A stretch of DNA of 35,314 bases from an uncultured Clostridia bacterium (GTDB lineage: Bacteria; Bacillota; Peptococcia; Peptococcales; Peptococcaceae), in NCBI GenBank assembly GCA_944391625.1, contig CALXUG010000031.1, positions 1 to 35,314 of the forward strand. Direction: 5' to 3'. This document shows positions 1-35,314 of this stretch, in pieces. The translations under genes and the position numbers were made by a program. A model generated the notes under the pieces. It did not search any database, had not been told where the DNA came from, and worked only from the letters and a program-made list of their open reading frames with translations. Every line of letters starts with the position of its first letter. Position 1 is the first letter of the stretch.

Positions 1-181
1 CAAAGTGAAGCAGACCGACAAGCAGATGTCCACTGCCCGACGCCTTTCTGGTCGGGTAGGAGGGCAGGCAACAAACAGTCTCCCGATAATGCAGCATCAC
101 AAATAAAATTCTTTCATTACCTGTTTGTGTTAGCCGCAAATAGTCTAACATGCGTGTTTCCCTTGCACCCTGCTTCACCCA
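1..181. ncRNA. candidate multibranched structured RNA (unassigned, strand uncertain)
   Basis: No protein gene is seen here, but the sequence folds into a closed multibranch structure. The ends pair perfectly (GTGAAGCAG at 5-13 with CTGCTTCAC at 170-178). Inside are GACA 17-20/TGTC 27-30; CTGCCC 33-38/GGGCAG 62-67, or alternatively CCCGAC 36-41/GTCGGG 51-56; ACAAACAG 71-78/CTGTTTGT 121-128, extended inward by TAATG 87-91/CATTA 115-119; and GTTAG 129-133/CTAAC 145-149. The inverted repeats are read directly; that the region is transcribed as an RNA is inference. On the minus strand it would follow the metK terminator, and on the plus strand it would start at or before the window edge. I do not recognise tmRNA, RNase P or SRP RNA motifs. 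A 6S-like RNA was considered, but the fold looks more branched than a 6S rod. Confidence 0.4.
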
Positions 182-189
182 TACAAATT

Positions 190-222
190 AAAAATGCCGC
201 CAACCAAGCATTGGTCAGCGGC
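190..222 (-). terminator. intrinsic terminator after metK
   Basis: A 12-bp stem (arms at 196-207 and 211-222, two G-U pairs, 3-nt loop) is followed on the minus strand by a T5 run. It lies about 50 bp beyond the metK stop codon and ends the long minus-strand gene series. Confidence 0.85.
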
Positions 223-274
223 AAAAACGCATACTATTTTTTCTTTCAGAATGATTGATTCATTCTGCATATTT

Positions 275-1456
275 TTACTCTGCAACAGATTGTTTGAGCG
301 CATCTACTTTGTTCAGCTGTTCCCAGGGCAAATCCAGATCGGTACGGCCAAAATGACCATATGCCGCAACCTGTTTATAAATCGGACGGCGCAGATCCAG
401 TTCACGGATAATGCCCGCCGGACGCAAATCAAAATTATCCCGCACAGCTTTTACAATTTTTTCTTCCGGCACTTTATTGGTACCGAAGGTATCCACCAAA
501 ATAGACACCGGATAGGCAACACCAATGGCATAGGCCAGCTGCACTTCACAGCGGTCAGCCAAACCGGCTGCTACAATATTTTTGGCAACATAGCGGGCTG
601 CATATGCGCCGGAACGGTCCACTTTTGTGCAGTCCTTACCGGAAAAAGCGCCGCCGCCATGGCGCGCCATACCGCCATAGGTATCTACAATGATTTTACG
701 GCCGGTTAAGCCGGTATCACCCTGCGGACCGCCAATAACAAAACGGCCTGTCGGATTGATAAAATATTTAGTATTTTCATCAAGGAATTGGGCCGGAATC
801 ACCGGTTTGATGACTTTCTCAATCACATCGTGACGAATCTGTTCCAGAGAAGCTTCTCCTTTATGCTGTGTAGAAACCACCACTGCATCTACACGAACCG
901 GCTTATCATTTTCATATTCCACAGTAACCTGTGATTTACCATCCGGCAGCAGATATGGAATCTCTCCGTTTTTCCGCATAGCTGTCAGCTGACGGGTCAA
1001 ACCGTGCGCCAGATAAACAGGCAATGGCATGTAGCTGTCGGTTTCATTGGTTGCATAACCAAACATCATGCCCTGGTCCCCGGCGCCGATAGCGTCAGCT
1101 TCGTCAATCTCACCATTTTTAGCTTCCAGCGCTTTATCAACGCCCATGGCAATATCAGGAGACTGCTCGTCAATAGAAGTCAGCACCGCACTTGTATTGC
1201 AGTCAAAGCCATAGGTTGCATTGGTGTAACCGATTTCCTTGATGGTTTCACGAACAATCTTAGGCATATCTACATAACAGCTTGTACTAATTTCGCCTGC
1301 AATCAGAGCCATCCCTGTTGTCAGGAAGGTTTCACATGCTACACGGGCCATTGGGTCTTTTGCCACAATAGCGTCCAAAATGGCATCGGAAATCTGGTCA
1401 GCCATTTTGTCAGGATGTCCTTCTGTTACTGATTCAGAAGTGAATAATTTACGCAT
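275..1456 (-). CDS. metK: S-adenosylmethionine synthetase
   Basis: This enzyme makes S-adenosylmethionine from methionine and ATP in the cytosol. The 393-residue product has the usual family length and motifs: the N-terminal [13 protein letters not shown] stretch that binds methionine and [15 protein letters not shown] near residue 115, and the glycine-rich [16 protein letters not shown] loop near residue 265. The start is the ATG at 1456, preceded by AAGGAG at 9 nt; a TTG nine bases upstream lies between this site and the ATG and is unlikely. No SAM riboswitch is visible in the short gap to coaBC, so metK may be read through from the upstream series. A clear terminator follows. Confidence 0.97.
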
Positions 1457-1533
1457 TTTCCACAACTCCTTGAGTAAAAATATCTTGTTTTATTTTATTT
1501 TTGTTCTGTTTTATTCTTAATTGTTTCTATTGT

Positions 1534-2745
1534 TTATTTTCTGTCTGTTTCACCATTCCGCATTTGATATACCTGCAATACCTGATCTAGAATTTTATCA
1601 GCAACCTGCTCCTTGCTCAAAACCGGCAAGGGAGTCACACTGCCGTCAGCGCTGTACAGAACAATGCGGTTGGTATCCTTGCCAAACCCGCTGTGCTGTT
1701 CGGTAAGATCATTGGCTGCGATAAAGTCTACCTGTTTTTGTTTTAACTTCCGCATTGCATTTTGCTGTATATCATTGGTTTCCGCAGCAAAGCCCACCAG
1801 GATCTGCTTTTCTTTATGGGCGCCCAGCCATGCTAAAATATCCGGATTGCGCTCCAATTCCAATACCATATCCCCGTCGGATTTTTTGATTTTCTGCGCA
1901 GCTGCATGCTTGGGCCGATAATCAGCCACTGCTGCTGATTTAATCACCACATCGGCGGCAGAAAACTGCTGCTGCACAGCTGCAAACATATCCTGCGCCG
2001 ACACAACAGGCACAAACGCAACACCGGAAGGCACCATCTGGGCAGAAGGCCCGCTGATTAACACAACCTCCGCACCCCGGTTGACAGCCTGCCGTGCAAG
2101 GGCATAACCCATCTTTCCGCTGCTGTGATTGGTAATGTACCGCACCGGATCAATTACCTCACAGGTAGGGCCAGCTGTTACCACAATGCGCAGCCCCTGC
2201 AGATCCTGCTGCCGCAATCGACCGGTTACAGCAGCAATCTGCACAGGCTCCGCCATTCTACCCTTTCCCGATGTGCCGCAGGCCAGCTGACCTTCCTCAG
2301 GCTCTATCATATGATATCCTGCCTCTTTGAGCATAGCCATATTGCGCTGCACCAAAGCATTGGCATACATCTGATCATTCATGGCCGGTGCAAAATAAAC
2401 CGGAGCAGCAGTAGCCAGCACACAGGTAGACAATAAATCATCCGCCAGTCCCTGCGCTACTTTCCCGATAAAGTTTGCTGTCGCCGGTGCAATCAAAAAA
2501 CAATCAGCCCATCGCGCCAGCCCGATATGCTCTACCTGCCACTGCGGATTCTCCTGCAGCGCAAACATATCACAATATACCGGATTGCCCGACAGCGTCT
2601 GCAGCGTCAGCGGTGTAATAAACCGCTGCGCATGCTCTGTCATAATGCAGCGAACCTCATGCCCCTGTTTTACCAGCAACCGAACCAGCTCTGCCGACTT
2701 ATATGCCGCAATACCGCCGGTAACACCTAAAATAATATTGGCCAT
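1534..2745 (-). CDS. coaBC: bifunctional phosphopantothenoylcysteine decarboxylase / phosphopantothenate-cysteine ligase
   Basis: CoaBC catalyses two consecutive steps of coenzyme A synthesis: ligation of cysteine to 4'-phosphopantothenate, then FMN-dependent decarboxylation to phosphopantetheine. The N-terminal CoaC flavoprotein domain (about residues 1-180) starts with ILGVTGGIAAYKS and contains APAMNDQMY, the conserved Asn-bearing substrate motif. The C-terminal CoaB domain (about 185-395) contains VTAGPTCEVIDPVRYITN and ITNHSSGKMG, and the later AANDL motif. At 403 residues it has the normal fused length. A GGGGAGA ribosome site sits 7 nt before the ATG. It follows rpoZ by 36 bp, an order typical of Firmicutes (gmk-rpoZ-coaBC). 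The usual next gene, priA, is absent and metK takes its place. Confidence 0.97.
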   Translation of the reverse strand: MANIILGVTGGIAAYKSAELVRLLVKQGHEVRCIMTEHAQRFITPLTLQTLSGNPVYCDMFALQENPQWQVEHIGLARWADCFLIAPATANFIGKVAQGLADDLLSTCVLATAAPVYFAPAMNDQMYANALVQRNMAMLKEAGYHMIEPEEGQLACGTSGKGRMAEPVQIAAVTGRLRQQDLQGLRIVVTAGPTCEVIDPVRYITNHSSGKMGYALARQAVNRGAEVVLISGPSAQMVPSGVAFVPVVSAQDMFAAVQQQFSAADVVIKSAAVADYRPKHAAAQKIKKSDGDMVLELERNPDILAWLGAHKEKQILVGFAAETNDIQQNAMRKLKQKQVDFIAANDLTEQHSGFGKDTNRIVLYSADGSVTPLPVLSKEQVADKILDQVLQVYQMRNGETDRK

Positions 2746-2781
2746 TGTGCTTTCTCCCCATAATCTCCCTGCTAAAAGAGC

Positions 2782-2988
2782 TTATTTAATGCCTTCTGTC
2801 GTTTGCTCATAAGTAATTTTATTTTCACCAATTTCCTGCAAAGCCATTGTCACCGGTTTTTTTGCACCGCCGGTATTCAACGCTTCCGAACCGTCCACAA
2901 TTTCTCTGGCCCGTTTTGCAGCAGCGCAAACCAAAGAATATTTACTGTCAGCCTTTGTTAATAATTCATCAATTGTTGGTTCTACCAT
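2782..2988 (-). CDS. rpoZ: DNA-directed RNA polymerase omega subunit
   Basis: Omega helps assemble RNA polymerase by chaperoning the beta' subunit. The 68-residue product begins MVEPTIDELLTKADSKYSLV and contains the family hallmark AAKRAREI, followed by the short acidic and Lys-rich helix region that ends in KKPVTMALQEI. I place the start at 2988 because GGAGG lies exactly 8 nt upstream. A longer frame starting at 3003 would put its own ATG inside this ribosome site. It sits between gmk and coaBC as in many Firmicutes, with a 63-bp gap to gmk. Confidence 0.93.
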   Translation of the reverse strand: MVEPTIDELLTKADSKYSLVCAAAKRAREIVDGSEALNTGGAKKPVTMALQEIGENKITYEQTTEGIK

Positions 2989-3051
2989 ACTAAAAACCTC
3001 CATACCTATTGATCTTCTGTTTTTTATTGCTCACTTTTTCATTACTTAGTA

Positions 3052-3663
3052 TTACTTACTTGATGCGTCATCGCAATTGCGCCAGCTGCGGCATTTTTCT
3101 GCCACCAGAATGGCCTTCAATTTATTGGCAGCAGCGGCCACATCATCATTGACGATCACATAATCATATTTACTTCTCTGCTCCAGTTCTTCCAGCGCAC
3201 AACTCAAACGTTTTTCCATTTCTTCCGCCGATTCCGTTCCTCTGCCGGACAGACGGCTGCGCAGTTCCTCCAAAGAAGGCGGCGCAATAAAAATCAAAAT
3301 TGCTTCCGGCCAAGCTGCCCGCACCTGAAAAGCACCCTGCGGGTCTATCTCCAAAATGCAATCATTGCCCCGTTCCAGCACTTCTTCTACATATTGCCGC
3401 GGTGTACCGTAATAATTGTCGTACACCTGGGCCCATTCCAAAAATCCTCCCTGCTCCCGCAGCTGTTCAAAGGTTTCTTTGTCATAGAAAAAGTATTCCC
3501 GTCCGTGTACCTCTCCATTCCGCGGATTTCTGGTCGTAGCAGAAATGGAATATTCTATCGAAACATCTTCACTGTTGCGGACAGCCGCACACACAGTGCC
3601 CTTTCCTGTACCGGAAGGACCGGACAACACAATCAGAAGCCCTTTCTGTTTCTTCTGTTCCAT
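3052..3663 (-). CDS. gmk: guanylate kinase
   Basis: This enzyme phosphorylates GMP (and dGMP) to GDP with ATP. The P-loop GPSGTGKGT lies at about residues 16-24. The GMP-binding region follows with SATTRNPRNGEVHGREYFF, including the conserved Arg and Tyr residues, and the lid region contains RLSGRGTES. At 203 residues it has the standard length. The ribosome site GAGGGAG precedes the ATG by about 5 nt. It is 26 bp downstream of remA and upstream of rpoZ. This yicC-remA-gmk-rpoZ order is well conserved in the phylum, which strengthens all four calls. Confidence 0.96.
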   Translation of the reverse strand: MEQKKQKGLLIVLSGPSGTGKGTVCAAVRNSEDVSIEYSISATTRNPRNGEVHGREYFFYDKETFEQLREQGGFLEWAQVYDNYYGTPRQYVEEVLERGNDCILEIDPQGAFQVRAAWPEAILIFIAPPSLEELRSRLSGRGTESAEEMEKRLSCALEELEQRSKYDYVIVNDDVAAAANKLKAILVAEKCRSWRNCDDASSK

Positions 3664-3689
3664 ATGGTCTCCCTCTCATTATTTCTATT

Positions 3690-3929
3690 CTACTCCGGAT
3701 TTAACCTGCCGACTAATGTTTCCGGCTGAATTGCCGACAATATAATATAGGCGCTGTCGGTAAAAATCACCGATCTGGTTTTTCGGCCATGGGTAACGTC
3801 AATGACCGTTCCTGCTTCCTTCGCCTCCTGTATCTGCCGTTTAATCGGCGCACTTTCCGGCGACACCACCGCTATTATTTTTTGCACCTGCACCATATTG
3901 TCAAATCCAACATTCATAAATGCATCCAT
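3690..3929 (-). CDS. remA: RemA-family DNA-binding regulator (DUF370)
   Basis: The 79-residue protein matches the RemA/DUF370 family; the hallmark [17 protein letters not shown] is at about residues 19-35, followed by [17 protein letters not shown] and the C-terminal [10 protein letters not shown]. In Bacillus subtilis RemA is a small DNA-binding activator of biofilm matrix genes; its targets here are unknown. The start has AAAGGGGG about 7 nt upstream. A second in-frame ATG (four codons later) is possible, but it is less well placed. It lies between yicC (21 bp) and gmk (26 bp), the conserved genomic position of this family. Confidence 0.9.
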
Positions 3930-3950
3930 CAGATTCCCCCTTTCAGGAGA

Positions 3951-4829
3951 TTATTCGATGTTCTGTACCTGCTCTCTCAGCTTTTCCAGCTCACTTTTCA
4001 TTTCTACTACCAAACGGCCTGTTTCCAAATCATTGGCTTTAGAACCAATGGTGTTGGTTTCCCGGTTCATTTCCTGAATCAAAAAATCCAGCTTACGGCC
4101 AATGCTATTATTTTGCGCTGCAATCTGATAAAACTGTTCAAAATGGCTCTGCAGCCGCACCAGTTCTTCATCAATACAGCTTTTCTCCGCAAAATAGGCA
4201 ACTTCCTGGGCCAGCCGTTCCTGATCCACTGCTGTGCTGTTCAGCAACTCAGCAATGCGATCTTCCAGCTTTTCTTTATATTCAGCCAACAACAACGGAC
4301 TGCGGGTTTCTATTTGGGCGGTCAGCGTTTTCAATCCGGCAATTTTTTCTATCATATTTTGCTGAATATGAGCGCCTTCCTGCTCCCGCATGGCAATATG
4401 CTGCTCCATTGCCTGCCGCAATACCTGCTCCATCAACGGCCAGATTTCCTGCATATCCAATTCTTCCTCTTCTTTGCAGATAACATCCGGCAGCGTCACC
4501 AGCCGATAAGGATCCGGCTTGTAAACTGCACCGGGAATCAATGCTGCCAGCTGCGCCATCGCCTGATGGTACGCCAACGCACGCTGCTGATCAACCTGCA
4601 CCGGCTTGGCCGCCTCGGTCATCTCCTGGGTGCGCACAAACACATCCACCTTGCCCCGTTCAATATACCCGTTGATCACTTTTTTCATTTTATCTTCCAG
4701 CGCCAGAAACTGTCTGGGCTGTTTGATGGTAATTTCACTATACCGATGATTGACAGCCTTTACTTCGACTACAATACGCAGCGCGCCATTATCGCCTTCG
4801 CCTCGTCCATATCCTGTCATACTTCTCAT
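3951..4829 (-). CDS. yicC: YicC family endoribonuclease
   Basis: The product begins MRSMTGYGRGE, the diagnostic YicC N-terminus, followed by VEVKAVNHRYSEI. The C-terminal part contains the DUF1732 signature (FLIQEMNRETNTIGSKAND, about residues 245-263). Family members, including E. coli YicC and Bacillus YloC, are reported endoribonucleases. The long Glu/Gln-rich helical middle (about 85-240) is typical. At 292 residues it is of normal length. GGAGG precedes the ATG by about 10 nt. It is the first gene of the conserved yicC-remA-gmk-rpoZ block. A 373-residue open frame on the opposite strand covers this gene and is only a shadow. Confidence 0.93.
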   Translation of the reverse strand: MRSMTGYGRGEGDNGALRIVVEVKAVNHRYSEITIKQPRQFLALEDKMKKVINGYIERGKVDVFVRTQEMTEAAKPVQVDQQRALAYHQAMAQLAALIPGAVYKPDPYRLVTLPDVICKEEEELDMQEIWPLMEQVLRQAMEQHIAMREQEGAHIQQNMIEKIAGLKTLTAQIETRSPLLLAEYKEKLEDRIAELLNSTAVDQERLAQEVAYFAEKSCIDEELVRLQSHFEQFYQIAAQNNSIGRKLDFLIQEMNRETNTIGSKANDLETGRLVVEMKSELEKLREQVQNIE

Positions 4830-4893
4830 TGTTCTCAGGCCTCCAGAAAAATTCTACCTTATATTGTAACCGATTCATGTTTAAAAAGAAAGC

Positions 4894-6861
4894 TTATCTT
4901 TTCTTTTTAGACTTTCTTTTTTGTTTTTCTTCTTGCTTACGCTTATCCATGTTTCCTGCTTTTCCCTGCGGATATTGTTTGGACTTTCCCTTGCTCGGAG
5001 CGGCAGCCTTTTTACCCGCACCCGGTTTTCTGCGCTCCCTGCTGTCGGCTTCCGCCCGCTTACCTTTGCCGGGCCGAATCAGGCAGTTGGGGCCAAAACC
5101 AATCAAATCTTCCCGTCCGGCCTTCACCAGCGCTTCGTACACCAACTCGTAGTTTTTAGGGTTGCGGTACTGCATCAGCGCTCGCTGCATGGCTTTTTCG
5201 TGAGGATCGCGGGGCACATACACCGGCTCCATGGTGCGGGGATCATAACCGCTGTAATACATAGCGGTGGCCATACTGCCGGGCGTAGGAATAAAGTCCT
5301 GCACCTGCTCCGGATTATAGCCAATATCACGAATATACTCTGCCAAAATAACCGCATCCTGCAAGGTACAGCCGGGATGGCTGGACATAAAATAAGGCAC
5401 CAGATACTGTTCCTTGCCCACCCGCTTGTTATAATCAAAATATCGTTTCACAAAACCGTCAAACACTTTGCGCTGCGGTTTTCCCATATAATACAGCGCA
5501 TTGGGCGCCACATGCTCCGGCGCTACCTTCAGCAGACCGCTGATATGGAACTGGCACATTTCATCAAAAAAGGTAGGATCGGGATCTGCCATAATATAAT
5601 CAAACCGGACGCCGGAGCGGATAAATACCTTTTTTACTTTTTCCAAATTCCGGACTGTGCGCAAAATGTCCAGATATTCTTTATGATCCACAATCAGATT
5701 GGGGCAAATGTCAGGAAACAGACACTGCCGTTCCTTGCAGGCGCCCACCTTCATCTGTTTCTTGCAGGACATATTGCGGAAATTGCCCGTCGGGCCTCCC
5801 ACATCATGGATATAGCCCTTAAAATTAGGCAGCCTGGTCATTAATGCAGCTTCTTCCACAATAGACTCCTTGCTGCGGTTTTGGATAATCCGGCCCTGAT
5901 GAAAATTAATGGCGCAGAAGGTACATCCGCCAAAGCAGCCTCTGTGATCGGTGATGCTGAACTCCACTTCCTGCAGCGCAGGAATGCCGCCTGCTTTTTC
6001 GTAGCGGGGATGATAGGTGCGCTGAAAAGGCAGCTGATAGATGGCGTCCATTTCTTTTTGCTCCAGCGGTTTGGCCGGCGGCATTTGAATCAGATACCGG
6101 TCTCCGTGGGGCTGCACCAAAATCTTGCCCAAAAACGGATTCTGTTCCCGGTTTTGAATGGCAAAAGCTTCCGCAAATTTCTTTTTGTCCCTGCCCACTT
6201 CCTCAAAGCTGGGCAAAACTATATAGTCTCCCTTTTGGGGCAAGGTATCGCTCCAATAACAAGTACCCTGCACATTGCGCATTTTATGCAAAGGCCATCC
6301 CTTGGCAAACCCATGACTCAAATATTGCAGCTGATGCTCGCTCATACCGTACATCAGCAAATCGGCGCCGGATGTCTGCATAATAGACGGACGCACATTG
6401 TCCTCCCAGTAATCATAATGGGCAAACCGGCGCAGACTGGCCTCCACACCGCCAATCATCAAAGGCACATCAGGATAAGCCTGCCGCACCAGCTGACAAT
6501 ACACATCAACAGCCCTGTCCGGCCGCAGCCCTTTTTGCCCGCCCGGCGAATAGGCATCGCTGCTGCGGGGCTTCTTAGCTGCAGTATAATGATTAACCAT
6601 GGAATCAATATTGCCGCTGCCCACCAAAAAGGCATACCGGGGACAGCCAAAGGTTTTCATACTTTCACAGCGGGTCACATCGGGCTGGGCAATGATACCC
6701 ACCCGAAACCCTTCCCGTTCCAGTAAACGGGCAATCAACGCCGTTCCAAAACTGGGATGGTCCACATAAGCATCTCCTGATACCACTACAAAATCCAGTT
6801 CATCCCATCCTCTGCTGCGGGCCTCTTTCATATTTACCGGTAAAAAAAGATGTTCATGCAT
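4894..6861 (-). CDS. ygiQ: YgiQ family radical SAM protein
   Basis: This is a 655-residue member of the YgiQ/UPF0313 radical SAM family, whose reaction is not established. The N-terminus ([20 protein letters not shown]) and the following B12-binding-like region are family-typical. The CX3CX2C cluster motif appears as [12 protein letters not shown] at about residues 311-322. The DUF3362 C-terminal domain ends near residue 610 and is followed by a very basic low-complexity tail rich in Lys, Ala and Gly (about 45 residues). The gene starts 4 nt after glcD stops, with its GGAG site inside the end of glcD, so it is probably cotranslated or at least cotranscribed with the glc genes. No functional link between the two is known to me. 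Confidence 0.93.
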
Positions 6862-6865
6862 GATT

Positions 6866-8260
6866 TCACTCCAATTCCTGTTCTATAAAAATTTTACCCG
6901 GATTCAAAATACCGGCTGGATCCAATCCATCCTTTACAGCCTTCTGCGCTTTATAACCGGCAGGCCCTAACTCCTGCAGCACATAGGGTGCCTTCATAAA
7001 CCCAATGCCGTGCTCGCCGGACAATGTGCCGCCCAAAGCCAGCGCATTGCTGAACAATTCGCCGATGGCTGCTTCCACCCGTTCCATTTCCTCTGCATTT
7101 CGCTTATCGGTCATAATATTGGGATGCAGATTGCCGTCACCGGCATGACCAAATACCACCATGTTCAACTGATATTTACGGGCAATCTCTTTGACTGCCT
7201 GAATCATGGCCGGTATGGCAGCAGGCGGCACCGCAATATCCTCGCCGATTTTGGTAGGATTGATTTTGCCGCAGGCGCCGGAAATAGACTTGCGCGCTTT
7301 CCACAAAGCAGTCCGTTCTGCTTCTGTATGGGCAACTTCAATTTTCACAGCGCCATTGTCCCGACAGATGGCGATAATCTGCTCCAGCTGCTGCTCTACC
7401 TCCCACAGCTCGCCATCCACTTCCAGCAGCACAAAGGCTTCTTTGGTGGTATCCAGACCAATCTGCAAAAAGTTTTCTACGGCAGCAATGGTCATCTGAT
7501 CCATAATTTCAATGGTAGTCGGCACAATCCCGGCGCTGATAATGGCGCTGACTGTCTGCGCTGCATCGCCCAAGTGATCATATTGGGCCAGCGCCGTTTT
7601 GATAGCCTGCGGTTTGGGCAGCAGCCGCACCGTAATTTTTGTGATAATGGCTAAAGTGCCTTCCGATCCGGTAAACAACATGGGCAAATCCAGCCATCCG
7701 GTCAACCCGTCTACCACATTGCCCACCGTGACAATTTCTCCGTCGGCCAAAACCAGCTCCAAGGCCAGCACATAATCCCGGGTAACGCCGTATTTTACCC
7801 CTCTGCCGCCGCCGGCGCACTCCGCCACATTGCCGCCCAGCGTGCTCATTCCGCTGCTGGACGGATCCGGCGGATAAAACAAGCCCTGCTTGGCAGCCTC
7901 GGCAATCAAAGTATTGGTGATGACACCCGGTTCTACCACCGCATACTGCTCATCGGCATTCAGTTCCACAATACGCCGAAACGCTGTCATTTCCAGCAAA
8001 ATACCGCCCTGCAGCGCCACCGGACCACCGGACAGACAAGTGCCCGCGCCCCGCGCCGTCAACGGCACATGATGGGCAGCGGCAATTTTCACCACTGCAG
8101 CCACTTCCTTAGCCGTATGCGGCTTGACAACCACCTCCGGCTTATGCTCCTGAAAAGTGCTGTCAAAGGAATACACCATCAGCTTTTCTTCTGCATTGCT
8201 GACATATTGGGAACCCACAGCGGCTTTCAGTTCTTCTAACACTGCTGCTGTTATTGTCAT
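6866..8260 (-). CDS. glcD: FAD-linked 2-hydroxyacid oxidase subunit, GlcD type
   Basis: This 464-residue flavoprotein of the vanillyl-alcohol-oxidase fold would oxidise glycolate or a related 2-hydroxyacid such as lactate; the substrate cannot be read from sequence. The FAD-binding domain contains [13 protein letters not shown] and later [10 protein letters not shown]. The C-terminal FAD-oxidase domain contains [12 protein letters not shown] and [13 protein letters not shown]. The start is the ATG at 8260, with GGGAGGTG 7 nt upstream; the longer frame to 8389 lies inside glcF and lacks support. Start and glcF stop share ATGA (4-bp overlap), indicating translational coupling. The order here is E-F-D, not the D-E-F order of E. 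coli. Confidence 0.92.
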
Positions 8261-9561
8261 GGCTGCACCTCCCTGTTCTGCTGATGCAGCCCGTAACTCT
8301 CTGCCAGCAATTCTACAATATGCTTTGTTTCCACTGCAATGCCATCCTGCGCCAGTCCATCTTTGATATGCATCAGACAGGCCGGACATCCCACTGCTAC
8401 CACATCAGCGCTGGTCTGGGCAATATGCTCCGTTTTTTGCTGATTAATCTGGCGGGACAGCTGATAATATTTCAAATTAAAAGAACCGCCCGACCCGCAG
8501 CAGCCATCCGCCTTTTCCATTTCAAGATAGGTGCTTGCCGGAATGGCCTGCAAAACCTGCCGCGGCTGCTTGTTGATTTTCTGTCCCCGGTTTAAATGAC
8601 AGGAATCGTGATAGGTGATTTTCAGCGGCAAAGGCTGCATCTGCTCGGTATTCAGACCGATCATCATCAAAAATTCACTAATATCTCTGGTTTTCTTACC
8701 CAATTCTACCGCAAGGGCATAATCGGGATGATCTTCGCCCAACACATGGGGAAACTCCTGTTTCCATGCCAATCCGCAGGAGCCGCAGCCGGTAATGATG
8801 TAATCCACGTCCAGCTTGCCAAACGCCTCCAGGTTACGATGGATTAAGTCTGAGGCAATTTCCGTTTCGCCGGAAGTAAACAGCGGCGTTCCGCAGCAAT
8901 GCTGTTCTTTTGGGGTAACCACTGTAACACCGTGCAGATTTAATACGCCGATTAAATCCTGACCAATCTGCGGATACACATAATTCAACATACAGCCGGT
9001 AAAAAACGCCACCCGATACCGCTGTTCCCCTTTGGCAGCGGCAGTCAGCGGCACCATCTTTTTCAGATGCTTTTTGGGCAGATTGGGAATAATCCGACGC
9101 TGATTAAAACCGGCCATAGGCAGCGGCACCCGCGCCACCTGTCCATGCCCATCGGCAGCCGGTTTAAAAATCAGCCGCTGAAACAGCGAACCGCAGGTTA
9201 AGCCAAAATCAAAAAATTTTCTCCAGTGCAATGCTCGGAAAATAGACTGCTTGGTAAAGGATAATCCCCGTTCTTTGACAATTTCCTCCCGCATCTCCAA
9301 AAAAATCTGGTAGGTATTCACACCGGACGGGCAATTGGCAGTGCAAGCCTTGCACATAACACACTTGCTGAGCATTTCTACAAAACCATCGGTCAATAAA
9401 AAATCCCCATGGATAAACTTATCCACAATATGCAATTTGCCTCTGGCAGTATAGGATTCATCATCCAACACCTGATGAATGGGGCAAAATTGCCGACAGG
9501 TACCGCAGCGGATACATTTGGATAGTTCCCGCTCCCACCGTTCTATTTTACTTTGTTCCAT
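8257..9561 (-). CDS. glcF: Fe-S subunit of 2-hydroxyacid oxidase, GlcF type
   Basis: This 434-residue iron-sulfur protein would pass electrons from the GlcD/GlcE flavins to an acceptor. Two [4Fe-4S] motifs of type CX2CX2CX3CP lie near the N-terminus: CIRCGTCRQFCP (about 16-27) and CVMCKACTANCP (about 67-78). Two cysteine-rich CCG domains follow, with FFTGCMLNYVYP plus EQHCCGTPLF, and YHDSCHLNRGQ plus ADGCCGSGGSF. These bind a further Fe-S centre in related HdrB/GlcF proteins. No membrane segment is obvious. AGGAGG precedes the ATG by about 9 nt. It overlaps glcE by 14 bp and glcD by 4 bp, so the three genes clearly form one operon. Confidence 0.92.
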   Translation of the reverse strand: MEQSKIERWERELSKCIRCGTCRQFCPIHQVLDDESYTARGKLHIVDKFIHGDFLLTDGFVEMLSKCVMCKACTANCPSGVNTYQIFLEMREEIVKERGLSFTKQSIFRALHWRKFFDFGLTCGSLFQRLIFKPAADGHGQVARVPLPMAGFNQRRIIPNLPKKHLKKMVPLTAAAKGEQRYRVAFFTGCMLNYVYPQIGQDLIGVLNLHGVTVVTPKEQHCCGTPLFTSGETEIASDLIHRNLEAFGKLDVDYIITGCGSCGLAWKQEFPHVLGEDHPDYALAVELGKKTRDISEFLMMIGLNTEQMQPLPLKITYHDSCHLNRGQKINKQPRQVLQAIPASTYLEMEKADGCCGSGGSFNLKYYQLSRQINQQKTEHIAQTSADVVAVGCPACLMHIKDGLAQDGIAVETKHIVELLAESYGLHQQNREVQP

Positions 9562-10675
9562 GGAATCCGCCTCCTGTTTCCCGACAATTCAGCCGCTGTC
9601 CGCCGTCAAACTGCTGTTTTAAACTGCGCCACAATCGAGTTTCTGTTTCCGGCGCAAATCCGTAACCATCCATATAATACCAATTACCGGCACCACCCAA
9701 AGCCACAGCCTGATCATACAGCTGCTTGTACAGCTCTGCTGTCCCCTGCGGCGGAATCAATTGCAGGCTGCCCTGCATAGGATTATACCAGCAGCCAATC
9801 TGCTGTTCCTCCAAAGCCGTCAGCAGAGCAGGGCATTGCAGCGACGGCACCTTTAACCCATCCTGCCACACGGTATGGCTGCGCAGCGCAGCAATCGCCT
9901 GCCATATTTGCTCCGGCTGCTCGCAAACCTGCAGACCAATCTGCAGCCCATCGGCAATCTGGCTGAGCATTTGCAATTCTCGTTCCAACCGCTGCTTGCT
10001 GCCTGTACAAACCAGAATCAGTTTTCCTTGCTGCTCCGGCCGCTGCAGCAGCACAGAAGCTGCTTGATTCCAATATAAGCACACCTGCGGCACAATGCGC
10101 TGCCGGCGCAAAGCTTTGACCCAATCGCACAAAATTTCTGCATGGGGCAAATCAGCTTCCAGCATCAGCTGCATAGGCTCCGGCGATACCAGCTTGATAG
10201 TAAACACCAGCGGAATGGCAAACTGTTCCCGATTGCTGATATAAAACCGACACATGTCATAACCGGTAACATTTTTTACTGTCTTACCGGCCACAGACAG
10301 CAGTGTACCGTCAGCCAGCATCACTTCCAGGCCCAACACCTGAAACCGCGGCTGACTGTGATGCAAACTGGTAAGACAAAACATCTGCTCCGCAAAAAAA
10401 TCACCAATGCTGACATGGCGCAAATCCTCTGTCACAGCGGCCATATGCAGCCCCTGCGCCTGCACCGCATCCTCCAGTTCACCCAAGGTTACAGCCCGTT
10501 CCACTGTAACGGTCAAATTCATCAAATCTATTTCCCGAATTTTATTCCAATTCTGAAAATCTATATGAAAACCAGAGCCCTGCCGGCCCCTGGTCATAAC
10601 AGAAACGCCCTGCTTCTCTGCCTGCTGCAGCAGAGTCTGCAGTTCCTGCACGCCATAAGGCTTATACGTTGTCAT
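9548..10675 (-). CDS. glcE: FAD-binding subunit of 2-hydroxyacid oxidase, GlcE type
   Basis: This is a 375-residue FAD-binding-4 protein resembling GlcE. It has an FAD region with GQGSGFHIDF replaced by the local form RGRQGSGFHID, the segment IDLMNLTVTVERAVTLGELE typical of the PCMH fold, and AGKTVKNVTGYDMCRFYIS, a strong GlcE hallmark. The C-terminal half is divergent and rich in Gln and Leu. The ATG at 10675 has a G-rich ribosome site 7 nt upstream; a GTG directly before it is an alternative start. It is the first gene of the glcE-glcF-glcD set. The GlcD/E/F proteins form one membrane-associated complex in characterised bacteria. Confidence 0.85.
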   Translation of the reverse strand: MTTYKPYGVQELQTLLQQAEKQGVSVMTRGRQGSGFHIDFQNWNKIREIDLMNLTVTVERAVTLGELEDAVQAQGLHMAAVTEDLRHVSIGDFFAEQMFCLTSLHHSQPRFQVLGLEVMLADGTLLSVAGKTVKNVTGYDMCRFYISNREQFAIPLVFTIKLVSPEPMQLMLEADLPHAEILCDWVKALRRQRIVPQVCLYWNQAASVLLQRPEQQGKLILVCTGSKQRLERELQMLSQIADGLQIGLQVCEQPEQIWQAIAALRSHTVWQDGLKVPSLQCPALLTALEEQQIGCWYNPMQGSLQLIPPQGTAELYKQLYDQAVALGGAGNWYYMDGYGFAPETETRLWRSLKQQFDGGQRLNCRETGGGFHGTK

Positions 10676-10732
10676 CACAACGCCCCCAATATTGTTAAAA
10701 TGTATGGATCCTATCTTTATTCATGACTTATT

Positions 10733-10761
10733 ATTATAACATAATTGTTTCCGATAAAAAA
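10733..10761 (-). promoter_or_regulatory. candidate promoter of glcEFD
   Basis: A perfect TATAAT -10 box (10733-10738, minus strand) lies 57 bp before the glcE start. A poor T6 -35 element sits 17 bp upstream of it. The -10 is convincing; the -35 is weak, so an activator may be needed. Confidence 0.4.
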
Positions 10762-10853
10762 GATGGGCACAGAAATATCATGGCAAACGATCGTACAAAT
10801 TTACTACAGGAAAAAATGGCACTATCCGAAATACAATAACTTGTAATCACTTT

Positions 10854-11045
10854 GCCGAAACCCCTATGAGGGCAATCTCTTTGTAGAAAGTCCACCTCTG
10901 GATGGAGATTTCTGCTGACTGTCCAATCGTGGCAGACGCAGTCTGACTAAGATGGACAGGCTAAGAAATGTCCAGAGCAGCGTGTGGACGCTGCAACAGA
11001 TATTGTCCGATAAGCCGTCATGTCTTTACACCATCAGCAGAAATA
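10854..11045. ncRNA. candidate structured RNA or folded regulatory element
   Basis: Several nested perfect inverted repeats occur in a stretch without a convincing gene. ATTTCTGCTGA (10908-10918) pairs with TCAGCAGAAAT (11034-11044) over 11 bp and encloses two branches. One is CTGTCC 10919-10924/GGACAG 10954-10959, capped by CAGAC-GCA-GTCTG (10933-10945). The other has GCT/AGC closure around GCAGCGT-GTGG-ACGCTGC (10977-10994), a 7-bp stem with a 4-nt loop. A further CCCT-ATG-AGGG hairpin lies just upstream inside TTGCC/GGCAA. The pairings are seen directly; the role and strand are inference. It does not match a riboswitch class I can name. Confidence 0.4.
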
Positions 11046-11109
11046 TCACACAAACTGAAAAATGAACCGCCTTTACCAGAATATCCTCATCTCATTATAG
11101 AAATTGATA

Positions 11110-11560
11110 TAAAAAAACTAACAAAAACAACTGACGTTAGTTTTTTGTTAGCTAAGAAAAACGGCTTAACCAATAGGGTTTTCAGAAAAAAACTAACAAA
11201 CTAACAGAACTAACCAAATTTATAGGCTTCCTTATTAAAAAAAATAAATATTACTATCTCTTTCTAACTAACATAGTAGTTTGGTTATAAACCATATTAA
11301 AACGTTATATATAACAATAAAATAAAAATAAAATATAAATATAAATATAAAATACTGTAAATAAACGCTGGTACAAAAAATATAAAAATAACTATATATT
11401 CATTCTCTATTAACTATACTCTATTCTGCTATATTCTTTTTATTTTTTTATATAGAGCCTATCCCCTAGAAATTTTGTTAGTTTTGTTAGCTTTGGCTTA
11501 ACCATGGGATTTTCACGTTAGTTTTTACGTTAGCTTCGCCGTTAGTTTTTTATTGATTGG
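11110..11560. repeat. GTTAG/CTAAC repeat clusters flanking an AT-rich tract
   Basis: At least six GTTAG or CTAAC pentamers occur in 11117-11275 and five more, all as GTTAG, in 11475-11545. Between them is an extremely AT-rich, gene-free stretch with TAAAATA/TATAAATA runs. Each flank also carries a related direct-repeat block: GTTAGCT followed by GGCTTAACCA, a G-run and TTTTCA (about 11148-11183 and 11486-11514). The arrangement resembles iterons beside an unwinding element, or decayed mobile DNA, but no replication or integrase gene is present. Confidence 0.5.
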
Positions 11561-11563
11561 GGC

Positions 11564-11609
11564 AAAAAAACAACACAGCCTCTGTTTTTATCTAAAAACA
11601 GAAACTGTG
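11564..11609 (-). terminator. intrinsic terminator after the ABC ATPase gene
   Basis: A long inverted repeat built from CACAG...CTGTG and TCTGTTTTTA/TAAAAACAGA arms is followed on the minus strand by TTGTTTTTTT. It begins 8 bp after the ABC ATPase stop codon. Confidence 0.85.
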
Positions 11610-11617
11610 CCGTTCTT

Positions 11618-12427
11618 TTATAACGCCGCCATTAAATTTTTTATATTGGAATTCACTTCTAAATCAACATGAATACGCTGATCTTGCCAGGACACCTGCA
11701 CCGGATAATCCAAAAACGCCGATAAATTTTCCGACGAAAATAAGTCCCTGGTCTGCCCGTTGGCATAAATGGTGCCATTTTGCAGCAGCAGACAATGAGA
11801 GAACACATCTAAAATTTCCTCTGTATGATGGGTCACAAAAATAATGGTGCTGTCGGTATCCTGGGCCAGATCCCGCACGGTACTGAGCAAATACTCCCGC
11901 GAAAAAACATCTAACCCGGTACACGGTTCGTCCAGTATCAAAATTTCCGGATTTGTCATCAATGCCCGGGCAATCAGCACATTTTGCCGCTCCCCTTTGG
12001 ACAGAAAATCAAAGGGATAATTGGTCTTTTTGCCCAGCCGCAGCTCATGCAGCAGCCCTTTGGCCCGGCGCACATCCTGATCGGTGATATCATAATCCAG
12101 CCCCAGCGTGCCAAACTTCCCTGCCAACACAATGTCCAGCACACTTTCCCGAAAGATGTGCTTATCGTAAAAGGAACCGCTCACCCAGCCAATGCGGCGG
12201 CGAATATCTAAAATATTCTCATCTGTATAATGCTCACCCAGAATAGTCATATCACCATGGGTATAATCCATAAATCCCGCTGCAATACTGAGCAGCGTGG
12301 TTTTGCCGCTACCGTTCATGCCAAAAACTGCCCAATGCTCCCCTTTTTTTACCTGCCAGTCAATATCTTTTAAAATATAGCGATTTCCTGATTTAAATCC
12401 AAGCCCCTGCATTTCTAAAACATTCAT
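11618..12427 (-). CDS. ABC transporter ATP-binding protein
   Basis: This is a 269-residue single nucleotide-binding domain. Walker A is GMNGSGKTT (about residues 36-44), the signature is FLSKGERQNVLIARAL (LSKGE in place of the usual LSGGQ), Walker B is ILILDEPCTGLD, and the switch His is in FVTHHTEEIL. The motif and length resemble ModF/YlmA-type stand-alone ATPases (inference). No permease or substrate-binding protein gene is adjacent, so the partner is encoded elsewhere or the protein has a non-transport role. It follows the zinc-ribbon gene by 24 bp and shares its promoter. The last 50 residues form a small beta-rich extension of unknown use. Confidence 0.88.
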   Translation of the reverse strand: MNVLEMQGLGFKSGNRYILKDIDWQVKKGEHWAVFGMNGSGKTTLLSIAAGFMDYTHGDMTILGEHYTDENILDIRRRIGWVSGSFYDKHIFRESVLDIVLAGKFGTLGLDYDITDQDVRRAKGLLHELRLGKKTNYPFDFLSKGERQNVLIARALMTNPEILILDEPCTGLDVFSREYLLSTVRDLAQDTDSTIIFVTHHTEEILDVFSHCLLLQNGTIYANGQTRDLFSSENLSAFLDYPVQVSWQDQRIHVDLEVNSNIKNLMAAL

Positions 12428-12451
12428 AACGATGATCGCTCCCTTCCAAAC

Positions 12452-12820
12452 TTATTCTTCATCATCAGGAGGAAGCTGCAGCTCAATATTAAACCCTTTT
12501 TTGGTCATAATGCCCCAATATTTAGCGCCCCAGCTCATAATTTCGCAAACCTTGGCAATGTTCAGCATGTAGGTACGTTCATTTTCTTCCAAATCTACAA
12601 AGTGATTAAACCCGGTGCTGTCCACAAAGGTTTTGGCTGCTTTATACACAGCAGGTTCCGTACCATATTCAATTTTTCGGCATTCGGGACAGTACAATTC
12701 TGTGCCCGATCCGCCATACTTATTATACACGATCATACGAAGTTCCAGAGGACCGCCGCACTGCTTGCAAACACAATGCTCAGAACGATACAGCAAATCC
12801 TCCATCCGATTTCTTTTCAT
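12452..12820 (-). CDS. hypothetical zinc-ribbon protein
   Basis: I do not recognise this 122-residue protein. It has an N-terminal zinc ribbon with CKQCGG (about residues 18-23) and CPECRK (about 44-49), probably binding one zinc ion. The middle contains a helical region ending in KVCEIMSWGAKYWGIMTKKG, followed by an acidic C-terminus (PPDDEE). There is no signal peptide or membrane segment, so it should be cytosolic. It is the first gene of a two-gene operon with the ABC ATPase, 24 bp apart, and its promoter faces the lysR promoter. The association with an orphan ABC ATPase suggests a shared role, which is not determined. Confidence 0.75.
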   Translation of the reverse strand: MKRNRMEDLLYRSEHCVCKQCGGPLELRMIVYNKYGGSGTELYCPECRKIEYGTEPAVYKAAKTFVDSTGFNHFVDLEENERTYMLNIAKVCEIMSWGAKYWGIMTKKGFNIELQLPPDDEE

Positions 12821-12863
12821 AACTTATCTGCCTTCTTTCTTCACCATATCTATGATACCTACT

Positions 12864-12893
12864 ATTATAAATAACAGTTGGTTTTACTGTCAA
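12864..12893 (-). promoter_or_regulatory. promoter of zinc-ribbon/ABC operon
   Basis: A perfect -35 TTGACA (12888-12893) and a perfect -10 TATAAT (12864-12869) are spaced by 18 bp on the minus strand. The -35 lies between repeated ACTGT/ACAGT half-sites, which may form an operator. Confidence 0.75.
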
Positions 12894-12963
12894 ACAGTAC
12901 TTCTTTTCATTCCTTGCTCAACTACAACAGAAAACTGTAGCAATTTCAAAACATGTGAAAGGC

Positions 12964-12992
12964 TGTCCAGATTTCGTAGTTTATGGTATACT
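12964..12992 (+). promoter_or_regulatory. candidate promoter of the lysR-type gene
   Basis: TGTCCA and TATACT are separated by 17 bp, 38 bp before the regulator's start codon. The -10 is good and the -35 weak, as is common for LysR genes that regulate themselves. Confidence 0.45.
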
Positions 12993-13029
12993 TATATAAA
13001 ATAACCATTATCTGCGAAGGGAGTTTCTT

Positions 13030-13950
13030 ATGCGATTAGAATATTTGCAATATATCAAAGCCATTGCTGATGCCAATTCTATTTCCTTGGCCAGCAACCG
13101 CTTATTTATCAGCCAGCAGGCACTGAGCAAAGCCATCCAGATGTTTGAATCAGAATTAGATACCCAGCTGCTGATTCGTGTGCATCAAGGTGTCAAGCTC
13201 ACCGAAGAAGGGGAATACGTGGTACAAAAGGCAGAACAGATTTTACAGCAGATTTCCGAACTGGAGCAGCATTTTTCACAGAAAAACACTGCCAAAATTA
13301 CCGGACAGATTACCATCATGACTACCCCATTTTTGCTGGACCATATTCTGCCGCGGGCAATCGGTAACTTTTATAAAAAATATCCTCAGATCACATTAAA
13401 CATTGCTACCGGAAATGAACAGAAAATTATAACAGCATTGCAGGAACGGACAGTCGATTTGGGCATTTTCTGCCGCTGTTATGTCAACAACGTACCCCAC
13501 AGCGAAATAGAAAAGCCTTTGGTGTTTGTGCCCTTCTCCAAACATTATTTTCAGGCAATCATCAGCACCAATTCTTCGCTGGCCAAGCTGGACACCATAT
13601 CCATGCAGCAGCTGGCCAAATTTCCGATACTGCTCACTGCCACCAGCAATTTGGAGGACTATAATCTGAACAAAGTATTTCAAACCTTCGGCGCCGACAA
13701 TATTCAAGCTGTAAATGGGTATGGCCTGTTCACCCAGCTGATTTCTAATAATTTAGGGGTTTCCCTGACGCCTACCCTTTCTGAATATTTCTTCCTGGAA
13801 AAAGTAAACGGCATTGCCACCCGTCCCATCTCCAACAATATTTATGGCTACAACGGTTATCTATATAACGAGCAGCATTTTGACAACCCTTGCATTGAGT
13901 ATTTTTTACAGGAATTATGCAACTACAACAGCAAGCCTGATAAAAAATAG
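13030..13950 (+). CDS. LysR family transcriptional regulator
   Basis: This is a 306-residue LysR-type regulator. The winged helix-turn-helix is at residues 1-60: MRLEYLQYIKAIADANSISL, then the recognition helix region ISQQALSKAIQMFE, and the family LTEEGEYV end. A periplasmic-binding-protein-like effector domain spans about 90-295 (GQITIMTTPFLLDHILPRA onward). AAGGGAG precedes the ATG by 6 nt. It is the only plus-strand gene in this part. It is divergent from the zinc-ribbon operon and convergent with the SLC13 transporter, separated from it by a shared terminator. The targets are unknown; the transporter and phosphodiesterase genes next door are the natural candidates. Confidence 0.93.
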   Translation: MRLEYLQYIKAIADANSISLASNRLFISQQALSKAIQMFESELDTQLLIRVHQGVKLTEEGEYVVQKAEQILQQISELEQHFSQKNTAKITGQITIMTTPFLLDHILPRAIGNFYKKYPQITLNIATGNEQKIITALQERTVDLGIFCRCYVNNVPHSEIEKPLVFVPFSKHYFQAIISTNSSLAKLDTISMQQLAKFPILLTATSNLEDYNLNKVFQTFGADNIQAVNGYGLFTQLISNNLGVSLTPTLSEYFFLEKVNGIATRPISNNIYGYNGYLYNEQHFDNPCIEYFLQELCNYNSKPDKK

Positions 13951-13998
13951 CGTAACATCATGCTCTTAAAGCTGATTAAAATATCATGGCAGACAAAT

Positions 13999-14043
13999 AA
14001 AAACCATCGATTTTTAGCGAAAAACTAGAAACCGATGGTTTTT
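13999..14043. terminator. bidirectional intrinsic terminator between lysR and SLC13 genes
   Basis: AAAAACCATCG (13999-14009) pairs perfectly with CGATGGTTTTT (14033-14043). The A-rich and T-rich flanks allow termination on both strands, which fits the convergent genes. Confidence 0.8.
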
Positions 14044-14077
14044 ATTTAAGTTTTCATTTAGTTTTTACTTTATATTT

Positions 14078-15526
14078 TTAGTACACAATAAATGCCCAAG
14101 CTAAACCGACAACTGCTGTAAATACAAATCCAAGCAATACGGTCAGCCAGCCATATTTATATAAATCACTGGCTTTACACCATTTGCTGTTAGCAAAACA
14201 CATAGCTGCTGTCGGAGAAGCTGCCGGCGTAGCCAAAGCCAAGTTGCAGCAAACAATCAGTACAGCAACCATTGGCGTTACATCCATACCCATGATCCCA
14301 TTGCCGATGGCAAAAATCAGAGTGGCAAACACAGCGCCTACTACCATGTTGTTGGCAATATTGGTCAATAACGTAGCGATTAATAAAGTGATCGCTAAGA
14401 ATACAATTGGAGACATACCGGCTAAAATTGGCTGCAGCATCTGAACAATACATTCTTTAATGCCTGTTGCCTCTCCGGTAAAGATACCGGTAAAGGGAAT
14501 GATAAAACCAAAGGTCAGCATAACTTCCCAGCTGATATGTTTGGTCATTTTAGGGAAGTCCAGCATCGGTTCTCCATCTACTTTTACCCAATACATCAAA
14601 ACCAATAAAATCAACAGACAGCCGACAATGCCCAACTGTTTAATGGCAATTGTCACAATCCATTGGGCAGGCAGAATGCTGGGGGCAATCATCAGAAAAA
14701 TAAACGCCGCCAGAAATGCCACTGCCACCTTCTGTTTTTTATTTAAAATCAACGCATCTTTATCAGCAAAATCCACACTGATATGCTTTAATTCTTTCAT
14801 GTCCGGACGGAAAACGAACCGACAGATGAGTACATAAAAGACCATAACCAAAAAGGTAACCGGCAAAGAAAAACAAATATATTTAAAGAAATCCATGGAG
14901 GTGCCGGAAATGGTACTATATGCCTGCAAAATTACCAGTGGAACCGGTTTATACGGCATAATGCAGCCGCCGATGCTGCTGGCCAGAATAGTGCCCATGA
15001 TCATCAGCATTGGCCATCTGTCCTGCGGTTTAAAGTCAAACCGTTCTGCAACAATATAGATAATACCCCATACAACCAAAATGGTAGCAAACATATTAAT
15101 AAATGCGGAAGAAATGAATGCGCCAATTAATAAAAACGCCGAAAATAACCAAGGACGGCCGTTCAAAAATTTAAAGCTGATCATTTTATTGGCAATATAT
15201 CCAATCAAACCAACTTCATCAATGACACCTGTGAATACAAATACAAAAATCATAAATACGATGGTTTCGTTCCCAAAACTCAGGTTGGCAAATTCTTTCA
15301 TAGTTACAGCACCACTGAGCGCTACACCAATCATTCCTAACATACTTGGCCAAACCATACCGCAGGTGGTCCATCCATAAAGCATGGCTAAAAATACACC
15401 CAGCACTTTCATTCCTACTGGCGTAATGGTACTAACTGGCGGCACAAAATAAGCGCCAATCATCAAGATCAGCATTACTGCCACATGCACATATAGCATA
15501 TCAAATTTTTTACTTTTTGTTGTCAT
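14078..15526 (-). CDS. SLC13/DASS family anion transporter
   Basis: This is a 482-residue polytopic membrane protein with about 11-12 hydrophobic segments. It resembles the divalent anion:sodium symporter family (SLC13/DASS), which imports dicarboxylates, tricarboxylates or sulfate. The paired family regions are visible: the first half has SSAFINMFATILVVWG and SSIGGCIMPYKPVP, and the second half has LLTNIANNMVVGAV and LATPAASPTAAMCF. The substrate cannot be assigned; succinate or another C4-dicarboxylate is one option, an organophosphate or sulfo-anion another. The start ATG follows AAGGAG at about 11 nt. It lies downstream of the phosphodiesterase gene on the same strand, separated by a terminator. 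Confidence 0.88.
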   Translation of the reverse strand: MTTKSKKFDMLYVHVAVMLILMIGAYFVPPVSTITPVGMKVLGVFLAMLYGWTTCGMVWPSMLGMIGVALSGAVTMKEFANLSFGNETIVFMIFVFVFTGVIDEVGLIGYIANKMISFKFLNGRPWLFSAFLLIGAFISSAFINMFATILVVWGIIYIVAERFDFKPQDRWPMLMIMGTILASSIGGCIMPYKPVPLVILQAYSTISGTSMDFFKYICFSLPVTFLVMVFYVLICRFVFRPDMKELKHISVDFADKDALILNKKQKVAVAFLAAFIFLMIAPSILPAQWIVTIAIKQLGIVGCLLILLVLMYWVKVDGEPMLDFPKMTKHISWEVMLTFGFIIPFTGIFTGEATGIKECIVQMLQPILAGMSPIVFLAITLLIATLLTNIANNMVVGAVFATLIFAIGNGIMGMDVTPMVAVLIVCCNLALATPAASPTAAMCFANSKWCKASDLYKYGWLTVLLGFVFTAVVGLAWAFIVY

Positions 15527-15598
15527 ATTGTCATTACAACTCCTTTATTGCTTTATATGTATATATTATCTATTGCATTTTCTTATAAATGAACGATT

Positions 15599-15655
15599 AA
15601 AAAAATGGCAGCATAACACGAAACAACAAAACTTCACTGTTTTTTATTATGCTGC
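15599..15655 (-). terminator. intrinsic terminator between the phosphodiesterase and SLC13 genes
   Basis: GCAGCATAA (15608-15616) pairs with TTATGCTGC (15647-15655), with further internal pairing, and is followed on the minus strand by a T7 run. It would end or attenuate transcripts coming from the phosphodiesterase gene before the transporter gene. Confidence 0.75.
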
Positions 15656-15720
15656 TGTCCTTTTATCATCTAATTACAATAAAGTATACTTTTCTCTACA
15701 AATGTAACTATGGTATATTT

Positions 15721-15763
15721 AGTGGTTATGTAGTGTTGTGTACACTACATAACCACTTTTTTT
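15721..15763 (+). terminator. perfect 15-bp inverted repeat with plus-strand T-tract
   Basis: AGTGGTTATGTAGTG (15721-15735) and CACTACATAACCACT (15743-15757) are perfect complements around a 7-nt loop. A T7 run follows on the plus strand only, so it looks like a plus-strand terminator although no plus-strand gene precedes it. On the minus strand it would be a hairpin in the 3' untranslated region of the phosphodiesterase mRNA. An operator is also possible. Confidence 0.55.
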
Positions 15764-15793
15764 ATTTGTCATAAAAACTATAGAAACCTAGAA

Positions 15794-17827
15794 TTAATTT
15801 TCTGCCAGTGCCTGATAAATTACGCCGCCTTCTACGTCTTTTGGCATTCTGTTGCCTACTAAGTGGCAGATGGTTGGCACAACGTCTACGTTACGAACAG
15901 GACGTTTCAGTACTTCGCCTTTTTTCAGACCGCCGCCGGCCATGATGCACAGGCAGCCTGCGGAATAACCATGGTTGTTTACATGACCTGGTGCATTGAA
16001 GTGTTCAAAACCAAAGTCTTTTCTCAGCTGGAAGAAGATATCGCCAACGTGTTCGCCGCCAACGCCCAGGGCTTCCATTTCATCTCTGGTGCAAGCAAAG
16101 GATACAACACGTTCACCGGATTTTGGATCACGATATGCATACAAATCGCTGATAATCTGCTGTACCAAATCATCATATTCTTCTGGTTCTACAATACCTT
16201 CTGGGTCACGGCCTTTCAGGTTTACATAGATGTAAGAGGTACGATGGTTGATGGCTCTTGTTTTGGTCCAGTCGATGGTCATAGCGCCATCGATATGTGG
16301 ATCCGGAATCAGTACGGTATAACCCAGTTCACTCATAACACCAGCGTTGATACCGGACAGTTCGCCGATACCAGGGTTTTCATAACCAACGGAACGTGGA
16401 ATAGCTGCATGGTCAGATGTGATAAATGCTGCTGTATCATCATCCACATATTCCAGTACCAGACCGATAAATTTATCGTTGATTTCGTAAATTCTGTCAA
16501 TATTGTCAGCCAGTCTTTCGTATTCTGGGTGAGCGCCTGGAATAGCCTGGTTGATATACCAGTGGTTGCACAGGTCGATGCTGTGCAGATGGATGTAGAA
16601 CAGCTGCCAGTCTGGGTTGGTTTCAAACAGGTAACGAGCAGCATCCATATGCCAGTCATTTACTTTATCAAAGGATTCCAGCGCAATGTCGTCGCCCACT
16701 TTGGTGTGACGGTCGAAGGAACCGAAGTAGCACATTGGACCTACGTTTTCCAGCATTTCTTTGTGCAGAGATTTTGGATAGTAGTATTCATCGTCATCCA
16801 AATCCATTACGTGACCGAAGTATACACGAGCTTCGGTGCCATCTTCATTGATGTCTACACCGCGCATATAGTATGCTACATTAACTGGTTCATCATCAAT
16901 ATTGAAGGTATCATAAATTGGTTTGGACCAGCTTGTTAAGGTACACTGACCTAATGGTTTGTCAGCTTTTTTGCTGGCATACAGAGTAAAGGTATCATAA
17001 TGTACGCCATCAGATGCTGTGATTAACAGATAACGACGTACCAGAGAGTTGTTCATGGTTACCAGACATTCTTTTGCGTTTTCTGGTACTTCAAAGCCCC
17101 ATTTGTCAGCTTTTTTGAATGGTGTATATAATTTGTCGATAGAGTCGGAGTTAGCCATTTCTTCTGCACTGAAGTTGTACAGTACAACTGCTGGGTGAGC
17201 ACTGCCTTTTTTGAAGTGGGATTCTGCAATTTTGCCCATGAATTCTTCCTGGGTCATTTTTTTGTCTGCAGCTGCTTCATTTTTTTCTACCTGTTCTTTA
17301 AATACAACGCAGTCGCCGGAAGCCTGGTTCATGCTGTGTGGTACTTCTTTGGTTGCTGGATAGCTGTCTTTCATAATAACTAATTTCTGGAAACCAGCGG
17401 TACTTCTTAAGAATGGAACTACACCGGTACCATCAATGATGATGTTGTTGCTGCCTTCTACACGGTTTGGCCATGCTTCGCAGTAGTTCAGCATGATCGC
17501 TTTTTTGTTTTCATCATTGAATGCTTCCCATACCAGTTCACTTTCAATGTTCATAGAATCCCAGTTGCTTTCGATCATGCTCAGTGGCTGACCTAATGTA
17601 TGGTTCTGGAAGCAGGTGATACCATGGGTTCTTGGGTAGTTACCGGTTGCCAGTGTGGTCCAGTTTGGTGGTGTACCTGCTGGCAATACGCCCAGCATAT
17701 CCAGGTTTTCTGTGGCAATCCCTTTTTCCAGTAATTTTTTCATGTTTGGCATTCTGCCTTCTGCAATCAGTTTTTTTACACGGACTGGGTCAGCACCGTC
17801 TAAACCAATCATCATCGCACGTTTCAT
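15794..17827 (-). CDS. alkaline-phosphatase-superfamily phosphodiesterase/nucleotide pyrophosphatase-like enzyme
   Basis: This is a 677-residue cytosolic metalloenzyme of the type I phosphodiesterase/nucleotide pyrophosphatase group. The N-terminal metal site is MIGLDGADP (about residue 6). The likely nucleophile is Thr in GTPPNWTTLATG, followed by NYPRTHGI. Later ligands are in HLHSIDLCNH (Asp and His), ITSDHAA (Asp-His) and the C-terminal NNHGYSAG (His). A large insertion (about residues 150-400) separates the nucleophile from the second metal site and makes the protein longer than usual relatives. The start at 17827 has AAGGAGG 8 nt upstream; the longer frame begins upstream of this site. 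Codon use is markedly biased to GGT, CGT and GCT forms, suggesting high expression. The substrate is unknown. Confidence 0.82.
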   Translation of the reverse strand: MKRAMMIGLDGADPVRVKKLIAEGRMPNMKKLLEKGIATENLDMLGVLPAGTPPNWTTLATGNYPRTHGITCFQNHTLGQPLSMIESNWDSMNIESELVWEAFNDENKKAIMLNYCEAWPNRVEGSNNIIIDGTGVVPFLRSTAGFQKLVIMKDSYPATKEVPHSMNQASGDCVVFKEQVEKNEAAADKKMTQEEFMGKIAESHFKKGSAHPAVVLYNFSAEEMANSDSIDKLYTPFKKADKWGFEVPENAKECLVTMNNSLVRRYLLITASDGVHYDTFTLYASKKADKPLGQCTLTSWSKPIYDTFNIDDEPVNVAYYMRGVDINEDGTEARVYFGHVMDLDDDEYYYPKSLHKEMLENVGPMCYFGSFDRHTKVGDDIALESFDKVNDWHMDAARYLFETNPDWQLFYIHLHSIDLCNHWYINQAIPGAHPEYERLADNIDRIYEINDKFIGLVLEYVDDDTAAFITSDHAAIPRSVGYENPGIGELSGINAGVMSELGYTVLIPDPHIDGAMTIDWTKTRAINHRTSYIYVNLKGRDPEGIVEPEEYDDLVQQIISDLYAYRDPKSGERVVSFACTRDEMEALGVGGEHVGDIFFQLRKDFGFEHFNAPGHVNNHGYSAGCLCIMAGGGLKKGEVLKRPVRNVDVVPTICHLVGNRMPKDVEGGVIYQALAEN

Positions 17828-17887
17828 TTTTAATTCCTCCTTGGTGTATTTCAATCACAATTTGCATTTTTATCTTTGTATCAGGGT

Positions 17888-17910
17888 GATTGTCTGCGCG
17901 CTTGACAATC
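17888..17910. promoter_or_regulatory. operator-like palindrome, LysR-box geometry
   Basis: GATTGTC (17888-17894) and GACAATC (17904-17910) are perfect inverted arms separated by 9 bp, and contain a T-N11-A core (T at 17893, A at 17905). It lies just downstream of the predicted phosphodiesterase promoter, suggesting repression or induction by the neighbouring LysR protein. Confidence 0.5.
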
Positions 17911-17927
17911 AAATTTTCTATGGTTTT

Positions 17928-17957
17928 ATTATAACCAGTGAAGAACAAAAAGGAAAA
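17928..17957 (-). promoter_or_regulatory. candidate promoter of the phosphodiesterase gene
   Basis: A perfect TATAAT (17928-17933) is spaced 18 bp from TTTTCC (17952-17957) on the minus strand. It lies about 100 bp before the start codon, with the GATTGTC palindrome between them. The rest of the 17958-18093 stretch holds short repeats (CCACAA/TTGTGG) but no gene. Confidence 0.45.
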
Positions 17958-18093
17958 CAGTTGCTTTTTCAAAAAACAAGGCCGCCACAACGGCAGATTG
18001 TGGACACCGGTTACAAAAACGCTGCCCGCACAACTGCAAATTGTATTACTGGCTGAAATCGCTTAAAATAGTCCTTTTTTTGTTATAAGAGCA

Positions 18094-18125
18094 TAAAAAA
18101 ACAGACAAACCATCGGCTTGTCTGT
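18094..18125 (-). terminator. intrinsic terminator after the amidase gene
   Basis: ACAGACAAGCC and GGTTTGTCTGT arms (18101-18125) form a stem followed on the minus strand by T7. It lies 33 bp past the amidase stop codon. Confidence 0.88.
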
Positions 18126-18157
18126 AACGTGTAATAGAAACAACGATCTATTTTTCT

Positions 18158-20122
18158 TTAAAATTGATTAAAATACTCTACAACACCGTCATAAATACCC
18201 TGCGCCAGTTTTTGACGGTAGGCGTCGGTGGCTAATAATTGTTCATCAGCCGGGTTACTTAAATAACCGCATTCCACCAATACTGCCGGATGATTGTTCA
18301 TGCGCAGAACATACAAATTCTTGGTTTTTGTTACAGATTTCTGCGCCGTACTGGTTTTTAAGCCATCTCGAATATGCTCTGCCAAATTCACTGACAAATA
18401 CTGCTGACTGTAAACCTTGCCGTTATAGGTATAGGATTCTGCGCCTGTAGCAGTTGTCTCGTTTTCTGTAGAATTGGCATGGATGCTGATAAAAATATCC
18501 GGCTCCACTTGATTATTCATCTCGATTCGCTCTGTCATAAACACTTTCTGCGTGCGGGACAATTCTTCCCGTGTCATAATCACAGTAGCGCCGCTTTGCT
18601 CCAACAGGTCGCGCAAATACACTGCCACATCGTAACCAATGTCTGCATCTGTCACATCCGGCATAGTCCTGCCCTGGCCGCCCGGATCACTGCCGCCGTG
18701 GCCCGGATCCAGCACAATGGTGCGGCCGGTCAAACCAGAACCGGTTTGATAGCAGCTCAGTGTCAGCCAGTCTCCATCCTGCTCCACATCGGCGTAACTG
18801 CCCAAAGGGTAGCCTAGAGTGATACGCACTTGATTGTTGCCTGCATCGCTGGCCTCCAAGGTAAAACCATTACCCTGACACCGGGTCTGGCTGCCCAATG
18901 TCACATTATCCAGCAATAACTGCAAAGTAGTGCCATCTACCTTCTTTATCGAGTAAGCATTGTTTTCGCCGTTTTTTAATGAGATCACCGTTTTTTTGCC
19001 ATTCTGCTGTACAGGCTGTAATTCCAGCTGGGTGCGCAAGCCTGTAGAGGTGTAATTGCTGCCGTCACCGATGGGTTTGCTGGCAGAAACCAGCCAGGAG
19101 GCAATCCAAACGGCGGCGCCATCTTCCATCTGCGTCTGATACCACACCTTACCATCGTTGTCTTTACTGCTGCCCATCACCTTCAAACTGTCTCCTCGAG
19201 CAACCTGACCCACTTGCTTGTGATTGGTGCCTGCACCGCTGCGCAAATTTACCACATCTCCAATTACATAAACAGTTGCCCCTGTTGAGATAGCAGCAGT
19301 TTCAGAATCGTTGCTTACGGTGCTGCCATTGCTGTTATCTGCACCGGTTGTCTGCGGTGTTACCAGCCAGGAGGCGATCCATGCCTTGATGCCACTGCTG
19401 CTCTGCACCTGATACCATAAAGCACCGTCCTGATCCAGACCGCTGTTCAGCACAGTCAGGGACGCGCCTTTTTGCACCTGGGTCACAATCTGGCTGTTGG
19501 TGCCTGCACTGCTGCGCAGATTAACGGTATCGCCGCTGACAATGACCACAGTTCCATTTACAGCACTACTTTCTGTTTGCGGCGCAGTGGTAGCTGCCGG
19601 CGTAATGACAAGGCCGGTTTGATTGTCAAAAGTATAGGTCCAGCCAAATTCATCCACCGCAAAACGCCAGGTCAGCGGAAAATAGGTGACATCGCGAAAA
19701 ACCAGCAAGGGGTATTCCTCTTTGCTGTTATCAATCTTCTTTCCATTTACCGTTATGGCAAAATCCGGCTGAACAGCCTGATAACTGCCTGCATTTTTAC
19801 TGCTGCTGACATAGGGCTGATACTGCTGCTGCGCCGTTTCTTTATCAGCCACAAAGGCAGCCTTATCAATGGTTAGCCCTTGCCCTTGCGACCAGACACT
19901 GGTCAAGCCCAACAGCTGGGCATCATAATAGGTCATGGGCACATAGGTAATATTTTTATACAGCAGTGACGGATATTGACTATATTCCTGGGAGATGGTC
20001 AAACCATGCAGCACCACAGGAAAAGTGGGTATGGTTACATCCACCTGCTTTTCAGCAGCGCTTGCACCGGCAGGAAATAACAAACAAGCAGATAAGCAGG
20101 CGATTACAAATTGTTTTTTCAT
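18158..20122 (-). CDS. N-acetylmuramoyl-L-alanine amidase with SH3b and copper-amine-oxidase-like domains
   Basis: This secreted 654-residue enzyme would cleave the muramoyl-L-alanine bond of peptidoglycan. A signal peptide (MKKQFVIACLSACLLFPAGASA) occupies residues 1-22. Copper-amine-oxidase-like N-terminal units follow to about residue 180. Two bacterial SH3 domains lie near 190-255 and 280-345 (VNLRSSAGTNS, VNLRSGAGTNH), and a beta-rich AMIN-like region near 360-450. The Amidase_3 domain is at about 465-650: IVLDPGHGGSDPGG, MTREELS, FISIHANST and VECGYLSNP give the zinc-binding and catalytic residues. The start at 20122 has AAGGA 9 nt upstream; an extra 14 codons before it lack a ribosome site. 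It stands alone, with a terminator behind it. Confidence 0.92.
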   Translation of the reverse strand: MKKQFVIACLSACLLFPAGASAAEKQVDVTIPTFPVVLHGLTISQEYSQYPSLLYKNITYVPMTYYDAQLLGLTSVWSQGQGLTIDKAAFVADKETAQQQYQPYVSSSKNAGSYQAVQPDFAITVNGKKIDNSKEEYPLLVFRDVTYFPLTWRFAVDEFGWTYTFDNQTGLVITPAATTAPQTESSAVNGTVVIVSGDTVNLRSSAGTNSQIVTQVQKGASLTVLNSGLDQDGALWYQVQSSSGIKAWIASWLVTPQTTGADNSNGSTVSNDSETAAISTGATVYVIGDVVNLRSGAGTNHKQVGQVARGDSLKVMGSSKDNDGKVWYQTQMEDGAAVWIASWLVSASKPIGDGSNYTSTGLRTQLELQPVQQNGKKTVISLKNGENNAYSIKKVDGTTLQLLLDNVTLGSQTRCQGNGFTLEASDAGNNQVRITLGYPLGSYADVEQDGDWLTLSCYQTGSGLTGRTIVLDPGHGGSDPGGQGRTMPDVTDADIGYDVAVYLRDLLEQSGATVIMTREELSRTQKVFMTERIEMNNQVEPDIFISIHANSTENETTATGAESYTYNGKVYSQQYLSVNLAEHIRDGLKTSTAQKSVTKTKNLYVLRMNNHPAVLVECGYLSNPADEQLLATDAYRQKLAQGIYDGVVEYFNQF

Positions 20123-20245
20123 AGCATTCATTCCTTGTATAATATTTTTCAAATAGTTTTGCAAATTATTTATGTACTCTCTCTATTATTCTACGCAGGA
20201 GAAACTATTGCAATACTTTTTTATCAATTTTTCTTTTTTATTGCA

Positions 20246-20283
20246 AATAAAACGGAGCAAGGCATATCTCCACCTTGCTCCGT
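20246..20283 (-). terminator. intrinsic terminator after the DUF3221-like lipoprotein gene
   Basis: ACGGAGCAAGG (20252-20262) pairs perfectly with CCTTGCTCCGT (20273-20283); a TTTTATTT tract follows on the minus strand. Confidence 0.88.
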
Positions 20284-20307
20284 TCAGACAGTTCAACCAA
20301 CTGAAAT

Positions 20308-20658
20308 TTATTCTGTTTCTTGATTTGCAGGAGTTCTCAATGTGATAGCATATACCGTATTAATCTGTAACGGATCGCTTTCTGCGATTTCTCCATTGTA
20401 ATACACAACAACCTCATCACCCACAGATACATCCGTAAAACTGTCCGTATTCTCCACATCCAAAGAAACTTCACAATTTGCACCGTTAGGATAACCGTCG
20501 TTCTCTATATAAATGATTATAGAGCTATCATAGACTTCTTCCACAATCCCGACAATGCTCGGCTCATTCTCTATGATATAGTCCATACTTCTATTGTTAC
20601 ACCCAACCAATGCCAACACCAATGTCAGTGATAAAATGATTACAAATATCTTTTTCAT
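20308..20658 (-). CDS. small lipoprotein, DUF3221/YobA-like
   Basis: This is a 116-residue predicted lipoprotein: Lys-Lys N-terminus, hydrophobic segment, and the lipobox LVGC at about residues 17-20, so it would be anchored outside the cytoplasmic membrane. The mature part is a small beta-barrel-like domain with GIVEEVYDSSIIIYI and VGDEVVVYYNGEIAESDPLQI. These resemble DUF3221/YobA proteins of Firmicutes, which have no known function. GAAGGAGG precedes the ATG. On the minus strand TAGACA-16-TATAGA upstream is a plausible promoter. It lies between degV and the amidase gene with its own terminator, so it is probably a single-gene unit. Confidence 0.75.
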   Translation of the reverse strand: MKKIFVIILSLTLVLALVGCNNRSMDYIIENEPSIVGIVEEVYDSSIIIYIENDGYPNGANCEVSLDVENTDSFTDVSVGDEVVVYYNGEIAESDPLQINTVYAITLRTPANQETE

Positions 20659-20830
20659 AGTAGTTTCCTCCTTCTATGGTGTGGTTCTATTGGTATAGAC
20701 ACAAAATTTTGGAAAATGTTTCACATCTATACTATACAGTATTTTCTTGTCTATTTCAATGTAAGCATTAAAAACGAGTAAATCTGGTTTTTTACAGGCT
20801 TTTAGCCAGCAACACTTATCTTGAAATGGG

Positions 20831-20863
20831 ACAAAAAGAACTGTGCCGCCTCAGCAACACAGT
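20831..20863 (-). terminator. intrinsic terminator after degV
   Basis: ACTGTG (20840-20845) and CACAGT (20858-20863) with extra loop pairing precede a TTCTTTTTG tract on the minus strand, about 30 bp after the degV stop. Confidence 0.75.
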
Positions 20864-20893
20864 CCGTCTTTTTATAAACACAATATTCACAAA

Positions 20894-21751
20894 TTATAAT
20901 TGATAAAATGCCATACCGACCGCACCCATTCCGATATGCGTTCCTACAACGCTGCCAATTTGCAAATAAACAAATTCATCACAATCAACATGATTTTGCA
21001 AACGTTCCACGATATACTCTGCAACGTCTCGATTATCACAATATCCCATGGTACAATACAATTTCTTGGACGGATCGATTTTTTCAGCTAAGATCGCAAT
21101 TAAACGCTCCAGGGCTTTATTGTCTTTATTGCCCCGCACTTTTTCATAGGCGCTGATTACACCATTGCTCAAATTCAAAACAGGCTTAATATTCAGTAAG
21201 GAGCCAAATAAATGACTGGCCTTACCGATTCGTCCTCCCTTATGCAGGTTGTCCAGAGAATCCAGTAAAAAATATAAATCCAGTTTTTGAATAATCACTT
21301 TAACGCTGTCCAAAATTTCTTCTACAGAATGACCTTCCTCAACCATCCTAGCTGCGGAAAGCACAACCAGACCCAAACCCATTGTTGCAGACCGACTGTC
21401 AAAATTATGCACGGCAACTTCCTGCTCCACCATACCGGCCGCCAACACACTGCTCTGGTAGGTACCGCTTAAATCGCTGGAAATGTGAATGGAAATAATA
21501 TGCTCCGCACCTTCTGCCGCCAGTTCCCGATAAACATCGGCAAATACAGCCGGTGAAGGCTGAGATGTGGTGGGCAGGTCTTTCATTGACCGTAAAATTC
21601 CATAAAATTCTTCATTGGTCAGATCGATTTTATCTTTGTAGGCAGTTCCTTCTATTAATACATCCAAAGGCACTACCTTGATCTGGTAGCGCTCTACCAA
21701 CTCCTGACTTAAATCAGCTGTACTGTCAGTCACAATTCTGATTTTTGACAT
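20894..21751 (-). CDS. degV: DegV/FakB family fatty-acid-binding protein
   Basis: This 285-residue DegV-family protein begins MSKIRIVTDSTADLSQELVE, the family signature; TSQPSP (about 63-68) and SSDLSGTYQSS (about 90-100) line the fatty acid pocket in FakB structures. FakB proteins bind a fatty acid and present it to the kinase FakA to make acyl-phosphate. The start is the ATG at 21751 with GGGAGGTG about 6 nt upstream; 13 upstream codons in the longer frame lack support. It follows fakA by 54 bp, which supports a FakB role. The acyl-chain preference cannot be read from sequence. Confidence 0.9.
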   Translation of the reverse strand: MSKIRIVTDSTADLSQELVERYQIKVVPLDVLIEGTAYKDKIDLTNEEFYGILRSMKDLPTTSQPSPAVFADVYRELAAEGAEHIISIHISSDLSGTYQSSVLAAGMVEQEVAVHNFDSRSATMGLGLVVLSAARMVEEGHSVEEILDSVKVIIQKLDLYFLLDSLDNLHKGGRIGKASHLFGSLLNIKPVLNLSNGVISAYEKVRGNKDNKALERLIAILAEKIDPSKKLYCTMGYCDNRDVAEYIVERLQNHVDCDEFVYLQIGSVVGTHIGMGAVGMAFYQL

Positions 21752-21805
21752 TTTGCACCTCCCTCTTGATAAAATGTCGCTGATACACATCTATGATTCA
21801 TCGCA

Positions 21806-23443
21806 CTATTCAACAGAAATCAGATAAGAATATACTGCCTGAGCACCGTAATACAATTCAAATTCTGTATCACCGTAGATGGACTCCAGATGTTCCAGCA
21901 AATCATTGGCTGCCTGTTCTGTAACATCTGCGCCATAGTATAATGTTACCAGCTCAGCATCATCAATCTCCATAGCTACTAACACGTCGTCAATCAGCTG
22001 CTGCATATCATCGCCCACTGCTTTAATTTTTCCTTCTACGATGCCCAACAGCTGGCCTTCATGAATAGAAAATTCATCAATGGAAGTATCCCGCACTGCG
22101 TAGGTAACTTCAGCAGAGCGCACATACTGCATAGATTCAGCCATGGCTTCTGCGGTTTCTTCTATCTCGCCTTCACTGTCATAAGCCATCAGCGCAGCAA
22201 TTCCCTGCGGAATGGTGCGGCTGGCTACTACTTGAACCTGCGCCTGCTTGCTCATTTTTGCAGCCTGATCAGCGGCCATAATAATGTTTTTGTTGTTTGG
22301 CAGCAAAATAACCTGGTCGGCATTTACTTTTTCGATTGCTTTGATAAAATCCTCGGTGCTGGGGTTCATCGTCTGTCCTCCGGTGATAACATAATCCACA
22401 CCAAGGCTGGTGAAGATTTCCTGAATCCCTTCTCCGGCACTGACTGCAATGACTGCCAGATGCTTATGCTCAGCAACAGGTTCTTCCTCACTGGCTACGC
22501 CAAACCGTTCACTCTGTGCTTTCATATTCTCAATTTTAATATCATTCAAGTCCCCAAATGCTCCGAAATACTCCAGCACCTGTCCGGGATGATTGGTGTG
22601 CACATGTATTTTTGTAATATCTCCTGTGCTCACCACCAGGGTGCAGTCACCCAAACCTGCCAGATATGCACGGGCGGCTTCCACATCTACCTGTTGTTTC
22701 CCCCGCACGATCAATTCGGTACAATATTGAAATGTGATTTGATCGGGATGGATATGGTATTCCGGGTAATCATTTTCTACAACCGCTTCCTGTTTTGACT
22801 CAGCTGTAAAATCAGTCTGACCTGTCAAACCGGCCAACATGCCTTCCACTACAGTCAAAAGACCTTTTGCACCGGCATCCACAACACCGGCCTGTTTCAA
22901 AACAGGTAAAATTTCCGGTGTCCGCTCCAAACTGCGGTAGCCTTCTGCCAGATAGGCTTGCAAGCAGTCCTCAATGGTAAACTGCTCCTGGTATACAGCA
23001 GTCAGATGCTCACTTGCCTCTCTGCACACCGTCAAAATAGTCCCTTCCTGCGGTTTTACCACTGCCTTATAAGCAGATTCCACACCGCCGGCAAATCCTT
23101 CCACAAAACTTTTTGCATCAGCCGAATTGCCTTTTGTGATAAACACTTTGGCAATACCGCCCAAAATCTGCGACAAAATGACACCGGAATTTCCCCGCGC
23201 ACCCATCAGCGCACCATATGCCATCTGTTCTGCAACTTTGGCCACTGTAACTTCATTTTCCGGAATCTGTCCCAAAAAACGAGCAACCGAATTTAATGTC
23301 AAAGACATATTGGTTCCTGTATCGCCATCGGGCACAGGGAACACATTTAAGCTGTCAATCGAAGCTTTATCTGCATTCAATTTATTTACACCGGCCAAAA
23401 CCATATTCATAAATAATTTTCCATCAATATGCATATCATTCAC
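21806..23443 (-). CDS. fakA: fatty acid kinase catalytic subunit (DAK2 domain, FakA/YloV)
   Basis: This 545-residue protein has the three-part FakA layout. The N-terminal DAK2 kinase domain (about residues 1-200) contains NVFPVPDGDTGTNMSLTL and GARGNSGVILSQ. A middle domain (about 235-320) contains STGDITKIHVHTNHPG. A C-terminal DegV-like domain (about 330-545) contains GGQTMNPSTEDF and LLPNNKNIIMAA. FakA phosphorylates fatty acids held by FakB, feeding exogenous lipids into phospholipid synthesis. GAGGAGG is about 10 nt upstream of the first ATG; a second ATG three codons later is an alternative. In many Firmicutes an asp23-family gene precedes fakA; none does here. Confidence 0.93.
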   Translation of the reverse strand: MNDMHIDGKLFMNMVLAGVNKLNADKASIDSLNVFPVPDGDTGTNMSLTLNSVARFLGQIPENEVTVAKVAEQMAYGALMGARGNSGVILSQILGGIAKVFITKGNSADAKSFVEGFAGGVESAYKAVVKPQEGTILTVCREASEHLTAVYQEQFTIEDCLQAYLAEGYRSLERTPEILPVLKQAGVVDAGAKGLLTVVEGMLAGLTGQTDFTAESKQEAVVENDYPEYHIHPDQITFQYCTELIVRGKQQVDVEAARAYLAGLGDCTLVVSTGDITKIHVHTNHPGQVLEYFGAFGDLNDIKIENMKAQSERFGVASEEEPVAEHKHLAVIAVSAGEGIQEIFTSLGVDYVITGGQTMNPSTEDFIKAIEKVNADQVILLPNNKNIIMAADQAAKMSKQAQVQVVASRTIPQGIAALMAYDSEGEIEETAEAMAESMQYVRSAEVTYAVRDTSIDEFSIHEGQLLGIVEGKIKAVGDDMQQLIDDVLVAMEIDDAELVTLYYGADVTEQAANDLLEHLESIYGDTEFELYYGAQAVYSYLISVE

Positions 23444-23480
23444 TGCAAGATCCTCCTCGTTTTACCGATAAATCCATCTT

Positions 23481-23512
23481 ATAATGATACATCATTATGA
23501 AGAACTTTGCAA
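23481..23512 (-). promoter_or_regulatory. fakA promoter overlapping an 18-bp palindrome
   Basis: TTGCAA (23507-23512) and TATCAT (23484-23489) are spaced 17 bp on the minus strand. The -10 lies inside ATAATGATACATCATTAT (23481-23498), a perfect 18-bp palindrome and a good candidate operator for the fakA-degV operon. Confidence 0.6.
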
Positions 23513-23561
23513 ATTTTATCTCTGATTTCCTGAAAAATTTTTCTATATCCACTATAACGAT

Positions 23562-23601
23562 AAAAAAATACAGACGGTACACAAATTGCCCTGTACCGTC
23601 T
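23562..23601 (-). terminator. intrinsic terminator after the acetyltransferase gene
   Basis: AGACGGTAC (23572-23580) pairs with GTACCGTCT (23593-23601) and is followed on the minus strand by GTATTTTTTTA. Confidence 0.85.
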
Positions 23602-23661
23602 TAAAACTATCCGTTTCCATATAAATCTGCCAACGGGAAAAGCATCCTGCATCTGCTGTTT

Positions 23662-24852
23662 TTAATAATATTCATTGATATAGGTGGATTTAAGCGGCCA
23701 AAGCTGCTCTAAAAGCTGCAATGCTGAATCATTTTCCACCTGCAGCAAATCCTGCCGCTGCAGCTGCCCGGCACTGCGAGTGCCCATCACCAATTGGCTT
23801 AACCCCTCAATGGTAATTGCCACATGGTGAACTTCCGGCATGTTCTCAGCTTCTACAATCTGCACCTTAGCGGTTCCCCCATCAAGACACAACAAAAAGC
23901 TATGATGATTCCATGAGGCAAAGCAATCGCTTACGGATAATATGAGCTGAGCCTGTAGCATTGGATAGGAAAGCTGCTCCAAACATTGGGCCACATCCAC
24001 AATCCGCGCCATCAAAAAGGGATAAAGCCGCACTGCATCTTTCACCGCAGCCAGCTGATACACCAACGCATCATCCTGCGGCAGCTCCAGCCACAGCTGA
24101 TGCTGCTCTGGCATCACATCCTGAAGAAACCACAATAACCCGGCTTTCGCCTGTTCCTGTATCCATGCCATTTCACGAATAAATATTTTCCCTTTTAACG
24201 GTGTCCACAGGCAATATCCCTGCGCCGCACCGTCTTTTTCCAGCAAAAAGCACTGGGTATTTTCCAGCGCTGCATCTTCCAACAATAAGCGCCATTGCTG
24301 CGCTGTCCGAATCACGGCGCCATGATACGGTGCTGCAAACCGGGCATAAATATCTGCCAGCTGCGCCTGCGCTTCAAATAAATCTATTTGCTTTATGGTT
24401 CCCCATTCTCTGGCAACACAGCGCAGCTCCTGCGGCTGCAATAATAACCGCTGATGAAAATAACAAAAAGACCAGCCATACCGATAATAAAACTGACCCT
24501 CAAAAGGCATCAGCAAACTGATTGGCTGTTTTCTGCGCCGCTGCTCCTCTAAACAAGCCAGCAATAATTTTTTGGCATAGCCCTTATGTCTGGCTTGCGG
24601 CGCAGTGTCTACTCCAACAATATAGGCACAATCCAGCTGGCTGTCCCGCACGCCAATGGTATACGGAATCATCTGCGCCGATGCCAGCAATGCGGCATCA
24701 TCAAAAATCCCCAAGGTATGCTCAGCCCGATAATATCTGGAAAAATACCATTGCACAAAAGATGGAGTGTCATCAAAGCACTGCTGCCACAACGCCTGCA
24801 CCTGCTGCAAATCTTTTGCTGTTGCCGGTCGGCAGAGAATTGTATCAGCCAT
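23662..24852 (-). CDS. Eis-like GNAT N-acetyltransferase
   Basis: This is a 396-residue protein with two tandem GNAT-type regions and a C-terminal sterol-carrier-like domain, as in the Eis family. The acetyl-CoA motif is VGVDTAPQARHKGYAKKLL (about residues 79-97, with R/QxxGxG/A-type residues), followed by LLMPFEGQFYYRYGWSF, an Eis-type signature. Eis proteins in mycobacteria acetylate aminoglycosides and proteins; most homologues in Firmicutes have no assigned substrate. The start has AAAGGGG 7 nt upstream and overlaps the upstream DUF2156 gene by 8 bp, so the two are translated together. The sequence is unusually rich in Gln and Leu. Confidence 0.87.
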   Translation of the reverse strand: MADTILCRPATAKDLQQVQALWQQCFDDTPSFVQWYFSRYYRAEHTLGIFDDAALLASAQMIPYTIGVRDSQLDCAYIVGVDTAPQARHKGYAKKLLLACLEEQRRRKQPISLLMPFEGQFYYRYGWSFCYFHQRLLLQPQELRCVAREWGTIKQIDLFEAQAQLADIYARFAAPYHGAVIRTAQQWRLLLEDAALENTQCFLLEKDGAAQGYCLWTPLKGKIFIREMAWIQEQAKAGLLWFLQDVMPEQHQLWLELPQDDALVYQLAAVKDAVRLYPFLMARIVDVAQCLEQLSYPMLQAQLILSVSDCFASWNHHSFLLCLDGGTAKVQIVEAENMPEVHHVAITIEGLSQLVMGTRSAGQLQRQDLLQVENDSALQLLEQLWPLKSTYINEYY

Positions 24853-25753
24853 GATAAACCCCTTTATATTTTTTTACCAAATCAACAGGATAATAGGACA
24901 GTTTGGCTTTGCGCAATCCTTCATCACCGGTATCTTCTTCTCGATTGACAAAAGCGACATCCGGCCACTGGTGCAGCAAAAATTCCTGATTAATGGCACC
25001 ATACAATCCGTTAATCATTCCATTGGCCTTTTCCACATGAATGACTACCGTATCCTGATTGATTTTTTCACCCATAGTAAATGCTTCAATCTGACCATTG
25101 ATACGAATGACTGCGCCGATAAAATCTAACTGGTCAAAATAATCCAGCGCTTCCCGAATGGCTTTTTTTTCGCAAATCAGCCCATCGCTGAAATTTCCGC
25201 TGCAAGCCTTCTGTTTGCACCATAACTCGATATATTGCCAAACTTCCTCCCGCATATCCGCAGTCATCACTTCATAACGATAGTCGGGATAATTTTTACG
25301 GAAATTACTCAAATGATTGCGTTTACTGTGATATTTGCGCCCTTTTAATTGCCGCAAATCCTCGCCGCTGTACAAATAATCTTCCAGATCCCGTTCTTCC
25401 TCCAGTGTAAACATACCGGGACATGTTTCCTCCAACACTTTGACAAAGGATTCAGTGACTGCCCGCAGCACCAATGGTTTTCCCAATGCAGAAAAATAAT
25501 CTTTTAACTGCAGCAGAACGGATTTCAAATCACTTTTTTTATAATCGCCGTAGGGCGGCAGAATCCAGCTATCATCACTCTGTCCCGGTTTAATTACCAG
25601 CAGACCGTCTAATATGGTCCATTGTACAGCGTAGCAATCTCTCCATATAAACAGATTGGTAAAGGTACATTCTGAATTATTGTACTGCCCTTTTTCAAAA
25701 TAGGCATCAATCATTTTCTTATCTTCTAATGTTAAGTTATGAAATTCTATCAT
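24845..25753 (-). CDS. DUF2156 protein (phosphatidylglycerol lysyltransferase C-domain-like)
   Basis: This is a 302-residue soluble protein of the DUF2156 family, a GNAT-like fold related to the catalytic domain of MprF-type aminoacyl-lipid transferases. Typical segments are CTFTNLFIWRDCYAVQW near the N-terminus, KGRKYHSKRNHLSNFRKNYP (about 135-155) and FVNREEDTGDEGLRKAKLSY near the C-terminus. No membrane segments are present, unlike MprF. The start at 25753 is chosen because a TATAAT box lies so close upstream that the longer frame's ATG at 25768 would be at the transcription start; a GGGTGAG site fits the downstream ATG. It overlaps the Eis-like gene. Confidence 0.85.
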   Translation of the reverse strand: MIEFHNLTLEDKKMIDAYFEKGQYNNSECTFTNLFIWRDCYAVQWTILDGLLVIKPGQSDDSWILPPYGDYKKSDLKSVLLQLKDYFSALGKPLVLRAVTESFVKVLEETCPGMFTLEEERDLEDYLYSGEDLRQLKGRKYHSKRNHLSNFRKNYPDYRYEVMTADMREEVWQYIELWCKQKACSGNFSDGLICEKKAIREALDYFDQLDFIGAVIRINGQIEAFTMGEKINQDTVVIHVEKANGMINGLYGAINQEFLLHQWPDVAFVNREEDTGDEGLRKAKLSYYPVDLVKKYKGVYHG

Positions 25754-25772
25754 TGTTTTCTCACCCATCTAC

Positions 25773-25800
25773 ATTATACACCAAATTGTCAACTGACAAA
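25773..25800 (-). promoter_or_regulatory. promoter of the DUF2156/acetyltransferase operon
   Basis: TTTGTC (25795-25800) and a perfect TATAAT (25773-25778) are spaced 16 bp on the minus strand, very close to the start codon, giving a leader of about 15 nt. Confidence 0.65.
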
Positions 25801-25855
25801 CATTGGTTTATTTTTGGAATTCTGAACTTTTTTATATTCTGGCAGTAATCTGCTA

Positions 25856-25884
25856 TTTCCTTTTTTTTATTCTCATTGTATGAT
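25856..25884 (+). promoter_or_regulatory. candidate promoter of the multi-cluster ferredoxin gene
   Basis: TTTCCT and TATGAT are spaced 17 bp on the plus strand, 26 bp before the start codon. The promoter is divergent from that of the DUF2156 operon. Confidence 0.45.
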
Positions 25885-25910
25885 AAAAGAAAAAAAGGAT
25901 GTGCATAAAA

Positions 25911-26966
25911 ATGGCGCAAACTCGCTATCAAAAAGCAACTGTACTTTCTATCAATGCTGCCAATTGTTTAAATATCATCAGTCCCGCCGCCGCATGTCAC
26001 ACCTGTCAGGATATCTGTCCGCAGCAGGCACTTAGCTGGCAAAACAATCAATGGCATACAGCAGACTGCACCCTCTGCGGTCTATGTACCAGTGTCTGTC
26101 CTACCCAGGTATTTCAGATCGATCAAAACAATCTGTTTCATCTGAAAACCAACGGCCCGCTTCACTTATGCTGTGCCCAGGACACCGACGCACCTGCAGA
26201 AGCAGTCGCACTCAATTGTCTGCAGCAATTAACGCCGTTACTGCTGATTCATTTGCTGTATCAGACGCAGCAGCAAATCATTCTGCATTTACCGGCAGCC
26301 CAGTGTCAGCAATGCGGACAGCAATGGTATCCGCAAGGACTGCAGCTGCAATTGGAGCAATATCAGCTTCCTTCTGAAAAACTGCAAATTGTTATACAGA
26401 CAGAGCAACCATCAGGTCAAAACGCCGCATCCTCCAATCAGCGCCGTGAGTTCTTGCGCGATATATTTCATCGTACAGAAAGCCATTCCAAAAAGATGAT
26501 CGTGCAAACAGCGGAACAACTTGCTGCTAACTTTGAATCGGTTCAAACACAAAATACAGAGCCGGCTGTCTTTCCTGTACGGCTGCCGCTTTACGCCCTG
26601 TATATCAAAAAGCAGCTGCCCATTTTCCCAGAGCGTACGCTGCCCTTTCATCAGCTCGGCTGCAGCAGCTGTACCTTTTGCGGCGCTTGTGTGCACGTTT
26701 GTCCGACTCAAGCCTTAACGATGCACGAAGATCAACAGGAAAAGCAATTGTTGTATCAGCCGGAGCTTTGCATCAACTGCAATCTTTGTCAGCAGATTTG
26801 TATGAAAAAAGGATTGTATTGGAATGACTTTATGACACAAAAACAATTTTTACAAACACCATGGCAATTGGCACACAGCAGTCAAAAAATTTGCAGCCAG
26901 TGCGGGCATGACTATTACCAATGGCCAGATACAGACCAAACACGCTGTTCCTTCTGCCAAAGGTGA
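25911..26966 (+). CDS. multi-cluster 4Fe-4S ferredoxin-like protein with C-terminal zinc ribbon
   Basis: This is a 351-residue cytosolic iron-sulfur protein with no recognised name. The first half has ACHTCQDICP (Cys 29, 32, 36, with Cys 19 as a probable fourth ligand) and DCTLCGLCTSVCP (Cys 53, 56, 59, 63), a dicluster ferredoxin. The middle has a CC pair (LHLCCAQ) and CQQCG. The second half has CSSCTFCGACVHVCP and CINCNLCQQICM, a second dicluster domain. The C-terminus carries CSQCGHDYYQ and CSFCQR, a rubredoxin/zinc-ribbon-like site. The start at 25911 has AAGGA upstream; a frame four codons longer overlaps that site. No dehydrogenase partner is adjacent, so its electron donor and acceptor are unknown. 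Confidence 0.75.
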   Translation: MAQTRYQKATVLSINAANCLNIISPAAACHTCQDICPQQALSWQNNQWHTADCTLCGLCTSVCPTQVFQIDQNNLFHLKTNGPLHLCCAQDTDAPAEAVALNCLQQLTPLLLIHLLYQTQQQIILHLPAAQCQQCGQQWYPQGLQLQLEQYQLPSEKLQIVIQTEQPSGQNAASSNQRREFLRDIFHRTESHSKKMIVQTAEQLAANFESVQTQNTEPAVFPVRLPLYALYIKKQLPIFPERTLPFHQLGCSSCTFCGACVHVCPTQALTMHEDQQEKQLLYQPELCINCNLCQQICMKKGLYWNDFMTQKQFLQTPWQLAHSSQKICSQCGHDYYQWPDTDQTRCSFCQR

Positions 26967-27054
26967 TGTCATTACTATTGTACCCAGTTTCACTGCAGCA
27001 AAATCACAACAGACGCCACTCTCATCTATATGGATTGCCGTCCTGCTTTCAGGC

Positions 27055-27111
27055 ATAAAAATACCCTCAGGCAGATTTTGTATCATTCAGCTACAAGAAC
27101 CTGCCTGAAGG
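27055..27111 (-). terminator. intrinsic terminator after rlpA
   Basis: CCTCAGGCAG (27065-27074) and CTGCCTGAAGG (27101-27111) pair with one bulge. On the minus strand GTATTTTTATG follows. It lies about 65 bp past the rlpA stop. Confidence 0.6.
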
Positions 27112-27175
27112 CAATCATATCCAAAACGGATATGCAAAAATTCATTATATTTTCGTTTACTGCTTTCTTTATGCT

Positions 27176-28111
27176 TTACGGATAAGAAACAATCTGCAGT
27201 GTGACCTCGCCAATTCCGCGGCCTGTCATGCCTAACTCGGAGGCGGCAGCTGTGGATAAATCAATCACCCGGCCATAAGCATAAGGGCCTCTGTCATTAA
27301 TCCGCACATCTACAGATTTCTGATTCCATTGCGCCGTTACCCGCACTACCGTTCCAAAAGGCAGCGTTTTGTGAGCCGCTGTGTAGGCGTATTGATTATA
27401 GGCCTCCCCGCTGGAAGTACGTCTTCCATGAAACTTTCCACCGTAATAAGAAGCAATTCCTCGCTCGTAAATTTTCCCATTGGCTGCTTTTGCTGTATCC
27501 CGGCTCTGTAAACCGGCAGAACGGCTTACTACCGGAGCTGATGTTTTTTGATAAGCTGGCAGATTCAATATTTTTTTATAACTGATTCCGCCATTTTTTT
27601 CATTAAAAATCGCAGCCTCTTTCTTCTTTTTGTCATCATTTAATGTTAGCATTTGCGTATCTCTGTTCCACACCATTGCACAGTTTGTAATATCTGCATA
27701 AAAATGTACAGGCAAATATAAAATACTGTCCTCGTGTTTCAAAGTATACGTTTTCTTGTTGGCGCCATACGCTTCACATTTTTTCAGGTCAACTACCAAT
27801 TGATAGCGTTCCTTTCCAGCAGTGACAATCACTTTGTCCTCTGCTTCCCCTACAGCCCAGCTTACACTGGCACCGTAAGCAGCCAATACCTCCCGCAATG
27901 GCAGATAGGTAACATCTCCGCTTGTAATTGCTGCATTTTCGCATTTTACTGTCTGTGTCCCGTATTCAATTGTTAAGCTGTCTTCTTCTGCGTCATAAAA
28001 TGCACCTGCATCACTGGTGGATACAGGCTCTCCTTCGGTGGCAGCATATACCGGCATAGCCAGTAACAACAGAGAAAGTGTCAAAAAAGTTATACACCAT
28101 AACTTTTTCAT
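27176..28111 (-). CDS. rlpA: RlpA-like double-psi beta-barrel protein with copper-amine-oxidase-like N-domain
   Basis: This is a 311-residue exported protein. Residues 1-24 form a signal peptide (LLLLAMPVYA). A copper-amine-oxidase-like N-terminal domain (about 40-165) contains VTYLPLREVLAAYGASVSW. The C-terminal RlpA/3D-like double-psi beta-barrel (about 218-311) contains IASYYGGKFHGRRTSSGE, the conserved Asp in VRINDRGPYAYGRVIDLS, and GIGEVTLQI. RlpA proteins are septal lytic transglycosylases or peptidoglycan-binding proteins in diderm bacteria. The ATG at 28111 is preceded by AAGGAG at 9 nt; a TTG two codons upstream is less likely. The N-domain is shared with the amidase at 18158-20122. 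Confidence 0.87.
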   Translation of the reverse strand: MKKLWCITFLTLSLLLLAMPVYAATEGEPVSTSDAGAFYDAEEDSLTIEYGTQTVKCENAAITSGDVTYLPLREVLAAYGASVSWAVGEAEDKVIVTAGKERYQLVVDLKKCEAYGANKKTYTLKHEDSILYLPVHFYADITNCAMVWNRDTQMLTLNDDKKKKEAAIFNEKNGGISYKKILNLPAYQKTSAPVVSRSAGLQSRDTAKAANGKIYERGIASYYGGKFHGRRTSSGEAYNQYAYTAAHKTLPFGTVVRVTAQWNQKSVDVRINDRGPYAYGRVIDLSTAAASELGMTGRGIGEVTLQIVSYP

Positions 28112-28143
28112 TGGCAACTCTCCTTTCCATCTGAATTGGTTTT

Positions 28144-28172
28144 ATTATACCAAAAATATCGTTTGCCGTAAA
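28144..28172 (-). promoter_or_regulatory. promoter of rlpA
   Basis: TTTACG (28167-28172) and a perfect TATAAT (28144-28149) are spaced 17 bp on the minus strand, 32 bp from the start codon. Confidence 0.65.
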
Positions 28173-28219
28173 GTTTTTATCCTAAGTCAATACAAAACTG
28201 TAAATTTTTATCATTCGGC

Positions 28220-28255
28220 TGTATTATTTTAACCAGCATTGGCAAAAATAATACA
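28220..28255. repeat. 11-bp perfect inverted repeat upstream of rlpA
   Basis: TGTATTATTTT (28220-28230) and AAAATAATACA (28245-28255) are perfect complements with a 14-bp spacer, about 50 bp upstream of the rlpA -35. No T-tract follows, so an operator is more likely than a terminator. The rest of 28256-28425 is AT-rich and I see no gene in it. Confidence 0.45.
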
Positions 28256-28425
28256 CAAGAAAAAACATTCATTTTTTCAGCAAACTATTTTATATGAACA
28301 TAAGAAAAATCAAGTGATAAAGCTGGTTTCAGCCATGTAAACAATTTTTAAAATCACACATTATTTTTTCTAATCAAACCTATAAATCCAATTATTTTAT
28401 TATTTCAAAATCAATCCGTTCAGGC

Positions 28426-28461
28426 ATAAAAAATAGCCCTGAACAGTCGCTCAGAGCTATT
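28426..28461 (-). terminator. intrinsic terminator, minus strand, downstream of menG
   Basis: AATAGCCCTGA and TCAGAGCTATT arms form a stem (28432-28461); the minus strand continues with TTTTTATG. The nearest minus-strand gene upstream is menG, whose transcript would then run antisense across the small membrane gene. Confidence 0.7.
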
Positions 28462-28529
28462 AATTCTACAATATTTTAATTACAAAATGGTTACAATTAC
28501 GTAAAATCTCACAAAAGGAGTTGTGTTTT

Positions 28530-28733
28530 TTGGAAAAAAGAGTTCATTTTTTACAAATTTGCTTTATCTGTTTGTTTCTCATTTTACTGGGAAAACTGGC
28601 CTACGAACAATTATATCGCAGCGCTTTGCTGACCGGTACTTTATCAGCCGATTCCTCCTTTATACAAGGGATTCAGTACCTGATAAACCGCATCCAGTCT
28701 ATGTTCAACGCTGTTTGGTTCCCCAGTAAATAG
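28530..28733 (+). CDS. small membrane protein of unknown function
   Basis: This would be a 67-residue protein starting at TTG, with AAAGGAG 9 nt upstream. A plausible promoter (TTACAA-16-TAAAAT) lies just before that site. It has a short basic N-terminus, one strong hydrophobic helix (FLQICFICLFLILLGKLAY, about residues 7-25) and an amphipathic tail. I do not recognise the family. The last 29 bp overlap the 3' end of menG on the opposite strand. The ribosome site, promoter and membrane helix favour a real gene; the length and unusual start codon leave doubt. Confidence 0.5.
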   Translation: MEKRVHFLQICFICLFLILLGKLAYEQLYRSALLTGTLSADSSFIQGIQYLINRIQSMFNAVWFPSK

Positions 28734-29427
28734 TCGCCGCGCCAAAACCGACCCCTTTATATTCAGCACCCCGCATACCGGCATTCAAAAACATCTGCTT
28801 AATTTCCTCCTGAGGCGGCAATGTCCGCAAAGATTCTGCCAGCCAGGTATAAGCCGGAAATTTACTGCCAATCTTTTTGTTTCGGTCAACCTGATGCCCC
28901 ATAATCGGCACTAACTTATAATAATAAATATTAAAGAACCAACGAAATAAGAAAAACTGCGGTACAGAAACATCAATGCAAACAACTCGTCCGCCCGGTG
29001 CCGTTACCCTTGCCATTTCCGATATAGTCTTTTGAATATCCACCACATTGCGCAGTGCAAAACCATTGGTAACCGCCTGAAAGGTATTATCCTCAAAAGG
29101 CAGATCCATGGCATCCCCCTGCACAAAAGATACATTTTGGTAACGTAATTTTTCCAGCTTCTGATTGGCCACATCCAACATATGCTGCGTAAAATCCAAA
29201 CCGATAACCTGACCGGCCGGCCCTACAATTTCTCTCTGTTGAAAGGCCATTTCACCAGTGCCGCAGCAAACATCCAATCCTTTATCCCCGGTTTTCAGCT
29301 GCGTCTTCTGCATAACAATTTTCTGCCAACCCTTCAGCATCCCCCAAGTCATTTTATTATTCATCTGATCATAATCGTCAGCAATTTCTGTAAAAACTTC
29401 CTGTACGTATTCCGATTTTCCTTCCAT
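28705..29427 (-). CDS. menG: demethylmenaquinone methyltransferase
   Basis: This is a 240-residue class I SAM-dependent methyltransferase of the UbiE/MenG family that adds the ring methyl group in the last step of menaquinone synthesis. The SAM motif is LDVCCGTGEMAFQ (about residues 50-62), followed by GLDFTQHMLDVA, GDAMDLPFEDNTFQAVTNGFALRN (motif II region) and PGGRVVCIDVSVPQ. The N-terminal VFTEIADDYDQMNNKMTWG stretch is diagnostic of the family. AGGTGG precedes the ATG by 5 nt. Neighbouring men genes are absent. No ubiquinone genes are seen; in this phylum the substrate should be demethylmenaquinone. Confidence 0.95.
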   Translation of the reverse strand: MEGKSEYVQEVFTEIADDYDQMNNKMTWGMLKGWQKIVMQKTQLKTGDKGLDVCCGTGEMAFQQREIVGPAGQVIGLDFTQHMLDVANQKLEKLRYQNVSFVQGDAMDLPFEDNTFQAVTNGFALRNVVDIQKTISEMARVTAPGGRVVCIDVSVPQFFLFRWFFNIYYYKLVPIMGHQVDRNKKIGSKFPAYTWLAESLRTLPPQEEIKQMFLNAGMRGAEYKGVGFGAATIYWGTKQR

Positions 29428-29474
29428 TTATGCCACCTCAATTTATTTCAATCTCACAGTTACAACATCGTGTT

Positions 29475-29503
29475 ATTATAACACAGGCAGTCTCTTTTGT
29501 AAA
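29475..29503 (-). promoter_or_regulatory. menG promoter embedded in a hairpin and a palindrome
   Basis: TTTACA (29498-29503) and TATAAT (29475-29480) are spaced 17 bp. The -10 sits in the perfect palindrome GTGTTAT-T-ATAACAC (29470-29484), and the -35 lies in the hairpin 29486-29515 behind the upstream lipoprotein gene. The hairpin lacks a T-tract. Confidence 0.65.
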
Positions 29504-29534
29504 AAAGAAACTGCCCGTATCAGCATGATTTTCA

Positions 29535-30119
29535 TCAGCGCGACGGTGCCTGTATATAAATATTTTCCACTATATCGTCAGTTGGACTGATATCAATATC
29601 AATAAAGTAATCACCCGGTAACAATAGCAACAACATTTTACTCTCCAACATTGTGTGATCCTCATCCAAATAACTGGAAACCAGATACGCCTTTGCTTCC
29701 TCCACCAAACCTTTGCCTAAACCATCTGGCAAAATACCCTGCACAACTTCTATCTCTTCCGGCACTGCTGGACACTTGTTCAACACATCAGCCAAAGAAC
29801 TGCCAATCTGTATCTTATTCTTCAGGGCAGGCGCATCGACACCTGTAAGTTCAATTCCATTACAAGTTTCATTATAAAAATGGACAGAAAAACCATTATA
29901 GCGAAATGTATGAAACTCCTTATACTCTGTAATCTTCTGCGGTTCCCCCAAAGCAGCTTTCACTGTATCTAAATCATCCTGACCAATCACAATCCCTTGA
30001 TAAATTACCCATGGTTCTGCTTCTTGTGTGATTGCGGCCTTATCTGCCCCACACCCCCATAATAATAGCAGACAACAACACAATAGCAGAATGCCGATCA
30101 CACTTTTACAATATCTCAT
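29535..30119 (-). CDS. predicted lipoprotein, function unknown
   Basis: This is a 194-residue predicted lipoprotein. A basic N-terminus and a very hydrophobic segment with several Cys and Leu residues end in the lipobox LWGC (about residues 19-22). The mature part contains YQGIVIGQDDLDTVKAALGEPQKI, resembling the small SmpA/BamE-like or PepSY-like repeats that track peptide or surface interactions. A second similar unit starts at KIQIGSSLADVLNKCP; together they suggest a duplicated small alpha/beta domain. The family is not recognised further. The ATG at 30119 has GAGGAGG 6 nt upstream. It lies between the tRNA cluster and menG. Confidence 0.72.
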   Translation of the reverse strand: MRYCKSVIGILLLCCCLLLLWGCGADKAAITQEAEPWVIYQGIVIGQDDLDTVKAALGEPQKITEYKEFHTFRYNGFSVHFYNETCNGIELTGVDAPALKNKIQIGSSLADVLNKCPAVPEEIEVVQGILPDGLGKGLVEEAKAYLVSSYLDEDHTMLESKMLLLLLPGDYFIDIDISPTDDIVENIYIQAPSR

Positions 30120-30266
30120 CAACAAGCCTCCTCTGCTAACTCAGATTCCTACTGTTATTTAAATTATATATGATTCTACAACATTCCACAATTTTTATTT
30201 TATTTTATAACCACAAAACGGTTCTTTTTCAATAGTTGTCTGATATCAAGCAAAAATCCTACATAA

Positions 30267-30299
30267 CAAAAAAAGCAGATCCCATCAGGAATCTGCTTT
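30267..30299 (-). terminator. intrinsic terminator of the tRNA cluster
   Basis: AAAGCAGAT and ATCTGCTTT arms (30272-30299, extended by CCC/GG pairs) with a minus-strand T-tract end the tRNA operon 4 bp past the tRNA-Gly 3' end. Confidence 0.9.
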
Positions 30300-30302
30300 A
30301 AC

Positions 30303-30377
30303 TGGAGCGGAAGACGAGATTCGAACTCGCGACCCTCGCCTTGGCAAGGCGATGCTCTACCACTGAGCCACTTCCGC
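30303..30377 (-). tRNA. tRNA-Gly (anticodon GCC)
   Basis: The full cloverleaf is read: acceptor GCGGAAG/CTTCCGC, anticodon loop TTGCCAA with GCC, T-arm GTTCGAATC. The 3' CCA is encoded (75 nt including CCA), unlike the other three tRNAs in this cluster. Confidence 0.96.
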
Positions 30378-30393
30378 ATATTTAAAATAGACA

Positions 30394-30466
<73 letters not shown>

Positions 30467-30477
30467 TCAAAAAAATA

Positions 30478-30551
30478 CGACGCAGATGGGACTCGAACCC
30501 ACGACCTCCAGCGTGACAGGCTGGCATTCTAACCGGCTGAACTACTGCGCC
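30478..30551 (-). tRNA. tRNA-Asp (anticodon GTC)
   Basis: Acceptor GGCGCAG/CTGCGTC (one G-U pair), anticodon loop CTGTCAC with GTC, and T-loop TTCGAGT are present. The discriminator is G as expected for Asp; CCA is not encoded. Confidence 0.96.
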
Positions 30552-30561
30552 ATATAAAAAG

Positions 30562-30634
30562 TGGGCGTTGACGGGATCGAACCGCCGACATTCTGCTTGT
30601 AAGGCAGACGCTCTCCCAGCTGAGCTAAACGCCC
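30562..30634 (-). tRNA. tRNA-Val (anticodon TAC)
   Basis: Acceptor GGGCGTT/AACGCCC, anticodon loop CTTACAA with TAC, and T-loop TTCGATC are present. It is the first tRNA of the operon; CCA is not encoded. Confidence 0.96.
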
Positions 30635-30679
30635 TCATCTCTTGCCGCTTTTGTGTGTTGCTCACCAGCGACATTGATT

Positions 30680-30708
30680 ATTATATATGCATCATCCTTT
30701 TCTGTCAA
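30680..30708 (-). promoter_or_regulatory. consensus promoter of the tRNA operon
   Basis: TTGACA (30703-30708) and TATAAT (30680-30685) match the consensus perfectly with 17-bp spacing on the minus strand, about 45 bp before tRNA-Val. Confidence 0.9.
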
Positions 30709-31156
30709 CACTTTTTTTAAAAATTTTTCCACTATTTTTCAGGCGTTGTGTAAAATATAATAAAATCCGCTTAACAAAGCCATTTACAACACAATAAAAA
30801 GTTTTAAAATGGCTATTGTTTTTCCACATTTTTTTATAGCAGTAAATAACTTTTTGAAAAAATCGAAAAAATCTGTAAGAAAAAAAGATAAAAAATTGGG
30901 CAAAAATTTTCATTTAACAAATAGTTTCAACCTTTTCACCCACGCAAAAAGGGTTTCTCAAATCAATTTAAGATTCAGAATAGATTTTATAAGCATAATT
31001 GATGTATTTTCTTTTACTAATTCACGGCTTTTTTATAAAATTTTATGCGCACATCGGTAAAAAACAGGATTGGATTCCTCTCCAATTATATAACGGTATT
31101 TATCTTATATACGATCTATATAAAATATAGAAACAAAAAATTTTCCGAAACGTGAT
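30709..31156. other. gene-free AT-rich spacer
   Basis: This very AT-rich stretch between the tRNA promoter and the GyrI-gene terminator has no convincing gene or RNA. AGCCATTT and AAAATGGCT (about 30778-30824) can form a weak hairpin. An open frame for an aromatic, basic 73-residue peptide is considered chance. Confidence 0.6.
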
Positions 31157-31190
31157 AAAAGAAGGCTCTGCCTGAACGGACAGAACCTTC
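31157..31190 (-). terminator. intrinsic terminator of the leu/GyrI-like unit
   Basis: GAAGGCTCTG and CAGAACCTTC arms (31161-31190) followed on the minus strand by TTTTATC lie about 18 bp past the GyrI-like gene. Confidence 0.88.
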
Positions 31191-31207
31191 TTTCTCACTA
31201 ATAAATA

Positions 31208-31840
31208 TTATACTTTTTTAATGGGATGGCGAATCACCGTTTTCCATTTTTCAGGAGCAACCTTTCTGGCATCGGACATATAAATTTCATGATGCAGCCG
31301 CTTTTCTGTGATATCCGTTACATATCCCTGTTCTTCCAAATATTGCTCCATCAGGGCAACTGTCTGCGGTTCCTCATCAAAGGGTCCCAGATGCATCATC
31401 TGCACACACAGACCTTCCTCTATGGTCAAAAATTCAGCGCAAGAGCAATCTAATTTTTTCTTCTTTGCTGCCGTTTGCACTGCCCAGTCAAAATCGTCTC
31501 TGGTCACAAAGTCCGGCAAACGAATAACCGAAATCCAGCAAAAAGAGCTTTTGTCGCTGTAATCAACACCGCATACGTCATTCTGCCACCAAAAGCCCTC
31601 AAGGGGCGGCACTACATACTCAAAGAACCCTTCAATTTTGTGATCAGTCTTATAACTCATTTTTAAGGTGTAGGCAACAGCATACAAAACGCCAATGGCC
31701 TGTTGATAAGCGCCGCCCTCCACATTGGGATCTCCTTTGCCCCGCACTGCAATATAGTTAGCCTCTGGAACTGTTACGATCTGCGGCCGATTTTTCGGCA
31801 TATAAAACTCTTTATATTCTTTCTTAAAGTCAAACGCCAT
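31208..31840 (-). CDS. GyrI-like small-molecule-binding domain protein
   Basis: This is a 210-residue soluble protein of the GyrI-like/SRPBCC-type small-molecule-binding superfamily, as found in stand-alone YdeE-like proteins. The typical entry strand is IVTVPEANYIAVRGKGDPN (about residues 20-38). GFFEYVVPPLEGFWWQ and MMHLGPFDEEPQTVALMEQYL follow, the latter with the family HxGPxxE pattern. There is no DNA-binding domain. The ATG at 31840 has GGGGGAGG about 6 nt upstream. It starts 40 bp after leuB and shares the next terminator, so it is probably read with the leu operon, though it has no known role in leucine synthesis. Confidence 0.82.
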   Translation of the reverse strand: MAFDFKKEYKEFYMPKNRPQIVTVPEANYIAVRGKGDPNVEGGAYQQAIGVLYAVAYTLKMSYKTDHKIEGFFEYVVPPLEGFWWQNDVCGVDYSDKSSFCWISVIRLPDFVTRDDFDWAVQTAAKKKKLDCSCAEFLTIEEGLCVQMMHLGPFDEEPQTVALMEQYLEEQGYVTDITEKRLHHEIYMSDARKVAPEKWKTVIRHPIKKV

Positions 31841-31880
31841 GTTGTCCTCCCCCAAAGATTTTCAAGTCAGGAATCATTCG

Positions 31881-32933
31881 TTACAGTCTGCCGGCAATTT
31901 CCTGCGCCATTTCCATAGTGCTTACCACTTTACTGGTTTCATCAGCCAAATCCGGTGTTTTAATGTTATCAGCCAGTACCCCATTCACTGCTGCTTCAAT
32001 TGCCCGCGCTGCCGCTTCATTTTTGGCAGAGAACCGCAGCAGCATAGCCGCAGATAAAATGGTCGCGATTGGATTAGCAATGCCCTGACCAGCAATATCC
32101 GGCGCAGAACCATGAGATGGTTCAAACAGACTGATTTTGTCGCCCAGGCTGGCAGATGGCAGCATACCCAAAGAACCGCCCAAAGCCGCTGATTCATCGC
32201 TTAAAATATCGCCAAACATATTTTCTGTCACAATCACATCAAACTGGGTTGGATTTACAATTAGCTGCATCGCTGCGTTATCCACATACAAATGATGCAG
32301 TTCTACCTCTGGATATTCTTGGGCAATTTGGTTGACAACCTTTCTCCACAAACGGGAGCTGTCTAATACATTGGCTTTATCAATGGAATGCAAAATTTTG
32401 CGGTCACGGTTTTTGGCCATTTCAAAGGCATCCCGCACAATGCGTTCAATTTCCGGACGGCTGTAGGAAATGGTGTCATAAGCGCTGTTTTCATCATGTC
32501 CCCGTTCCCCAAAATAGGCACCGCCGGTCAGTTCCCGACAGATAACAATGTCCAGTCCGTCCAGCAGACCTTTTTTCCAAACCACACGGTCAGCCAGAAA
32601 ATCATAATATTTAATGGGACGAATGTTGCAATACAATCCCAAGGATTTGCGAATGGCCAGCAGGCCACTTTCCGGACGCAATGTGCTTGGCTCAATTTTA
32701 TCATATTTGGGCGCACCCACTGCGCCCAGCAGAATGGCATCACAGCCTTCTACAATTTTTTGAGATTCTTCTGGATATGGATTGCCGTATACATCATAAG
32801 CGGAACCGCCGAATAATGCTTCTGCGTACTCAATACCCAGATTAAATTTTTCACTTGCCTTATTTAAAACAACCTGCGCAGCCTCTACAATTTCCGGGCC
32901 GATACCGTCGCCTTTTAACACTGCAATTTTCAT
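31881..32933 (-). CDS. leuB: 3-isopropylmalate dehydrogenase
   Basis: LeuB oxidises and decarboxylates 3-isopropylmalate to 2-ketoisocaproate with NAD+, the third step specific to leucine synthesis. The 350-residue protein begins [16 protein letters not shown]. It has substrate-binding Arg residues in LRPESGLLAIRKSLGLYCNIRP, the catalytic Tyr and Lys regions (SYSRPEIERIVRDAFEMA, SIDKANVLDSSRLWRKV), the metal-binding Asp region (VTENMFGDILSDE) and the NAD motif EPSHGSAPDIAGQGIANP. The start overlaps the leuD stop as ATGA, indicating translational coupling. Confidence 0.97.
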   Translation of the reverse strand: MKIAVLKGDGIGPEIVEAAQVVLNKASEKFNLGIEYAEALFGGSAYDVYGNPYPEESQKIVEGCDAILLGAVGAPKYDKIEPSTLRPESGLLAIRKSLGLYCNIRPIKYYDFLADRVVWKKGLLDGLDIVICRELTGGAYFGERGHDENSAYDTISYSRPEIERIVRDAFEMAKNRDRKILHSIDKANVLDSSRLWRKVVNQIAQEYPEVELHHLYVDNAAMQLIVNPTQFDVIVTENMFGDILSDESAALGGSLGMLPSASLGDKISLFEPSHGSAPDIAGQGIANPIATILSAAMLLRFSAKNEAAARAIEAAVNGVLADNIKTPDLADETSKVVSTMEMAQEIAGRL

Positions 32934-33424
32934 TTTGCTTCCACCTTTGCTTTCACATAGTTTAACAGATTCCCAGCAGCCATCAGTTCCTGAATAAATG
33001 GTGGGAAGGTTTCTCCCTGATATTCTTTGCCCTGAGTCAGATTTTTAATGATACCCTGTTCCACATCCACTTCCAGCTGGTCGCCGGCTTTGATTTCTGC
33101 AGATGCTTCCGGACTGGCGATAATGGGCAGCCCAATATTGATGGCATTGCGATAGAAAATACGGGCAAAACTTTCTGCAATCACGCAGCTGATACCAGCC
33201 ACTTTGATAGAAATAGGCGCATGCTCTCTGGAGCTGCCGCAGCCAAAATTTTTGCCAGCTACCAGAATATCCCCTGGCGCAATTACTTCGCTGAAATTTG
33301 GAATGGCGTCTTCCAAACAATGTTTTCTCATATTTTCATCACTGGCATCGTTCAAATAACGAGCTGCGATAATCACGTCGGTATCCACATCATTGCCGAC
33401 AGTCCATACTTTCCCCTTATACAT
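32930..33424 (-). CDS. leuD: 3-isopropylmalate dehydratase small subunit
   Basis: LeuD is the small subunit of isopropylmalate isomerase, which works with LeuC. The 164-residue product begins [19 protein letters not shown] and contains the swivel-domain signature [18 protein letters not shown] (about residues 58-75) and [15 protein letters not shown]. The short length is typical of the archaeal-type (LeuD2) subunit. GAGGAGG inside the end of leuC precedes the ATG by 9 nt; the genes overlap by 8 bp, and leuB follows with a 4-bp overlap. Confidence 0.96.
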
Positions 33425-34691
33425 TAGCGGTTACCTCCTCAGGCGCTGAAATTTTTCCTGTAATTGCAGATGCTGCTGCAACTGCAGGATTACACAAATA
33501 CACTTCACTTTCTGGATGGCCCATACGACCGATAAAATTACGATTGGTGGTGGCCAATGCCCGTTCGCCTTTGGCCAGAATACCCATATAACCGCCCAGG
33601 CAAGGCCCGCAGGTTGGTGTGCTGACCACACCGCCAGCTTCCATAAAGATATCGATCAGCCCTTCTTCCATACACTGCCGATAAATATCCGGCGTGCCAG
33701 GAATCACAATTAAGCGCAGATATGGCGCAACCTTCTGACCTTTTAAGATTTTAGCAGCTGTCTGCATATCTTCCATGCGGCCATTGGTGCAGGAGCCAAT
33801 CACGACTTGATCAATGGCAACATCGCCAAAGGTACCGATTTCTTTTGTATTAGACGGCAGATGCGGGAATGCAACCTGCGGCTGTAACGTAGCCAAATCG
33901 ACTACAATCTCGCTGCTGTATTCGGCATCTTCATCACTGAAATATTCCACAGCTTCCCGCTGGAACCGGCCTGTTACATATTCACGGGTAATATCATCTA
34001 CTGCAATGATACCGTTTTTGGCACCAGCTTCAATGGCCATATTACAGATACTCATACGGCTGTCCATTGATAAATATTGCAAACCATCACCGACAAACTC
34101 TAAAGATTTATATAAGGCACCGTCTACACCAATCTGTCCAATAACGTACAATATCACATCTTTCCCGCTAATCCATGGATTCTGCGGTTTTCCGGTCACA
34201 ATTACTTTGATGGCTTCAGGAACACGCAGCCAGGTTTCACCGCTAATCATTGCAGCAGCAATATCGGTACTACCCATCCCTGTAGCAAACGCACCCAAAG
34301 CACCATAGGTACAAGTATGAGAATCAGCGCCGATAATCAAATCACCAGGGCCTACAATCCCCTGCTCCGGCAGCAAACAATGCTCCACGCCCATTTTACC
34401 AACTTCATAATAATGCTTGATGTTATGTTCCTTGGCAAAATCACGAATCACTTTACATTGTTCCGCCGATTTAATATCCTTTGTCGGAGAAAAATGGTCT
34501 GGAATCATGGCAATTCTCTCTTTATCAAAAACATCTGTAATGCCTACTTTTTGCATTTCCCGAATTGCTACAGGTCCGGTAATATCGTTACTGAGTACGA
34601 TATCTGTTTTTGCCGTAATTAACTGACCAGCTTTTACCTCTGTCAGACCGGCATGAGCCGCTAAAATCTTTTGCGTAATGGTCATTCCCAT
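33417..34691 (-). CDS. leuC: 3-isopropylmalate dehydratase large subunit
   Basis: LeuC is the [4Fe-4S] large subunit of isopropylmalate isomerase, an aconitase relative. The 424-residue protein has the short LeuC2/HacA form. It begins [15 protein letters not shown] and has [21 protein letters not shown] (first cluster Cys and substrate region), [15 protein letters not shown], and [13 protein letters not shown] (two more cluster Cys). The start at 34691 is chosen because the family usually begins there; the longer frame adds nine basic/acidic residues without a good site. AAGGG lies about 11 nt upstream, and the second ATG two codons on is possible. Regulated by the leader below. Confidence 0.96.
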
Positions 34692-34811
34692 TCTTACATC
34701 ATCCCTTCTCTTTTTCACAAAATTCAGTTATATAAAAACAGCTGTTATCCACCATCCAAGTTTGTGAAACGCTGCTTCTGGCAATGATAAACTTCCTACA
34801 TTTCATAAAAC

Positions 34812-34848
34812 AAAAAATCCTTTTCATCTCTCAGAGACGAAAAGGATT
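34812..34848 (-). terminator. T-box attenuator terminator
   Basis: AATCCTTTTC-TCTC and GAGA-GAAAAGGATT arms (34816-34848) form a 15-bp stem with a minus-strand T-tract (T6 and then GTTTT). Its 5' arm is next to the T-box sequence, so the antiterminator would break it. Confidence 0.92.
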
Positions 34849-35061
34849 CCGCGATACCACTCCATTTGACAGAATGCCTTAATCCTGTCCACTCAAACTC
34901 GATAACGGCGAGACCGGTTTTTCCTACTAAGTTAAAACCCGTTCAGAAAAACAACTCCGAGGCCAGTTCATCTGCCGCAAACACTGTCTTGCACCCACCG
35001 ACAGCTCTCTGCTGGTTCACTGACAGATTACTCTTCCTCATCTACATTTTTCGCTTATATT
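34812..35061 (-). promoter_or_regulatory. leucine T-box riboswitch leader of leuCDB
   Basis: The leader has Stem I elements AGAGAGCTGTCGG and GTGCAAGACAG. In the specifier loop GAA is followed by CTG (34966-34964), a Leu codon, then GCCTCGGAG. The T-box sequence TGGTATCGCGG lies at 34859-34849 (variant of TGGNACCGCGG), followed by the terminator. Uncharged tRNA-Leu pairing would stabilise the antiterminator and switch on leuCDB. The gap 34719-34811 to leuC holds nothing else. Confidence 0.93.
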
Positions 35062-35067
35062 TTATAT

Positions 35068-35096
35068 ATTATAATCAATCAAAAAATAGTTGTCAA
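35068..35096 (-). promoter_or_regulatory. consensus promoter of the leu operon
   Basis: TTGACA (35091-35096) and TATAAT (35068-35073) are spaced 17 bp on the minus strand. The last three bases of the -35 lie in the first copy of the 73-bp tandem repeat. Confidence 0.9.
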
Positions 35097-35239
35097 TAAG
35101 GTTTCATCGTTTTTCTTTACCTCAATTACTAGCAAAAGATGAAATAAAGACTCTAAAAAATCTAATCAATAAGGTTTCATCGTTTTTCTTTACCTCAATT
35201 ACTAGCAAAAGATGAAATAAAGACTCTAAAAAATCTAAT
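35094..35239. repeat. two perfect tandem copies of a 73-bp unit
   Basis: Copies 35094-35166 and 35167-35239 are identical by direct reading. Each contains TTTCATC and GATGAAA arms that can form a hairpin. They separate the rRNA terminator from the leu promoter and carry no gene. Confidence 0.95.
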
Positions 35240-35249
35240 GAAGAAAGAG

Positions 35250-35286
35250 AAAAGGTATAGAAACAAATAATGTTTCTATACCTTTT
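35250..35286 (-). terminator. rRNA operon terminator
   Basis: AAAAGGTATAGAAACA and TGTTTCTATACCTTTT are 16-bp perfect arms with a 5-nt loop, 8 bp after the 5S 3' end; TCTCTTTC follows on the minus strand. Confidence 0.9.
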
Positions 35287-35293
35287 AAATATA

Positions 35294-35314
35294 TCCCGGC
35301 AATGACCTACTCTT
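35294..35314 (-). rRNA. 5S ribosomal RNA, 3' end only (partial)
   Basis: The minus strand from the window edge reads AAGAGTAGGTCATTGCCGGG, the conserved 3' part of bacterial 5S rRNA. The gene continues beyond the window; upstream 23S/16S genes are inferred. The exact 3' end is uncertain by a few bases. Confidence 0.88.

Follow-up and report, generated by a model that had tools for sequence, protein, structure and literature searches.

A probable five-cluster ferredoxin family associated with Mo/W enzymes, and its member in an uncultured Peptococcaceae bacterium

Among the known systems closest to the protein considered here are ferredoxins of molybdenum enzyme systems. ArxB2, encoded in the arsenite oxidase cluster (arxB2ABCD), is called a type of ferredoxin, apparently arx-specific and of unclear role, in an excerpt of PMC6549141, and an excerpt of PMC6683785 counts it, as a [4Fe-4S] protein, among the structural genes in the arx cluster. 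According to an excerpt of PMC4464133, 43% of TorD-fdh operons contain 'hypothetical ferredoxins', and a fer4 gene adjoins DUF3305/DUF3306; an association of such proteins with TorD is thus not new in print. HydN and YsaA have been read as alternative beta-subunits or electron routes (excerpt of PMC6004506), a precedent that leans toward electron transfer and not toward maturation. NapF, in turn, is presented as a cytosolic ferredoxin with four tetra-Cys motifs that acts in Mo-enzyme maturation (excerpt of PMC10609526). Outside the molybdenum systems, MvhD binds a [2Fe-2S] cluster (excerpt of PMC12350162).

The window, i.e. the whole stretch of DNA analysed here, is 35,314 nucleotides long and comes from an uncultured Clostridia bacterium of the Peptococcaceae (contig CALXUG010000031.1). 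The ORF at 25899-26966 (+) is open and encodes 355 aa from an in-frame ATG at 25899. We place the coding sequence at 25911..26966 (+; 351 aa), since a GGA Shine-Dalgarno lies just upstream of 25911 and in most orthologs from the same genus the alignment begins at residue 5 of the 355-aa ORF, and the start chosen in the initial annotation is therefore the better one. Residue numbers below are those of the 355-aa ORF, and 4 has to be subtracted for the 351-aa protein. In the genome (G000; 2.97 Mb, 96.2% complete) the gene occurs once at full length, and a weak match at another place covers 31 residues. The protein is genuine and conserved, and non-synonymous change is far below synonymous change in the own-genus orthologs (pN 0.16-0.27 versus pS 0.63-0.84 in four pairs, the higher pS values being saturated). 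On the 5' side of the start, in the region common to the divergent operon, a promoter-like block, CATTGTATGATAA (25874..25886, +), is conserved in an alignment of six same-family loci and may be a promoter. The scans for promoters and terminators gave results at about chance level (promoter consensus: 4 promoter-like sites, compared with 2.9 ± 1.8 when the sequence was shuffled). By eye, an inverted repeat, CCTCAGGCAG / CTGCCTGAAGG (window 27066-27113), is seen between the target gene and the convergent gene, and it is possibly a bidirectional terminator.

The divergent pair encodes an LPG_synthase_C (DUF2156) protein (24845..25768, -; Pfam) and, as its second gene, an Eis-like GNAT acetyltransferase (23662..24852, -; Pfam/NCBIfam); in 6 of 10 same-family loci both genes recur, the first of them next to the homolog. 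The convergent neighbour encodes a DPBB/Cu-amine-oxidase-N protein, and UbiE is also nearby. The initial statement that no dehydrogenase or hydrogenase lies close to the gene is right for the adjacent genes, but farther off there are a GlcD/GlcF/GlcE-like oxidase set at 6866-10678 (-), 15-19 kb from the target, and LeuB (3-isopropylmalate dehydrogenase) at 31881; the neighbour scan excluded six ORFs of at least 120 aa at 275-4910 and 11618-12820. GlcD/GlcF-like genes were also seen by eye near one homolog (L105). No TorD or PF00384-type gene was found in the window and nine same-family loci of 3-18 kb (0/10).

The predicted plan of the protein is 2x[4Fe-4S], an MvhD-like site, an internal RRxFF segment, a further 2x[4Fe-4S] and a C-terminal ribbon, in which the cluster types would follow from the cysteine motifs. 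Pfam found both dicluster ferredoxin domains that had been recognised at first reading: the first module (25965..26099, +) has C23, C33, C36, C40 and C57, C60, C63, C67, with a C-x9-C spacing in its first motif, and the second (26670..26801, +) has C258, C261, C264, C268 and C291, C294, C297, C301. The double CX2C ribbon (26892..26957, +; C332, C335, C350, C353) is likewise present as described and is probably a zinc site, the metal being a prediction. The CC pair and the CX2C site noted between the ferredoxin modules do exist (C91-C92; C136, C139), but they are not separate sites: C92, C107, C136 and C139 are conserved in 61/61 homologs and position 91 is Cys in only 6/61, so the two are parts of one four-Cys site. 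Invariant as it is, this site probably binds a fifth cluster, likewise of predicted type, and the initial count of four clusters probably falls one site short. Among these 61 aligned homologs (12 from the window's order and 49 from outside), the cysteines of the first ferredoxin module are kept in 60-61, the eight of the second in all and those of the ribbon in 56-58. The 12 same-order orthologs, which are 27-57% identical to the window protein, agree throughout in 36 columns, among them 24 Cys and R182-R183. A partial match in one genome (G010, locus L012) was counted in the tallies and excluded from the alignments. We define the family by 24 Cys (five four-Cys Fe-S sites plus the ribbon) together with RR; the window protein has all of these and matches the profile over its full length.

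Searches with the whole protein returned ferredoxins of several kinds. Only ferredoxin-type domains were found by Pfam, and Fer4_11 (PF13247, the type of DMSO-reductase beta subunits) was not detected at E up to 0.1. The best 25 of 69 NCBIfam matches listed were sub-threshold and all of ferredoxin type, and the polyferredoxin model VhuB (NF045874) scored 41.4 bits against a curated cut-off of 600 bits. PDB sequences gave polyferredoxins and other ferredoxins, matched through their cluster motifs. A structure model of the whole protein, with pLDDT 47.7 and nothing found by Foldseek at E<=0.001, was discarded.

The middle module (26148..26399, +) resembles MvhD/FlpD. PF02662 (FlpD/MvhD) matches 21 of the 61 members, scanned singly, at E<=1 (best 5.3e-7), and no other family is matched by more than two of the 61 middle modules; the module of the window protein itself matches no Pfam family, PF02662 at E<=1 included. 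A module profile compared with PDB sequences gave two hydrogenase delta (MvhD-type) chains as its best matches, weak ones with E-values of 0.053 and 0.13, followed by five unrelated entries from E 0.4. When the profile was compared by hhalign with an alignment of true MvhD proteins (13 of 30 FlpD loci were used; most of the omitted ones were on the wrong strand or had a stop/TGA at the fixed coordinates, and L146 was excluded as identical to L145), the result was 91.2%, E 1e-6 over 69 columns, versus at most 2.2% in 20 column-shuffled controls. In that alignment two of the four cysteines, C107 and C139, coincide with cysteines of MvhD; C136 is not paired with one, and C92 is beyond the aligned region. 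Many FlpD/MvhD matches were seen to carry one in-frame TGA within the domain, possibly a selenocysteine codon. For the model of the module (pLDDT 78.5), no Foldseek match reached E<=0.001; the lowest E-value belongs to a tyrosyl-tRNA synthetase, and the second entry, 5odc_D (MvhD; E 0.44), has the highest probability shown, 0.66. Structural comparison with VIA placed 8rvu_F, 7bkb_F, 5odc_D and 5odh_D on top with Z of 6.6-7.1, the next being 4.8; these values are below 8, under which a match may be a common arrangement. The four chains come from Mvh-Hdr, Elp-Hdr and Fdh-Hdr complexes, two of them are MvhD itself, and 8rvu_F and 7bkb_F, judged by length and match, would be the MvhD-type chains of theirs. 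From sequence profiles and models we conclude that the middle is probably a divergent MvhD-like module with altered ligands. Its alignment pattern is C, CLG (CLG/CLQ) and CxxC and thus differs from that of MvhD/FlpD, namely CNWC, CSGR (C..R) and GCHPGDCHY, and, unlike MvhD, the module lies fused between two ferredoxins. That the protein belongs to an Hdr/MvhD-type electron-confurcating system, with this module docking to HdrA, would agree with the module itself and with a true MvhD gene in the same genome, but we regard it as very improbable given the foreign ligand pattern and at least one carrier (G002) with no FlpD match; among the neighbouring genes no HdrA was noticed.

Between the middle module and the second ferredoxin lies an internal twin-arginine motif, RREFLRDIF (26442..26468, +), found in the alignments. 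Both arginines are present in 52 of 61 homologs, in which the commonest letters are RREFFRxLF. The motif resembles the Tat consensus; no hydrophobic stretch follows it (best 13-residue hydropathy: mean 0.25, maximum 1.54). The protein is probably cytosolic. In NapF, RR stands near the N-terminus, and NapF is not known to have an MvhD-like module or a ribbon. With rows assigned to classes by ourselves, RR is absent from 4/39 Mo-linked, 4/5 GntR-linked and 1/7 other rows and from 0/10 of the window's family. The rows that adjoin GntR-type regulators and have lost RR are L091, L100, L102 and L105; for L091 the neighbours were confirmed by Pfam as FCD/GntR and an HI0933-like flavoprotein.

The layout had been called uncommon in the initial annotation, a view that does not hold, as at least 58 of 398 sampled genomes of the phylum carry a full-length match at E<=1e-20; 58 is a lower bound because only five candidates per genome were scored. 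A match is present in 11 of the 13 genomes of the window's family (one of them the partial match) and in all six of good quality, and in 13 of 21 genomes of the order; among 46 genomes of the class the same 13 are the only carriers at E<=1e-15. Absences from MAGs may be assembly gaps. Two weak matches (L128 and L129; E 1e-8 and 1e-4) were not counted as homologs. Two genomes, G083 and G123, have four family matches each, and one of those in G123 is partial with two stops. The closest named records of the protein are from uncultured Peptococcaceae MAGs, mostly of ruminant guts. The window protein gave no tblastn match to plasmids, and 62 plasmid records hold a relative when a more distant member serves as query. 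In our searches of the open-licence PMC literature we found no description of the five-site architecture or of the MvhD-like module, which is no proof of absence in print.

Outside the order the gene has clear partners. There were 61 matches, of which 50 were fetched and 11 left out by hand; one (L101) gave no usable ORF, and 49 loci remained, mostly of about 19 kb and in some cases truncated where a contig ends. ORFs were called greedily by length, and clusters of neighbours were named by Pfam from one or two representatives each (DmsB-like meaning Fer4_11). TorD occurs in 28 of these loci, a PF00384-type gene in 27, a DmsB-like gene in 26 and NrfD in 12, together with MoeA (11), MobA (8), MobB (7), MoaA (6) and TatC-like (12) and TatA-like (9) genes. 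At least one of TorD, PF00384, MoeA, MobA, MobB, NrfD, MoaA and a MoCF-like gene is present in 36/49. In two more (L081 and L106), AOR, an Fe-S subunit and FdhD genes stand beside the homolog. In the remaining 11, the stretch read shows no gene for a Mo/W enzyme, TorD or Moco synthesis; two of them have a TatC-like gene. Moreover, TorD is found in 48/58 carriers versus 30/340 non-carrier genomes of the phylum; Fisher's test on this ignores relatedness, and the TorD-positive carriers span 25 of the 27 carrier family codes. The family is not generally required, because 30 phylum genomes have TorD without a family match. Co-occurrence with molybdopterin oxidoreductases or maturation genes, named at the outset as a check, thus came out positive, and there is good support for a link of the family to Mo/W enzymes and to the assembly of these enzymes.

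All seven named proteobacterial records that were read, drawn from the 62 plasmid records and covering six Rhodobacterales, Rhodocyclales or Nitrosomonadales genera beyond repeats, have a molybdopterin oxidoreductase or Fdh alpha gene and TorD within 6 kb of the gene. Among five named proteins that were aligned, the Azoarcus and Rhodobacter relatives keep all 24 Cys and RR, those of Sulfuricella and Cereibacter keep 23/24 and 20/24 Cys, respectively, and RR, and that of Sagittula keeps 20/24, is without the middle four-Cys site and shows RA in place of RR. The gene order is arx-like in Sulfuricella denitrificans (family profile E 1.5e-59) and Cereibacter azotoformans (1.7e-40): binding protein, kinase and regulator; then the relative, a Mo oxidoreductase, a 4Fe-4S protein, NrfD and TorD. 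As two named records show this order, ArxB2 is probably a member of the family. The window gene, unlike arxB2, stands in no Mo cluster, and ArxB2 proper was rejected as an identity for its product, in view of the lack of an arx cluster and of TorD and PF00384-type genes in the ten loci. In Sagittula, Alloyangia and Pseudosulfitobacter the relative occupies the fer4-DUF3305/DUF3306 arrangement of TorD-Fdh operons; those ferredoxins, unlike the window protein, are annotated with about 650 aa and an N-terminal extension. Membership in NapF (TIGR00402) was rejected as well: three of five C-terminal halves scored 21.6, 20.6 and 24.6 bits against a cut-off of 102.2, and the model is absent among the best 25 matches listed for the window's C-terminal half. 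TIGR00402 matches 12/12 members at E<=0.01 (best 6.2e-10), as many other ferredoxin models do, and there is no nap cluster around the window gene. Of the observation named at the outset as a refutation, a full-length match to a known electron-transfer subunit with an assigned partner, one half is seen: full-length matches are encoded with identified enzymes, but we found no established role for these matches.

In the window's own family the picture is different. PF00384 at E<=1e-10 is found in 0/13 genomes, and a TorD-family gene in G003 only, which rules out a persisting TorD partner; G003 has this gene without PF00384, AOR, Mo-hydroxylase or MoaA matches. By eye, the TorD-family gene (G003:C18:8298-8978, locus L120) adjoins ScpA/ScpB- and peptidase-like genes. 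The initial claim that the protein has no partner therefore stands for the window's neighbourhood and, as to PF00384, for the family, but not for the relatives, whose gene partners are TorD, molybdopterin oxidoreductases, Moco biosynthesis and Tat genes, and AOR with FdhD. MoaA occurs in G004 and in five genomes of the window's own genus, G000 among them; no match was found in three incomplete own-genus genomes or in G001, G002, G003 and G012. These last four, representing four genera by one genome each (98-100% complete for the first three, 87% for G012), also have no AOR or Mo-hydroxylase (PF02738) match, and all carry the protein. G000 has two AOR genes, one of which, by eye, adjoins tungstate-transporter- and MoeA-like genes and not the target gene, and one Mo-hydroxylase gene. 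In its own genus the protein could serve tungsten aldehyde:ferredoxin oxidoreductases, and in the four sister genera, in which no Mo/W gene was found, it must serve something else. In a quick tree with SH-aLRT support and a midpoint root, the ten family members form one clade (96), nested in a clade of 14 (100) with G016, G013, G091 and G129, all of which have PF00384-type genes. Since the family nests among PF00384-bearing members, partner loss is the simpler reading, under a midpoint root only; and as PF00384 is found in 0/13 genomes and TorD in only one, the role in the window's family may have changed.

There are also hints, from two genomes only, of a second, non-Mo association. In G013 and G016 three genes of the same strand precede the homolog, a Prismane/HCP-type one, a ferredoxin-type one and a small one, and in the window's order the protein may go with hybrid cluster protein. 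In G016, genes for MobB, MoeA, TorD and a PF00384-type protein lie less than 8 kb from the homolog, and none of these four was found in the 20 kb stretch of G013. At L024:10601-13374 (-) and L025:7946-10733 (+), from two genera, the Prismane/HCP-type gene upstream of the homolog was seen to encode 435-440 aa, with an Fe-S protein of 244-245 aa and, by eye, a small protein that resembles its C-terminal part. In addition, the genome of G013 (4.5 Mb, same order) gave, over many contigs, 11 matches to PF00384 and 27 to AFOR_N (tungsten aldehyde oxidoreductase), the latter including fragments. The HCP-type neighbours would suit a general protein of Fe-S/redox homeostasis (carrier, repair or stress), for which Mo-enzyme assembly is one use, and so would the retention of every ligand in genera where no Mo/W gene was matched and the GntR-linked rows, around which the stretch read shows no Mo genes. 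We nevertheless consider this quite unlikely, given the strong linkage to TorD and Mo genes elsewhere and the fact that the GntR-linked rows have mostly lost RR, which the window's family has not.

Considering these data together, we propose, with about an even chance of being right, that the protein is an accessory redox and maturation factor for Mo/W-pterin enzymes, from a widespread, probably cytosolic family of five-cluster ferredoxins that is ArxB2-like by gene order. One electron wire would run through both 2[4Fe-4S] modules and the MvhD-like module, the internal RRxFF segment and the ribbon might bind a TorD-type chaperone or the apo-enzyme, and the docked protein could then provide the electrons, or the Fe-S cluster, required during insertion of cofactor and clusters. 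RR is kept in the window's family though TorD occurs in one genome only, which argues against docking to TorD alone. Gene linkage by itself does not tell maturation from electron transfer in the working enzyme. A soluble carrier of electrons to or from working Mo/W enzymes (in its own genus the tungsten AOR), with no part in assembly, would account for the many Fe-S sites, for the two AOR genes and MoaA in the same genome and for the two relatives that adjoin AOR, an Fe-S subunit and FdhD; it is rather unlikely in our judgement, however, as 9 of the 36 Mo-linked loci show genes for chaperones, Moco synthesis or other associated functions but no PF00384-type catalytic subunit in the stretch read (some stretches being short), four genera of the family have the protein without AOR, MoaA, PF00384 or PF02738 matches, and the DmsB-like Fer4_11 signature is missing. 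We thus tentatively prefer maturation over electron transfer in the catalytic cycle because of these nine loci and the NapF precedent.

The finding is useful rather than startling: the protein is a member of a widespread family that has a clear gene partner elsewhere and none here. Through gene order, ArxB2 would join the ferredoxins that stand beside TorD, Fdh, DMSO-reductase-type and AOR enzymes, now with a defined five-site architecture, and the question of ArxB2 would become a general and testable one of how Mo/W enzymes are assembled or served. The main point of interest is the retention of the protein without a Mo/W partner in the window's family. It is possible, though doubtful, that a maturation ferredoxin has outlived the molybdoenzymes in these gut Peptococcaceae with all its ligands and RR kept. 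If so, its primary function would be independent of Mo, that of a general device for Fe-S or electron delivery with an MvhD-like core, upon which Mo enzymes elsewhere, arsenite oxidase included, would have drawn; and the lineages that have the protein and in which no Mo/W enzyme was found would be natural controls for its basic function.
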